Part shown: positions 1 to 64,000 of the stretch, one piece after another
Layout of the letters: the number at the start of each line of letters is the position of its first letter
Numbering within the stretch: position 1 is the first letter of the stretch
NCBI GenBank assembly: GCA_947500555.1
Contig: CANMSE010000001.1
Coordinates: 744,001-808,000 of the forward strand
DNA length: 64,000 nucleotides
Reading direction: 5' to 3'
DNA from: an uncultured Fulvivirga sp.
GTDB lineage: Bacteria; Bacteroidota; Bacteroidia; Cytophagales; Cyclobacteriaceae
Made by a program: the position numbers and the translations under genes
Notes under the pieces: generated by a model
The model's input: only the letters and a program-made list of their open reading frames with translations
The model's database searches: none
Told to the model about the DNA's origin: nothing

Positions 1-211
1 TTATAACGATGAAAATAATAGTAAATATTTTCCCTGAGCTTGACAGAGAGTTTACCTCTTTATAACCAACGGTAGAAAATGTAATCACAGCCATATATAT
101 AGCATCTAGAGGGTCATAACCTTCCAAAACGATATAGCCTAATGCTCCTATCATTAAACTAATAATGAAAAGGACAGTAGCAAATAATATTCTCTTCAAT
201 GCTATGGGCAC
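1..211 (-). CDS. Potassium/ion channel family protein, partial (runs off the left edge)
   Basis: Minus-strand reading gives VPIALKRILFATVLFIISLMIGALGYIVLEGYDPLDAIYMAVITFSTVGYKEVNSLSSSGKIFTIIF: a TM helix followed by a pore-like T-V-G-Y motif. GTG start at 211 is inferred. Confidence 0.65.
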   Translation of the reverse strand, partial: MPIALKRILFATVLFIISLMIGALGYIVLEGYDPLDAIYMAVITFSTVGYKEVNSLSSSGKIFTIIFIVI

Positions 212-266
212 AGTTTGAAGATATTCATATTGTGTTTAGTCTCCAATTTTTAATAGCTTTCCGATA

Positions 267-986
267 ATGAAAATTATCTCTCTTTGGTCAGGCCCTAGAA
301 ATGTCTCAACGGCATTGATGTATTCATTTGCTCAGCTTGACAATATGACGGTAGTTGATGAACCATTATACGCTCATTATTTGAGCAAAACGGACGTGAA
401 CCACCCAGGAGATCAAGAGGTTTTGGATACCATGGAACACGATGGAAAAAAAGTTCTTGAAAATATTTTAAGTTCCGCTCAGCAACAGCCTATGCTATTT
501 ATTAAAAACATGGCTCATCATTGGATACAACTTGAGAACAGTTGGTTAGACAAGTTCGATAACATTTTCCTTATAAGGGATCCTAGAGAAATGCTACCCT
601 CCCTAATCAATCAGCTTCCTCAGCCTACTTTGCGAGATACCGGATTGAAAACTCAAGTTGATTTGTATAAAGGGTTAATTTCCAGGGGGCACAACCCAAT
701 GATAATCGATTCTAAAAACCTGTTGCTTGAACCAAAGGCAATTTTATCTAGAATATGTAATCATTTAGATATTCCCTTTAGTTCTTCCATGCTTCATTGG
801 CCAAAAGGCCCTAGAAAAGAAGACGGTATTTGGGCGAAATACTGGTATCAGAATGTACACGAGTCAGAAGGCTTTAGCCCGTATCTGCCAAAAGACGTTA
901 CTTTCCCCTCTCAACTTGATCCGTTGCTGAAGGAATGTCAACCATATTATAACTACTTATTCGATCAATCACTAAAAATCAATTAA
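267..986 (+). CDS. Sulfotransferase-like family protein
   Basis: N-terminal ISLWSGPRNVSTALMYSFAQ (PAPS-loop-like) and FLIRDPREMLPSL; 1 nt from the next gene. Confidence 0.7.
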   Translation: MKIISLWSGPRNVSTALMYSFAQLDNMTVVDEPLYAHYLSKTDVNHPGDQEVLDTMEHDGKKVLENILSSAQQQPMLFIKNMAHHWIQLENSWLDKFDNIFLIRDPREMLPSLINQLPQPTLRDTGLKTQVDLYKGLISRGHNPMIIDSKNLLLEPKAILSRICNHLDIPFSSSMLHWPKGPRKEDGIWAKYWYQNVHESEGFSPYLPKDVTFPSQLDPLLKECQPYYNYLFDQSLKIN

Positions 987-987
987 T

Positions 988-1887
988 ATGCCTCAATTAC
1001 CTGATTCGAGAAATGAAAATATCCTGATAAACATTAATGGAGATCTACTTCCAAGAGAAGATGCCAAAATATCTGTATTTGATAGTGCAGTCCAGGGTGG
1101 AGATGCAGTTTGGGAAGGCATGAGAATTTATAATGGGAAAGTATTTATGCTAGAGGAGCACTTAGATAGATTAGTGAAATCTGCAAAAGCAATGGCTTTC
1201 GTACAAATACCCTCTAAAGAGGAAGTTAGAGAAGAGGTTTTCAAAACGTTGAAAGCAAACGATATGTATGATGAATCACACATTCGACTAACACTCACAC
1301 GTGGTAAGAAGGTCACCTCTGGTATGAGCCCTCATTTTAATCAATATGGCCCTACTTTAATAGTTTTGGCAGAATGGAAAAAGCCTGTTTATGATAATGG
1401 TGGCATTCGGCTAATTACTTCTTCCATACGAAGAAATTCTCCTCAGTGTGTGGACTCAAAGATTCATCACAATAATTTAATAAATAATATTTTGGCCAAA
1501 ATTGAAGCAAATCTTGCAGGTGTAGAAGATGCTGTTATGCTTGATGTGGAGGGTTTTGTATCGGAAACCAATGCCACAAACATTTTCTTCGTAAGAAACT
1601 CATCCATTTACACTCCTTTTGCCGATAGTTGTTTACCTGGTATAACTCGTGCTAACGTAATTAGATTGGCAAATGAAAATAGCATTTCGATTGATGAAAA
1701 AAGACTTTCGATATCAGAAATGTACACTTCTGACGAAGTATTCGTTACAGGCTCTATGGGAGAGATTACTCCTGTTTTAGAAATCGATGGAAGAACGATT
1801 TCAACAACTGCCGGGCCTGTTACAAAAACGATTCAGTCTCTTTATTCAGCGATTGCCACAACTCAAGGTGTAGTTATCCCTCGTTGA
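988..1887 (+). CDS. Class IV aminotransferase (branched-chain aminotransferase-like)
   Basis: VWEGMRIYNGKVFMLEEHLDRL, KIHHNNLINNILAKIEAN, SETNATNIFFV, LPGITRANVI, EVFVTGSMGEITPV: PLP fold-type IV motifs. Confidence 0.85.
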   Translation: MPQLPDSRNENILININGDLLPREDAKISVFDSAVQGGDAVWEGMRIYNGKVFMLEEHLDRLVKSAKAMAFVQIPSKEEVREEVFKTLKANDMYDESHIRLTLTRGKKVTSGMSPHFNQYGPTLIVLAEWKKPVYDNGGIRLITSSIRRNSPQCVDSKIHHNNLINNILAKIEANLAGVEDAVMLDVEGFVSETNATNIFFVRNSSIYTPFADSCLPGITRANVIRLANENSISIDEKRLSISEMYTSDEVFVTGSMGEITPVLEIDGRTISTTAGPVTKTIQSLYSAIATTQGVVIPR

Positions 1888-1923
1888 AATTCATTTTCTT
1901 AACTATTTAACGTAATTTTTGGC

Positions 1924-3201
1924 ATGAATCCGTCTAATCCCGGTTGGCTAAAAGAGTTTGTCGACTTTAGAAAATCAGAATTCGAATCAAACCAAGAGTC
2001 CAAAAAAGTTCGTCAAGGTAAAACACCTGATCAGTCATTTTATGGTTTGATACAACCTACAGGCATAATGTATGGTTGTCCTGTAGGTACTTATGGCTTT
2101 GATGATGAACACCTATGGACAGAAAATGACAGAACCAAAATACTTCTGCTTGATAGTCTTATTAATATAGCAGAATTATACAGTGAAGAATCAGTAGAAG
2201 GTATTGACACTTTCGAACATCTAGTGGAGCATACGCTAGAAGTAGTAGTAGAGTATTATCGTGCGGTATATCCTGAGATTAGTATAGCAACTAAAACCTG
2301 GCTTGGAAAGAAGAAAGACCCCTACAAAATCGCTGAACAAATAATCGAGCGAAGAGTAAACTTGACAAATAATAAAAATTCATTTTTTCTTTCCTCCTTC
2401 TTTAGCCGAAGTCAGTTATTCCTGGACATTTATATTTTCGGACAATGGACACATACTAAGCCTGACAATGTTCTATTAGAGTTTTTTAAAAGTGAAAAAG
2501 AAGAACTTACTTTCACTTCAGTTAAAGTTATTGCGGCTGCAGCACATGCTAATTCAGTGATCGAAGATGAAGAGAGAATGCTATTCGAACATTTTATATC
2601 AAACATTGAACTCTCGGCAGAAAAGAAGCGTGTAGCAAACGAATACTTTGAACATGGTATGGGTATTCAAGAAATCCCTATTCAAGAGTCTGACCCATGG
2701 ATTATTAGAAAGTTTTTTCTTGAGATGGCCACTTTGACCATCTGTTCAGATAAAAAAATAGAATTAAGCGAGCGAATATTTCTGGAGGATTTCAATGAGT
2801 CTCTAGGGTTTAACAATGACGATTTTGATATTAGTCTTTTGTCGGTAGAAGGCTTCCTGCTACAAAACTGGAGTAGCTTAGATAACATCCATGAAAAAAT
2901 GGACTACAAAGCTGTAAGTGAAGAATATGTAGAGCGCATGATCAAAATGTCACGATCACATATTAAAAGGCTCGAAACTAAGCTTTTGGAAGATCATCAA
3001 CTTGTATCCGTAATTAAGCGAGGCCATTCAAATGTTCTTTCTGAAGATGATAAGCTTTTGATACGAAGCAAATTCATCAAAATTCTTCAGTCAATTCCCA
3101 ATTTTAGAGTTCTGGTTCTTCCAGATATTTTTCTTAATTATGAAAACCTACTTAGGATTATTCCTAAAGAAATGATTACTAAAGTTATTTCTCAAGAGTA
3201 G
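1924..3201 (+). CDS. Hypothetical protein with TerB-like helical region
   Basis: 425-aa ORF; SVKVIAAAAHANSVIEDEERMLFEHFISNI resembles TerB-type repeats; next to a convergent TerC-family gene. Confidence 0.5.
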   Translation: MNPSNPGWLKEFVDFRKSEFESNQESKKVRQGKTPDQSFYGLIQPTGIMYGCPVGTYGFDDEHLWTENDRTKILLLDSLINIAELYSEESVEGIDTFEHLVEHTLEVVVEYYRAVYPEISIATKTWLGKKKDPYKIAEQIIERRVNLTNNKNSFFLSSFFSRSQLFLDIYIFGQWTHTKPDNVLLEFFKSEKEELTFTSVKVIAAAAHANSVIEDEERMLFEHFISNIELSAEKKRVANEYFEHGMGIQEIPIQESDPWIIRKFFLEMATLTICSDKKIELSERIFLEDFNESLGFNNDDFDISLLSVEGFLLQNWSSLDNIHEKMDYKAVSEEYVERMIKMSRSHIKRLETKLLEDHQLVSVIKRGHSNVLSEDDKLLIRSKFIKILQSIPNFRVLVLPDIFLNYENLLRIIPKEMITKVISQE

Positions 3202-4168
3202 TTTCAGAAGTTTCTTCTTCCTTACTTTTCTGAGGAACTATCAACGACATTATTATTGAAGCTGCCAGGGTAAAAATGATAATCATGAAGCTAAGCGTGA
3301 TATCAATTTCGATATGAACTATCTCCAATAGCATTTTAGCGCCAATGAAAATCAAAATGAAGGAAAGGCCTTTTTGAAGTAAATAAAACTTTTCAATAAT
3401 TCCTGCCAAGAGAAAGAACTTAGCCCTGAGGCCTAAAATCGCGAAAATATTGGAGGTATAAATCAAAAATTCATTTTGTGTAATTGCAAAAGCCGCAGGA
3501 ATCGAATCAACAGCAAAAATTAAGTCCGTAGTTTCAATAAGTATGATTACCAAAAAAAGTGGAGTAAATAACAACTTACCATTTCTTCGTAATACGAATC
3601 GCCCACCATAATCCCCTTTTGTTATGCTCAAATATTTACGAGCCATTTTAAGCAATGGATTTTTACTAGGGTCTATTTCTTCCTCTCCATCTTCAAAAAA
3701 GATTTTAATCCCTGAGTAAACAAGGAAAACACCAAATATGTAAAGGATCCAATAGAACTTACTTATTAAGAATGCCCCAAGAAAAATGAATATTGCTCTG
3801 AAAATGAGCGCTCCAAGTATCCCCCAAAATAGAATATTGTGATAGTAGATATCCTTAACAGCAAAGTATTTCAGGATGAGTAAGATAACGAATATGTTAT
3901 CTACTGATAAGGCATATTCTGTTAGATAAGCAGTAAAAAATGTGAGTGAAGCATCTGCTCCATCACCATAAGCATAAATGAGATATCCAAAACCAACTGA
4001 AATAGCTACCCAAAAAATAGACTGATATAGGGCCGATTTAGTAGATATTTTATGCGCCTTTTTGTTTAGAAGGCCCAGATCTACTACAAGGAACAAGATT
4101 ATAATTATCCCAAACAGGCCAAATAGCAACGTTTCGCTTGTATTATCTAGTAGAGAAATAAGAAACAT
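3185..4168 (-). CDS. TerC family integral membrane protein
   Basis: Multi-TM protein with YALSVDNIFVILLILKYF and ETTDLIFAVDSIPAAFAIT, hallmark TerC motifs. Confidence 0.9.
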   Translation of the reverse strand: MFLISLLDNTSETLLFGLFGIIIILFLVVDLGLLNKKAHKISTKSALYQSIFWVAISVGFGYLIYAYGDGADASLTFFTAYLTEYALSVDNIFVILLILKYFAVKDIYYHNILFWGILGALIFRAIFIFLGAFLISKFYWILYIFGVFLVYSGIKIFFEDGEEEIDPSKNPLLKMARKYLSITKGDYGGRFVLRRNGKLLFTPLFLVIILIETTDLIFAVDSIPAAFAITQNEFLIYTSNIFAILGLRAKFFLLAGIIEKFYLLQKGLSFILIFIGAKMLLEIVHIEIDITLSFMIIIFTLAASIIMSLIVPQKSKEEETSETTLEK

Positions 4169-4327
4169 TCAGGGATTTAGGACAAAAATTAAAACCAGTT
4201 TTTATGAGAGGGAGTAACCGCTACTATAGATCATTATCCCCAAATTAGCATGTAAAATTAAACAATTAAATCAAGCAAAAAACTTACACGCAGAGTTTAT
4301 TACATTTTAGAGATAATTAGTAACCTA

Positions 4328-4753
4328 TTAAGTGCTACAATTTTGACAAACTCCTTGAATCAACAGGTTTTTCTCATCGACTTTATAACCATCAGGTAAG
4401 TTTATTTTAGGAATAGCAACATTATCAAGACATAGCGTTTTATGGCAGTTCTTGCATTTAAAATGAACGTGTTCGTGATTATGAAAATCTTTGGCACATT
4501 CGCTGCAAAGGGCGTATTTTACTCCTCCACCATCGTCAAGAACTTTATGTATCAATCCTTTTTCTAAAAAAGACTTTAGAGTTCTATAGACCGTTACTCG
4601 GTCGTGAGAAGGGCTTACATATTTTTCAATATCTGATTGTGTAAGAGCTTGTTTTGAGTTGAATAAAATCTCCAGTACCTCCAATCTGCAGGTGGTCCTT
4701 TTTAGTTCGTAATTAGTCAAGACCTTACTCGCTTCCATACTAAAATGAGTCAA
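4328..4753 (-). CDS. Fur family transcriptional regulator
   Basis: RVTVYRTLKSFLEKGLIHKV winged helix; HNHEHVHFKCKNCHKTLC metal motif; C-terminal CxxC. Confidence 0.88.
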   Translation of the reverse strand: MTHFSMEASKVLTNYELKRTTCRLEVLEILFNSKQALTQSDIEKYVSPSHDRVTVYRTLKSFLEKGLIHKVLDDGGGVKYALCSECAKDFHNHEHVHFKCKNCHKTLCLDNVAIPKINLPDGYKVDEKNLLIQGVCQNCST

Positions 4754-6546
4754 TTCAATTGAAACTGTAACTTAGAAAGATAACTATACACTCCGTCAGT
4801 GTCAGCAGACAATGATTCATGATTTCCTTTTTCAACTATTGACCCATCTTTAACAACCAGAATAATATCTGCCTTTCTAATTGTTGCGAGGCGGTGGGCA
4901 ATAATAATAGTGGTTCTACCTTTCATCAAATCATCAAGCGCCTGTTGTACCAGGTGCTCAGACTCAGCGTCCAAACTGCTAGTAGCTTCATCCAAAACCA
5001 ATATTGCTGGATCTTTGAGAATTGCTCTAGCTATTGCAACACGTTGGCGTTGACCGCCAGATAGCTTCACCCCACGTTCACCAACAACGGTTTCCATACC
5101 GTCTGGGAAACTCTCAATAAATTGAAGTGCATTGGCCTTTTTTGCCGCTTCATTAATTTGCTCATTAGTAGCATCAATTCGACCATAAGCTATATTTTCC
5201 TTAATCGTCCCCCCAAAAAGCATAACCTCCTGAGGTACCATGCCGATATTTCCTCTTAACGTATTAAGGTCAATACTACCTATCTCGTTGTTGTCAATCA
5301 ATATCTCTCCAAGAGATGCGTCATAATATTTAGAGAGCAATTGAATAATAGTAGACTTGCCTGCACCACTAGGCCCTACTAAAGCAACTTTTTGACCCGG
5401 TTCGATAGTAAAATCAATATCCTTTAACACCTTAAGTTCCTCACGTGTAGGGTAAGAAAAGCTTACATTATCAAACTGAATTGACCCCTTAAGTTTTCTT
5501 CTTTCCTTCGAAAGGCTTTCTTTTTCGGGAACTTCATCTATGATTTCTAAAACTCGCTCAGAAGCACCGATAGCACGTTGGACTTGTCCGTAAATGTCTC
5601 CCAATCCGGCAATAGAGCCACCAATAAAAGTAGTGTATAAAACAAAGGATAATAGGTCTCCTACACTCATAGTTCCCTCTTGGACGAGTACTGCTCCGTA
5701 CCACATAACTGCTACTATTCCTCCAAAAAGAGCGAAAATCACGAAAGAGATAAAGGCGCCTCTGTAGGTAGCCGTTTTTAGAGCTATTCTAACAGTTTCA
5801 TTCAAATTTTTAGAATACCGAGCTTTCTCCAATAATTCATTGGTAAATGCCTTTACAACATGAATAGCCTGCAATGACTCTTCAACAATAGTATTGGCAT
5901 CGGCTAACTTATCTTGAGTTGCTTTCGAGAGTTTGCGTATGGACCTGCCAAACACAAGAGCACTCAACACCAACAGAGGAAAGGTCAAAAGCATAAAAAG
6001 AGTCAGCTTGGGCGCAATGTAAAATATGACTATTACACCTATAATGAGCGTAGCCACTTGTCTGAATAATTCTGCTAAGGTCGTTGAAAAAGTATCTTGA
6101 AGCATTGATACATCGGACGTTATTCTGCTAATTAATTCCCCTACTCTTCGCTGATCAAAAAATGCAGTAGGTAGAGTGAGCATCTTTCCAAATACGGCTA
6201 ACCTTATATCTGCCATGGATCTTTCACTTACTTGAGCAAAAAGATACACTCGAAAGAAAGAAAAGATACTTTGAAAAAAAAGTACTGCGACAAGAGCTAA
6301 AGCAATTTGATCAATAGAGGTAACGATCCATTGCTTTCCTGAGGCCACATCCATGAGCTTTCCTGCCAGGTATGGAAATACTAATAGTGTTGTGCTACTG
6401 AAAAGTAAGCTAAGCATACCAAATGCAAATGTGGTTTTATACGGTTTGACGAATGAAAATACCCCTAGAAGCTTACTAAAGTTTTCCTTGTTTAAGGCTC
6501 TTTTATCTTCTTTATTGAGTGGTTCTCTGCTGCGATTCCTAGCCAT
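4750..6546 (-). CDS. ABC transporter, fused permease/ATPase (MsbA-like exporter)
   Basis: TM domain plus Walker A GPSGAGKST, signature LSGGQRQRVAIARAIL, Walker B ILVLDEATSSLD; 4-nt overlap with the Fur gene. Confidence 0.92.
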   Translation of the reverse strand: MARNRSREPLNKEDKRALNKENFSKLLGVFSFVKPYKTTFAFGMLSLLFSSTTLLVFPYLAGKLMDVASGKQWIVTSIDQIALALVAVLFFQSIFSFFRVYLFAQVSERSMADIRLAVFGKMLTLPTAFFDQRRVGELISRITSDVSMLQDTFSTTLAELFRQVATLIIGVIVIFYIAPKLTLFMLLTFPLLVLSALVFGRSIRKLSKATQDKLADANTIVEESLQAIHVVKAFTNELLEKARYSKNLNETVRIALKTATYRGAFISFVIFALFGGIVAVMWYGAVLVQEGTMSVGDLLSFVLYTTFIGGSIAGLGDIYGQVQRAIGASERVLEIIDEVPEKESLSKERRKLKGSIQFDNVSFSYPTREELKVLKDIDFTIEPGQKVALVGPSGAGKSTIIQLLSKYYDASLGEILIDNNEIGSIDLNTLRGNIGMVPQEVMLFGGTIKENIAYGRIDATNEQINEAAKKANALQFIESFPDGMETVVGERGVKLSGGQRQRVAIARAILKDPAILVLDEATSSLDAESEHLVQQALDDLMKGRTTIIIAHRLATIRKADIILVVKDGSIVEKGNHESLSADTDGVYSYLSKLQFQLN

Positions 6547-6684
6547 CTATCTTTTCAAGATCAAGCCGCAAATTTATTCACATTGCTGGTGAATGACTAA
6601 TAATTAGTAAAAATCTAAGAATTGATCATTACTACACATTAAGAAATCATTTTTGAATTATCTTTAAGTATAAACCCAGAAGCT

Positions 6685-7596
6685 ATGCAATCAATAAGCC
6701 GAGTATTAGTTGGTCTCGATATGACAGAAATGGATACTACTGTAATATCTTATACCTCAATGCTAAGTGATTTACTGAATATTGATAAAATTTATTTTTT
6801 TCACGTTTCTCAATCACTTATTATACCGGAAAGATTAACTGAAAAGTATCCAAATTTACTTGCTCCTGCCGATGAGTCTATAGAAGATCTAATAGAAGAT
6901 AAGGTTGATCAGCATTATAAGGGTAGTGCCGAAATTAATATTGAAGTTAGGGAAGGTAATGCCGAAGATAAAATACTGAGATGGTCAGACATTAAGGAAA
7001 TTGATTTAATAATCGTAGGGAAGAAAAATGAGTTGAAAGGAAGCGGTTTGCTACCAAACCGTCTAGCAAAAATTGGACATTGCTCCATACTTATGGTGCC
7101 CGAAGGGGTTGATGCAAAAATCGAAAGGATTATGGTACCTGTTGATTTTTCATCGTCTTCAAAAATCGCATTGGATGAAGCCCTGGTATTAGGTAAAAAA
7201 ACTGATGCTGACATTCTCATTCAGAATACTTACGTTGTACCACAGGGTTATCATAAAAGTGGTAAGTCTTACGAAGAATTTGCTGAGATTATGCATGAAA
7301 ACTCACAACATGAAGCAAATGACTTTCTGAAGCAAATGAACCTTGACTCTTCTAAATGTAAGGTTGCTCTTTCTCTGGATGACGATGATGAGCCTTCAGA
7401 TAAAATTTATATTGAGGCTGAAAAAAATAAAGCCGACATAATAATCATCGCATCAAAAGGGAGAACTGGCCTGGCCAATATTTTACTCGGTAGCGTTGCT
7501 GATAAAATTCTTCAAGTGAAAGGAAAAATTCCTGTACTGGTAATTAAGGATAAGAAACAGAATTTAGGATTTTTAGACGCTTTACTTCGAATTTAA
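6685..7596 (+). CDS. Universal stress protein, two tandem UspA-like domains
   Basis: RVLVGLDMTEMD start, RIMVPVDFSSSSKIALDEAL second domain, GRTGLANILLGSVADKIL nucleotide-binding motif. Confidence 0.88.
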   Translation: MQSISRVLVGLDMTEMDTTVISYTSMLSDLLNIDKIYFFHVSQSLIIPERLTEKYPNLLAPADESIEDLIEDKVDQHYKGSAEINIEVREGNAEDKILRWSDIKEIDLIIVGKKNELKGSGLLPNRLAKIGHCSILMVPEGVDAKIERIMVPVDFSSSSKIALDEALVLGKKTDADILIQNTYVVPQGYHKSGKSYEEFAEIMHENSQHEANDFLKQMNLDSSKCKVALSLDDDDEPSDKIYIEAEKNKADIIIIASKGRTGLANILLGSVADKILQVKGKIPVLVIKDKKQNLGFLDALLRI

Positions 7597-8168
7597 TATT
7601 GCACTCTCCCTAAGACATCGAAAATTACAGAGTCTTGCAAAATCATCTTTTGAAAACCGTGAATTCTGTATTCTTTGATCTGTAGATTTCCATCAATTCT
7701 ATCAAGTTTCATTTCCAGCTCCTTTTTTGATTTAAAAATACTGTTTGACTGAAGAGCTTTAACCTTTATTTTTTTGATGTTTTCTAATTTGTTCAAATAA
7801 TAAATTTCTAAGGTCTGCACTTCAAGAGCACTGTTTTTTGCTCTGTATTCCAAAATCTTTAAGTTGCTATTATTATCTTCCCCTTCACTTATTCGGTATT
7901 GTCCAATTAAGGCAGGTTTATTAATATCTAAGTCTCTAATAATCTGAAACTCATTTGCCCAGCTTAAACTATCTGGCTTCATTTCACTCACTGCAGTATC
8001 ACCATTCGCAACAGCTTCCTTTTGTAAACTCGCTTCGTTTTCTATTAATAGAGCAGCTTGATCATTCATGAGACTATCAATTGAAAAATAGACAGTAACA
8101 CTTTTTGGTTTAATGTCTGAGCATGAGATTGCTGTCAACAGCACTAAAAAGATTAATGCGTTTTTCAT
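7593..8168 (-). CDS. Hypothetical lipoprotein
   Basis: 191 aa, lipobox-like LVLLTAISCS; 4-nt overlap with gpmI. Confidence 0.55.
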   Translation of the reverse strand: MKNALIFLVLLTAISCSDIKPKSVTVYFSIDSLMNDQAALLIENEASLQKEAVANGDTAVSEMKPDSLSWANEFQIIRDLDINKPALIGQYRISEGEDNNSNLKILEYRAKNSALEVQTLEIYYLNKLENIKKIKVKALQSNSIFKSKKELEMKLDRIDGNLQIKEYRIHGFQKMILQDSVIFDVLGRVQY

Positions 8169-9688
8169 CCTTGTAACTTATCACCTGTCATCTCTATAGG
8201 TACATCGATTCCCATAAATTCCAATATTGTGGGGGCCAAATCACCTAATTTACCATTCTTGACTTTTCCTTTAAATTGCTTATCAACAAAGATACAGGGT
8301 ACCAGATTTGTAGTATGAGCTGTATTCGGACTGCCATCAGGGTTGATCATAATATCAGAATTACCATGGTCAGCAATTATGATCGTTAAATAATCATTCG
8401 CCAATGCGGCCGTTACAACATCTTTAGTACAAGAGTCGACTGTTTCACAAGCTTTGACAGCAGCTTTAAATACTCCAGTATGACCTACCATGTCAGGGTT
8501 AGCAAAATTTAGACACACAAAATCAGGATGGTTTGAATTAAGATCGTCAATTATTTTATTTCTTATATCCAAAGCACTCATTTCAGGTTGTAGATCATAT
8601 GTAGGCACTTTAGGAGAAGGGCATAGTAATCTTCGCTCTCCTTTGAACTCTGTCTCGCGACCTCCTGAAAAGAAAAAGGTTACGTGCGGATATTTCTCCG
8701 TTTCGGCAATTCGCACTTGGGTTTTCTCATTTTTTTCCAATACTTCACCAAGTGTGTTCACCAGATTATCCTTATCAAAAACCACATTGACAGCCTTGAA
8801 TGTATTGTCATAATTGGTCATGGTTACATAATGTAAATCCATCTTATGCATCCCTTGGTCGGGAAAATCTTGTTGTGTTAACGCTTGCGTAATTTGTCTA
8901 CCTCTATCTGTACGAAAATTAAAGCAAAGGACTACATCTCCCGATTTGATTTTAGCTACTGGTTCACCTGAATCGCTAGTTATTACAACGGGTTTTATAA
9001 ATTCATCCGTTACATCATTTTTGTATGATTCTAACACTCCATCAATCGCATTCAAATGAGCCGTGCCTTGCCCATTCACAAGTAGGTCATATGCCAATTT
9101 AACGCGTTCCCATCTTTTGTCCCTATCCATCGCATAGTATCGACCAATGACTGAGGCAATTTTTCCAGTCGTTTTACTTAAATGATCTTCAAGATCAGCT
9201 ATATAACCTTTACCTCCCTTCGGATCAGTATCTCTTCCGTCTGTAAAAGCATGAACAAATACATTATCTAATTCTTTCTTAGAAGCTAGTGTACATAGCC
9301 CTTTTAGATGATTAATATGCGAGTGTACACCGCCATCAGATAAGAGGCCTATAAGGTGAATATTCTTACTATTAGCTCTAGCGTAGTCAAAGGCATCATT
9401 TATAGTTTGATTGTCATCAATGGTGTTTTCTTCAAAGGCCAAATTCACTTTGACCAAGTCCTGATAAACAATCCTGCCTGCACCAATATTCATATGGCCC
9501 ACTTCTGAATTCCCCATCTGGCCATCAGGCAACCCTACGGCCAATCCAGATGCCTCCAACTTGCAGTTGGAATACTTTGAATACAATGAATCCATGTATG
9601 GAGTATTTGCTTTAGCAATGGCAGATACCTTCGGATTAGTTCCCAACCCCCAACCATCAAGGATCATTAAAAGTACTTTCTTATTCAT
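8165..9688 (-). CDS. gpmI: 2,3-bisphosphoglycerate-independent phosphoglycerate mutase
   Basis: LMILDGWGLG, GQMGNSEVGHMNIGAGRIVYQDL, HAFTDGRDTDP, NFRTDRGRQITQAL, NFANPDMVGHTG, DHGNSDIM. Confidence 0.97.
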   Translation of the reverse strand: MNKKVLLMILDGWGLGTNPKVSAIAKANTPYMDSLYSKYSNCKLEASGLAVGLPDGQMGNSEVGHMNIGAGRIVYQDLVKVNLAFEENTIDDNQTINDAFDYARANSKNIHLIGLLSDGGVHSHINHLKGLCTLASKKELDNVFVHAFTDGRDTDPKGGKGYIADLEDHLSKTTGKIASVIGRYYAMDRDKRWERVKLAYDLLVNGQGTAHLNAIDGVLESYKNDVTDEFIKPVVITSDSGEPVAKIKSGDVVLCFNFRTDRGRQITQALTQQDFPDQGMHKMDLHYVTMTNYDNTFKAVNVVFDKDNLVNTLGEVLEKNEKTQVRIAETEKYPHVTFFFSGGRETEFKGERRLLCPSPKVPTYDLQPEMSALDIRNKIIDDLNSNHPDFVCLNFANPDMVGHTGVFKAAVKACETVDSCTKDVVTAALANDYLTIIIADHGNSDIMINPDGSPNTAHTTNLVPCIFVDKQFKGKVKNGKLGDLAPTILEFMGIDVPIEMTGDKLQG

Positions 9689-9820
9689 TTCAATCTATTA
9701 AAGCGTAAAAAACGTGAATTTTCACTTGGCTAACAACTAACAGGGCCTTTAGGATAATCTTTGATGGTTTTAATTTCAATAAGCAAATATATTGGTCAAA
9801 TTTGAGCCCAACTATTATCT

Positions 9821-11188
9821 ATGGCTAAGACAAAAACCATCTACTTCTGTCAAAATTGTGGCTATGAATCCGCCAAATGGTTAGGTAAATGCCCTTCCTG
9901 CAACGAGTGGAATACATTCGTTGAAGAACTACAGCAAAAGTCTAGTAAAAATGACTGGAACAACACTGGACTCTCCAAAAAATCATCTCGCCCTAAACTC
10001 ATAAAAGAAGTATCTGCAGAAAAAAGCGAACGTATAGATACAAGAGATGGTGAGTTAAATAGAGTGCTTGGCGGTGGGATAGTTCCCGGGTCAGTAATAT
10101 TGATTGCAGGTGAACCTGGTATAGGAAAGTCGACTTTAATGCTGCAAATCGGACTATCTCTCAAAAACAAAATACTTTATGTTTCAGGTGAGGAGAGTGA
10201 GCAACAGATAAAAATGCGTGCTGACCGTATGTCGGAATCACTGAATGATCACTGCTATATTTTATCGGAAACTTCAACTCAAAACATTTTTCAGCAAGCC
10301 CAGGAAGTGATACCTGAACTTATAATAGTAGACTCCATTCAAACATTGCATTCCAATCAGGTAGAGTCTTCTGCAGGAAGTGTTTCTCAAGTGCGACAAA
10401 CTACTGCCGAATTGATTAAGTACGCAAAAGAGTCTGCAACTCCCATATTTTTGGTTGGTCATATCACAAAAGATGGTGCTATTGCCGGGCCAAAAGTTTT
10501 AGAGCACATGGTAGACACTGTTTTACAGTTTGAAGGTGACAGGCATTTGACTTATCGAATTCTGAGAACTACCAAAAATCGATTTGGCTCCACTTCAGAA
10601 CTAGGTATTTATGAAATGATGGGCAATGGCTTGCGTCAGGTCAGCAATCCTTCGGAGATACTTATTTCACAAAAGGAGGGTGATATAAGTGGAGTGACCA
10701 TAGGAGCAACAATTGAGGGTAATCGTCCATTAATGATAGAAATTCAGTCGTTAGTGAGCAACGCAGCCTATGGCACACCGCAAAGAAGTAGTACCGGTTA
10801 TGATGCAAAGCGTCTTAACATGCTTTTGGCCGTTTTAGAGAAACGTTGTGGGTTTCGTTTGGGCCTTCAAGATGTATTTTTAAATATGGCAGGCGGCATT
10901 AAAGTAGAAGACCCTGCAATGGATCTTGCTGTCTGTTGCTCAATCATTTCTTCGTTGGAGGAAATTTCAATTTCGGAAAAAGCATGTTTTGCTGCTGAAG
11001 TGGGATTGGGTGGAGAACTAAGAACAGTGAATAGGCTAGAGAATAGAATAGCTGAAGCTGAGAAACTTGGTTTCGAATCAATCTACATATCAAAGTATGG
11101 TTTAAAAGGCCTTGATCAAAAAAAACATCAGATAGAAATCAAACCATTCTCAAAAATGAATGACGTTTTTGGTGAGTTGTTTGGTTAG
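9821..11188 (+). CDS. radA: DNA repair protein RadA
   Basis: Zinc motif CQNCGYESAKWLGKCPSCNEW, Walker A GEPGIGKST, KNRFGSTSELGIYEM, Lon-like C-terminal domain. Confidence 0.97.
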   Translation: MAKTKTIYFCQNCGYESAKWLGKCPSCNEWNTFVEELQQKSSKNDWNNTGLSKKSSRPKLIKEVSAEKSERIDTRDGELNRVLGGGIVPGSVILIAGEPGIGKSTLMLQIGLSLKNKILYVSGEESEQQIKMRADRMSESLNDHCYILSETSTQNIFQQAQEVIPELIIVDSIQTLHSNQVESSAGSVSQVRQTTAELIKYAKESATPIFLVGHITKDGAIAGPKVLEHMVDTVLQFEGDRHLTYRILRTTKNRFGSTSELGIYEMMGNGLRQVSNPSEILISQKEGDISGVTIGATIEGNRPLMIEIQSLVSNAAYGTPQRSSTGYDAKRLNMLLAVLEKRCGFRLGLQDVFLNMAGGIKVEDPAMDLAVCCSIISSLEEISISEKACFAAEVGLGGELRTVNRLENRIAEAEKLGFESIYISKYGLKGLDQKKHQIEIKPFSKMNDVFGELFG

Positions 11189-12072
11189 TGTTTGCCTTGT
11201 AAACCACCTGTATGAATAGCCAGTAATTGAGTCCATTTTTTAAAATGATCTCTGGATATTAGATCAAATAGCCCAAACATCATTTTACCCGTGTATATGG
11301 GTTCCAAAGGAATCTGATGTTGATCTTCAAAATCATCAATAAACTCTAAGAGCTCAAGAGTAGATTTAGCATAGCCTCCAAAATGGTAATCAGTATTAAG
11401 TTTCCAATTGCTGAATTCTTTACCTCTGTATTGATATAGCCAGCTATAAATTTCATTTACTAAAAAGTCTCCTTTAAGAGCTGAAAACCCCAAAATAGTT
11501 TGATTTTTTTGAGATGATGAAATAAGCCCGCTAAGAGTACCTCCTGTTCCTGCAGAACTGGAAATAACATCAAACTTCTTTGTCTCTTCATTTAAGATTT
11601 CTTCACATCCCTTAATCGCCAGAGCATTGGTTCCTCCTTCAGGAATTAAGTAAAACTTGCCAAATTCTTGCCTTAGTTGATTGACAAATCCCTTTTCTGC
11701 CTTTTCTCGATATATTTTTCTACTCACAAACTTCAACCGCATTCCATTAGCACTAGCAAATTGGAGGGTTTTGTTTAAGGGTTTATTTTGTAACTCTTCT
11801 CCTCTCACAATTCCAATGGACTTGAAACCTGCTTCTTTAGCAGCCGCTGCAGTAGCATAAATATGATTGGAGTATGCTCCGCCAAAAGTGAGTATGGTAT
11901 CAACCCTTTCTTGGTGAGCTGCTTGTAAATTATATTTCAGTTTGCGCCACTTATTACCAGAAACTAAAGGGTGAATTAAATCTTCGCGTTTTATACTTAA
12001 TTTGATCGATTTCTCTTCAAGTAAAGATGATTTAACTTCTTGAATAACCGGCTCAGCATGTAGTTTGTGCAT
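11185..12072 (-). CDS. 1-aminocyclopropane-1-carboxylate deaminase/D-cysteine desulfhydrase family PLP enzyme
   Basis: KREDLIHPLVSGNKWRKL, LTFGGAYSNHIYATAAAAKEAG, SSAGTGGTLSGL. Confidence 0.87.
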   Translation of the reverse strand: MHKLHAEPVIQEVKSSLLEEKSIKLSIKREDLIHPLVSGNKWRKLKYNLQAAHQERVDTILTFGGAYSNHIYATAAAAKEAGFKSIGIVRGEELQNKPLNKTLQFASANGMRLKFVSRKIYREKAEKGFVNQLRQEFGKFYLIPEGGTNALAIKGCEEILNEETKKFDVISSSAGTGGTLSGLISSSQKNQTILGFSALKGDFLVNEIYSWLYQYRGKEFSNWKLNTDYHFGGYAKSTLELLEFIDDFEDQHQIPLEPIYTGKMMFGLFDLISRDHFKKWTQLLAIHTGGLQGKH

Positions 12073-12073
12073 C

Positions 12074-13357
12074 CTACTTTTGCATATAGTCTAGCGTTAA
12101 ATTTAGCATAGCTTTTAAGCCAGTCATCATACCTGCTTCGTCAATTTCAAAATCTGGTGTATGATGCATTTGTAGTGGTTGGGAATAAGGTACCCCTTCA
12201 GGTCTTGCTCCTATGAAAAAATATATTCCAGGAACAACCTCTTGAAATGATGAAAAGTCCTCAGCTCCTGTAACTGCTTTGATAGTCACCACGTTTCCCG
12301 ATTTTTCAAAACTGCTTAGCATTTCATTGGTCAGCTTAGGGTCATTATACGTGAGTAAAGCATTATTTACAATACTGACCTCTGCTTCCGCGCCTGCAAT
12401 ATTTGCAATGTTTTTAGCCGTAAGTTTTATTTTTTCATGGATCATTTTTTGAGTGGGCTTGTCCAACGTTCGTATCGTTCCCACTAGCTTGGCCTCCTCT
12501 GGAATAATATTAAACCTTACACCAGCATTAACCATCCCAACCGTGATAACTGCGGCCTCTTTAGTCAACTCAACATTTCTTGAAACTATATATTGAAGGC
12601 TGTTTATAATTTGGGCCGAAACAGCTATGGGGTCAATCGAAGACCATGGGGCAGAACCATGAGCCTGCTTTCCTTTAATTGTGATCTCAAACCGATCGGA
12701 CGCGGCCATAAAGCCCTCTGATTTGAAGCTGATTTGACCTACAGGAAGGCCGGCTGCTATATGCAAACCAAATATGACATCAACAACAGGATTTTCTAAG
12801 GCTTTTTCTTTCACCATCAACATGGCCCCTCCTTCTTCTCCGGGAGGTGGGCCTTCTTCTGCCGGTTGAAAGATAAACTTTACAGAACCACTTAAGTCAT
12901 CTTTCATTTTGGAAAGGACTTCAGCAGTTGCCATCAATATAGCTATATGAGCATCATGACCACAGGCATGCATAACGCCTGTTTCCTGACCATTGTAGTT
13001 CGAGGTGACCTTCGAGGCAAATGACATGGCTGTTCGCTCAGTTACAGGTAATGCATCAATATCGGCCCTAAGCGCTACCACAGGCCCCGGTTTACCTCCT
13101 TTCAACAAACCAACAACTCCTGTTTTAGCTATTCCTGTTTGAACCTCAATGCCTAAAGACGATAAATATTCCGCAATTTTTTTTGCCGTATTAAATTCTC
13201 GGTTAGATAGCTCGGGGTTTTGATGAAAGTGCCTCCTCCACTCGATCATTTTTGGCTCTACATCAGTCGCAAACTTCTCGGCTTTAGCGTTAATCAAAGA
13301 TTGGGAGAGACTAAAAAAAGGTATTGAGATAAAAAGTACCGTTATAAATTTTCTCAT
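12074..13357 (-). CDS. M20 family amidohydrolase/peptidase with signal peptide
   Basis: WRRHFHQNPELSNREF, ALRADIDALPV, MHACGHDAHIAILM, FIFQPAEEGPPPGEEGGA, VTGAEDFSSF. Confidence 0.92.
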   Translation of the reverse strand: MRKFITVLFISIPFFSLSQSLINAKAEKFATDVEPKMIEWRRHFHQNPELSNREFNTAKKIAEYLSSLGIEVQTGIAKTGVVGLLKGGKPGPVVALRADIDALPVTERTAMSFASKVTSNYNGQETGVMHACGHDAHIAILMATAEVLSKMKDDLSGSVKFIFQPAEEGPPPGEEGGAMLMVKEKALENPVVDVIFGLHIAAGLPVGQISFKSEGFMAASDRFEITIKGKQAHGSAPWSSIDPIAVSAQIINSLQYIVSRNVELTKEAAVITVGMVNAGVRFNIIPEEAKLVGTIRTLDKPTQKMIHEKIKLTAKNIANIAGAEAEVSIVNNALLTYNDPKLTNEMLSSFEKSGNVVTIKAVTGAEDFSSFQEVVPGIYFFIGARPEGVPYSQPLQMHHTPDFEIDEAGMMTGLKAMLNLTLDYMQK

Positions 13358-13436
13358 GATGATTCGATTAAATAGTTCGAAAAGATAGCTATTAAGTTTT
13401 TCAAATCAACGATCTTAATTTTCTAAAACTCAAAAA

Positions 13437-13766
13437 ATGAAATGGTATAAAGTATTTATATCTACAGAAGAAGCAATGGGGCGTATTCCTGAAAGAAGTA
13501 CTGTTCTGGTTAAAATAGGTCAACATCGACTTTGTCTTGCTAGGTTTAACAACATACTTTATGCAATGGCAGACGCTTGTCCTCACAACGGAGCACAGCT
13601 GAGTGAGGGAAATATTAATCACATTGGTGAAATTATATGTCCCTGGCACAATTACCGCTTTAGAATGCAAGACGGAAAGGGGTCTGAAAGTAACTGCGGA
13701 GATTTATGGACCTACCCCGTTGATAGTAGAATTGATGGTATATATGTTGGAATTAACTCCAATTGA
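13437..13766 (+). CDS. Rieske [2Fe-2S] domain protein
   Basis: ACPHNGAQLSEGNI...GEIICPWHNYRF: CxH-N(n)-CxxH Rieske ligands. Confidence 0.87.
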   Translation: MKWYKVFISTEEAMGRIPERSTVLVKIGQHRLCLARFNNILYAMADACPHNGAQLSEGNINHIGEIICPWHNYRFRMQDGKGSESNCGDLWTYPVDSRIDGIYVGINSN

Positions 13767-13822
13767 ACAAGGCTTTTCGAGATAAAAGTCAAATATTTGC
13801 CTTCTATAAGCGTTTAAATAAA

Positions 13823-14845
13823 ATGTCCAGAATCGTCTTTTTATGTACCCTGTTGACCATTTTAACGGCTGCCTCCGTTCGATGTCAAAAGACCGAGTTT
13901 TTAAGAAGGCTATCCACTCTAAATTATTCAGATCCGCTTCCTGAAAAAATATTATCATCCAAAACCGTAGTTTTAACAGAGGTTCCTAGTGAAGGAGAAA
14001 ACCCTACCATCAGAGGAGAGTGGTCTTCCGTGTCAAAGACCATCCAACAAGGTTTTCAAAAAGCTAAAATTGACGCAGTTGTCCATTATTATATCGATGA
14101 CATCTTTAGTGGGCCAGAATCTTACCATGCCTATCTGGATGCCTTTGACGATAGAAATTTGTCCCACGCAGCTTTGGTCTTTTTTGATGGAGAGCAATAT
14201 CAATTGATTTTACTCAAACTTCAGGATAGGAAGTTTCTGATAGCTGAAGGGCAGTCTGCTTTCAAAATGACCGGGGTCGACCTTTCTTCTATGATGAATA
14301 GCCTCTATAAAAAGGCCGCTAATTCAGGCTTGGAGAAAACTAATCTACTTATTATTGGTACTCCCGAGTATGGTGCGCCAGTAGATATAATTACTGGAAG
14401 AAGGTCAGAATTTTATGATCTGAACTTTAAGTCTGAAAAGTTAGCTGTTCCCGTTTTTGCTGACACCAGTGATATCAAAGCAGTTATGGCTAATTATCCA
14501 TACAGGTGGGAGTTTGTGGATGGGAGCAAAGATGAAGATGCACTTCGCAAGGACGGTTTTCAATACATAATGCATTATGTGAACTCTACCGGTAAGGTTG
14601 CCAAACAACTATTGGAATACCCTTTCAATGAGAATGAAACTGCCTTTGTGAGTGAAATAAAAGTTGACGGTAAATCGCAGGTTTTCTCCCAAAACATAGA
14701 TGCTCATGTCTATAAATTTTATATCAAACATATAAGAACAAGAAACTTGTTTGTAGGAAAGCGCTGGGACGCTGGATATACCTGGCAGGAAGGTTTATCC
14801 AACTATATCATCAATTTGAGGAATGAGTTAGTGAGGGATAAATAG
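13823..14845 (+). CDS. Hypothetical exported protein
   Basis: ORF track starts at TTG 13763, but MSRIVFLCTLLTILTAASVRCQ at 13823 is a good signal peptide, so the start is moved here. Confidence 0.55.
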   Translation: MSRIVFLCTLLTILTAASVRCQKTEFLRRLSTLNYSDPLPEKILSSKTVVLTEVPSEGENPTIRGEWSSVSKTIQQGFQKAKIDAVVHYYIDDIFSGPESYHAYLDAFDDRNLSHAALVFFDGEQYQLILLKLQDRKFLIAEGQSAFKMTGVDLSSMMNSLYKKAANSGLEKTNLLIIGTPEYGAPVDIITGRRSEFYDLNFKSEKLAVPVFADTSDIKAVMANYPYRWEFVDGSKDEDALRKDGFQYIMHYVNSTGKVAKQLLEYPFNENETAFVSEIKVDGKSQVFSQNIDAHVYKFYIKHIRTRNLFVGKRWDAGYTWQEGLSNYIINLRNELVRDK

Positions 14846-14887
14846 TGCTTTTCTATTTATATTTGGTTACAAATATAATTCCGTAGT

Positions 14888-15010
14888 ATGAAAATTTACA
14901 TTCTAAAAGTTGTAGTCAGAAAAGATTGGCGGGAACTTCTTAAAGAAACTACAGGAGAAGGTCTTAATACCAAAGCTTTGTTGGATTACTTTAGACAAAT
15001 ACACACTTAA
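14888..15010 (+). CDS. Possible small ORF (40 aa)
   Basis: ATG...TAA encoding MKIYILKVVVRKDWRELLKETTGEGLNTKALLDYFRQIHT; below the ORF-track cut-off. Confidence 0.25.
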   Translation: MKIYILKVVVRKDWRELLKETTGEGLNTKALLDYFRQIHT

Positions 15011-15062
15011 AAGAAACGAACAAAGACCGAACTCATACTTTACCGGAAAAACCACTTTAGGA

Positions 15063-17243
15063 ATGAAACGAATTATTACTGCGCTACTTTTTACAATAAC
15101 ATCTGTTGCTTGTTATTCCCAGCAAACTGTTGCACGACTTTGGAATGATGCTCTCTTGGAGGCAATTCGAAATGATTTTGCGCGCCCAACAGTCCATGCA
15201 CGAAACTTATTTCATATTTCTTCTGCTACTTATGACGCTTGGAACGTATACGATAACTCTGGCCAGTTTTATCTTTTGGGTCAGACTCTCAATGGTTTTC
15301 AATGCCCTTTTGATGGAGTAGAATCACCATCAACGGATGGCGGTATTTTAGCAGCACAAGAAGAAGCAATAAGTTATGCTTGTTACAGGTTAATACAACA
15401 TAGATTCGCCAATGCACCTTTGGCGTTTGAAACTATGGAGATTATTGACGATTTAATGGATCAACTAGGTTATGACAAAGAGTTTATCAGTACAAATCTC
15501 GAATTTGGAGACCCGGCTGCTTTAGGAAATTATATAGCTCAATGCTACATAGATTATGGCTTGCAGGATGGTTCAAATGAGCAAATGGAATATGAAAATA
15601 TTTTTTATACTCCAGTGAACGAACCATTGATAACCGATGAGCCAGGAAATCCTAGCCTTACCGATCCAAATAGATGGCAACCACTAACACTCGAACTTTT
15701 CATTGACCAAGCTGGTAATGAAATACCTGGAGCGACTCCTGATTTTTTAAGCCCCGAATGGGGTTCTGTTCTTCCATTTGCTTTAACAGATGATGCTCTA
15801 GACATTTTTGAAAGAGATAATAATGAATATTGGGTTTATCATGACCCTTCTGACCCACCATATCTCGAAACAGATGGTTCTGGTTTATCAGATGAATATA
15901 TTTGGAATTTCTCCCTTGTATCTATTTGGGGAAGTCATTTGGATCCTACCGATGGTGTGATGTGGGACATCTCCCCGGGAGCCTCTGGAAATTTGGGTTC
16001 AGTCGACAATCTCCCAACTGAATTGGAAGACTATCGAGACTTTTATAATACAATAGATGGTGGAGACCCTGGATTAGGTCGATCCATGAACCCTAAAACG
16101 GGTCAGCCATATCCGGAAAATATAGTGCCCAGAGGTGATTATGCTCGTGTATTGGCAGAGTTCTGGGCTGATGGCCCAGACTCAGAAACCCCACCTGGTC
16201 ATTGGTATACTATTTTGAATAAAGTAAGTGACGATTTGACTGAAAAAAGGTTTAAGGGTGAAGGTGAGACTTTATCTGACCTTGAATGGGATGTTAAATC
16301 GTATTTCACACTCGGGGGAGCGATGCACGACTGTGCAATTAGTGCCTGGGGCATAAAAGGTTGGTATGACTACATTCGTCCTATATCATCTATAAGGTAT
16401 ATGGGAGATCAAGGGCAAAGTACAGACCCGGGGCTTCCCAGCTATTCCCCTCAGGGCTTACCACTTGAGCCCGGTTTAATAGAGTTGGTAGAAATAGGTG
16501 ATCCTTTGGCAGGTGCAGGCAATGAAAACGTTGGTAAAATCAAATTATATACCTGGAGAGGGCCTGACTTTATTACCTTCCCTGATGTTGATGTAGCAGG
16601 TGTAGGATGGATATTATCCGAGAACTGGTGGCCTTATCAACGCCCATCTTTCATAACCCCTCCTTTTGCCGGTTATGTATCAGGTCATTCAACTTACTCC
16701 CGTGCTGCAGCGGAGGTTTTAACTTTGCTCACTGGTGACGAGTATTTTCCGGGAGGAGTTGGTGAATTCTTCGCAGCTAAAAATGAATTTTTAGTGTTTG
16801 AAGACGGGCCAAGTGTAGACATAACACTGCAATGGGCTACCTATAGAGACGCTTCAGATCAAACAAGTTTATCCCGAATATGGGGTGGAATTCATCCGCC
16901 AGCTGATGATATAAGGGGCAGAATCATTGGAAATCAAATTGGGTTAGACGCATTCGATCTAGCTGAAAGATACTTCGAAAAGCTGGTGACTTCTACAGAA
17001 TTGACTAACCATGGTACGAAAATTAAACTATTCCCAAATCCTGCTTCAAACCGCTTGGACATATCAGCAACTACTTCTGAACCAATTTCCATCAGAATAT
17101 TAGACCTGACCGGTCAATTAGTTTTGGATCGTAAAAATACTACGGGCTCAATAGATATAAGTTCAATAAAGGCTGGTGTATACATTGTTGAAGTCAAATC
17201 TGGAAATACTGTAAGCACTGAGAAAATTGTCATAAATAACTAA
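15063..17243 (+). CDS. Vanadium-dependent haloperoxidase/PAP2-like secreted protein with T9SS sorting domain
   Basis: Signal peptide; GYVSGHSTYSRAAAEVLT and SRIWGGIHPPADDIRGRIIGNQIG (PAP2/VHPO active-site region); C-terminal IKLFPNPASNRLDIS...SIKAGVYIVEVKSGNTVSTEKIVI (T9SS type A-like). Confidence 0.8.
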   Translation: MKRIITALLFTITSVACYSQQTVARLWNDALLEAIRNDFARPTVHARNLFHISSATYDAWNVYDNSGQFYLLGQTLNGFQCPFDGVESPSTDGGILAAQEEAISYACYRLIQHRFANAPLAFETMEIIDDLMDQLGYDKEFISTNLEFGDPAALGNYIAQCYIDYGLQDGSNEQMEYENIFYTPVNEPLITDEPGNPSLTDPNRWQPLTLELFIDQAGNEIPGATPDFLSPEWGSVLPFALTDDALDIFERDNNEYWVYHDPSDPPYLETDGSGLSDEYIWNFSLVSIWGSHLDPTDGVMWDISPGASGNLGSVDNLPTELEDYRDFYNTIDGGDPGLGRSMNPKTGQPYPENIVPRGDYARVLAEFWADGPDSETPPGHWYTILNKVSDDLTEKRFKGEGETLSDLEWDVKSYFTLGGAMHDCAISAWGIKGWYDYIRPISSIRYMGDQGQSTDPGLPSYSPQGLPLEPGLIELVEIGDPLAGAGNENVGKIKLYTWRGPDFITFPDVDVAGVGWILSENWWPYQRPSFITPPFAGYVSGHSTYSRAAAEVLTLLTGDEYFPGGVGEFFAAKNEFLVFEDGPSVDITLQWATYRDASDQTSLSRIWGGIHPPADDIRGRIIGNQIGLDAFDLAERYFEKLVTSTELTNHGTKIKLFPNPASNRLDISATTSEPISIRILDLTGQLVLDRKNTTGSIDISSIKAGVYIVEVKSGNTVSTEKIVINN

Positions 17244-17933
17244 TCATCTTTTTTCAACTTCAATCCAAACCATATAAGGAACTGGTATGGATAGGGTGGA
17301 GTCATAACCTAGTCGACTTAGTTCAGAAGGAAGAACAAGTCCATGTTTTTCTGTTGAAAATTGTTTTATGCTGTAACCGTTTGTCTCTAGTAATAGGTTA
17401 ATCGATGAATACACATTAGCCTCCTTCATAATGTCTCTAACAACCTGATAGCTTTCGTTTATCACCCCCTTCTTTTTTACATCCCACTTATCAGATTTTA
17501 TAAATGCATTGATATGTTCGTCAAGTACATCGTCATATAGTAGTGGGTAGCCTACCATTAATGATTTTAATTCAATATTTACACTATCTTGGGCTACAGA
17601 CCACATGTTCATTATTTCGTCAATATGATCCTTTAGCATCAACCCTGGTACCGAGGAGTTATATTTAAAATGATTATATGTTATGGAATCTCTATTTCGA
17701 TATAAAGCAAAGCTGCTATATGTACTATCTTGATGTTTTGTCAATACGAAGTTTACCTCCGATTTAGAGATCTCGTATTCATGCGCTTGGATGGGAGAAG
17801 AATTTTGTTGCTTAAGCTCTTCTTTCCTTTCTTCTTGATTTGTACAACTCAAAACAATCAGAAAGACCGCACTTACTAAGTATATAAATATTTGATTACT
17901 AGGCTTTTGTGCTATTATTTTATCTTTTGGCAT
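17244..17933 (-). CDS. Hypothetical lipoprotein
   Basis: 229 aa; hydrophobic N-terminus with VFLIVLSC lipobox-like motif. Confidence 0.5.
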   Translation of the reverse strand: MPKDKIIAQKPSNQIFIYLVSAVFLIVLSCTNQEERKEELKQQNSSPIQAHEYEISKSEVNFVLTKHQDSTYSSFALYRNRDSITYNHFKYNSSVPGLMLKDHIDEIMNMWSVAQDSVNIELKSLMVGYPLLYDDVLDEHINAFIKSDKWDVKKKGVINESYQVVRDIMKEANVYSSINLLLETNGYSIKQFSTEKHGLVLPSELSRLGYDSTLSIPVPYMVWIEVEKR

Positions 17934-18003
17934 GGCTGTTGTTTTAATGAACCTAAATGATGTGTAACGAGATTGGCTTATAGCGAATCATAATCTAACC
18001 ATT

Positions 18004-18183
18004 ATGAAAAAGATAGGAATCATTTTAGTCATTTGCTTTTCAGTATCATCTGTTGGTATCATTAAAAAAACAACAGATCAGGTCACTTTTACTTCAAAAA
18101 AAGATAGCTCATATTCTTTAAAATTAAAAATAGAACGTATGAGAAGACCCGCAAGGTTTTTCAACAAACGCTATATGGCTTAG
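18004..18183 (+). CDS. Possible small exported basic peptide (59 aa)
   Basis: ATG...TAG encoding MKKIGIILVICFSVSSVGIIKKTTDQVTFTSKKDSSYSLKLKIERMRRPARFFNKRYMA; signal-peptide-like start; followed at once by a terminator hairpin; absent from the ORF track. Confidence 0.45.
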   Translation: MKKIGIILVICFSVSSVGIIKKTTDQVTFTSKKDSSYSLKLKIERMRRPARFFNKRYMA

Positions 18184-18201
18184 TCTAATCGCTTAATAAA
18201 A

Positions 18202-18232
18202 AGAAAGGCTTTGATTTAATCAAAGCCTTTCT
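18202..18232. terminator. Strong hairpin, likely bidirectional intrinsic terminator
   Basis: AGAAAGGCTTTGATT-T-AATCAAAGCCTTTCT, perfect 15-nt complementary arms, between converging genes. Confidence 0.75.
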
Positions 18233-18254
18233 ATAAGAACTTAAGGTCAGAATA

Positions 18255-20054
18255 TTAAAACGGATACTCGTTTTTATCGATCACGTGATCTGCTATTCTT
18301 CTTCGCGCTTCTTTTAAATTCATAGGCTCGATTTTAGTAAAACGCTTAAGTCCCATCAACATCATTCTTTGCTCATCACCCTCAGCAAAAGCGTTGATAG
18401 CCTCTCGGCCTGCGGCAGCTGCCTTCTCAATAGCTTCATGGAGATATACTCGCATCATATCCGTTTCAATGGCCAAAGCTTCTTCTCCTTTTTGAGATAC
18501 AAGCTTCTCCACTCTTAATAATGTAGACTCAGCTACATACCCTTCGATTAACATGTCTGCCAGATTCATTAAAATTTCCTGCTCGTCTCCCAGTTTTTGC
18601 ATGAATTTTTGAACTGCTGCACCAGCTACCATCAGCCCTGCCTTCTTCAAATTGACTAAGGCTTTCTTCTCTTTAGCAAACAACTCATCTCCATCAGAAG
18701 CTCCAAAATCAGGAATAGACATCAACTCTTTTTGTACAGCCATTGCTGGAGTCATAAGATCGATAGTGCCTTTCATGGCACGTTTTAGCAGCATATCGAT
18801 GCAAAGCATTCGATTGATTTCATTGGTTCCTTCAAAGATTCTGTTAATTCTGGCATCCCTGTAAGCTCTGTCCATAGGACTTTCTGCCGAAAATCCCATT
18901 CCTCCATAAATTTGAACTCCTTCATCAGCACAATAATCCAAGACTTCAGATCCGTGTACTTTTAGAATAGCACATTCAATGGCAAACTCCTCCACAGATT
19001 TAAGTTTAGCCTTTGCCTCATCCATACCTCCTGCAACTAAAGAATCATAGGCATCATCAATATTTTGACCTGCCCTATAGTGAGCTGATTCGGAAGCATA
19101 AGTGATTGTAGCCATTTTGGCTATTTTGTTTTTAATAGCTCCAAAAGTAGAAATAGAAGTTCCAAACTGCTTTCGCTCATTAGAGTAATTGACTGCATTG
19201 TTGATTATTCCTTTGGAACCTCCTACAGCAGCTACTCCCAATTTTATCCGACCAATATTCAGAATATTTACTGCAATCTTAAATCCATTTTCTCTCTCCG
19301 AAAGTAGGTTCTCTATGGGCACCTTACAGTCATTAAAGAAGATCTGTCTGGTAGATGAGCCTTTTATACCCATCTTTTTTTCTTCTTCATTCATGGTTAT
19401 ACCGCCAAAACCCTTCTCTACTATAAAAGCAGAAAGGTTTTTGTCATCATCAATCTTTACAAATACTATATAAACATCCGCAAAACCACCATTGGTGATC
19501 CACATTTTTTGACCATTGATAATGTAGTGCTTTTCATCATCAGAAAGCACCGCCTTAGTCTTTCCAGAATTAGCATCAGAACCTGAATCCGGTTCGGTCA
19601 AACAGTAAGCTGCCTTCCATTCACCACTTGCCAGATTGGGCAGATACTTTTTCTTTTGTTCTTCATTACCATAATAAAGAATCGGGAGCGTACCTATGCC
19701 TGTATGAGCAGATATAGCAACAGCAAAAGAGTGAGCTCCTCCAAAAACCTCAGCAACTAACATGGAGGTATTAAAATTCATCCCGAAACCACCGTATGCC
19801 TCAGGGACACTTGTTCCTAGTAAACCAAGTTCGCCCGCTTTGTCTAGTAGTGATGGCATTAAATCAGGGTTCTCCATTGAATCAATTTCATCGAGCTTGG
19901 GATGAATTTCCTGCTCTATAAAATCATGACAAGTCTGAGCAATCATTTTTTGCTCTTCGCTCCATTCTTCAGGTATAAAGATATTATTGGCCTCTGTTTC
20001 TCGTATCAGAAACTCTCCACCCTTTATTGCATTTTGTTCTTTTACTGCTTCCAT
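18255..20054 (-). CDS. Acyl-CoA dehydrogenase
   Basis: AYCLTEPDSGSDA, KMWITNGGFADVYIVFVK, YSNERKQFGTSI, QIYGGMGFSAESPMDRAYRDARINRIFEGTNEINR. Confidence 0.95.
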   Translation of the reverse strand: MEAVKEQNAIKGGEFLIRETEANNIFIPEEWSEEQKMIAQTCHDFIEQEIHPKLDEIDSMENPDLMPSLLDKAGELGLLGTSVPEAYGGFGMNFNTSMLVAEVFGGAHSFAVAISAHTGIGTLPILYYGNEEQKKKYLPNLASGEWKAAYCLTEPDSGSDANSGKTKAVLSDDEKHYIINGQKMWITNGGFADVYIVFVKIDDDKNLSAFIVEKGFGGITMNEEEKKMGIKGSSTRQIFFNDCKVPIENLLSERENGFKIAVNILNIGRIKLGVAAVGGSKGIINNAVNYSNERKQFGTSISTFGAIKNKIAKMATITYASESAHYRAGQNIDDAYDSLVAGGMDEAKAKLKSVEEFAIECAILKVHGSEVLDYCADEGVQIYGGMGFSAESPMDRAYRDARINRIFEGTNEINRMLCIDMLLKRAMKGTIDLMTPAMAVQKELMSIPDFGASDGDELFAKEKKALVNLKKAGLMVAGAAVQKFMQKLGDEQEILMNLADMLIEGYVAESTLLRVEKLVSQKGEEALAIETDMMRVYLHEAIEKAAAAGREAINAFAEGDEQRMMLMGLKRFTKIEPMNLKEARRRIADHVIDKNEYPF

Positions 20055-20085
20055 TTTAGTTTCTTAATTGTATTAATATTATTTC

Positions 20086-21261
20086 TTAATTCAGGAATTC
20101 ATAGATTCCTGCTACACCTTGGCCACCACCAACACATGCCGTAACCATTCCGTATTTTTGCTTTCTTCTTCTCATTTCGTCAAAAAGCTGAATGGAAAGT
20201 TTTGCTCCTGAACAACCCAGTGGGTGGCCTAAAGCAATTGCCCCTCCGTTCGGATTAACTCTACTTTGATCAATTTCTAACTCTTTCATTACAGCTAAAG
20301 ATTGAGCTGCAAAAGCTTCATTTAATTCTATTTGCTCTATGTCTTCAAGTTTTAGCCCCGCTTTTGACAAAGCCTTTGGAACTGCAGCTACAGGTCCAAT
20401 TCCCATAATTCTAGGCTCTACACCTGCCGCTACATAACTCACCATTCGAGCTATTGGTTTGAGATTTAACTCATTTACCATTTTTTCTGACATGACCATT
20501 ACGAAAGCCGCTCCGTCAGATGTCTGACTTGAGTTTCCAGCTGTAACAGATCCTCCAGCAGCAAATACCGGACGTAATTTTGCTAGTGCTTCTACTGTAG
20601 TATCTGGTCTAACCCCTTCATCTGTGTCAACAGTATATTCTTTGGTTTGCTTTTTCATATTAGCATCAAGAAAGGTCTCCTCTACCTTAATAGGTACAAT
20701 CTGATCCTTGAACTTACCTTCCTTAATTGCTACTGCTGCTTTTACGTGAGAATTGTAAGAAAACTCATCTTGGTCTCCTCTTGAAATTTCATATTGTTGA
20801 GCTACTTGTTCAGCAGTTAAACCCATACTGGTATAGTAGTCTGGTGTTTTTGAAGCAATCTTATAATTCAATGCAGTTTTATAACCCATTACCGGAACCA
20901 ATGACATGGATTCGGTTCCTCCAGCTATAATGCAATCGGCCATTCCCGAATGAATACGAGATGCGGCAATACTTATAGCTTCTAAACCAGATCCACAATA
21001 TCTATTTATTACCATTCCAGGTACTTCTAACGGAAGAGATAATAAGGAAATCATTCTACCCATCTGCATTCCTTGCTCTGCTTCTTGCACGGCATTACCC
21101 ACTATCAGATCATCAACTCTTTTTGGGTCGAAGTCCTTGACAGAAGCAACCAAGTGTTTGATTACATCTGCTGCGAGATCATCTGGTCTGGTAAATCGAA
21201 AACCTCCTCTTCCAGCCTTACCGACTGCTGTTCTATATCCTGCTACTATATATGCATCCAT
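20086..21261 (-). CDS. Acetyl-CoA C-acyltransferase (thiolase)
   Basis: INRYCGSGLEAISIAASRI (active Cys), NPNGGAIALGHPLGCSGAKL, VTACVGGGQGVAGIYE. Confidence 0.95.
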   Translation of the reverse strand: MDAYIVAGYRTAVGKAGRGGFRFTRPDDLAADVIKHLVASVKDFDPKRVDDLIVGNAVQEAEQGMQMGRMISLLSLPLEVPGMVINRYCGSGLEAISIAASRIHSGMADCIIAGGTESMSLVPVMGYKTALNYKIASKTPDYYTSMGLTAEQVAQQYEISRGDQDEFSYNSHVKAAVAIKEGKFKDQIVPIKVEETFLDANMKKQTKEYTVDTDEGVRPDTTVEALAKLRPVFAAGGSVTAGNSSQTSDGAAFVMVMSEKMVNELNLKPIARMVSYVAAGVEPRIMGIGPVAAVPKALSKAGLKLEDIEQIELNEAFAAQSLAVMKELEIDQSRVNPNGGAIALGHPLGCSGAKLSIQLFDEMRRRKQKYGMVTACVGGGQGVAGIYEFLN

Positions 21262-21300
21262 ATTTTAATAATTTTAATTGTGAGCGCAAACTGAACGCTA

Positions 21301-23703
21301 TTAATTTCTAAGTGGTTTACCTGTGGTTAAAATACTTTGTATTCTTTCCAATGTTTTCTTCTCACCAGTAAGTGATAAGAATGCTTCTCTTTCTAAATCT
21401 AAAAGATATTGCTCCGTCACTTCTTGTGGATATGATAGGTCACCACCACACATTACGTAGGCAATTTTATTTGCAATTTTTAAATCATGCTCTGAAATGT
21501 AGTTCCCCATTTTCATTCCATTAACACCAGCCATGAAAAGCGCCATTCCCGTTTTTCCCTGAACCTTAATATTTTTAGCTTGAACCGGCATTGTATATCC
21601 AGCATCAGCAAGTTCTAATACGGTTGATTTGGCATCAGCAATTTGCCGATCCTTGTTAATGGTAATTCTATCTTGAGGTCTCAAAATATTCATGTCTCTA
21701 GCTTCCTCGGCAGAAGTAGCCACTTTTGCAGTTGCTATATTCATGAATGAATTTTGAAGGGCATTCAAAACTACATCACCGGTTTCTATGCCATCAGAAA
21801 CTCTTTTAGTAAGCTCCTTTGTTCCGCCTCCACCTGGAATCAGACCAACACCCACTTCTACTAATCCAACATATGTTTCCGCTGCTGCCTGAATAATATC
21901 TGCATGCATAGACATCTCGCAACCTCCGCCTAATGTTAAACCATGTGGAGCTACTACAACGGGTATGGAAGAATATCGAACCCGCATTATTGTGTTTTGA
22001 AAATGACGAATCATAAAATCGACCTCATCAAATTCTTGTTCGATAGCATACATAAATACCATTCCCAAGTTTGCTCCGGCAGAAAACTGAGCGCCTTGAT
22101 TTCCTATGACGAGGCCTCGGTAATCCTTTTCAGCCATATCAATGGCTTTATTGATTCCTTCTACAACTTCTCCTCCAAGAGTATTCATCTTAGTATGGAA
22201 TTCAATATTTAAAACTCCATCTCCTAAATCGAAAATCGTAGATCCAGAGTTACTCCACACTACTTTATTTTCTCTGATATTGTCAAGGATGACATATTCT
22301 TCAGCACCAGGAACTGCTTTGTAAGACTTTGAATTTATATCATAATAATGTCTGACTCCCTCTTTGGCAGTATAAAATGAAGTAATCCCTGCATCAAGCA
22401 TATCATAAACCCATTGGTTAGGCTTATAATCCATCTCCTCCATTTTACCAACCGTTTTGGCAACATCAACAGCATCCCACGTTTCAAAAGGTCCAACTTC
22501 CCAACCAAAACCAGCACAGATTGCATCATCAATTTTATAAAGCTCATCGGCTATTTCAGGAATACGATTTGTTACATATTGAAATAATGCATAAAATGAA
22601 TCTCGGTAGAATTCTCCTGCTTTATCCTTACCTGAAAAAAGAACCTTGTATCTTTCTTTCAGATTATCAATTGACTTGGTAGTTTCAAGCGTAGCAAAAG
22701 AGGCTTTCTTTTTAGGCTCGTACTCTAACGTGTCAAGATTGAGTGTCAAAATGTTGGTTTTGCCTTTCTCATCTTTTGTCTTTTTGTAAAACCCTTGTTT
22801 GGTTTTATCTCCTAACCAGTTGTTCTCTACAAGCTTGTCAACTACTTCAGGAAGCTTAAATGTATCTCTTCCTTCATCATTAGGAAGACCTGCATAAAGT
22901 CCATTGGCAACTTTAACCAAAGTATCTAGACCTACAACATCAGAAGTCCGGAACGTAGCGGATTTTGGCCTGCCTATTACAGGGCCTGTAAGTTTATCTA
23001 TTTCATCGACATTGAGCCCTAATTTTTGCATGGACGCAATCACTTTTAGTATAGCAAAAATTCCTACCCTGTTAGCGATAAAAGCTGGTGTATCTTTAGC
23101 CAGAACTGTAGTCTTTCCTAGATACAGATCTCCATATCTCATGAAAAAATCCGTGATTTCAGGGTCTGTTTTTTTAGTAGGAATGATCTCCAATAATTTC
23201 AAATACCTTGGAGGGTTAAAAAAGTGAGTTCCACAAAAATGTTTTTGGAAATCATCACTCCTGCCTTCCAACATAAAATTGATAGGAATACCAGAAGTGT
23301 TCGAGGTAATCAGTGTTCCGGGAGTTCTATATTCTTCTACCTGATCAAATACTTTTTTCTTAATGTCCAGGTTTTCGACAACGACCTCTATAGTCCAATC
23401 GCAGTCTTTAATTTTTGACATATCGTCCTCAAAGTTTCCTAAAGAAATTCGACTTGCGAAACTTTTATCATAAAGAGGAGCTGGCTTAGATTTTATGGCT
23501 GAAGTGAAAGCATCATTAACTATTCTGTTACGTACAGCTTTATCTTCCAAAGTAAGCTTCATCTTTTTCTCACTTTCGTTCACCTCTCGAGGAACTATAT
23601 CGAGCAAAAGAACATCTACCCCAATGTTAGCAAAGTGACAGGCAATGCGAGATCCCATAATACCAGAACCTAATACTGCAACTTTTCTTATTCGTCTTGT
23701 CAT
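21301..23703 (-). CDS. 3-hydroxyacyl-CoA dehydrogenase/enoyl-CoA hydratase fusion (FadB-like)
   Basis: VAVLGSGIMGSRIACHFANIG (NAD fold), HFFNPPRYLKLLEIIPT, C-terminal crotonase domain with APHGLTLGGGCEM. Confidence 0.95.
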   Translation of the reverse strand: MTRRIRKVAVLGSGIMGSRIACHFANIGVDVLLLDIVPREVNESEKKMKLTLEDKAVRNRIVNDAFTSAIKSKPAPLYDKSFASRISLGNFEDDMSKIKDCDWTIEVVVENLDIKKKVFDQVEEYRTPGTLITSNTSGIPINFMLEGRSDDFQKHFCGTHFFNPPRYLKLLEIIPTKKTDPEITDFFMRYGDLYLGKTTVLAKDTPAFIANRVGIFAILKVIASMQKLGLNVDEIDKLTGPVIGRPKSATFRTSDVVGLDTLVKVANGLYAGLPNDEGRDTFKLPEVVDKLVENNWLGDKTKQGFYKKTKDEKGKTNILTLNLDTLEYEPKKKASFATLETTKSIDNLKERYKVLFSGKDKAGEFYRDSFYALFQYVTNRIPEIADELYKIDDAICAGFGWEVGPFETWDAVDVAKTVGKMEEMDYKPNQWVYDMLDAGITSFYTAKEGVRHYYDINSKSYKAVPGAEEYVILDNIRENKVVWSNSGSTIFDLGDGVLNIEFHTKMNTLGGEVVEGINKAIDMAEKDYRGLVIGNQGAQFSAGANLGMVFMYAIEQEFDEVDFMIRHFQNTIMRVRYSSIPVVVAPHGLTLGGGCEMSMHADIIQAAAETYVGLVEVGVGLIPGGGGTKELTKRVSDGIETGDVVLNALQNSFMNIATAKVATSAEEARDMNILRPQDRITINKDRQIADAKSTVLELADAGYTMPVQAKNIKVQGKTGMALFMAGVNGMKMGNYISEHDLKIANKIAYVMCGGDLSYPQEVTEQYLLDLEREAFLSLTGEKKTLERIQSILTTGKPLRN

Positions 23704-23707
23704 TAGC

Positions 23708-24160
23708 TTATTTGTTGTTAGTGTTATCGTAAATTTTATTATGATCTATAATCTTATTGATGTCGTCAATCACATCGAAAAAAACATTGAGCTTGGACTC
23801 TGGAATTACTTTCCTCACTTGGTTATTAAATGCGAGAACTGTTGCCCTAGAAACCTCTTTTTTTCGTTTTCCTTCATCAGTAAGAAAAATTCGAACAGAA
23901 CGCCCGTCATTCAAATCTGGCTTTCGATATATGAGCCTTTTCTCTTCCATGTTTTTAAGCACACGGGTCAGGCTTCTTGATTCCAAGCCCATTAAGGGAG
24001 CAATTTTAGTCGCTGGAGTTCCGTCTTTAGAGCTTATATTTAATAATACAAAACCTATAGAAGTGGTAATATCTTGCTTAACTGCCTGTTGATTATACAT
24101 GCGAGAAATTGCATGCCAAGCTGATTTAATATTATGATCAATTGTTTCTTCCCTTTTCAT
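23708..24160 (-). CDS. MarR family transcriptional regulator
   Basis: ATKIAPLMGLESRSLTRVLKNMEEKRLIYRKPDLNDGRSVRIFLTDEGK: MarR winged-helix pattern; 4 nt upstream of the FadB-like gene in the same orientation. Confidence 0.9.
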   Translation of the reverse strand: MKREETIDHNIKSAWHAISRMYNQQAVKQDITTSIGFVLLNISSKDGTPATKIAPLMGLESRSLTRVLKNMEEKRLIYRKPDLNDGRSVRIFLTDEGKRKKEVSRATVLAFNNQVRKVIPESKLNVFFDVIDDINKIIDHNKIYDNTNNK

Positions 24161-24208
24161 TTGTTATCCAAATCGTTCAAATAGATTTTGGGATAACAAA
24201 TATATAAA

Positions 24209-24234
24209 AATTTGTTATGCATGCATAACAAATT
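24209..24234. promoter_or_regulatory. 26-bp perfect palindrome, candidate MarR operator
   Basis: AATTTGTTATGCATGCATAACAAATT; half-site ATAACAAAT also at 24193-24201 and its inverse at 24159-24167. Confidence 0.7.
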
Positions 24235-24324
24235 GTTTTAATTATTTAGTCAAGCCTATTGGGCTAAATTAATTACTTTTATTAGGGTTCTATGAAGCTA
24301 CAATTTTTTAAACATTAATACACA

Positions 24325-26151
24325 TTGACCAAACTTAAACACTCATCAATAACAAATACCATCTCTACTCTCAGTGAATCTTATTTAATTGAATGTTCCT
24401 GGGAAGTATGTAACCAACTCGGTGGAATCTACACCGTGATTCGGTCCAAAGTTCCTGAATATTCTAAGCAGTGGGGAAATAGGTACTGTTTGATTGGTCC
24501 ACTGGTTGGGCAAAATATCAAAGCCGAAATTGATGAGATTACGGATTTCAATACACCTATTGGTCGTTCCGTTAAAAAGCTAAAGTCTCAGGGGCTTTCT
24601 ATTATTTATGGAACTTGGCTAATAACTGGTCGCCCTACTGTCATACTAATTGATATTGAACCCTCATTAAGTGACATCACCGAGATCAGAAAGCAATATT
24701 ATGCGGAGCATCAACTCATCATACAGGATGATAATCTTCAGAAACAAGTAATGGCCTTTGCCAGTGTCACTCGCACGATAGTAACTACCATTAGCACGGA
24801 ATTAAAAAGTGCTAACCTGATCACCCACTTTCATGAGTGGATGGCCGCTCTTCCTATTTTAGATATTAAAAAGAAACACACGAACATAAAGACAGTCTTC
24901 ACGACACATGCTACCGCTCTTGGAAGGTATGTCGCAATGAATGAAGAGGATTTCTACAACAAACTCAGCTTCTATGACTGGAAAGCAGAGGCCGAAAAAT
25001 ATAATATCCTTCCAATAGCGACCATTGAAAGACTAAGTGCCCAAAATTGTGATGTTTTCACCACGGTGAGTGATGTTACTGCTAAAGAGTGTGAAACCTT
25101 TTATGGCAGGAAACCAGACTTTATAACACCAAATGGTTTGAACATAGAACGATTTGTCGCTTCTCATGAGGTTCAAAACCTACATCAGGAATTTAAAAAT
25201 GAAATCCATGAGTTTGTTATGGGTCACTTTTTTCATTCGTCTCCATTTGACCTTGATAAGACGGTTTACTTTTTTACCTCAGGTAGGTATGAGTTTAGGA
25301 ACAAAGGCTATGATATTACCCTTCAGGCATTAAAAAAGCTGAATCAACAACTGCGAAAGGAGAACGCTGATGTTACTGTTGTCATGTTCTTTATTACCAA
25401 AAGACCTACCTGGTCAATCAACCCTCTTGCGCTTCAGCAAAGAGGTGTGATGGAAGAGATTAGAAGTGTTTGTGCTTCTATCAAAGAGCAGGCAGGAGCT
25501 CGTCTTTTTTTGAGCGCAGCATCTGAAAGTGAAGATTACAGAATTCCTGACCTTAATAATTTAGTCGATGACTACTGGAAATTAAGATATAGAAGAATTT
25601 TGCAATCTTGGAAATCAGACCAATGGCCGTTGGTGGTCACTCATAATATGAAAGACGATGATGGTGACGATATTATCCAATTCATCAGGTCTGCACCTTT
25701 AGTCAATGACCCAAAAGATAAAGTGAAAGTGGTTTATCATCCGGATTTTATCGACTCTACTAATCCTCTATTTGGTATTGACTACAATGAGTTTGTTCGT
25801 GGTTGTCATTTAGGCATATTCCCGAGTTATTATGAGCCCTGGGGCTACACACCTCTTGAATGTTTGGCCCAGGGTGTACCCGCGATAACTTCTGATTTAA
25901 CAGGCTTTGGAGATTATACCGGAGCGAATTTTCCAGGACATGAACAGGCCGGTGCTTATTTACTTAAAAGATCAAAGTTAAAGCCTGACCTGGTAGTAAA
26001 AGAGCTTACAGACATGATGTATAAATTTACCCAACTAAGTAGAAGAGACAGGATTGTGCTGCGCAACAAAGCGGAAGATCTCGCTGAAAACTTTGATTGG
26101 TCTAAGCTCAGCAGGTATTATAATGAAGCTTATGCAAAAGCCATCAAATAA
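24325..26151 (+). CDS. Glycogen synthase, GT3 (eukaryotic GYS)-type
   Basis: CSWEVCNQLGGIYTVIRSKVPEYSKQWGNRYCLIGP, FTTHATALGRY, GIFPSYYEPWGYTPLECLAQGVPAITSDLTGFGDY; TTG start. Confidence 0.88.
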   Translation: MTKLKHSSITNTISTLSESYLIECSWEVCNQLGGIYTVIRSKVPEYSKQWGNRYCLIGPLVGQNIKAEIDEITDFNTPIGRSVKKLKSQGLSIIYGTWLITGRPTVILIDIEPSLSDITEIRKQYYAEHQLIIQDDNLQKQVMAFASVTRTIVTTISTELKSANLITHFHEWMAALPILDIKKKHTNIKTVFTTHATALGRYVAMNEEDFYNKLSFYDWKAEAEKYNILPIATIERLSAQNCDVFTTVSDVTAKECETFYGRKPDFITPNGLNIERFVASHEVQNLHQEFKNEIHEFVMGHFFHSSPFDLDKTVYFFTSGRYEFRNKGYDITLQALKKLNQQLRKENADVTVVMFFITKRPTWSINPLALQQRGVMEEIRSVCASIKEQAGARLFLSAASESEDYRIPDLNNLVDDYWKLRYRRILQSWKSDQWPLVVTHNMKDDDGDDIIQFIRSAPLVNDPKDKVKVVYHPDFIDSTNPLFGIDYNEFVRGCHLGIFPSYYEPWGYTPLECLAQGVPAITSDLTGFGDYTGANFPGHEQAGAYLLKRSKLKPDLVVKELTDMMYKFTQLSRRDRIVLRNKAEDLAENFDWSKLSRYYNEAYAKAIK

Positions 26152-26209
26152 CTTCTTTGGACCAAGCCATGTTTAATCTTAAAGCCGATAGATAAAGTAA
26201 CAAGAAGTT

Positions 26210-28660
26210 ATGATTGGAAATTATTTTAAAGTCGCCTTTCGAAACTTAAAAAAGCATAAATTTTATTCCATCATTAATGTAACAGGTCTTGCTATAGGTA
26301 TAGCCTGTAGTATGCTCATCTATCTTTTTGTGAGTAATGAAATGAGCTATGATCAGTTTCATAAAAACGGTGATAGAGTCTACAGAATAGTTAGACATGG
26401 TTCCTTAAATGGAACAGAGTTTCATCATGCCGTTGCTCCTGCGGCTATGGCATTTAGTATGGTGTCTGAACTTCCCGAAGTTGAGCAAGCTGTAAGGTTT
26501 AAACGTAATGGATCATATTTAGTACGCACTCCAGATGCAAAGGAAAGTGTCCGAGAAAATAAAGTCATCTTTACAGATTCTACTTTTTTTGATCTTTTCT
26601 CTTTTCAATTAATAGAAGGTGATAAAAGTAGTACTCTAACTAGGCCAAATACACTGGCTGTAAGCAAATCCGTGGCTGACAGATATTTTCATGGACAGAG
26701 TGCTTTAAATAAAACTCTCTTACTCGATGGAGATAAAGATTATGAAATAACAGCAGTCTTTGAGGATATGCCCTCAAACTCCCATATACAGTTTGATTTT
26801 TTAATTTCACTTAGCTCATTAGAAGATGCTAATAACCCTATATGGTTGAGCAATAATTTTTACACTTATTTTAGACTTCAAGAAGGAGTGCAACCAGAGA
26901 AGTTTAATACAAAGCTTAATGCATTCTACGAAAGTAAAATAGAACCCGAAATTCAACGCTTTGCGGGTGTAGGGTTGAAAGAGTTTAAGTCGGTAGGTAA
27001 CTTTGTCAATTTAGAGATACAGCGCATCTCCGATATATATCTGACTTCTAATTTCATCTTCGACATTGGACCTGTAGGTAACGAACAGACCGTTTATCTT
27101 TTTATTGCCATTGCCATTTTCATATTGGGTTTGGCTTGCATCAATTTCATGAACCTTTCTACAGCACGATCTGCTACGAGAGCCAAAGAAGTGGGGGTTA
27201 GAAAGGCCCTTGGTTCTCACAAACCGGATCTGATTAAACAGTTTTTGACTGAATCCATTGTTATCAGTATCGGAGCTTTACTCCTAGGGTTTTTGTTGGT
27301 CCTGATGATATTGCCAGCATTCAATTTGTTGGCCGAACGCAATTTGAGTATACCAGCAACCGATATAACTTTTATGAGTTTGATTTTACTTGCTTCAATC
27401 TTTATCGGCATTATTGCTGGATCTTATCCAGCCTTTTTCCTGAGCTCTTTTAAGCCTGCCGATACTCTAAAAGGTAAGTTGGCAATTAGTGGTGGTAATT
27501 CATTACTCAGAAGCTCGCTTGTAGTCTTTCAGTTTTTTGTGAGCATCGTCCTGATTATAGGAACCATCGCCATACAAAGACAATTAAGTTTTATACAAAA
27601 TAAGCAGATAGGCTTTGACAAAGAACAAGTACTTCTAATACAAGACACTTATATGCTGGACGATTCCAGAGCGGCACTTAAAGAGGAAATTGATGATGTT
27701 AGTCCGGTCATTTCTTCTTCCTACAGTGGTTTTATTCCAGTAAGCGGATATAATAGAAATGAAACTATGTTCTGGAAGAAGGGTGTATCTCCAGGGGAAT
27801 CTAACTCAGCTAGTACTCAAGTATGGCTTGTTGATCATAATTATATAAATACTATGGGCATGGAGCTATTAGAGGGTCGTGATTTTGACAGGAATTTAGT
27901 ATCCGATTCTTCTGCTGTTATTCTAAATGAAGAGGCACTTAGAAAGTTTGGTTTTAAGGAGAATGGTGAACGGTTCATTCAGACCTATGCCTTTGATAAG
28001 GAAAATGGGAAGGTTCTACCTGAAGAGTATGATACCTATAAAGTTATTGGTGTATTAAAAGATTTTCATTTTGAATCCCTAAAAGAAACCGTAGCTCCTC
28101 TAGCTTTAAAACTGGGGAAAAGTACCAGCGTTTTGTCAGTAAGACTCGCTACTAATGATTATAAAAGTGTCATTAGCCAGGTAGAAAAAAAATGGAAAAA
28201 ATTCGGATCAGGCCTTCCATTTAGTTACAACTTCATGGATGATCAGTTTGATAAGATGTATAAAAATGAAGCACGTCTAGTAACGATTTTTGCTGTTTTC
28301 GCTACACTTGCTATTATCATTGGTTGTCTTGGCTTATTTGCATTAGCGACTTTTATGGCTGAACAAAAGATTAAAGAGATTGGAATTCGAAAAGTATTAG
28401 GTGCTAACGTAACAGAGCTGGTACTCATGTTAACAAAGAATTTTAGCAAACTGATTGTTGTAGCTTTTGTTTTAGCTTCTCCACTTGCATACTGGTTGCT
28501 TTCAATCTGGTTGGAAAGTTATATTTATAGAATCGAACTTGGCTGGGACCTTTTCATTTTGGCCGGAGTCATTGCTTTCGTAATTGCATGGGTTACCGTA
28601 AGCTATCAGTCGATCAGAGCTGCATCAAGTAATCCTGTAGATTCTCTACGAAATGATTGA
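26210..28660 (+). CDS. ABC transporter permease (MacB_PCD/FtsX type)
   Basis: NYFKVAFRNLKKHKFYSIINVTGLAIGIACSMLIY start, two FtsX-like blocks, C-terminal AASSNPVDSLRND. Confidence 0.9.
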   Translation: MIGNYFKVAFRNLKKHKFYSIINVTGLAIGIACSMLIYLFVSNEMSYDQFHKNGDRVYRIVRHGSLNGTEFHHAVAPAAMAFSMVSELPEVEQAVRFKRNGSYLVRTPDAKESVRENKVIFTDSTFFDLFSFQLIEGDKSSTLTRPNTLAVSKSVADRYFHGQSALNKTLLLDGDKDYEITAVFEDMPSNSHIQFDFLISLSSLEDANNPIWLSNNFYTYFRLQEGVQPEKFNTKLNAFYESKIEPEIQRFAGVGLKEFKSVGNFVNLEIQRISDIYLTSNFIFDIGPVGNEQTVYLFIAIAIFILGLACINFMNLSTARSATRAKEVGVRKALGSHKPDLIKQFLTESIVISIGALLLGFLLVLMILPAFNLLAERNLSIPATDITFMSLILLASIFIGIIAGSYPAFFLSSFKPADTLKGKLAISGGNSLLRSSLVVFQFFVSIVLIIGTIAIQRQLSFIQNKQIGFDKEQVLLIQDTYMLDDSRAALKEEIDDVSPVISSSYSGFIPVSGYNRNETMFWKKGVSPGESNSASTQVWLVDHNYINTMGMELLEGRDFDRNLVSDSSAVILNEEALRKFGFKENGERFIQTYAFDKENGKVLPEEYDTYKVIGVLKDFHFESLKETVAPLALKLGKSTSVLSVRLATNDYKSVISQVEKKWKKFGSGLPFSYNFMDDQFDKMYKNEARLVTIFAVFATLAIIIGCLGLFALATFMAEQKIKEIGIRKVLGANVTELVLMLTKNFSKLIVVAFVLASPLAYWLLSIWLESYIYRIELGWDLFILAGVIAFVIAWVTVSYQSIRAASSNPVDSLRND

Positions 28661-28782
28661 CTAAATGTAATTGCCTGTTGTATCGAAAATATTTTGAAGC
28701 TCAAAGATCACAAAACATGGTTCTTACTTTTCCTTGCCTTTTATGAGTTTATAGCTTGTTCAGAGAATAGCCAGACTTAGTA

Positions 28783-28806
28783 AGTATGTAACCTTAAATA
28801 CATACT
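28783..28806. promoter_or_regulatory. Candidate PadR operator
   Basis: AGTATGTA-accttaaa-TACATACT: perfect 8-bp arms, 8-nt spacer, contains ATGT...ACAT; 37 nt upstream of the padR-like start. Confidence 0.65.
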
Positions 28807-28842
28807 CTCGTATTACCTAAGACTCTAATGTATTGAAGAATT

Positions 28843-29181
28843 ATGCATAGCCCTGAATTACTAAAAGGAACGCTTCAAACTATTATTCTAAAGCTACTTG
28901 CCGACCACGGAAAAATGTATGGATATGAAATCACTCAAAAAGTGAAAGAACTTTCTGATGGTTCACTTGCCTTGACGGAAGGCGCGCTCTATCCTACATT
29001 ACATAAGCTGGAAGCCGAGGGTCTACTCTCAACTGAAAAAGTGAGCCTTGGCAAACGGGTTAGAAAATACTATACACTTACAGAAATTGGTAGAAGTAGC
29101 ATACAAAAAAGGATCGAAGATTTCGAATCCTTTATAAGCACAATGTTCAATGTATTACAATTGAGACCTATCGGCTCATGA
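28843..29181 (+). CDS. PadR family transcriptional regulator
   Basis: LLKGTLQTIILKLLADHGKMYGYEITQKVKELSDGSLALTEGALYPTLHKLEAEGLL. Confidence 0.93.
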   Translation: MHSPELLKGTLQTIILKLLADHGKMYGYEITQKVKELSDGSLALTEGALYPTLHKLEAEGLLSTEKVSLGKRVRKYYTLTEIGRSSIQKRIEDFESFISTMFNVLQLRPIGS

Positions 29182-31871
29182 CATTGACTGAAGAAAATAT
29201 CAATTACATCATCACAGATATAAACTATCGAGGAATCGTTGATGATAAGCTTGGTGAAGAGCTGGTTGACCATATATGTGTTTTAGTTGAAGAAAAAATG
29301 AAACATGGTGAGCGATTCATTGAGGCTTATGATAGTGTCATATCTGATTTTGGAAGTGATTCAAAACTCCTCGAATTACAAAATAAGACGGTCGAATACT
29401 CTAATAACAACACTCTGATTATGATTAACAATTATTTTAAAATCGCTTTTAGAAACATAACAAAGCACAAGTTCTATTCATCAATCAACATTTTAGGTTT
29501 GTCCATTGGTGTTGCCTGTAGCTTGCTCATATTTCTATTTGTTTCAAATGAGATGAGCTATGATAAATTCCATTTGAATAGTGATAACATATACAGAATA
29601 GTTCGGCATGGTAAGTTTGCTGACAATGAATTTCACTACCCTGTTGGTCCGGCTCCTTTGGCTAACGGACTGATCACAGAAATACCTGAGGTCGAAAATG
29701 CTGTTCGGTTTAGATCAAGTGGTACTTCTCTTGTCAGGGCTTCAGGTTCAAGTGAAAGCTTTAAAGAGACCAGACTGATTTATACGGATTCTACATTTTT
29801 TGATCTATTTTCTTTTTCAATATTGGAAGGAGATGCCGCAAAAGCTCTCACTCGCCCAAATACTGTTGCAATTAGTCAAAAAATGGCTGATAAGTACTAT
29901 CCAAATCAAAACCCGATTGGTCACTCATTGGTACTGGACAACAGCCAAAATTTTGAAATAACTGCCGTCTATCAAGACATGCCTGAAAATTCACATTTGC
30001 AACTGGACTTTTTGCTGTCTATGGCTTCAACGGAGCAAGCCAATAATTCCAATTGGCTAAGCAATAATTTTTTTACTTATATAGCAATCAAAGAAGGAAC
30101 AAACATTGAAGAGGTATTATCAAAAATTCAATCCCTTTACGAAAAAAAATCAGAACCTGCACTTATTCAATATATAGGCTTGTCTATAGCTGAGTTTAAA
30201 GAGGCTGGCAACAGTATAGTGCTGGAGCTTCAACCTTTAGCTGATGTCTATCTTTCATCGGATTTTATTTTCGACATAAATACGATGAGCAGTAAAGACA
30301 ATGTTTATTTATTTATCGCCATAGCAATATTCATTCTTTTGTTGGCCTGCATCAATTTTATGAACTTGTCAACGGCACGTTCGGCTAATCGAGCAAAAGA
30401 AGTAGGAATTCGAAAAGCATTGGGATCGTACAAATCACATCTAGTCAGGCAGTTCTTAACCGAATCTATTATCATGAGCTTAATAGCTTATGTTATTGGT
30501 TTGGCTTTAGTGTCGCTGACACTTCCGATGTTTAATCAACTAGCTGACAAGCAACTTACTCTTCCTTTCTATGACGGAGTATTTCTATTATCACTTTTTG
30601 GAGCCGCTATTATCACTGGTACTCTTGCGGGAATTTATCCTGCATTTTTTCTTAGCGCCTTTAGACCAATAAATACGCTTAAAGGTAAATTGGCATTAGG
30701 TTCCGGGAATTCGCTTGTTAGAAGTGGTTTAGTAGTTTTTCAATTTTTTATCAGCATTTTATTGATTATCGGAACTTTAGCGATCAATAGACAGCTTCAG
30801 TTCATTCAAAATAAAAGGATAGGTTTTCAAAAGGAGCAAGTTCTCCTAGTCAATGATCCATATATGCTTGGTGAGTCGCGAGATTCGTTTAAAAAAGAGG
30901 TTTTGCAGCTAAGTACTGTATTATCGGCTTCTTACAGCGGCTTTTTACCAGTAAATGGATATAACAGAAGCGACAATACTTACTGGGAAAAAGGAGTTTC
31001 TCCGGATGAAACAAATACCAAAAGTACTCAGATGTGGTCCGTGGATGACGACTATATTGAAACTATGAAAATGGAACTGATATTGGGAAGAGATTTCAGT
31101 TCCGATATTGCTTCTGATTCTTCAGCTGTAGTCTTAAATGAGCGGGCAATGAAAGAGTTTGGCTTTGATAATATTGAAGATAAGTGGATTCAAACTTACG
31201 GTTATGACCAAACCACCGGTGTGGTATTAGCTGACCAATTGGTAGACTATAAAGTTATAGGAGTTGTCAAAAATTTTCATTTTGAATCAATGAAAGAATC
31301 TATAGGCCCTCTCGCTATGCGTATGGACAGAAGTACCGGTATTTTATCAGTCCGACTGTCTACAACAGATTACAGCAGTACAATTGATCAAATAGAGAAG
31401 GTTTGGCAAAAGTTTGGCTCCGGATTGCCCTTCAATTATGATTTCATGGATGATCAATTTAACAAAATGTATAGTGCAGAAGCCAGACTAGGTTCTATTT
31501 TTCAAGTTTTTGCCGGGCTTGCAATATTTATTGGCTGTCTTGGACTTTTCGCCCTGGCTACATTTATGGCCGAGCAAAGAATTAAGGAAATAGGAATCAG
31601 AAAAGTGCTAGGGGCGAGTGTTAAGATAATTGTAATGATGCTTACCAAACAATTTACAAAATTGGTCATACTCGCCTTTATTTTAGCGGGACCAGTAGCA
31701 TGGTGGTTAATGAGCAGGTGGTTAGAAGCATATACTTACAAAATCAGTCTCGGTATTGATTTATTCTTGATGGCAGGTATTGCCGCCTTCAGCATTGCAT
31801 GGCTAACCGTAAGCTATCAATCTATTCGAGCTGCCTTAAGTAATCCTGTAGATTCTTTGAGAAGTGAATAG
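29178..31871 (+). CDS. ABC transporter permease (FtsX type) with about 81-aa N-terminal prefix domain
   Basis: Residues 82 onward closely parallel the 26210-28660 product; ATGA overlap with padR. Confidence 0.9.
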   Translation: MTLTEENINYIITDINYRGIVDDKLGEELVDHICVLVEEKMKHGERFIEAYDSVISDFGSDSKLLELQNKTVEYSNNNTLIMINNYFKIAFRNITKHKFYSSINILGLSIGVACSLLIFLFVSNEMSYDKFHLNSDNIYRIVRHGKFADNEFHYPVGPAPLANGLITEIPEVENAVRFRSSGTSLVRASGSSESFKETRLIYTDSTFFDLFSFSILEGDAAKALTRPNTVAISQKMADKYYPNQNPIGHSLVLDNSQNFEITAVYQDMPENSHLQLDFLLSMASTEQANNSNWLSNNFFTYIAIKEGTNIEEVLSKIQSLYEKKSEPALIQYIGLSIAEFKEAGNSIVLELQPLADVYLSSDFIFDINTMSSKDNVYLFIAIAIFILLLACINFMNLSTARSANRAKEVGIRKALGSYKSHLVRQFLTESIIMSLIAYVIGLALVSLTLPMFNQLADKQLTLPFYDGVFLLSLFGAAIITGTLAGIYPAFFLSAFRPINTLKGKLALGSGNSLVRSGLVVFQFFISILLIIGTLAINRQLQFIQNKRIGFQKEQVLLVNDPYMLGESRDSFKKEVLQLSTVLSASYSGFLPVNGYNRSDNTYWEKGVSPDETNTKSTQMWSVDDDYIETMKMELILGRDFSSDIASDSSAVVLNERAMKEFGFDNIEDKWIQTYGYDQTTGVVLADQLVDYKVIGVVKNFHFESMKESIGPLAMRMDRSTGILSVRLSTTDYSSTIDQIEKVWQKFGSGLPFNYDFMDDQFNKMYSAEARLGSIFQVFAGLAIFIGCLGLFALATFMAEQRIKEIGIRKVLGASVKIIVMMLTKQFTKLVILAFILAGPVAWWLMSRWLEAYTYKISLGIDLFLMAGIAAFSIAWLTVSYQSIRAALSNPVDSLRSE

Positions 31872-31878
31872 CTTTTTC

Positions 31879-33651
31879 TTAAGTCAGTTCAGCGTAAATT
31901 GAATCAACCAATGGTTGATATCTAGAATAGATATTTTTTCTTTTTAACTTAAGGGTGGGAGTTAGTTCGCCTCCATCAATGGTCCAAGGTTCTGACAGAA
32001 TTTTTATCTTTTTGACCTTCTCATATTGAGCAAAAGAATTATTGATCTTGTTCATTTCCTTATCAAACTTTTTTTGCACCCTTTCGTGATCAATCATTTC
32101 TTTATCGGTGGTATATTCAATTTCTTTAATTGCACACCATTCTTTTAATGCCTCAAAAGATGGCACTACTAAAGCAGCTGGGAACTTTTGCCCTTCGCCA
32201 ACCACCATTATTTGTTCGATTATTACTGACTCTTTGAATTTATTCTCCAACACCTGTGGAGCTATGTATTTACCTCCGGAGGTTTTAAACATTTCTTTTT
32301 TTCTATCAGTAATTTTCAGGTATCTGTTTTCGACAAGCTCTCCAATATCACCTGTATGAAACCACCCATCTTTATCCATCACTTCAGCTGTTGCATCAGG
32401 TCTATTGTAGTAACCCATCATAACATTAGGCCCTTTCACCATTATCTCTCCATCTTCCGCAAACTTTACTTCAACGTCAGGAAGCAGGGGACCAACACAT
32501 CCTATTCTTACATCATCAGGGTCATCAGTCGTAAAGCTTACTCCTGGTGATGTTTCAGTCAAGCCATACGCTTCAAGAATTTTAATTTGTCCAGCCCAGA
32601 ATATTCGTGCGAGCCGCGGTTGTAATGCAGCTGCACCAGAAACAATAAATTCTACTTCTCCACCGAGTGCTTCACGCCATTTACTAAAAATTAATTTGTT
32701 AGCTAAGGACAATCTCAATTTATACCATGCGCTGTAATTAAGGTTTGGCTCAAAGTCCTGACCCAATCTGATAGCCCAGAAAAAAAGCGCTTTTTTCAAG
32801 CCGGAAAGTGCATAACCTTTAGCAATAATTTTGTCATATACTTTTTCAAGAAGTCTGGGTACAGTTGCAAAAAAATGTGGTTTCACTTCCTTTAGGTTTT
32901 CACCTATTGTGTCCATACTTTCAGCATAGTAAATGGACACTCCCATTCTCATATAAGTATATAGTCCTGTACGTTCAAAAATATGGCATAATGGTAGAAA
33001 GCTCAACGTCCGAAAACCTGGTCTGACAACCGGAAAAATACTCTCGACTGAAGCACTGTTTGACAATATGTTTTTATGAGACAGCATTACACCTTTCGGG
33101 TTTCCAGTAGTACCGGATGTATAAATGATAGTTGCCAGATCCTCTGTTTGAATCCCAGATTTTAAGGATTCAATTATTTTTTGGTCTTCCTCACTTGGTT
33201 CCTTTAAAATCGATTTCCAAAAGTCTTTGTTATCGACTTCATCAAAAAGAAATAGACGCACCTCATTTTGAAATTTGTCTTTGACCTGCACAATCTTGTT
33301 GTAAATATCCTCTTCTCCGCAAAAAACTAATTTTACGTTGGCATCATTGACAATAAAGGCATAATCTTCTGGAGTTGAGTTAGGATACATTGGCACGCCT
33401 ATCGCTCCTATTTGAGATAACGCAAAATCAGCAAAAACCCACTCCGGTCGATTAAAAGAAACTATTCCGACACGATCCCCTTTTTGAATACCCAGCTCTA
33501 GTAGGCCAGTACTTAGGGCTGTGCTTATCGTTTTTATATCAGCAGTGGAATATCTAACCCATTCGTCATCAGCCTTATTGGCTAAGGCCGTTTCAAGAGG
33601 GTTTTCATTTAGCTGATATTCTAAACAGTCAAATAAACGTTTAATCTCCAT
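31879..33651 (-). CDS. Long-chain acyl-CoA synthetase (AMP-binding)
   Basis: TIIYTSGTTGNPKGVMLSH, LEAYGLTETSPGVSF, GWFHTGDIGEL, ITDRKKEMFKTSGGKYIAP. Confidence 0.95.
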   Translation of the reverse strand: MEIKRLFDCLEYQLNENPLETALANKADDEWVRYSTADIKTISTALSTGLLELGIQKGDRVGIVSFNRPEWVFADFALSQIGAIGVPMYPNSTPEDYAFIVNDANVKLVFCGEEDIYNKIVQVKDKFQNEVRLFLFDEVDNKDFWKSILKEPSEEDQKIIESLKSGIQTEDLATIIYTSGTTGNPKGVMLSHKNILSNSASVESIFPVVRPGFRTLSFLPLCHIFERTGLYTYMRMGVSIYYAESMDTIGENLKEVKPHFFATVPRLLEKVYDKIIAKGYALSGLKKALFFWAIRLGQDFEPNLNYSAWYKLRLSLANKLIFSKWREALGGEVEFIVSGAAALQPRLARIFWAGQIKILEAYGLTETSPGVSFTTDDPDDVRIGCVGPLLPDVEVKFAEDGEIMVKGPNVMMGYYNRPDATAEVMDKDGWFHTGDIGELVENRYLKITDRKKEMFKTSGGKYIAPQVLENKFKESVIIEQIMVVGEGQKFPAALVVPSFEALKEWCAIKEIEYTTDKEMIDHERVQKKFDKEMNKINNSFAQYEKVKKIKILSEPWTIDGGELTPTLKLKRKNIYSRYQPLVDSIYAELT

Positions 33652-33701
33652 TGGTAAAATAAATTAGAGAGATCAATTTAAGCAAATTTTCTGAGAGGTT
33701 A

Positions 33702-35528
33702 CTAGTTAACCAGATCTTCTGAAGAGATAAAGTCACCACGCAATTCTCGAAAGCGTTTTCTGGCTTCTGCCACAAAAACACTGCCTGGATATTGAGTTAG
33801 AAATGATCGATAGTATTCCATAGCTTCTTCCTTATTATTGAGCTGTCTATCGTAGATATCAGCAATTGAAAAGTAGGCATCGTCTCCCAAAACATCCGTA
33901 CCATAATTATCTACTATCTGCTGCAATAGATCGAGAGAGTTTTTAAAGTTTCCAGACTTTTTATAAACACTGGCTTTTAGCCAAAGTAGTTCATCATGAA
34001 GAGAATGATAAGGCATATGTGTTAACATGCCGTCTATTTCTTCAAGTCCTTCTTTGGTTTTGTTCTGATACATTAATAACTCAATATTTGCATATTGCTG
34101 AAGCGCATAATCTGAACTGTCCAGTGCGGTGTTGTCTTTGATCAATAGACTTAAGGACATTGCATCATTAGCTATCTCTCTGGTTGTTGCCTGTTTTAAA
34201 ATATCTAGGTGTTCTTCTGCCAGCTTAAAATCTCCTTTATAGTAAGATAACTTGGCGTTCTTAAGCTTAGCAGTATAGCCCAGGTTTTCCTCTTTGTTCG
34301 ATTTTTCTACTTGCGAATACAATAAGGTAGATTCCCAGGCCTGATCAATTAGTAAATATATATCTCCTAGATCCAATTTAGATTTAGCCTTAATGGTCGG
34401 ATTAGCTCGAGGAGTGTCTATTATCTTTTGTAGGATTTGAATAGCCGAGTCTTTCTCATCTAAATAGAAAGCATGTAATAATGCTTTGTTTCGCAAGGCT
34501 TCCAATGTATTTCTACTTACACCAAGCTCATTAATGAACTGATTATAATCGCTAATCAGATTTCTTATTTCTCTTTCATCTATTGGGTAAGTGTTCCTCA
34601 CCCGCTGTTCATAGGATCTTATCAAATACATCTTCGATAGCAAATAATTGTGGGATCCAGGGTAAGTCTGAATTAGATAACTAAAAATCTTAATGGCATT
34701 GTTGAAATCATTATTATCTAATGCTATAAGTCCAATGTTTAAAGTCCTTGCTCCCTGAGATTGAGTTCTGCGATCAATAGCTCTCGCTTGCATAAATGCC
34801 CCATAGAAATTCTTTTGTTGCAAATTGACCCAGATCAATAATTCACCAAATATTTCACTTTCCGGATATTGTTGAATTTTATCAAAAAGTAGTAACTCCA
34901 AACTCGCTAATTCATCTGGTTTTGATAAAAGGTTTTGAAGCGTATTTTTAACTGCATTTAAATTTGAGGGATTTTGAATGACATAATTGAGGTACTCTTC
35001 TACCATTTTATCTTTTTCATTCATAATTCGATAGATGTTGGCCATCTCAAGAGAAAAAAGATAAGGGTTATTCAGAGATTTTCTTCCCTCTGTAAAAGTC
35101 AGTATTGCATATTGTGTTAGTTGTTTATTAACAAAGTAGTCTGCTGTAATACTTACTAGATAGTTTTCGAATTTAATTTGATCAATAACATCTCTGAAGT
35201 AACTATCGGCCCTGGTCTCACCGTCACGATTGAACATTAGTAATCCCAGATCAAGCCTATAGTACCAATTTTTTGGAAATCTTTTAATTAACTTTTTTAA
35301 GTATTTTTCAGATTTAGCATAGTCAGCTTTTTCAAGTAGTAGAAAAAAGTAGTTATTATGAATAAGCGGAATATTGGTGTAGTTCTTTGCTAATTCTTCA
35401 TATAATTTTTGAGCCTTATCATATTGGCCTTGTCCATAGTATTCATTGGCCAATTGAATGTCATTATTATCTTGTCCAAATAAAATAGTTGGTAGTAAAA
35501 AAAATGTGGCGATTATAAACTTGTACAC
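33702..35528 (-). CDS. Tetratricopeptide repeat protein with signal peptide
   Basis: Repeated helical units (ANEYYGQGQYDKAQKLYEELAKNY; YYRSFLTQYPGSVFVAEARKRFRELRG); GTG start. Confidence 0.8.
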   Translation of the reverse strand: MYKFIIATFFLLPTILFGQDNNDIQLANEYYGQGQYDKAQKLYEELAKNYTNIPLIHNNYFFLLLEKADYAKSEKYLKKLIKRFPKNWYYRLDLGLLMFNRDGETRADSYFRDVIDQIKFENYLVSITADYFVNKQLTQYAILTFTEGRKSLNNPYLFSLEMANIYRIMNEKDKMVEEYLNYVIQNPSNLNAVKNTLQNLLSKPDELASLELLLFDKIQQYPESEIFGELLIWVNLQQKNFYGAFMQARAIDRRTQSQGARTLNIGLIALDNNDFNNAIKIFSYLIQTYPGSHNYLLSKMYLIRSYEQRVRNTYPIDEREIRNLISDYNQFINELGVSRNTLEALRNKALLHAFYLDEKDSAIQILQKIIDTPRANPTIKAKSKLDLGDIYLLIDQAWESTLLYSQVEKSNKEENLGYTAKLKNAKLSYYKGDFKLAEEHLDILKQATTREIANDAMSLSLLIKDNTALDSSDYALQQYANIELLMYQNKTKEGLEEIDGMLTHMPYHSLHDELLWLKASVYKKSGNFKNSLDLLQQIVDNYGTDVLGDDAYFSIADIYDRQLNNKEEAMEYYRSFLTQYPGSVFVAEARKRFRELRGDFISSEDLVN

Positions 35529-35901
35529 TTAGTTAACAGGCTATATATATTTATAAATTTATAATATAAAAACTATTATTAATTATTAGGGTGTGAATAC
35601 GTGGATAAATAATCAAATGTTTACTTTCATTTACGAAATGTGCATTAGTTTATGATCTATACATAAGTTATGAACAATCGTAATTCTGTTAAAAGCCTGA
35701 ATATAAGAAAGTTATAATTTTGATGGTGATAAAGTTTCGTTGGTGTTGATATCTTTTAATAGTATAGAATTGTGTGTATTGATGTTGATTAAGTGAACTT
35801 ACTCAGACAGAAGACAAAGTCGGATTAAGAGAATTGAATACTGAATAAATATATCAATAAAACTATGTGATTATTCACATTATGTTAACGGTTTATCAAC
35901 A
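35529..35901. other. Long AT-rich intergenic region with DnaA-box-like motifs (tentative oriC candidate)
   Basis: TTATTCACA at 35871-35879; reverse-strand TTATCCACG at 35600-35608 and GTATTCACA at 35592-35600; TTATCAACA at 35893-35901; nearly pure A/T tract 35542-35588; parS-like sites about 4.5 kb away. Confidence 0.4.
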
Positions 35902-35915
35902 TCAAAAGTTGATAA
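35893..35915. repeat. Inverted repeat across the 3' end of the 35902-37575 gene
   Basis: TTATCAAC-atcaaaa-GTTGATAA, perfect 8-bp arms. Confidence 0.6.
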
Positions 35916-37575
35916 TATTTGGGCCTAATTCCCAATTGGCTCTTATGGTCAGCTTCTTCGTTCCATCATCAGATTCATAATAGTGAACAGGTTCCGGCAT
36001 TTTATTAGTCTTGATATTTCCAGGATCCCATCTGCCATTTTGATCTGAGTCTACTAGTATTCTAATTAAGTAATCGCCAGGCTTGACCTTATTGAACGAA
36101 AAAATCCTTTGGTTATTTGTCGTTTGAACTACCTCAAAGTTGCTATTAAGTAATTGAATAATAAATGAAGATTCTTCAGTATCTACTTCAATTAGAATTA
36201 TTCCGTTCGACTCGAGCCGATCAAAAGATAATTTGGTGGTGCTGCTCGCAATGGTGTCAGATTCAGGACTTACGAAAGCTCCTCGTCCTATATATATGTG
36301 AGGTGGTTCATCAGGAATAATGGTACTGTCATTTTCAGTAGCTACTACGGCTTCGGTACTTGTTTGAAAAAGCCCTGGATCTATGACATAATCAATATTG
36401 AATATAGTGTTACGTTCATTTATAGGTTTCATTATACTGGTGTCAAGTGGTATAATGTTGAGAGAATCAAGATATAGGTATGCGCTGTCTAAATTAATAT
36501 TTACTGCTGGTTTATTAAGAGTGATGGACCCTTGAAGTAAACCATCTGTGGGGAATACTTTTTCCAAACTTACTTTAGCTTCAAAGTCTTTTGGGGAGCG
36601 GGCGGTTTCAGCAAATTGGACGTAAATAGAATCCAAAAGATTATTAAATATTGAATCTTTAACATCAACGAGAAATAATGTGCTATCTATATTTTGGAGA
36701 GTGTTGTAGAATGTTATTACTCTGTGTTGATCATCTAGAAAATTACTCAGAATATTGATATTGGAATTGGGTACAGTAACATTATAATCTGATAAATACT
36801 TGTCATAGGTAACTTCAAAGGTAGTCCCGTTTTGTCTGGCACTCTTCAATTCTATCGGTCTTGCGTCTAAGTATTGAACTAATAAGTTCTGATTTGTCAA
36901 AGTACTATCAAGATATAAAGAGCTAGATAAGAACCCGTACTTTTCTGATTTCATATCTAACATCAGGTTCTTATTGTTGTCAGTGAGAGCATATATATAG
37001 TAGTGCCCTTTTTTAAGATTCTCCAGTAAATAATTTCCTTCTTCGGTTGTTTTAGTAAAATATAACGGTGGGTCTTCCAGTATTTCCATAGTATCATAAA
37101 CATCATAAAGAAATATGCTGATTTCGGATGCAGGTTCATCGGTTAATAGATATTTGACATTACCCGATATACTTAATGAATCGAGGTAGGAACCTGTGCT
37201 AAACGCTAATTTTAGGTCAGTGGGTGAGTTACCTTCCGTAATATCTTGAATGGCCTCTCGGAAGTTGATGGTATAAGTAGTGTTAGAATCTAGTGGTTGC
37301 TCAAACTCAATAAGTACTTTATTCTTTCTAAGCTTTAACTCATACTCCTGATCAATTCTGGGAGAGATTATAATTTGTTCTTTGACATTATTCAATTTAA
37401 GATATTCATCAAACTCTAATTCAATTTTTGTTTGACTGAAGTTAATGGATCTATTGAGAGGATCTGAACTTAGTAGAACTGGCGGGTCCTCATCCTTGGG
37501 CCCACCGGTAGGTGCGGTCTGGTTGGCACACCCGGAGATAAAAAATATTATAATCAATGAAAGACAGTATTTCAT
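35902..37575 (-). CDS. Ig-like (SbsA-type) domain lipoprotein
   Basis: Lipobox FFISGCANQ; TAPTGGPKDEDPPVLLSSDPLNRSINFSQTKIELEFDEYLKLNNVKEQIIISP. Confidence 0.8.
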   Translation of the reverse strand: MKYCLSLIIIFFISGCANQTAPTGGPKDEDPPVLLSSDPLNRSINFSQTKIELEFDEYLKLNNVKEQIIISPRIDQEYELKLRKNKVLIEFEQPLDSNTTYTINFREAIQDITEGNSPTDLKLAFSTGSYLDSLSISGNVKYLLTDEPASEISIFLYDVYDTMEILEDPPLYFTKTTEEGNYLLENLKKGHYYIYALTDNNKNLMLDMKSEKYGFLSSSLYLDSTLTNQNLLVQYLDARPIELKSARQNGTTFEVTYDKYLSDYNVTVPNSNINILSNFLDDQHRVITFYNTLQNIDSTLFLVDVKDSIFNNLLDSIYVQFAETARSPKDFEAKVSLEKVFPTDGLLQGSITLNKPAVNINLDSAYLYLDSLNIIPLDTSIMKPINERNTIFNIDYVIDPGLFQTSTEAVVATENDSTIIPDEPPHIYIGRGAFVSPESDTIASSTTKLSFDRLESNGIILIEVDTEESSFIIQLLNSNFEVVQTTNNQRIFSFNKVKPGDYLIRILVDSDQNGRWDPGNIKTNKMPEPVHYYESDDGTKKLTIRANWELGPNIINF

Positions 37576-38450
37576 TTGGTAAGTATATATATTAAGCTTG
37601 AATAGTCACCTGTTTTTTGACCATAACTATTTGATTTATAGCCATTTATAATAGATATGAAATATTTATTAGTACAGAATTTATACTTGTTGCTGAGAAA
37701 AGAAACATAGTAGGAATCGAATTTCATCGGTAAAACACGTTCAACTTTCATACCATGCCTTTTTGTAAAGCTTTTAATGCTATGTTGATCGAAATGATAC
37801 AAGTGTCTAGGGACATCATATCCAGCCCAGTAATTACTAAAATGTTGAGCGTCAAGACTTTTATGATTGGGGAGAGCAAGGATGATTTTACCCTTTTTAT
37901 CCAAACGCTGAATTAACTCATTAAATATGAGATTAAGATCATGGACGTGCTCTAAAACGTGCCACAAAGTTATTATCGAAAATTTCTTTTTTTGATTAAT
38001 TTCTGAGAGGCTTTCAGATACAGTTATTGGAAGACTATCATTAGCATGGTCTCTGGCAGTTTTATTTGGCTCTACTCCCTCAACAGACCACCTGCTATTA
38101 ATAGCTGTTTTAAGGAAATACCCCGTTCCACATCCATAGTCGAGAAGAGATCTTGTGGATGATAATTTAGAAATTAGGCGAAGCTTATTTTTTAAAGCAA
38201 ACCACCTAACCAGTTTATAAACAATACCAAGTAGTCCTTGTCCCTGATTTGAATGTGATATGTACTGATCAGACTGGTAGTATCGATTAATATTACTTAG
38301 GTCAGGCCTGGGGTTAGTAAATACCAAGTTACAATCCTGACATTTCACGAGAGCGAAATCTTCTTGGCTTATAGAATGATCCTTGCAGATCATATGATTT
38401 TGCAGATTGGTAGACTGGCAAGATGGACAGTCGGATAATTTTTCAAACAT
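37572..38450 (-). CDS. Class I SAM-dependent methyltransferase with N-terminal zinc ribbon
   Basis: CPSCQSTN...CQDCNLVFTNPRPD; LLDYGCGTGYFLKTA; TLWHVLEHVHD. Confidence 0.88.
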   Translation of the reverse strand: MFEKLSDCPSCQSTNLQNHMICKDHSISQEDFALVKCQDCNLVFTNPRPDLSNINRYYQSDQYISHSNQGQGLLGIVYKLVRWFALKNKLRLISKLSSTRSLLDYGCGTGYFLKTAINSRWSVEGVEPNKTARDHANDSLPITVSESLSEINQKKKFSIITLWHVLEHVHDLNLIFNELIQRLDKKGKIILALPNHKSLDAQHFSNYWAGYDVPRHLYHFDQHSIKSFTKRHGMKVERVLPMKFDSYYVSFLSNKYKFCTNKYFISIINGYKSNSYGQKTGDYSSLIYILTK

Positions 38451-38451
38451 A

Positions 38452-40314
38452 TTAGCGGGCCAAATATACCATCAATATTGAAATATCAGATGGTGAAACA
38501 CCGCTAATTCTACTTGCCTGACCTATGGTTTGAGGCCGAATAAACTTCAACTTCTGCTTACCTTCCGCTGAGAGAGCAGTGATCTCATCGTAATTAAAGT
38601 TGGACCGTATCTTTTTATCTTCAAGGGCTTCCATTTTTTCGGCTAGCTCTCTTTCCTTTTGGATGTAGTTATCATACTTAATTGAAATCTCAGCTTGGTT
38701 GAGAATTTCTTCAGCGTACTCTGAAAGAAACAGATTCAACTCGGGATTGAGTTTTTTTAACTGAGATATACCAAGCTCGGGTCTTTTGAGTAGATTGATG
38801 ACAGGAACACGTTGCTTTAAGGTAGCTGTATTCATTTCATCTAAAATATTATTGGAGACGGAAGGCTCCACACGTTTGTCTGCCAAATCTTTCAATAGAC
38901 TCTTAAGAGCGTTTTGTTTATCAAAGACTTGCTCTAGGCGTTCATCAGAAGCCAGTCCTATGCTATGACCCTTTTGAGTCAGACGAATATCAGCGTTATC
39001 CTGCCGTAGCAGAATTCTGAATTCAGCACGTGAAGTGAACATTCGATATGGCTCATCAGTACCTTTATTAATAAGGTCATCTATTAAGACACCAATGTAG
39101 GCTTCTGACCTTTTTAGAATAAAGGGATCAATATTATTTATCTTATTATGAGCATTAATTCCGGCCATAAGTCCTTGACAGCCAGCTTCTTCATAGCCAG
39201 TTGTACCATTAATCTGACCAGCAAAATAGAGATTTTCTACACCTTTTGTTTCTAATGTCAGATTGAGTTGTGTAGGCGGAAAGTAGTCATATTCAATCGC
39301 ATAACCCGGCCTGAACATTTTGGCCTTTTCAAAACCAGATATCTCCCTGAGAGCCTTTTGCTGAATGTCTTCAGGAAGAGATGTAGAAAATCCATTTACA
39401 TATATCTCTATAGTATTCCACCCCTCAGGCTCGACAAATATCTGATGTCTGTCTCGTTCTGCAAATCTGTTAATTTTATCTTCGATAGAGGGACAGTATC
39501 TTGGGCCTATGCCTTGTATTCGTCCGTTGAACATTGGAGATTTATCAAAACCTGTTTGAAGAATCTCATGAACATTGTTGTTTGTATAAGTAATATGGCA
39601 ACTTCTTTGTTGCGCTAATGGTTGAGTATCAGTGTAAGAAAACTTACCAGGATTTTCATCTCCAGGTTGTTCCTCCATCTTATCGAAATTCAAAGATCGC
39701 GCATCAACTCGTGGTGGAGTTCCTGTTTTCATTCTGCCGGACTCGAAGCCAAGAGATACTAACTGTTCTGTTATTCCCGTAGCTGCACGCTCTCCGGTTC
39801 GACCTCCTCCGAACTGTTTTTCCCCTATATGAATGAGGCCATTCAAAAACGTACCATTGGTTAGAACGACAGAACGAGCCTTTATTTCTAAGCCTAATGA
39901 GGTGGTAATGCCAACAGCTTTATGATTTTCCACTATGATTCCCGTAGCCATTTCTTGCCAGAAATCTATGTTAGGATTTTGTTCAAGTGCTAATCTCCAT
40001 TCTTCGGCAAAACGCATTCGATCATTTTGAGTACGCGGACTCCACATTGCAGGACCTTTTGATTTATTCAGCATGCGAAACTGAATCATTGACTTATCGG
40101 ATATTATTCCAGACATACCACCTAGAGCGTCTATTTCTCTCACAATTTGACCCTTGGCAATACCTCCCATTGCAGGGTTGCAAGACATCTGTGCGATTGT
40201 GTTCATGTTCATAGTAACCAATAGAACCTTTGATCCCATTTGTGCTGCGGCAAACGCAGCTTCGCAACCGGCATGTCCGGCACCTACTACTATTATATCG
40301 TATTTTGAAAACAT
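38452..40314 (-). CDS. mnmG: tRNA uridine-5-carboxymethylaminomethyl synthesis enzyme MnmG (GidA)
   Basis: DIIVVGAGHAGCEAAFAAAQMG, MSCNPAMGGIAKGQIVREIDALGG, GRTGERAATGI, YFAGQINGTTGYEEAGCQGLMAGINA. Confidence 0.98.
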   Translation of the reverse strand: MFSKYDIIVVGAGHAGCEAAFAAAQMGSKVLLVTMNMNTIAQMSCNPAMGGIAKGQIVREIDALGGMSGIISDKSMIQFRMLNKSKGPAMWSPRTQNDRMRFAEEWRLALEQNPNIDFWQEMATGIIVENHKAVGITTSLGLEIKARSVVLTNGTFLNGLIHIGEKQFGGGRTGERAATGITEQLVSLGFESGRMKTGTPPRVDARSLNFDKMEEQPGDENPGKFSYTDTQPLAQQRSCHITYTNNNVHEILQTGFDKSPMFNGRIQGIGPRYCPSIEDKINRFAERDRHQIFVEPEGWNTIEIYVNGFSTSLPEDIQQKALREISGFEKAKMFRPGYAIEYDYFPPTQLNLTLETKGVENLYFAGQINGTTGYEEAGCQGLMAGINAHNKINNIDPFILKRSEAYIGVLIDDLINKGTDEPYRMFTSRAEFRILLRQDNADIRLTQKGHSIGLASDERLEQVFDKQNALKSLLKDLADKRVEPSVSNNILDEMNTATLKQRVPVINLLKRPELGISQLKKLNPELNLFLSEYAEEILNQAEISIKYDNYIQKERELAEKMEALEDKKIRSNFNYDEITALSAEGKQKLKFIRPQTIGQASRISGVSPSDISILMVYLAR

Positions 40315-40323
40315 ATTGTTGAG

Positions 40324-40339
40324 TGTTCCACGTGGAACT
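40324..40339. promoter_or_regulatory. parS-like centromere site 1
   Basis: TGTTCCACGTGGAACT; 14-bp perfect palindrome GTTCCACGTGGAAC at 40325-40338, close to the parS consensus TGTTTCACGTGAAACA. Confidence 0.8.
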
Positions 40340-40361
40340 TTAACACTTTAGATCATCTTGA

Positions 40362-40377
40362 TGTTCCACGTGGAACA
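40362..40377. promoter_or_regulatory. parS-like centromere site 2
   Basis: TGTTCCACGTGGAACA, perfect 16-bp palindrome (18 bp with flanking a/t), 38 bp centre-to-centre from site 1. Confidence 0.83.
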
Positions 40378-40379
40378 TA

Positions 40380-40808
40380 CTATTTTATTTCGGAGAGCAA
40401 AGATAGACAAGCGTCTTCTTTTTTTCGCATTTCCCCTTGTTGACTCTCGGTTTTATCTTTGTAGCCTAAAAGATGTAATAACCCGTGTGCCATTACACGA
40501 TGTAGCTCTTGATTCACAGAAACGTTGAAAGTTATGGCATTTTCCTGTACGCGATTAATGCTTATGAAGATGTCACCTTCTATACCTTTACCAAACTCTG
40601 AATGATCAAAAGTGATAATGTCGGTGTATGTGTCATGATTGAGATATTCCTTATTTATTTTATGAAGATACTCATCAGAGCAAAGGATGTAGTTAAGGTC
40701 TAGGATTTCATTCCCTTCTAACCGAGCGATTTCTTGAAGCCATGAAAATAACATGTTCTTATTTTCTACAGTATATTCAACATCCTCTTCAAATAGGTTG
40801 ATTGTCAT
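40380..40808 (-). CDS. ybeY: Endoribonuclease/rRNA maturation factor YbeY
   Basis: HRVMAHGLLHLLGYKDKTESQQGEM zinc motif; DIITFDHSE; GDIFISINRV. Confidence 0.95.
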   Translation of the reverse strand: MTINLFEEDVEYTVENKNMLFSWLQEIARLEGNEILDLNYILCSDEYLHKINKEYLNHDTYTDIITFDHSEFGKGIEGDIFISINRVQENAITFNVSVNQELHRVMAHGLLHLLGYKDKTESQQGEMRKKEDACLSLLSEIK

Positions 40809-41209
40809 TACCCAATGTAAAAGCCTAGACTCACTACTTTTCCGTTATTTTCAAAACGGACTTCATCGGCAAGATGTTTCATAAGGAATATTCCTCTACC
40901 ACCGGGCTTTTCCAAGTTTTCAGGAGCTGTTGGATCAGGAAGGTTTTGATGGTCAAAACCATTTCCTTCATCTTCAACTTGAAAGTTTATTCTTCCCTCT
41001 TCTAACGTGAGTGTAAGTATTACATTTTTTGCCTTATCATTTCCATTTCCATGCCTTATCGCATTGTTAACAGCCTCGGTCACAGCAATCATTATATTAC
41101 CATATATATCATCGTTGAGGTCAAATTTTTCCTTGGCATTGTCTATGAAGCTTTCAATCATCCGAATATTTTCGGATAGAGATGGAATTTCTATATTAAT
41201 GATATTCAT
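40808..41209 (-). CDS. RsbW-like serine kinase/anti-sigma ATP-binding protein
   Basis: IMIAVTEAVNNAIRHGNGND, VEDEGNGFDHQNLPDP, GGRGIFLMKHLADEV: GHKL fold. Confidence 0.85.
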   Translation of the reverse strand: MNIINIEIPSLSENIRMIESFIDNAKEKFDLNDDIYGNIMIAVTEAVNNAIRHGNGNDKAKNVILTLTLEEGRINFQVEDEGNGFDHQNLPDPTAPENLEKPGGRGIFLMKHLADEVRFENNGKVVSLGFYIG

Positions 41210-44200
41210 TCTGTCTTGATGTTCGATTCAGTACCTATTCGTTTAAAATATTCTGTGACCTCATTTTTATAATAAGGGTATAATTTAGGGGGAATAGTTT
41301 TTAAAAACTCAATTTCCTGTTCTTTTAGTTTGAAATATTCTTCAAATGGGTCTGGTGTCTTATTTTTATATTCCCCAGCAGATTCCCCTTTTCTTTCTTG
41401 ATCTAACTCTCTTTCTCTAAGAGCGTCCTCTGCTTCTAACAACCTAGTGAGTATTTCGTTCTGTCTTCTTATAGTTTGTTCTGTTAGCTGCTTATTAACT
41501 AAGTCTTTTTCTGTTTCCTCCATTTTTTCAGGAATTCCTGAACCAGGTGTATTTCCGCCCTCATCCTTACCCATTTTTTGCTGAGCGTCTTCCAATGCCT
41601 TCCTTATTCTTTCTTGCTCTGCAGCCAACTGAGCCAATTCCTCAGATAATTCTCTTCCTTTCTTACCACTTCCTTTAAGGTCCTTAATCTTACTATTCAA
41701 TTGTTTCTGAAGTTCGCCTAGTGATGGTGATTGAGACTTACCCTTATCCTTACTAGGTTTGCCCATTGCATCTGCCATAGCGTTCTGCATTTGTTGAAGT
41801 ACGTCATCAAGTAATAAAGCTAGATTATTCATTGAAGTCATAGCAAACTGTTGTTCTGCTACAGCTTGTGGTTTTCGTCTGTCACGAATAAACTCTACCG
41901 ACTTATCCATGTGTTCGTTCATATCGGTAACTTCTCGTGTAACAAAAGAGGCAATTTGAAAAACTCTGTTGGCCAGCGCTAACAAACTGTCTTGTACTAT
42001 TTGTGAGTCATCTTTTAGTTTTAGTTGCTTTTGTGAAAGTTCTACAAACCTTGGATCACTTTGTTTAACTGCACTGAATTCATTCATTAGCTTTTCCTGG
42101 TCGAATGATAGTTGAATGAGATTGTGGACTATAGCCCTAAGGTCGTCCAGATTCTCTTGCATAGACTGCATTTCCATGCCTGACTGCATCTGTTCCATTT
42201 TTTCAGCCATTTCTTGCATTTGCTCAATACTCTTTTGCTGCTGCTCCCCTGCTTTCTTGTTTTTATTGTTATCAAGAAGTTCTTTACTTTCTTGTTGGCT
42301 CTTTTCTATTTCCTCTTGCTCTTCTCCTAAATCAGGTAAGCTTTCAGGTTGTTCCAATTGTTGATTGGTTTCTTCAAGCTCTTGCATATCATTTTCAAGC
42401 TCTTTGAATTTTTCCATTAGCTCCTCCTGTTTAGCAGATAACTCCTCATTGGGAGTTTCTTTTTCCAGGGTTTCTTCTTTTAGGCTTTTTTGCTGACTAA
42501 TTTGTTCCTTAAGCTCATTGAGGTTTTCATTCAATTGAAATTCCATTTTCATTCGCTTGAAAAGCTCCAGCGTCCTTTCCAGCTCTTGTTCAAGATTAGA
42601 TTCTTTATTATTAATTTTTTCAATCAGCTCTTGGATATCTTCTATTTGACTTTGTTCTTCGAGTAGTTTTTTTAATTCGTCATAGAGATTTTTTGTATCC
42701 TCATCTAGCAGTTCGTCCATCAACTTCTGGAGGTGATCTACCTTTTCCTTAATTTTTTTGTCTTGCTTACTAAATCGCTCTCGCTTTGTTTCATTATTCT
42801 TGTTTTGCTTCTTTAACTCTTTAATAGCTTGATTTAGCTCTTCTTTTCTTTTAATTAAGTCTTTTATTAGTTTATCATCTTGCCAGTTTAGTTCTTTTTT
42901 CCCTTTAATTTTTCTTTCGGCCTCATCCAGTTCTTCTTTTAGCTCTTTGGCTTCCTTCAAAGTTTTATCAATATTGTTTTCTGTTTGCTGCGAGGCTTTA
43001 TCAATACTTTGTTTTGCTTCATCCCTTGAAGGAATCCTGAATTTGTATACTCCACTTTTAGTAGATTTTCTGCCGTTAAATCCATCATTATCCCAGACTT
43101 GTAAATAATATGTAAGTTCTTGATTATCAGTTACTAAAGAATCTATTTTCCATTGATAGTAATATCGTTGACTTCTTTGTTTTTGATCTATCGGTATTAC
43201 TACACTTTTATAACCGGAGTTGTCAAGTTTATAATTAAGCGTAAGCTTTGTTAATCCGTAATCGTCAGATATGTTTCCACCGATACTTACAAATGAGTAA
43301 AGTAAAGTATCTTGATATGATGAATTATCAAGTTTAGGATACTGATCTTTGATTACATCAATATGATACTGAATTAGATCTCTGTTATTGCTATGTTCGT
43401 TCCTCAGTACGAATTGATATGAATCCGGCTTTGATATTGTTTTTTTTGTTTCAAATAATTGATTATCAGTCTCTTGAAACAAGAATTTACTACTGTCTGA
43501 TTCAAACTTTAAAAACACTGAGTCGGAGTGAATGGTGTTCAATTGCCATTTGACTACAGTACCTTCGGGGACTTGAGTATTGCCAACGTTACTAAGTCTT
43601 TCATTCTTTTTATTTAAGTATCGAGGATAGGTTAGAAACATATTGAAAGACTTAAGATCGGGTCGATTAAGTACCTTTATATTATAATCCTCTGATGAAA
43701 ATCCGGCTGCTTCAAAATGAAAGGTAATTGGAGCCGTCAATTTTTTTATTGAATACTCAAACCCTTCATCAAGACTATTCATCTTAAGTTTTCTATTTCC
43801 ATCAATTAGATAGACACTTTCTGGAATGGCGCTGCCTGTTAACTCAAGTTTGATGATAAAATCCTCATTCTTAAATGCAAGTAACTCATCGTTTAGAAGC
43901 TTAAAGTTAAAAGGTGCCTGAGGTGCAAAACTCTTGTTGTAATAAGTTATTCGTTCTGTACTTTCAGTAAATATTTCTGGTTGATAGCTAAGTATTGCAA
44001 TAAATATGAGCAATGGAATAAACAACCATGGAAGAAGTCTTTTGTTACGTTCAAACCTTATTGCCTCGGCATATTTTACAGGAGGTAAGGCTTCAATTTT
44101 TTGATCAATTCCTGCCGAAGCTAATGAATTTCCTACCTCTCCATGACTCCTTAACTGTATGATATTCAGAAGCTTATCTCTTATTTCAGGAAAATGCTGA

Positions 44201-44496
44201 CCAATCTTTTGTGCTGCTTTTTCGGTATTAATTGCTTTGTCAAGATGAAATAGCTTTGACAACGGAAGAAAGATATACCATGTCAAAAAATAGACAGATA
44301 AACTGAGAAAACTGAAGAACAGAAAACCACGAATCACGACACCAAACTGAAAAGAATACTCTAAATAGTTAAAACCTATAAAAAGAAATAGCAAAGAAGT
44401 TAACGTGATAATAAGTCCTTTCAAGACCAGGTTTGCTATAGCCTTTTTTTTGTAGCTATTTATTTCGGATAATATGTTTTTCTCTTTATCACTCAT
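41206..44496 (-). CDS. Large membrane-anchored coiled-coil protein (DUF4175-like)
   Basis: N-terminal TM helices, Glu/Lys/Gln-rich coiled coil, ISDDYGLTKLTLNYKL module. Confidence 0.75.
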   Translation of the reverse strand: MSDKEKNILSEINSYKKKAIANLVLKGLIITLTSLLFLFIGFNYLEYSFQFGVVIRGFLFFSFLSLSVYFLTWYIFLPLSKLFHLDKAINTEKAAQKIGQHFPEIRDKLLNIIQLRSHGEVGNSLASAGIDQKIEALPPVKYAEAIRFERNKRLLPWLFIPLLIFIAILSYQPEIFTESTERITYYNKSFAPQAPFNFKLLNDELLAFKNEDFIIKLELTGSAIPESVYLIDGNRKLKMNSLDEGFEYSIKKLTAPITFHFEAAGFSSEDYNIKVLNRPDLKSFNMFLTYPRYLNKKNERLSNVGNTQVPEGTVVKWQLNTIHSDSVFLKFESDSSKFLFQETDNQLFETKKTISKPDSYQFVLRNEHSNNRDLIQYHIDVIKDQYPKLDNSSYQDTLLYSFVSIGGNISDDYGLTKLTLNYKLDNSGYKSVVIPIDQKQRSQRYYYQWKIDSLVTDNQELTYYLQVWDNDGFNGRKSTKSGVYKFRIPSRDEAKQSIDKASQQTENNIDKTLKEAKELKEELDEAERKIKGKKELNWQDDKLIKDLIKRKEELNQAIKELKKQNKNNETKRERFSKQDKKIKEKVDHLQKLMDELLDEDTKNLYDELKKLLEEQSQIEDIQELIEKINNKESNLEQELERTLELFKRMKMEFQLNENLNELKEQISQQKSLKEETLEKETPNEELSAKQEELMEKFKELENDMQELEETNQQLEQPESLPDLGEEQEEIEKSQQESKELLDNNKNKKAGEQQQKSIEQMQEMAEKMEQMQSGMEMQSMQENLDDLRAIVHNLIQLSFDQEKLMNEFSAVKQSDPRFVELSQKQLKLKDDSQIVQDSLLALANRVFQIASFVTREVTDMNEHMDKSVEFIRDRRKPQAVAEQQFAMTSMNNLALLLDDVLQQMQNAMADAMGKPSKDKGKSQSPSLGELQKQLNSKIKDLKGSGKKGRELSEELAQLAAEQERIRKALEDAQQKMGKDEGGNTPGSGIPEKMEETEKDLVNKQLTEQTIRRQNEILTRLLEAEDALRERELDQERKGESAGEYKNKTPDPFEEYFKLKEQEIEFLKTIPPKLYPYYKNEVTEYFKRIGTESNIKTE

Positions 44497-44552
44497 TTAG
44501 TATCTAGCTGATACGAATTTTGGCTGATGTAGTTCATTCTTAACCTATATTC

Positions 44553-44903
44553 TCAAGAAAATTCTGCTTCGAAATAATCCAACACATGCATTTTCAGTAA
44601 TTTTTCCTGATCGAGAATGTCAAAGTGAGGAAGCTTTTTCTTTTCCTTCCAATGTGGCCACCCTTCCTCATCAATTCCTTCAAGCTCATAAAAATCAGAT
44701 AAACTAAGAACTTTACATATAGCTATGTGAATTAAGTCTTGTTTTTCTTCTTTGCTAAAGTTTTTAATTCCCTTACCAAGTTCTTGAACACCAATTAAAA
44801 ATAGAACAGCGTTTAAATCTTTTGGACGCTTTCCAATGCTCTTTTGTAAGTTAAGCCTTAACTCTTGCCAGCGCCTTTCTATTTCGAGATTCTTCTTAAT
44901 CAT
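44553..44903 (-). CDS. Conserved-looking hypothetical protein
   Basis: 116-aa ORF, 8-nt overlap with the upstream gene. Confidence 0.55.
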   Translation of the reverse strand: MIKKNLEIERRWQELRLNLQKSIGKRPKDLNAVLFLIGVQELGKGIKNFSKEEKQDLIHIAICKVLSLSDFYELEGIDEEGWPHWKEKKKLPHFDILDQEKLLKMHVLDYFEAEFS

Positions 44904-45237
44904 TTTTCAAGCTATCCCAGTATTCTGTCGCCCTCCTTAAATGAGGGATGACAATAGTGCCTCCAATTAGGTTTGCAATCGCAAAAGCTTCAAATATCTG
45001 ATCATCCATATAATCCATTTCAAAACATTTACCTAAGTGATACTTGACGCAGTCATCACACCTTAGTACCATTGAACAAACCAACCCTAGTAGTTCTTTT
45101 GTTTTAGCGTCCAGAGCTCCGTCCGAAAAAGCATTTGTATCAAGGTTGAAAATCCTCTTGATTACTTTATTGTCAGAACCCAAAATACGCTCATTCATTT
45201 TGGCTCTATAATCGTTAAACTCTTCTACTATATGCAT
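44896..45237 (-). CDS. Carboxymuconolactone decarboxylase/AhpD-like protein
   Basis: LVCSMVLRCDDCVKYHLGKCFEMDYMDDQIFEAFAIANLIGGTIVIPHLRRA; CxxC...H motif. Confidence 0.8.
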   Translation of the reverse strand: MHIVEEFNDYRAKMNERILGSDNKVIKRIFNLDTNAFSDGALDAKTKELLGLVCSMVLRCDDCVKYHLGKCFEMDYMDDQIFEAFAIANLIGGTIVIPHLRRATEYWDSLKND

Positions 45238-45278
45238 ATTTTAGTCCATGAATAAGTCAACAAATATATTCTAAACCG

Positions 45279-45956
45279 TTGAGAATTCTTGAAGATTTCA
45301 TTTCGTTATTCTTTCCTCGCTATTGTGTTGCATGCAGAAAGTCATTGTATGGAAATGAAAAATATGTTTGCTTAAATTGTTTCTCTAACGTGGCGAAGAC
45401 CAATAGCCACAAGGAGAAAGTAAATGTTATTGATTCTAAATTTTACGGTAAGCTTCCTGTAGAAAATGTCTGGTCATATTTTTATCTTCAGAAGAATGGA
45501 ATAGCCGAAAAGCTGATTTATCATCTCAAATATGCAAATATGCCTCAGTTGGGTATCGAGCTTGGACTGAAGTATGGCAAGGAGCTGTTAATATCTGGTA
45601 AAATAATGAATTATGATTTTATCGTACCCGTACCATTACACTATAAAAAACTAAAAATCAGAGGCTATAATCAAAGTACAAAGTTTAGCGAAGGCCTTAG
45701 TGAATCGTTAAATATTCCTGTTGTTGAGGCTTTAAACCGTAAAGTCGCCACTGAGACTCAGACTTCTAAGTCTCGATTAGCACGATGGAAAAATGTTAAT
45801 AGTATTTTCGAAATTTCGAATGACTCAATTAATGGGAAGTCTATTTTATTGGTTGACGATGTGGTTACTACGGGAGCCACTTTGGAAGCCTGTGGTAATG
45901 TCTTGATAGATAAAGGGTGCCGATTAAGTATTATAACTCTGGCAAGTGCTAAATAA
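45279..45956 (+). CDS. ComF family phosphoribosyltransferase-like protein
   Basis: CVACRKSLYGNEKYVCLNCF; VPVPLHYKKLKIRGYNQSTKFSEGL; ILLVDDVVTTGATLEACG; TTG start. Confidence 0.88.
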   Translation: MRILEDFISLFFPRYCVACRKSLYGNEKYVCLNCFSNVAKTNSHKEKVNVIDSKFYGKLPVENVWSYFYLQKNGIAEKLIYHLKYANMPQLGIELGLKYGKELLISGKIMNYDFIVPVPLHYKKLKIRGYNQSTKFSEGLSESLNIPVVEALNRKVATETQTSKSRLARWKNVNSIFEISNDSINGKSILLVDDVVTTGATLEACGNVLIDKGCRLSIITLASAK

Positions 45957-45960
45957 AAAA

Positions 45961-45982
45961 GCCTCTCATTTTAATGAGAGGC
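45961..45982. terminator. Bidirectional intrinsic terminator
   Basis: GCCTCTCATT-TT-AATGAGAGGC with A-tract upstream and T-rich downstream, between convergent genes. Confidence 0.82.
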
Positions 45983-46004
45983 TTCTTAAATTTAAAATAT
46001 CTTA

Positions 46005-47258
46005 TTAATAATTAGATCCTGCTCTAATCATAGCACAACGGAAACCAATCGTAGCCGTAGAAGAATCCTGATCTAAATACCTTCTTGTTCCTGGAGACAT
46101 CCAATAGGCAACGTCTTTCCACGAACCTCCTTTGAAAACTCTCGCCTCGTCTGTGATCAAAGAAGTGAAACCTTCAGGGTTATTTTCGAAATCAGAATTG
46201 TAGAATTCTTCTCCAGTGGCTTCATTCTTAGTTTCATCCATATAACCATCTCTACGGATAGGATTTAGATCATCAAAATCTTGGAATGACATAGGTCGGT
46301 AAACATCAAGCACCCATTCACTCACATTACCAGCCATATTGTAAAGCCCAAAATCATTTGGAGGGAATTCATAGATGTATGAAGTAATTAGGGCTCCATC
46401 ATTTAATTTACCTGCTATACCTGCATAATCACCTCGACCTCTTTTGAAGTTAGCAAGAAAATAACCCATTTCTTTTCCATAGGGATTTCTAAGAGCATGT
46501 CCATCCCACGGATATAACCTTTGGTGTGTTTGATTTTCATCCAACCACTGAGTTCCAATGAGTGCAGTAGCAGCATATTCCCACTCAGCCTCTGAAGGAA
46601 GTCTGTAATTTGGAAGTACAATACCAGATTCCAAAGGAATTCTTCCTCCAGAAGTTTCAGGTAGTTCTTCACCAGAATCTTCATACAATTTTTGATTTAC
46701 CGCAGCGGTTCTCCAGTCTCCATAGTTATTAGCTTGAACCCAGCTAACTCCAACAACTGGGAAGTATCTAAAGCCAGGGTATCTCAAATAATGATCAACA
46801 TAAGGATCGTTATAAGCTAATCGTGCCTCCCAAACAGTTGTGTCAGGAAGAGCAGCAATGTATACTTCTCTGGAAGAATCCGAAACATTTAAGTAATGCA
46901 AGTATTCTAACCAGTGAATATTGGCAATTTCTGTTTCATCCATGTAGAAAGAAGCTACAGATACTGTTCGCTCTAAATTGTCTCGTCTGTTAAGAATATC
47001 TTCTTCGAAAGATCCAACGATTGAACGACCACCTTCAATGAACACCAAATTTGGCCCTTCTGGTTGCCCTGCATAAGGATTCACCTCAAAACCGTTATTA
47101 TCTTCATCATTATAAGCTAAACCAGTAGCTGTACTCAAAGCGCCCGGGTGGGAACTAGTAGGTCTTCCACTGCCTCCACCAAGGAAACAAGAAGTGAGTA
47201 ACATTGAACCACCAACAACTAACAAAGCGCTTTTTACCAAGCCTGCAGCTCTTTTCAT
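46005..47258 (-). CDS. gldJ: Gliding motility lipoprotein GldJ-like (SUMF1/FGE-sulfatase domain)
   Basis: Lipobox LLTSCF; GPNLVFIEGGRSIVGSFEED, SFYMDETEIANIHWLEYLHYL, PVVGVSWVQANNYGDWRTAAVN, YNMAGNVSEWVLDVYRP, VFKGGSWKDVAYWMSPGTRRYLDQ. Confidence 0.82.
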   Translation of the reverse strand: MKRAAGLVKSALLVVGGSMLLTSCFLGGGSGRPTSSHPGALSTATGLAYNDEDNNGFEVNPYAGQPEGPNLVFIEGGRSIVGSFEEDILNRRDNLERTVSVASFYMDETEIANIHWLEYLHYLNVSDSSREVYIAALPDTTVWEARLAYNDPYVDHYLRYPGFRYFPVVGVSWVQANNYGDWRTAAVNQKLYEDSGEELPETSGGRIPLESGIVLPNYRLPSEAEWEYAATALIGTQWLDENQTHQRLYPWDGHALRNPYGKEMGYFLANFKRGRGDYAGIAGKLNDGALITSYIYEFPPNDFGLYNMAGNVSEWVLDVYRPMSFQDFDDLNPIRRDGYMDETKNEATGEEFYNSDFENNPEGFTSLITDEARVFKGGSWKDVAYWMSPGTRRYLDQDSSTATIGFRCAMIRAGSNY

Positions 47259-47584
47259 AACTGTTTATTTATTAAAAAATTAAATGCAAACACTAATATA
47301 GTCATATATCTAAAGTATTCGCAAGTTTATTAGTGGCCAAAATAACATTTCTATTTGATAAAATGCCCACTAAAAAGTGAAATTTTCTATCTAATTGTCA
47401 ATTTTAATAATCGGATAGGCCATCATTTGCCTTTGTATAACTTGTTCTCCTTGAAAATATTATGTCCAGCTAAAGATTTAATCAGTCAAATAAACCGCTT
47501 AACTTTCAATGACTCCATAGTTTATAATTTAAAAAGACATCTTATGTCAATACTTCAATTTTACATTTACTAATAAGTTAATAA

Positions 47585-48628
47585 GTGGAAGAGCGAATAA
47601 ATACAAGAAAACTCTATTGGATATTTCAATTTACAGGCTGGGCCTTATTCTTTGCCTTTTATGCCGTTATAGCCATATATTTTAATGAGTTTCAATGGCA
47701 TATTCTTGCTGGATATTTCAATACCGTATTAGTAGGTTTTATTCTCACCCATTTTTATAGATATCACATTAAAAATCGTCAGTGGGAGCGATTGGGCATT
47801 TTTAAGCTCTCTACAAGAGTTATATTGGGTGGATTGATACTTGCAATGCTGTGGGCAAGTATTGTAATACCGGTAAACAACACTTTTTTTCCTGTAGAAA
47901 GTGATCAGGAATTCACTTTTGTAATTGCTGTTATAGTAGTTTTTAACCTGTCAATAGTTTTGATCGGGTGGTCGCTGATGTATTTCTTATTTAAATTTTT
48001 TATCAATCTAAAGGGAAGTGAAGTAGAAAAGTGGAAATTGGAAGCTGCGGTAAAAGATGCTGAGCTCATAGCACTTAAATCCCAAATTAACCCTCATTTC
48101 ATTTTTAACAGTTTGAATAACATTAGATCCCTCGTGATTGAAAACCCTGAAAAGTCTCGTGATATGATAACACACTTGTCAGACCTCTTGCGTTATTCGA
48201 TACAATTTAACAATAGAGAGAAGGTAAGCCTGGAACAAGAACTTGAAGTTGTTCAGAACTATTTAAACCTTGAATCAATTCAGTTTGAAGACCGATTGAA
48301 ATATACGTTGGAAATTAAACCGGAAACACTTGATCTAAAGATACCACCAATGGCGGTACAGCTTTTAGTGGAGAATGCCATTAAACATGGTATTTCCAAT
48401 CTGCCTAAAGGAGGCGAAATCAATATTCGTAGCTTTTTGAATGAAAATAACCTAGTAGTAGAGGTCATTAACTCAGGACAAGTAAATGATAAAACTACAG
48501 GTACAGGAATAGGACTAAAGAATGCATCTGACAGGTTGAAATTAATATTTGGAAAAATATCTAATTTGGAAATCGGTAATCTGGATGAAAAAATGGTTTG
48601 CGCAAAATTTAAAATTCCACTGACATGA
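47585..48628 (+). CDS. LytS-type sensor histidine kinase
   Basis: TM region, LIALKSQINPHFIFNSLNNIRSLV, VENAIKHGI, GTGIGLKNASDRLKLIFG; GTG start. Confidence 0.9.
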   Translation: MEERINTRKLYWIFQFTGWALFFAFYAVIAIYFNEFQWHILAGYFNTVLVGFILTHFYRYHIKNRQWERLGIFKLSTRVILGGLILAMLWASIVIPVNNTFFPVESDQEFTFVIAVIVVFNLSIVLIGWSLMYFLFKFFINLKGSEVEKWKLEAAVKDAELIALKSQINPHFIFNSLNNIRSLVIENPEKSRDMITHLSDLLRYSIQFNNREKVSLEQELEVVQNYLNLESIQFEDRLKYTLEIKPETLDLKIPPMAVQLLVENAIKHGISNLPKGGEINIRSFLNENNLVVEVINSGQVNDKTTGTGIGLKNASDRLKLIFGKISNLEIGNLDEKMVCAKFKIPLT

Positions 48629-49338
48629 AAGCATTAGTTGTTGATGATTCAAGACTTGCCCGAAATGAACTGAAAAGGTTACTTAAAGAATTTGACTTTA
48701 TAAATGTCATTGGAGAAGCAGCTGATGCTCAGGAAGCCAAAGAGTTTATCGAAGAAAAAAAACCCGAGCTAGTATTTCTAGACATTCAAATGCCCGGTAA
48801 AAATGGGTTTGAATTATTGGAAGACCTGGAAGATGTACCTGAAGTCATTTTTACAACAGCTTATGACGAATATGCGATAAAAGCGTTTGAATATAATGCC
48901 CTTGACTACTTGCAAAAACCTGTGCAAAAAGATAGGCTAGCAGGAGCTTTGAGTAAAGTTCAGGAGAAAAAAGATAAACACGAAACTGCTGAGGAAGATC
49001 GAATGACTGAAAACCATCAGGTATTTGTGAAGGATGGCGAACGTTGTTGGTTTGTTCTTCTATCAGGAGTCAGACTTTTTGAAGTCGAAGGAAACTATAC
49101 CAAAATATACTTTGAGGATAACAAACCAATGATTCCAAGAACTCTGAATTACTTAGAGACCAGACTGGATACTAAAACCTTTTTTAGAGCCAATCGTCAG
49201 CAGATAATCAATTTGAAATGGGTAGAACGAATCGAGCCGTGGTTTAGTGGCAGCATTCGCATTTACCTTAAAGGAGGTCATGAAGTTGATGTTTCGAGAA
49301 GGCAAACACAGCGATTTAAGGAACTGATGAGCTTTTAA
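48625..49338 (+). CDS. LytR/AlgR-type response regulator (REC-LytTR)
   Basis: KALVVDDSRLARNELKRLL, LVFLDIQMPGKNGFELL, ALDYLQKPV, C-terminal FFRANRQQIINLKWV; ATGA overlap with the kinase. Confidence 0.94.
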   Translation: MKALVVDDSRLARNELKRLLKEFDFINVIGEAADAQEAKEFIEEKKPELVFLDIQMPGKNGFELLEDLEDVPEVIFTTAYDEYAIKAFEYNALDYLQKPVQKDRLAGALSKVQEKKDKHETAEEDRMTENHQVFVKDGERCWFVLLSGVRLFEVEGNYTKIYFEDNKPMIPRTLNYLETRLDTKTFFRANRQQIINLKWVERIEPWFSGSIRIYLKGGHEVDVSRRQTQRFKELMSF

Positions 49339-49476
49339 TTTCCCTCCATGGGATGAATTTCCTAATCAATATTCCAATATTGGGAAACAAATAAATGCAA
49401 AACGTGATTTTTAGAGGCTTTAGGCACTTGGCATAGTGTTTATATCATAGTTGTTAATTGCTAACAACCTTGATTT

Positions 49477-49728
49477 ATGATTTCAATAAGTGATTTTCAA
49501 ATTTTGCCATTCGATAAAAAATGTGATTTCATCACAGTTTTTGCAGATTATATAGTTTACAGAACCGAGTCAGATAAAAAATTCTATTTGTATCATATGG
49601 AGAATTACTTTGTGGAAGTCTGTTATTCGCCTTCTCAATCCAAGGTACTTGGCATTCATGCTTTTAAAAACTCGGCCTTGGCGGAACCCTATTTGGGTGA
49701 AATTGATATATCAGACCTTTTCGGCTGA
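49477..49728 (+). CDS. Hypothetical protein (83 aa)
   Basis: Intact ORF after a 138-nt gap, 18-nt convergent overlap with mfd. Confidence 0.5.
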   Translation: MISISDFQILPFDKKCDFITVFADYIVYRTESDKKFYLYHMENYFVEVCYSPSQSKVLGIHAFKNSALAEPYLGEIDISDLFG

Positions 49729-52700
49729 TTTGGGAATTATAAAATTCAAGATAAGTTTGGCTTCGTCCACTGTTCTTACCTCATCAAAAGTCAGTATTAA
49801 CTTTGTTTTGTACTCTTTCAGTCGACATTGCTTTGGATGCTGTTGTACATAGCTCAATATATAACCAAACGTTTCAGACTTAAAATAGCTTTCATTGTTT
49901 TCTGTTTCTAAGTACGCCTTCATTTTCTCTCCCTTTAGCGTCAATTTTTCGAAGCCTAATTCTTCAGCGAGCCACCTTAATCTAACGGTTTCAATGAGAT
50001 CTTGCACAGTATCAGGTAATGAGCCGAAGCGGTCAACCATTGATTCAGCAAATTTCACTAATTCATCTTCAGTCTTTAGGTTATCTAACTTTGAGTAAAG
50101 AGCTAATCTTTCTGAGATATTAGTCACATAGTTTTCAGGGATAATAAGTTCCAGATCGGTTTCGATATTGCAATCCTGAACTACTGCTTTTGATGCGGCA
50201 GCGGTCAATTCTTTCACGAAAAGATCTTTGAAGTCAGTTTCCTTAAGTTCCTGAACAGCTTCATCCAGAATTTTATGATACATATCAAAACCCAGATCAG
50301 AAATAAATCCGCTCTGTTCAGACCCTAATAAATTTCCGGCACCTCGAATATCCAAATCACGCATCGCCACTTTAAAGCCGTCACCTAAATCAGAGAATTC
50401 TTCCAAAGTACTTAGTCGCTTTCTGGAATCTGATGACAACCCAATGGTAGGTGGAGTAAGCAAATAACAAAATGCCTTTTTGTTACTACGTCCAACTCTT
50501 CCACGCATTTGATGCAAATCAGAGAGGCCAAAGGTATGTGCCTGATTGATAATGATGGTATTGGCATTTGGTATATCCAACCCGGATTCTATGATATTGG
50601 TTGAAACCAATACGTCATATTCACCTTCGATGAACTTCATCATACTTTTTTCAAGTCTTGAACCGTCCATTTGTCCGTGTGCGATGCCAACCCTTGCATC
50701 TGGTACCAGTCGCATAATGATATTAGCTACCTCTTCAATATCCCCAACTCGATTATGAACAAAGAATACCTGGCCACCTCGTCTTAATTCAAAGCTTATA
50801 GCATCTCTTGTGATTTCCTCATTGAACGTATGAATTTCGGTCGTAACCGGTTGACGGTTTGGAGGCGGAGTAGAAATGATGCTTAAATCACGTGCACCCA
50901 TAAGTGAAAAATGCAATGTTCTAGGAATAGGCGTAGCCGTCAGCGTGAGTGCATCAACATTTACACGCATCTCTTTTAGCTTTTCCTTTACTTTAACTCC
51001 AAACTTTTGCTCTTCATCAATGATCATCAGGCCGATGTCCTTGAACTCCACATCTTTACTCACTATTCTGTGAGTGCCAATCAAGATATCAGTTTTACCT
51101 TCTTTAACTCTTTTTAAAGTTTCTTTTATGGCTTGAGGTGTTCGAAATCTGTTGATGTATTCTACAGTTACTGGCAGGTTGGATAGCCGTTCACTAAATG
51201 TGCGATAGTGCTGCATGGCCAAAATAGTAGTTGGCACCAGCACAGCAACTTGCTTACCATCAGCTACAGCTTTGAAAGCAGCGCGAATTGCGACTTCTGT
51301 TTTTCCAAAGCCCACATCACCACAAACCAGCCGATCCATAGGGTGCGACTGTTCCATATCTTCCTTTACATCTGCAGTAGCTTTAGCCTGGTCAGGAGTA
51401 TCTTCATAAATAAAGGAAGATTCAAGCTCTGCTTGCATGAAACTATCTTCAGAGAACGCGAACCCCGGAGCCTTTTTTCGCTTAGCGTAAAGATTGATAA
51501 GGTCCTTAGCAATGTCCTTGACCTGTTTTTTAGCCTTACTCTTTTTATTCTCCCACTCAGGTGAGCCTAGTTTACTAATAGCTGGAGGTGAGCCTTCCTT
51601 GCCTGTATATTTTGAAATCTTATGCAGCGAATGGATACTCAGATAAAGCAAATCATCGTCCCGGTAGATCAGTCGGATGGATTCCTGAATCTTACCATTT
51701 ACTTCCTGTTTTTCCATACCGGCAAATTTTCCAATCCCGTAATCGATATGGGTTACAAAATCTCCAGGTTGTAGCGTGCGGAGCTCCTTAAGTGTCAGTG
51801 CCTTTGACTTCGAATGCTTGTCTTTGGTTTTGTACCTGTGAAACCGCTCGAAAATCTGATGGTCTGTGTAGCAGGCTATTTTTAATATCTTGTCAATGAA
51901 ACCTGCTCGTAAGCTGATATTAAAACCCTGAAATTCAGTACCGGCATCTATTTCTTCAAAAATAGTTCTGAGCCTTTCGAGCTGACGTTGAGAGTCAGAA
52001 GCAATTAATGTTGTAAAACCTTTTTCTTGATTTTCACTGGTGTTTTGTACCAGCAACTCAAAATTCTTGTTCAGCGATGGCTGTGGTTCGGAATCTAACT
52101 TGAACAGAATAGCATCTTGAAAATAAAACCGATTACCAAACTCTAATTGTACAAGGTCTCCAATTTGACTTTTGAAAGAATCAGAAGTTTCAAATAAATC
52201 ACTGGGATCAAGAACCACTTGTGTATTTCCACTTTCATCTAGCACCTGGTCGAAACTTCCTGAGGCTTTGTCAAAATATGAATCAATGATATCTAGCGTA
52301 TGCTGAAAGTCCTTATACCAAATTTTGGTGTTGTTAGGTAAAAAATCCAGGAACCCTTGCCTTTCCTCTTGTATTAACTTGGTCTGTACATTAGGAATGA
52401 GATTAATTTCTTTGACCTGATCTACAGAAAGTTGGGAATTTGGATCAAATGTTCGAATACTTTCAATCTCATCACCGAATAGCTCAATGCGATAAGGGAG
52501 ATCGTGCGCATAAGAGAAGACATCCAGAATTCCACCCCTAACAGCGAACTGACCAGCTTCATAAACAAAATCAGTTTTATCGAAGTCGTAGGAAACCAAT
52601 AGCTCACTGAAAAATTCGATATCTACTTTTTCTCCAACACTGGCACTAAATGTATTTTTTGTAAGGGACTTTTTGTTAATGACTTTTTCGGTCAGTGCTT

Positions 52701-53082
52701 CGGGGTAGGTCACTATTATTTCTCCGGATGCTGCTTTATGATTTACACGATTAAGAATTTCTGCACGCATAAGCACATTGGCATTCTCCGTTTCTTCAAA
52801 CTCATAAGGCCTTTTGTAGGAGGTAGGAAAAAAAAGAACTTCTTTATTTCCTAGTAAGTTCTGAAGATCATAATGGAAGTATGCTGCTTCTTCTTTATCA
52901 TGAAGTACAATGAGATGGTTTTGATGATTAATTTGATAGGTACAAGCAACTATTATTGCATCCAGGCTGCCTGTAATATTTTTCAATTGGACATACCTCT
53001 CCCCATTATCTTTAGTTTTTTCAGCTATTGACTGAATTATACTATCTCCTTTATAGAGTTTTAAGAGGTCGCTGGTCTTCAC
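49711..53082 (-). CDS. mfd: Transcription-repair coupling factor
   Basis: FVTHIDYGIGKFAGMEKQEV, MDRLVCGDVGFGKTEVAIRAAFKAV, ALTLTATPIPRTLHFSLMGARDLSII, DLHQMRGRVGRSNKKAFCYLL. Confidence 0.98.
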   Translation of the reverse strand: MKTSDLLKLYKGDSIIQSIAEKTKDNGERYVQLKNITGSLDAIIVACTYQINHQNHLIVLHDKEEAAYFHYDLQNLLGNKEVLFFPTSYKRPYEFEETENANVLMRAEILNRVNHKAASGEIIVTYPEALTEKVINKKSLTKNTFSASVGEKVDIEFFSELLVSYDFDKTDFVYEAGQFAVRGGILDVFSYAHDLPYRIELFGDEIESIRTFDPNSQLSVDQVKEINLIPNVQTKLIQEERQGFLDFLPNNTKIWYKDFQHTLDIIDSYFDKASGSFDQVLDESGNTQVVLDPSDLFETSDSFKSQIGDLVQLEFGNRFYFQDAILFKLDSEPQPSLNKNFELLVQNTSENQEKGFTTLIASDSQRQLERLRTIFEEIDAGTEFQGFNISLRAGFIDKILKIACYTDHQIFERFHRYKTKDKHSKSKALTLKELRTLQPGDFVTHIDYGIGKFAGMEKQEVNGKIQESIRLIYRDDDLLYLSIHSLHKISKYTGKEGSPPAISKLGSPEWENKKSKAKKQVKDIAKDLINLYAKRKKAPGFAFSEDSFMQAELESSFIYEDTPDQAKATADVKEDMEQSHPMDRLVCGDVGFGKTEVAIRAAFKAVADGKQVAVLVPTTILAMQHYRTFSERLSNLPVTVEYINRFRTPQAIKETLKRVKEGKTDILIGTHRIVSKDVEFKDIGLMIIDEEQKFGVKVKEKLKEMRVNVDALTLTATPIPRTLHFSLMGARDLSIISTPPPNRQPVTTEIHTFNEEITRDAISFELRRGGQVFFVHNRVGDIEEVANIIMRLVPDARVGIAHGQMDGSRLEKSMMKFIEGEYDVLVSTNIIESGLDIPNANTIIINQAHTFGLSDLHQMRGRVGRSNKKAFCYLLTPPTIGLSSDSRKRLSTLEEFSDLGDGFKVAMRDLDIRGAGNLLGSEQSGFISDLGFDMYHKILDEAVQELKETDFKDLFVKELTAAASKAVVQDCNIETDLELIIPENYVTNISERLALYSKLDNLKTEDELVKFAESMVDRFGSLPDTVQDLIETVRLRWLAEELGFEKLTLKGEKMKAYLETENNESYFKSETFGYILSYVQQHPKQCRLKEYKTKLILTFDEVRTVDEAKLILNFIIPKSAEKV

Positions 53083-53181
53083 AAGGGCACAAATTTATAA
53101 AATATGTTAAGGATGCAGCGTCAGCAATCGATTGAAGTTTATATTTTATTTTTCATGGCCTAAATCACCTTTTTCTTGAAC

Positions 53182-53189
53182 TATATTTG
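53182..53189 (+). promoter_or_regulatory. Candidate Bacteroidota -7 element for ppc
   Basis: TATATTTG matches TAnnTTTG, about 20 nt upstream of ATG 53209; no clear TTG -33 element found. Confidence 0.3.
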
Positions 53190-53208
53190 TTTTCAAATAT
53201 TGAGAATT

Positions 53209-55977
53209 ATGGCAACTAACAATCCGCTTGAATCTGTAAAAAATCGCTTGGGAAAACCTTATGAAGATCTCGAGTTTTTACTGATTGCACTCAAAGAAGT
53301 GCTCACTGAAAATGGTGAAGAACAGATGGCAAATCAAATACCATGGATTAATGATTTGCCACCCTTTGAAGCATCGGATTTTACGTTGAAACATATTCAG
53401 TTGTATAGCATTGTATTCCAATTATTAAATACCGTTGAAGTGAATGGTGCCGTACAGCAAAGACGCCAACAAGAGAGTGAGTCACTATCCAGTGTACATG
53501 GCTTATGGGCGAGCAGCTTTCAAACGTTGAATCAACTTGGAGTCAAAGAGGATACAATAGCTGATCACCTGACCTCAATACATGTTGAACCTGTGCTCAC
53601 GGCACACCCCACAGAAGCCAAACGCGCTACTGTTTTGGAGCATCATCGAGAATTGTATTTGCTTCTTGTATCCCGGGAAAATGAGATGTACACGGATAAG
53701 GAATTGGCCAACATCCGATTGAATATCAAACTTGCTCTTTTTAGGCTATGGAAAACGGGGGAGATATTTGTTGAAAAACCTGACATCCAGTCTGAATTGA
53801 GAAATGTCATACATTATCTTACGAATGTGTTTCCTGAAGTAATACCCATGGTCGACAGAAGAATGACACAGGCGTTGGAGTCAGAAGGCTTTTCAGCGGA
53901 GGCTATTCAAAAAAACGTGACCTATCCTAGTATCACTTTTGGCAATTGGGTGGGTGGAGATCGTGACGGTCATCCGTTAGTGACTGCTAATGTGACGCAG
54001 GAAACCTTACGTCAACTAAGACTAAACGCTATGGTGGTGGTCAGAAGGTGCCTGACAAAATTAGTGAAGAACTTAAGTTTTGCTATTCATAGGCATGAGA
54101 CAAGCGAAGCATTTCAAGCCCGGATTCAGGAAATGGGTGAGGAACTATCGCTAAAAGCAGAGTCTGCGATAGATCGAAATAAAGGGGAAGCATTTCGCCA
54201 GTTTGTCAATTTGATGCTCACCAAATTGCCACTTGATACGGCCAGAGGTCATGCCACTCATCTATCGGATTTTGAAGGTGCATACATAGAAAAATGTGAT
54301 CTGGTTGATGATCTTAGGCTGCTGAAAGAAGAGCTTCGAAACTATGGAGCTTCTTCAATTGCCAATAATGATCTGAACGATGCCATAAGATGTGTTGATA
54401 TCTTCGGCTTTCATCTTGCTGCCCTGGATATTCGTCAAAACAGCGAATTTCATGATCGTGCTATTTCTGAGTTGATGGAAGCCTCCGGCTATCAGGGCGA
54501 TCCTTATATTGATTGGGATGAAAACAGGCGACTGGAGTTCTTAAATGAAGAATTAAAATCCAATCGACCATTTACACATGGCAATATGGAGCTGGGAGAG
54601 CATGCCCAGGCAGTGGTGGATGTTTACAGAACGGTTGAAAAATACACTAGCCAATACGGGCTGGATGGCATAGGATCATTTATCGTTAGTATGACCCGTT
54701 CGCTCTCAGATCTTCTGGGAGTCTACCTTCTGGCTCGAGAAGCAGGGCTTACCGAAAAAACCGAAACAGGAATAACGTGCATCATTCCGGTTGTACCACT
54801 TTTGGAAACTATTGAAGACTTGGCTGCAGGCCCTGACATACTGGATGCCTTTCTTTCTCACCCTTTTACCAAAAGGAGTTTGAATTATTTGCAGGAAAGA
54901 ACTAGGTCGAGGCAACTGGTGCAACAGGTAATGGTGGGCTATAGCGATAGCAATAAGGATGGCGGAATTCTCGCAAGTCAGTGGAACTTATACCGGGCTC
55001 AATCTTCGCTTACCGATACCGGTAAAAAACATGATGTAAAAATTCGATTCTTTCATGGTAAAGGAGGGAGTATCAGTCGTGGAGCAGGTCCTACACACTA
55101 TTTCATGCAAGCCCTGCCACATTCTTCTGTTAATGGAAATATCAGGTTGACAGAACAAGGAGAAACCATTGAACAGAAATATGCCAATAAGGTGAATGCG
55201 GCTTATAACCTGGAGTTACTTCTGGCGAGTGCTACTGCTAAAACTGTAAGGAGCAAATCTACCCCCAAAGCACCTCACCCACTGGAAGAGACAATGGATT
55301 ATCTTGCTGCCGAGAGTAAGAAAGTTTACTCCGCTCTCCTTTATGAAGAAGGCTTTATTCCATTCTTCAGGCAGGCAACACCTATTGATGCGATTGAAAT
55401 GAGCAAAATTGGCTCAAGACCATCACGAAGAAAAGGAATGAGCTCCTTAAATGACCTGAGAGCAATCCCCTGGGTTTTCTCCTGGAGTCAATCACGATTT
55501 AATATGACAAGCTGGTATGGGATTGGCACCACACTGAAGAATTACCAGGAAAATGATTCCGATGGTTTTATGAAGTTGAAAGAAGCTGTGAAGACCGAAC
55601 CTTTTCTTCGATATGTGTTGACGAATGTTGATACCAGCCTTGCGGCTACAGATGAAGAAATTATGAAGATGTACGCTTCTCTGGTGCCTGATGAGCAACT
55701 GCGTGATAAATTCTTAAATATCTTTCTTATTGAGCTGCAAAAAACCCGTGAGGCGATGTATGAGATATTGGGGAAAGAGATTGAAGATAGAAGGCCTCAG
55801 CATTATTATTCCAATGTATTACGGACCTCTACCATGAAGCATTTGCATGCCAAGCAAGTAAGTCTTCTGGCAGAATGGCGAAAGGAAAAAGAATCAGGCA
55901 ATGGCGAAGGATCAACATTAATTTCTCTTTTGACTACTATCAATGCCATAGCGGGTGCTATGAGGAATACGGGTTGA
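53209..55977 (+). CDS. ppc: Phosphoenolpyruvate carboxylase
   Basis: VLTAHPTEAKRATVLEHHREL, GNWVGGDRDGHPLVTANVT, VMVGYSDSNKDGG, FFHGKGGSISRGAGP. Start moved from TTG 53176 to ATG 53209; TAtaTTTG at 53182-53189 would be inside the longer ORF. Confidence 0.95.
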   Translation: MATNNPLESVKNRLGKPYEDLEFLLIALKEVLTENGEEQMANQIPWINDLPPFEASDFTLKHIQLYSIVFQLLNTVEVNGAVQQRRQQESESLSSVHGLWASSFQTLNQLGVKEDTIADHLTSIHVEPVLTAHPTEAKRATVLEHHRELYLLLVSRENEMYTDKELANIRLNIKLALFRLWKTGEIFVEKPDIQSELRNVIHYLTNVFPEVIPMVDRRMTQALESEGFSAEAIQKNVTYPSITFGNWVGGDRDGHPLVTANVTQETLRQLRLNAMVVVRRCLTKLVKNLSFAIHRHETSEAFQARIQEMGEELSLKAESAIDRNKGEAFRQFVNLMLTKLPLDTARGHATHLSDFEGAYIEKCDLVDDLRLLKEELRNYGASSIANNDLNDAIRCVDIFGFHLAALDIRQNSEFHDRAISELMEASGYQGDPYIDWDENRRLEFLNEELKSNRPFTHGNMELGEHAQAVVDVYRTVEKYTSQYGLDGIGSFIVSMTRSLSDLLGVYLLAREAGLTEKTETGITCIIPVVPLLETIEDLAAGPDILDAFLSHPFTKRSLNYLQERTRSRQLVQQVMVGYSDSNKDGGILASQWNLYRAQSSLTDTGKKHDVKIRFFHGKGGSISRGAGPTHYFMQALPHSSVNGNIRLTEQGETIEQKYANKVNAAYNLELLLASATAKTVRSKSTPKAPHPLEETMDYLAAESKKVYSALLYEEGFIPFFRQATPIDAIEMSKIGSRPSRRKGMSSLNDLRAIPWVFSWSQSRFNMTSWYGIGTTLKNYQENDSDGFMKLKEAVKTEPFLRYVLTNVDTSLAATDEEIMKMYASLVPDEQLRDKFLNIFLIELQKTREAMYEILGKEIEDRRPQHYYSNVLRTSTMKHLHAKQVSLLAEWRKEKESGNGEGSTLISLLTTINAIAGAMRNTG

Positions 55978-56004
55978 TTTGGAGCTTTAAAAGAGTAAAC
56001 TTCA

Positions 56005-56763
56005 TTATTTGCTTTTGCTAAACAACCAATTCATCATCATCATATCACTGTAAGTGGCTACCCATGAAAAATGTCCGGCTTCAGGGTACTGAGTAAAACC
56101 GGGGTGTGCACCCTCTTTGGTCAGTGCTTCCACCATATTGTGTGAAAGCGCAGGATCGACCACATCATCCAGAGCTCCATGGAAAATCCAGAGAGGGATA
56201 TGTGAGAAAGCTGGCACTTTAGAAATATCTCCACCTCCACAAATAGGGACAGCGGCTGCGAATAAATCCGGGTAACGCGATATGGCATCAAAGGTACCGA
56301 AGCCTCCCATGGAATGACCCGTAATGTAAATTCTGTTGGTATCAACAGGTAAATTTTCCTTTGTCTGTTTGATGAGCTCAATTAATAGCTTCATGGGTTT
56401 AGTAGGTTCAGGTTTCATTGACATTGTTTCAAATGAAATATTATCCCAGGTCATATCTTGCGGACATTGCGGTGCAATAACAATGGGTCGATAGTTTTTC
56501 ATGACCTCATTATTGGCAAAGCTCAATACACCCCATTTAAGTTGAGCTTCATTGTCATCACCGCGTTCTCCAGAACCATGTAAAAATATGACCAGCGGGT
56601 ATTTAGATTTTGAATCATAATCAGTCATAAGTTGTCTGTATTTCAGCGTCTCGCCTTCAGCGTTATTATACGTTTCATAACTGAAAAGCTCAGACTGTGA
56701 AAAGGCACTAGTCCCTGATATTGTAAAAAGTATGACTAATAGGTTTGGCAGCAAGTATTTCAT
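56005..56763 (-). CDS. Secreted alpha/beta hydrolase (phospholipase/carboxylesterase-like)
   Basis: Signal peptide; PLVIFLHGSGERGDDNE; IYITGHSMGGFGTFD; WIFHGALDDVVDP. Confidence 0.87.
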   Translation of the reverse strand: MKYLLPNLLVILFTISGTSAFSQSELFSYETYNNAEGETLKYRQLMTDYDSKSKYPLVIFLHGSGERGDDNEAQLKWGVLSFANNEVMKNYRPIVIAPQCPQDMTWDNISFETMSMKPEPTKPMKLLIELIKQTKENLPVDTNRIYITGHSMGGFGTFDAISRYPDLFAAAVPICGGGDISKVPAFSHIPLWIFHGALDDVVDPALSHNMVEALTKEGAHPGFTQYPEAGHFSWVATYSDMMMMNWLFSKSK

Positions 56764-56813
56764 AAAGCGATTTTTAATGATGAGTGCTCACAACAACTGT
56801 TATTTCATATAGT

Positions 56814-57710
56814 TTAGTTATACTTGGTTATCCAGTTAATGGCATCAGCAATAAATTCGGATGGTAAGTAGTGACCTGAATCATAGAACTTAATTTTTTT
56901 CTTGTCAATGGAAATTTTCTTATAGAAAGTGTGAGCCTCATCTTTAGTATAGTAAAAATCAGACTCTCCCATTAACAGGTAAATTGGTGATAACTGGATA
57001 TGCGCATAATTTTCTGGTGATATTAAACCCAGTGACTCTGCAGCTTCAGAATCATTCCAGCCCAGAACGGTCATACATACTTTAGGAATGTCAAGCGGAG
57101 CAACACAAGCGACAACAGAATCAAACCTGTCATCAGCTGAATTTAGCATTATAGCAAGCATTCCTCCCATACTATACCCAATCAATTGAAAAGAAGAAAC
57201 GTTTTTATACGAAAACTCAACATAGTCCATTATTAACCTTAAATCTTTAACAGTTGTAATCCACATGTCATCAATAATATCAAGATTCGAAGGTGTTAAT
57301 AGTTCAGCAGGAGGCATAAAACCTGCTTCATAACTTCTTTCACCATGAAACTTTGCGTCAGGAATGATAACACTATATCCCATCCTTAATAAGGAGTCTT
57401 TTAAAGAGATGTATTTTTTGGATAAATCAGAGATTGGATAAATCCACCCATCTTTGCTGCTACCTAATCCATGAAGAAGAATTACGAACTTATTCGTTGG
57501 GTTGTTTGGTTGGATTGCGAAAAAAGGAACCCTTGAATCAAAACCGTCTATAACGATTTTATCGAATTTAATTTCATTCCCGTAATTATAACTTTGAACG
57601 GTATCCGCATTATATTCCTTCTTCAAGTTGTAGTTAAAGTCCGCCAATTCCACTTGGGCGAGAGCTACTACCTGAAAGAATAAGAACGTTGCGCTTATGA
57701 AATACTTCAT
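56814..57710 (-). CDS. Secreted alpha/beta hydrolase
   Basis: Signal peptide; VILLHGLGSSKDGW; FQLIGYSMGGMLAIML; LMGESDFYYTKDEA. Confidence 0.82.
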   Translation of the reverse strand: MKYFISATFLFFQVVALAQVELADFNYNLKKEYNADTVQSYNYGNEIKFDKIVIDGFDSRVPFFAIQPNNPTNKFVILLHGLGSSKDGWIYPISDLSKKYISLKDSLLRMGYSVIIPDAKFHGERSYEAGFMPPAELLTPSNLDIIDDMWITTVKDLRLIMDYVEFSYKNVSSFQLIGYSMGGMLAIMLNSADDRFDSVVACVAPLDIPKVCMTVLGWNDSEAAESLGLISPENYAHIQLSPIYLLMGESDFYYTKDEAHTFYKKISIDKKKIKFYDSGHYLPSEFIADAINWITKYN

Positions 57711-57845
57711 GTTGATAGCTAATTTAACAGATTTACTTTACTAACTAAACCAGTCATGATATTTACGGTCTCAAGATGTCTCAGCATTATTACTTTAGTG
57801 TAATTTAATGCTTTAACTATAGATTAGAACCTAATATACTTTCGT

Positions 57846-59357
57846 ATGAAACGATTCACCTTTTTTGTAATCATCTTTTTTCTAGCGCAACACCTATTCG
57901 CTCAAGTCAATACTAAAGACATTGACAAGTTAGTGGAAAGAGCTCAAAAGCACTGGAATGTACCAGGTCTTTCTGTCGCCATTGTAAAAGATGGGAAAGT
58001 TTTTCATAGCAGTGGACATGGCACCCTGGAAGAAGGGAAAAAAGCAAAAGTGAATGGGGCGACATTGTTTGCCATTGCTTCTAATACTAAAGGGTTTGTT
58101 TCTTCTGCCATTGCCAATCTGGTTGCAGAAGGGATGCTCCATTGGGATGATAATGTTAAAGATTACCTTCCCTATTTTGAATTGTATGATCCGTATGTGA
58201 CTAGTGATATCACCATTCGTGATTTGCTTTGCCACCGAGCAGGGCTTGGTACCTTTAGTGGGGATGCGATTTGGTATAAATCGGAACTTCCTGCTAGTGA
58301 AATAGTCAAACTTGCAAAGCATGTTCCACAAGCATATCCGTTTCGAGGGGGTTATGGTTATTCGAATTTAATGTTTATTACTGCCGGAGAGGTGATTAAA
58401 GCTGTGACTAACAAGTCGTGGGATGATTACGTAAAGGAGACGTTCTTCCAGTCGCTAGGAATGAAGCGTACTATTACATCAACCACCCAATTATCAGTTA
58501 GCGGTAATGCAGCTACCCCTCACAAAACTAAATTGGATGAGAACCAGCCGATTGATTGGACCAATTGGGATAATATGAGTGCAGCAGGAGCTATTATTTC
58601 TTCTAGTGATGATATGGCAAAATGGATGATCATGCATTTAAATAATGGAGTGGTTAATGGCGATACATTATTGGATCCAGCACAGCAAAACACGTTGTGG
58701 ACGTTGCATAATAACTATACACTTAGCACCCGTTCGAAAGAGCGAATTCCAGGGCGGCATTTTTCTGGTTATGGTTTGGGCTTTGGTCTTCAGGATTATT
58801 ATGGACGTATGATTGTGAGCCATGGTGGAGGGTATGATGGCATGTATTCAAGGGTAGCTATGATGCCGGATGAAAATTTGGGTATAGTGGTATTAACCAA
58901 TAGCATGTCCGGTATCTCCACACCATTAACTTATGCTATTTTTAATATGTTTATTCAAGAAGATCAGCAAGACTGGATTTCCAATTTTCACAGGCCTCAG
59001 AAAGAAGACCAACGAATTGTAGAACTTAAAGAAAATCGAAGAGCAGGTACCAGCCCAAGTGTAGAAATTTCAGCGTATGCAGGTGATTACTTCGCAGATA
59101 TGTATGGCGACATTTCCGTCAAGGAAGAGGAAGGCAAGCTGCGGCTTCACTTTTCCCATTCGCCTGATCTATCTGCTACTCTCACACACTGGCATAATGA
59201 CACCTGGCAAATTGAATGGGATAACACTCATGCCTGGTTTGACTTTGGCCTTGTTACTTTTCATTTGAATGACAACCTGGAAGTGGTCGGTATGAAAATG
59301 AATGTACCAAATGGAGACATCTTTTTTGATGAATATGAGATCGTGAAGAAGGATTAA
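57846..59357 (+). CDS. Serine hydrolase (class C beta-lactamase/penicillin-binding-like)
   Basis: Signal peptide; FAIASNTKGFVSSAIANLV (SxxK-like), GYGYSNLMFITAGEVI (YxN), SHGGGYDGMYS. Confidence 0.87.
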   Translation: MKRFTFFVIIFFLAQHLFAQVNTKDIDKLVERAQKHWNVPGLSVAIVKDGKVFHSSGHGTLEEGKKAKVNGATLFAIASNTKGFVSSAIANLVAEGMLHWDDNVKDYLPYFELYDPYVTSDITIRDLLCHRAGLGTFSGDAIWYKSELPASEIVKLAKHVPQAYPFRGGYGYSNLMFITAGEVIKAVTNKSWDDYVKETFFQSLGMKRTITSTTQLSVSGNAATPHKTKLDENQPIDWTNWDNMSAAGAIISSSDDMAKWMIMHLNNGVVNGDTLLDPAQQNTLWTLHNNYTLSTRSKERIPGRHFSGYGLGFGLQDYYGRMIVSHGGGYDGMYSRVAMMPDENLGIVVLTNSMSGISTPLTYAIFNMFIQEDQQDWISNFHRPQKEDQRIVELKENRRAGTSPSVEISAYAGDYFADMYGDISVKEEEGKLRLHFSHSPDLSATLTHWHNDTWQIEWDNTHAWFDFGLVTFHLNDNLEVVGMKMNVPNGDIFFDEYEIVKKD

Positions 59358-59375
59358 ACCGTCAGATCAAGCTCG

Positions 59376-59873
59376 CTAGTTTAAAGAGACTCCAAATCTT
59401 TTTAATAGTAGGCTATCCAACTGCTGGAGGTCTGATATTAACTCCTTGTGGTTTTCTGTTGATTCAAATTGGTTTTTCCTTAACCACTTTTTTAACTCAA
59501 CGATTCTAAAGTAGAATGATTGGGATTGCAGTTTAAAGGGTAGTCTCGCGACCTTTTTTTCTATAACGATCTTTTTTTGTTTTACTACATTGATCACTTC
59601 AATGGCCGTATCAAAAGCCAACTCCTTTTTTTCGAGAGATTTTAATAAACCGCACTCAAAGCTGGCACATTGCTTCGGTCTTTTGGAATAAATAGTGCAG
59701 CCATCACAATAGCTGCTACAAGGGTGAAGAAAAAAACCTTTGTCATTTACCTCCTCTATATCCATTAACTTTCTCAATTCAGGCAATTCTTCACGATCGA
59801 GTTGTACGAAACCAATCAAGGTACCGTCACAACAGAGTCCACATGACAAACAAATATTTTCTGAGTCATTCAT
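59376..59873 (-). CDS. YkgJ-type cysteine cluster protein
   Basis: CLSCGLCCDGTLIGFVQL...HPCSSYCDGCTIYSKRPKQCASFECGLL. Confidence 0.75.
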   Translation of the reverse strand: MNDSENICLSCGLCCDGTLIGFVQLDREELPELRKLMDIEEVNDKGFFLHPCSSYCDGCTIYSKRPKQCASFECGLLKSLEKKELAFDTAIEVINVVKQKKIVIEKKVARLPFKLQSQSFYFRIVELKKWLRKNQFESTENHKELISDLQQLDSLLLKRFGVSLN

Positions 59874-60116
59874 GTTTTGTGGATTTTGGTATCACTTACC
59901 AAACTATGAGAATGTTCAGGTAGTTTTTGTCAAGTTCATTAAAAATAATTTCCTGTTTAGCCAAAGCTTTTCTTATTGTACTTTAATGTCATTCATCTTG
60001 AGCTTATCCTGTAATTCGGCTGTATTCACTGGGGCTGTCCTCCTAGCTTGATCGACTCATAATTAGGGCTTCGCACTGTGTAGCCCAAATGCGCTCTTAT
60101 ACCATGTTGTAATTTG

Positions 60117-60515
60117 CTATCTTTTAAAAGAAATAGGGAATACTATTCTTTGCGGTACATCTTGGTTAATTTCAGTAACATGTGCAGGTTTCCATGGCTT
60201 TAAAAGTTTAATAACTCTTATAGCCTCTTCATCCAATCCATAACCTAATCCTTGTACTACACGTACTGAATCCGAAATAACTTGGCCAGTTTTATCGATA
60301 ACTATTGAGACATATACTTTTCCTTCAATTTTAGCTTTCTTTGCTTCTTTGGGGTATTTGATATTCTTATCAAGAAAATTATACAGATTTTGGTATCCCC
60401 CTGGATATTCAGCAGGCTTATCTACTTTATGCCACACTTCATCTTCAGATAGTTTTTGTTGACTGAATACTACAGAAGGTGCGAATAGAAGAAGCAAATA
60501 AATAACTTTTGTCAT
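60117..60515 (-). CDS. Stand-alone secreted TonB C-terminal-domain protein
   Basis: Signal peptide; YPKEAKKAKIEGKVYVSIVIDKTGQVISDSVRVVQGLGYGLDEEAIRVIKLLKPWKPA. Confidence 0.85.
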   Translation of the reverse strand: MTKVIYLLLLFAPSVVFSQQKLSEDEVWHKVDKPAEYPGGYQNLYNFLDKNIKYPKEAKKAKIEGKVYVSIVIDKTGQVISDSVRVVQGLGYGLDEEAIRVIKLLKPWKPAHVTEINQDVPQRIVFPISFKR

Positions 60516-60656
60516 AGTTAAATCAGATTAGTGAATTACAACACCTGGATAACAGAACTTCTGTTTATCCACTATGTTTTTTTACTAATCTACTACACTT
60601 TTTTTTACTTATATGCTCCTGAATGTTATGGTTAATAATTACAATAATTATTTCTC

Positions 60657-61214
60657 TTACTCAGCTGAGTCAACACTCAATGTATTCTTAACCTGAATCA
60701 CATGCCGCTGATTATGTGTTAAAATAAAATCCAGCGCATCACCAATATAAAATTTCAAGATGGGGCCAAGAGCGGTAGTCACTTTAAAAGACCGGAGGTC
60801 ATTGTTATTAGCTTTCTTTAGTATTTTTTCTATTCTATCGCAGTTATTCAAGAACCGACCTACAACTGTTGTATCCGGATTACTGTGAGGAACGAAACCA
60901 GCCAACGTTTTCATTTTGCTCTTTATTTCGCCTTGCTCAGTGGGAGCCAGCATTTTAGTAAACTTATTGGCCAACCAGGTCTTTTTGAACTGTTCTTTTC
61001 TTGAAGGCCTCAGGTGATCAATTTTCTCCTCTATCTGGTCAATGTATAACTCAGTGGCTTTATTCATATGATCAATACATTCTAATATTGACCATTCTTC
61101 AGCACTTGGCTTGATGGTTAATTTATCTTTAGGTAAATCGATAAGTTCTTTCACAAAACCTTTAACAGATTGATTAGTGGTTGACAGCTTTTCTAAGAAT
61201 TCCGTGTTGTTCAT
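60657..61214 (-). CDS. DinB-like family protein
   Basis: KPSAEEWSILECIDHMNKATELYIDQIE and DFILTHNQRHVIQVKN. Start moved from 61325 to the Met of MNNTEF at 61214 because upstream codons read through a palindromic repeat. Confidence 0.78.
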   Translation of the reverse strand: MNNTEFLEKLSTTNQSVKGFVKELIDLPKDKLTIKPSAEEWSILECIDHMNKATELYIDQIEEKIDHLRPSRKEQFKKTWLANKFTKMLAPTEQGEIKSKMKTLAGFVPHSNPDTTVVGRFLNNCDRIEKILKKANNNDLRSFKVTTALGPILKFYIGDALDFILTHNQRHVIQVKNTLSVDSAE

Positions 61215-61287
61215 ATCATTTGAATTTGCTTGGGTCAAAGATAAAGTGAGTGAAGGAGTCTTGAATTGATCTATATCAAGTTCGTAG

Positions 61288-61309
61288 ATTCCGGCTCGTT
61301 GGCCGGAAT
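61288..61309. repeat. REP-like palindrome A
   Basis: ATTCCGGC-TCGTTG-GCCGGAAT, perfect 8-bp arms, GC-rich in an AT-rich context. Confidence 0.7.
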
Positions 61310-61331
61310 GACCCCGAGAGAACAATTCGTC

Positions 61332-61372
61332 ACCCCTGCTTGTCCGACCTTATGGCGGGCGCAGGCAGGGGT
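61332..61372. repeat. REP-like palindrome B
   Basis: ACCCCTGC-ttgtccgaccttatggcgggcgcag-GCAGGGGT with further interrupted pairing; 22 nt from palindrome A. Confidence 0.7.
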
Positions 61373-61413
61373 CTCTGTTCATGGGGTGCCTAAACAATTT
61401 CGACAAGGCAAAT

Positions 61414-62001
61414 TTATCTCACTTTCTTTCTAAGCCTACTTAAGGTCTCCGGGGTCATACCTAAATAGGATGCTAGATGTTTAAGGGGAACAAATTGAAA
61501 GATATGCGGACTGTTTTTTACCAACCTTTTGAACTTCTCTTCCGCAGAAAAAGAGCGGGCTTCCACCTGGCGCCTTGAAACCCCGATCAGCATTTCAGCA
61601 TTGAACATCCGCCCCCACCGCTCTACACTTTTATACTTATCAAACTGATTCATCAAATCAGCATAGCTTATTCTTATCATTTTGCAATCTGCAATAGCCT
61701 GAAGATAAAGATCCGTGGGCTTTTGTGAGAGGAAGGAATCATAAACACCGGAAAACTCGTTGTCATAAGTGAAACCCACATTAATTTCCTCTTCACCTTT
61801 CTCACCAAAAACACGAATAACTCCGCTTCCAACAAAGTAGAAATAGCCTTCCACCTGACCGGGCTTTAAAAGGTATTCATTTTTAGCGGCAGTTTTGTGT
61901 TTCCATTTAGAGGAAAAATCAGTCCATTCCTCTTCAGTCAAGGGACTTAAGGCGTCTATTCGTTTTTTTAATGCAGTGTAAATACTATCTTCCAAAACCA
62001 A
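61414..62001 (-). CDS. Crp/Fnr family transcriptional regulator
   Basis: cNMP-like domain (EYLLKPGQVEGYFYFVGSGVIRVF) and C-terminal HTH (VPLKHLASYLGMTPETLSRLRKKV). Confidence 0.87.
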   Translation of the reverse strand: MVLEDSIYTALKKRIDALSPLTEEEWTDFSSKWKHKTAAKNEYLLKPGQVEGYFYFVGSGVIRVFGEKGEEEINVGFTYDNEFSGVYDSFLSQKPTDLYLQAIADCKMIRISYADLMNQFDKYKSVERWGRMFNAEMLIGVSRRQVEARSFSAEEKFKRLVKNSPHIFQFVPLKHLASYLGMTPETLSRLRKKVR

Positions 62002-62031
62002 TTATGTAATTGTTGACCTAATTTAAGAAAG

Positions 62032-62232
62032 ATGCAGCTATATGCTGATGTTTGTTTAGCCGCTTCAGGTTTAAGCCTGCTATTTTTGCTTATTGGCTTA
62101 TTTAGGCCATGGGTAATGCTGTGGTGGGAAGATCGTCAGAATAGGAAAAAGGTGATAAAAGTATATGGGTTTGCGGCTATTCTTTTCTTTGTAATTCACT
62201 TGATTATTAAAGAGCTGGGGTCACTTTCTTAG
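62032..62232 (+). CDS. Small membrane protein, hypothetical (66 aa)
   Basis: Two hydrophobic helices around WWEDRQNRKKV; divergent from the crp-like gene; 26-nt convergent overlap downstream. Confidence 0.5.
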   Translation: MQLYADVCLAASGLSLLFLLIGLFRPWVMLWWEDRQNRKKVIKVYGFAAILFFVIHLIIKELGSLS

Positions 62233-63403
62233 TGATCAATATAGTAGGCTTGCTGTCTAAATTGGTGCAGGCAAAAACAAAGTAATTCCCCCCATCTTTC
62301 AGTCCGGTCGTTTTTCGAATTTTTTCAACACTATCTTTAAAATTCCTCGTGGTCACATTAGCCTTATTATCAGGAATGAGTTTCTTCAACTTTTTTTTAT
62401 CGTAACCTATATTGGCCTCTATAACGAATGTCCTTCCAGGGAAAAAATCGATCAAATCGTCACTTGTAAACAATTGCGTATTTGGATGTAATTTCGATAT
62501 GGAAAATCGCTGGGAGATCAGGTCAAAAGCTCCCGACTTCATGATGGAAGCATTGGGCTCATACAAATACTTTTTGGGCAGGGAGTAAGTAGTTTGAGCG
62601 GTCGATACTTCAAGTTGAGAAAAATCAAAGCACTCTTGACTACCCTTTTTAAAATTTACTGTTTTAAAGAGTATATCTTTTACTTCCTTTTCTTCCACGA
62701 GATAAAGAACTTCCTTGCAATCATTTTCAACAGACAAAATATGAACTTCATTAACGCCTTTCATGGATTTTATGGACAGATCGATATCCATCATTGGCGA
62801 AGTCTTTATAAGTACTTGCTCGGCTTTGCTTTTTAAAATAGGAAGAAGCTCAACAACACCTGGAGTACAGTCAGCTAGTTGAAAAACACGATTTTTATGT
62901 TGGTCCCTTCTGGCAGGGTCGATGTAAATCAGGTCGGCTGGATCATGCAAATCTTTCAAGAAGTCTTCCGCGAAACCAATAGTCACCGATAGGTTCTCAA
63001 CCCCCAATTTTTCAAAATTCACTTTTGTCAATTCAGCAATCTGAGAGTTTTGTTCGACATAATCACCCGTCTCAAATGAATTTGACAGAGCCCAAGCATC
63101 AACACCCGCACCACCTGTTAAGTCAACAAAATGCTTTCCACTGACCAGTGAGGCCTTGTATTTAGCAGTGGTTTCCGATGAACATTGTTCCATGGAAAGT
63201 TTGGGAGGGTATAAGATACCTGCAGTATCATACCATGAAGGCAACTTCTGTTTTGCTTTTTGTCGACTTGCAATCTGCTCGGCAATTAACTGAATAGGTA
63301 CACCGTCTACCTCAGAATAGCGCAACGATAATTGAAAAGCATCTTCTCGCTCATGCGCTTTGATAAATTGCTGAACCGATTCTTTTTGTAAATCAGCGAT
63401 CAA
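62207..63403 (-). CDS. THUMP-like/class I SAM-dependent methyltransferase
   Basis: HFVDLTGGAGVDAWALSNSF; DLIYIDPARRDQHKNRVFQLADCTPGV; VLIKTSPMMDIDLSI. Confidence 0.83.
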   Translation of the reverse strand: MIADLQKESVQQFIKAHEREDAFQLSLRYSEVDGVPIQLIAEQIASRQKAKQKLPSWYDTAGILYPPKLSMEQCSSETTAKYKASLVSGKHFVDLTGGAGVDAWALSNSFETGDYVEQNSQIAELTKVNFEKLGVENLSVTIGFAEDFLKDLHDPADLIYIDPARRDQHKNRVFQLADCTPGVVELLPILKSKAEQVLIKTSPMMDIDLSIKSMKGVNEVHILSVENDCKEVLYLVEEKEVKDILFKTVNFKKGSQECFDFSQLEVSTAQTTYSLPKKYLYEPNASIMKSGAFDLISQRFSISKLHPNTQLFTSDDLIDFFPGRTFVIEANIGYDKKKLKKLIPDNKANVTTRNFKDSVEKIRKTTGLKDGGNYFVFACTNLDSKPTILITKKVTPAL

Positions 63404-64000
63404 TAAACCAGGTTATTTGCAGTCATATATTCTGCTATTTGAACAGCATTGGTAGCAGCTCCTTTTCGCAAGTTATCAGCAACCACCCACATGTTGAGTG
63501 TATTAGCTTGCGACTCATCCCTCCTGATTCTTCCCACAAATACTTCATCCTTACCGTGTGCATCCAGAGGCATAGGATAGACATTGTTTTTAATATCATC
63601 TTGAACAATTAGTCCAGCCGCATTCTCAAGTAATGTTCTTACTTGTTCCAGGTCAAAATCACTCTCGAATTCAACATTCAATGATTCAGAATGTCCACCC
63701 ATAACAGGTAGACGTACTGCTGTTGCCGTAATGGCTATATCGTCATCCTGTAAAATTTTTCGGGTTTCGTTCACCATTTTCATTTCTTCCTTGGTATATC
63801 CATTATCCATAAAGATGTCAATGTGAGGCAAGACATTCATATCAATTTTATGTGGATATACTTTGGTATGCTCTTTTCCTTCCCGCTCATTCATGAGTTG
63901 CTCAACAGCAGCTTTCCCTGTTCCGGTCACTGACTGATACGTGGAAATAATCAGTCGCTTGATCTTATATTTCTTATGTAATGGGGCAAGAGCCAATACC
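63400..64000 (-). CDS. asd: Aspartate-semialdehyde dehydrogenase, C-terminal part (runs off the right edge)
   Basis: MALAPLHKKYKIKRLIISTYQSVTGTGKAAVEQL; VRLPVMGGHSESLNVEFE; VGRIRRDESQANTLNMWVVADNLRKGAATNAVQIAE. Confidence 0.95.
   Translation of the reverse strand, partial: VLALAPLHKKYKIKRLIISTYQSVTGTGKAAVEQLMNEREGKEHTKVYPHKIDMNVLPHIDIFMDNGYTKEEMKMVNETRKILQDDDIAITATAVRLPVMGGHSESLNVEFESDFDLEQVRTLLENAAGLIVQDDIKNNVYPMPLDAHGKDEVFVGRIRRDESQANTLNMWVVADNLRKGAATNAVQIAEYMTANNLVY

Follow-up and report, generated by a model that had tools for sequence, protein, structure and literature searches.

A 26-bp palindrome in front of the marR gene of a Fulvivirga-like member of the Cytophagales is very probably the operator through which a MarR-family regulator represses its own operon, marR–fadN–fadA–fadE. 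The DNA analysed, called the window here, is a 64-kb stretch of this genome, which was placed by its closest named relatives; the MarR protein is 88% identical to that of Fulvivirga lutimaris. An earlier note, made from the letters of the window alone, had proposed that MarR autoregulates marR together with the fadB-like (here fadN), fadA and acyl-CoA dehydrogenase (fadE) genes, and had named loss of the palindrome from relatives with the same gene order as evidence against it. In the relatives, operator and gene order are conserved together, and autoregulation stands as the probable reading of the sequences; the definition of the operator by its half-sites does not stand.

The operon and its regulator

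The four genes follow one another on the minus strand from 24160 to 18255, separated by gaps of 4, 39 and 31 bp (Table 1). Their domains make up a beta-oxidation module, in which the multifunctional protein and FadE resemble the fadNAE type of Gram-positive bacteria more closely than E. coli FadB/FadE. The regulator has a MarR winged-helix domain (PF01047, 41.6 bits; cut-off 24.6) with a strongly conserved recognition region, GTpATKIAPl.GlE.RSLtR. Domain searches matched MarR-type and related winged-helix domains only, and found no TetR-type DNA-binding domain. The NCBIfam equivalog cut-offs of the named MarR subfamilies (HpaR, OhrR, SlyA, MarR, BilQ) are not reached: the top score is to HpaR, with 38 bits for a cut-off of 121.

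Table 1. Features of the marR–fad promoter and operon (window coordinates)
Feature	Position	Strand	Remarks
Conserved operator core TATGCATGCATA	24216..24227		about -35 to -24 of the marR–fad promoter
26-bp perfect palindrome	24209..24234		proposed MarR operator
Bacteroidota -7 promoter element TATATTTG	24197..24204	-	11 bp from the core
Third half-site of the earlier note	24193..24201		overlaps the -7 box; probably no operator
Predicted transcription start region of marR–fadN–fadA–fadE, about 24192	24190..24193	-	inferred from the position of the -7 element
Fourth half-site of the earlier note	24159..24167		marR start-codon context; probably coincidence
marR, MarR-family regulator, 150 aa, proposed repressor	23708..24160	-	Pfam MarR
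fadN-like 3-hydroxyacyl-CoA dehydrogenase / enoyl-CoA hydratase, 800 aa	21301..23703	-	Pfam 3HCDH, ECH
fadA thiolase, 391 aa	20086..21261	-	NCBIfam TIGR01930 above cut-off
fadE acyl-CoA dehydrogenase, 599 aa, Bacillus type	18255..20054	-	NCBIfam NF058590, 813 bits (cut-off 600)

A MarR match is present in 142 of the 149 genomes of the family. For comparison of the upstream DNA, 90 marR loci were read, this genome included: 30 of them, taken first, are the best protein matches, and the remaining 60 are mostly one per genus, a non-random sample that covers most genera. In 89 of these loci the gene that directly follows marR is fadN, and fadA and fadE are also retained in most of the longer named loci.

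Two other features of the window are recorded in passing. Two GTTCCACGTGGAAC palindromes lie 37 bp apart at 40324-40378, just upstream of mnmG; the pair matches the parS (ParB-binding) consensus and may mark a centromere-like site. Nearer the operon are two long, related FtsX/MacB-like permease genes (26210-28660 and 29178-31871) with the gene of a PadR-like regulator in between (28843-29181).

The conserved core of the palindrome

The palindrome reads AATTTGTTATGCATGCATAACAAATT at 24209-24234, perfect over all 26 positions as the earlier note had claimed. No perfect palindrome in the window is longer, and the runner-up has 18 bp. First-order Markov simulations produce 0.25 palindromes of 18 bp and 0.05 of 20 bp per 64 kb, with none longer; the 26-bp palindrome is real and far above chance.

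Conservation among relatives is concentrated in the 12-mer TATGCATGCATA, which is exact upstream of marR in 73 of the 90 loci and present with at most one mismatch in 87, while the best match in shuffled upstream sequences (n=1800) has two mismatches. The shorter TGCATGCA is exact in 81/90. The flanks are looser than the core: wTrK precedes it and MyAw follows, which gives the extended consensus wTrKTATGCATGCATAMyAw. Where the core does depart from the common form, it stays dyad-symmetric, as in TCGGCATGCCGA (L087, L215, L217), TCTGCATGCAGA (L218, L220, L221) and TATGCGCGCATA (L222); this retention of symmetry in the variants argues for a site that would be read by a dimer. An apparent coupling, seen in one family, of operator changes to MarR residues 65 and 90 was rejected when it failed with others added; the residues seen with changed operators also occur in another family with a normal core.

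The earlier note had described the operator as two half-sites around a free N6 spacer, a pattern that does not survive the comparison: relatives conserve the centre above all, and the core consists of that N6 plus three bases on either side. The genome-wide search that the note had suggested, run with the half-site–N6 pattern at up to three mismatches, returned 23 other matches, each with the full three mismatches (12 for the reversed-pattern control), and no second good site. There is a lesson here in the reading of palindromes, the invariant part being the apparent spacer.

Promoter geometry

The -7 element of Bacteroidota promoters has the consensus TAnnTTTG and occupies positions -12 to -5 (PMC6847099, PMC9723704). 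Because a -7 box is found at 24204-24197 on the minus strand, the core falls at roughly -35 to -24, where it covers the -33 element, and the palindromic operator would thereby lie within marR's own predicted promoter. TAnnTTTG or a close variant follows the core in most relatives, the commonest spacing being 11–12 bp. With the core covering this region, a bound repressor would stand in the way of RNA polymerase.

Several genera, and one species from outside the family, have tandem cores upstream of marR, either exact or as TGCATGCA and spaced by about 29 bp (L034, L037, L040-L045, L049-L051, L054, L060, L061, L079 and L196).

Sites away from marR

A search of the 149 family genomes for the core together with the box was positive in 113, and the reversed-pattern control in two. 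For target identification, 36 listed sites away from marR were fetched. Of these, 14 stand in front of fadE orthologs (64–69% identical), seven in front of a different acyl-CoA dehydrogenase (about 380 aa) and four upstream of the gene for a 4Fe-4S membrane protein; the remainder precede genes for an aldehyde dehydrogenase, for a nitronate monooxygenase-like protein and for a fatty-acid hydroxylase, as well as unrelated genes. At most of the dehydrogenase sites, core and box are again 10–13 bp apart. Six detached fadE loci (L116, L117, L121, L134, L135, L137) carry two cores 37–39 bp apart, with a clear -7 box between them in five. These sites are the strongest evidence for function because they are independent of an adjacent marR; to judge from the genes they precede, they tie the core to fatty-acid oxidation independently of marR. 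In two congeners (L112, L113, genus g10) a core lies 52 bp upstream of an aldehyde dehydrogenase gene, which suggests that the regulon there reaches fatty aldehydes.

The layout extends beyond the family. Core and full box were found in 22 of 297 genomes drawn across the phylum, and outside this genome there are 23 matches, 18 of them directly before a MarR gene (39–50% identical) followed by fadN, nearly all in a single other family of the class and the remainder elsewhere. The same operator layout is thus repeated before marR–fadN in other families of the class.

A second site in this genome

A sequence-only covariance model built from 38 operators finds only two places in this genome better than E=0.8. 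One is the marR–fad promoter itself (E=2.3e-8, a value inflated by the presence of its own sequence in the model); the other, with a sequence outside the model, is G000:C1:814568-814602 (about 2985-3019 of L148; E=6e-4). This second site lies about 6.6 kb past the end of the window and 257 bp upstream of the first gene of a pair, which encodes a membrane Fe-S protein; the second gene is HdrB-like. A core with at most two mismatches is found 256–348 bp upstream of the Fe-S gene in 23 of 30 relatives; shuffled Fe-S upstreams reach two mismatches in 14 of 600 cases and fewer in none. A tRNA-Phe gene on the opposite strand sits between the core and the Fe-S gene. The -7 box is recognisable at 8 of the 23 loci, 17–21 bp from the core, and the mechanism at the Fe-S gene may differ from that at the marR promoter. 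From its make-up, the Fe-S/HdrB-like pair probably passes electrons from acyl-CoA oxidation via ETF to the quinone pool. Beside the core at this locus, which was read in the relatives' loci L152-L179 as well, many relatives share a AATTTAAAATCAATCTAA element that resembles a Fur-type 7-1-7 box.

Other candidate sites in the genome were set aside. The acyl-CoA synthetase gene at 31879, where the earlier note had suggested looking, has no operator site. An exact core at G000:C4:62265 lies inside a universal-stress-protein-like frame and is put down to chance; one-mismatch sites near a catalase-peroxidase gene (L150), near a TonB receptor gene (L151) and inside a frame (L149) have no link to fatty acids and are absent from the profile-scan hits.

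Alternative readings of the palindrome

In the model of the earlier note, MarR binds two nested inverted repeats made up of four ATAACAAAT half-sites, which control both marR–fad and the divergent glycogen synthase. The two additional half-sites are where the note had placed them, ATAACAAAT at 24193-24201 and its reverse, ATTTGTTAT, at 24159-24167 overlapping the marR start codon, and the outer pair even extends to 14-nt arms with 93% complementarity; but conservation lies at the centre of the palindrome and not in the 9-mer, which is not specific to the four named places because a further copy occurs at 24349 within the glycogen synthase frame. The third half-site shares ATTTG with the -7 box, and the GCATGC centre is absent there. 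TATATTTGTTA is common within Fulvivirga, but TAnnTTTGTTA is present in only 10 of 120 operators and is frequent among close relatives only. The half-site at the start codon, and with it the outer pair, is confined to this genome among the same 120 loci, a set that includes loci fetched by the motif itself. Nor does the outer repeat form a conserved 5' leader hairpin: none is common to the leaders of congeners, and here the repeat begins before the predicted transcription start. An Rfam scan of the window gave no matches. The proposed link of lipid catabolism to glycogen storage fares no better, since a divergent glycogen synthase is the neighbour at one of the 90 loci, this one (among named loci it is found in F. 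lutimaris), and the plus side has no well-placed promoter box, the plus-strand profile match covering the operator and stopping short of the -7 box. A shared effect on glgA in this one species is at most a remote possibility, with nothing pointing to it, and the nested-repeat arrangement as a whole is very improbable.

Activation by MarR from the same site, alone or combined with repression, is unlikely. MarR-type activators exist (PMC5487221), and the spacing at the Fe-S gene is 17–21 bp (where the box can be recognised) versus 11–12 bp; against this, the core lies over the -33 region at the marR, fadE and acyl-CoA dehydrogenase promoters, and operators flank the box on both sides at five fadE promoters, a roadblock layout. 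There is scarcely any chance that the palindrome is instead a terminator, a structural DNA element or the site of a factor other than MarR, as its length and perfection and the presence of the core near the tRNA-Phe gene might suggest: it lacks a G+C-rich stem, lies upstream of the operon's promoter box, tracks marR–fadN across families and recurs at fatty-acid genes, and a role for the second core as tRNA-Phe terminator was rejected, the tRNA gene having a separate hairpin of its own between itself and the core in this genome. Another factor always encoded beside the operon could read the core, but the core closely tracks the presence of marR and the function of the targets.

Proposed mechanism

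We infer binding of MarR to the core, repression rather than activation, and the ligand, as follows. A MarR dimer would bind the symmetric TATGCATGCATA in its own promoter, where it would cover the -33 region just upstream of the -7 box, and by excluding RNA polymerase would keep marR, fadN, fadA and fadE low. When fatty acids are present, MarR would be released by an intermediate of the pathway, for which an acyl-CoA thioester is the likeliest candidate, and the beta-oxidation operon would be expressed. Relatives appear to place the same operator on other fatty-acid oxidation promoters. The ligand is perhaps an acyl-CoA, a guess with somewhat better than even prospects that is made because of pathway logic and a weak similarity to CouR, which has a CoA-thioester ligand. 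Most MarR relatives of known ligand do not bind acyl-CoA.

Relation to known systems and significance

In Bacillus subtilis, FadR, a TetR-family protein, is the local repressor of fadNAE. The enzyme set is the same here (FadE fits the family model, and the multifunctional protein is similar to Gram-positive FadB/FadN) and so is the logic of a local repressor, whereas the regulator that heads this operon is of the MarR family and the operator is different. CouR of Rhodococcus jostii RHA1 (PDB 3FM5, 5CYV) is a MarR repressor released by p-coumaroyl-CoA (PMC4737184). It shares the MarR fold, is among the best PDB sequence matches, though a weak one (33 bits), and has a single inverted-repeat operator over the -35 region of a catabolic operon (PMC4737184); it differs in pathway, operator and phylum, and release by a CoA thioester, shown for CouR, is putative here. 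FabT of Streptococcus pneumoniae is likewise a MarR-family regulator of lipid metabolism, which senses acyl-ACP, but it controls synthesis and not degradation, and acyl-ACP strengthens its DNA binding (PMC5487221).

An autoregulating MarR repressor is of a known, conventional kind, and the regulator–operator pair is widespread among relatives. No published description of the motif, a named regulator or the regulon was found in the open-access literature searched, a body that leaves most subscription journals outside. The fatty-acid oxidation genes of Flavobacterium psychrophilum rise strongly in fish mucus and plasma, in a report whose main text does not mention MarR (PMC9723704).

A broader proposal is tentative: that this unnamed MarR senses acyl-CoA and governs fatty-acid oxidation generally throughout the class of Fulvivirga, acting through a near-invariant TATGCATGCATA in two promoter geometries, one blocking over -33 at beta-oxidation genes and one farther upstream, perhaps activating, at Fe-S electron-transfer genes. 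How fatty-acid oxidation is switched on in Bacteroidota seems little described. The pair, with its core, geometry and list of targets, is directly testable, and the motif can be used to annotate the regulon in many genomes.
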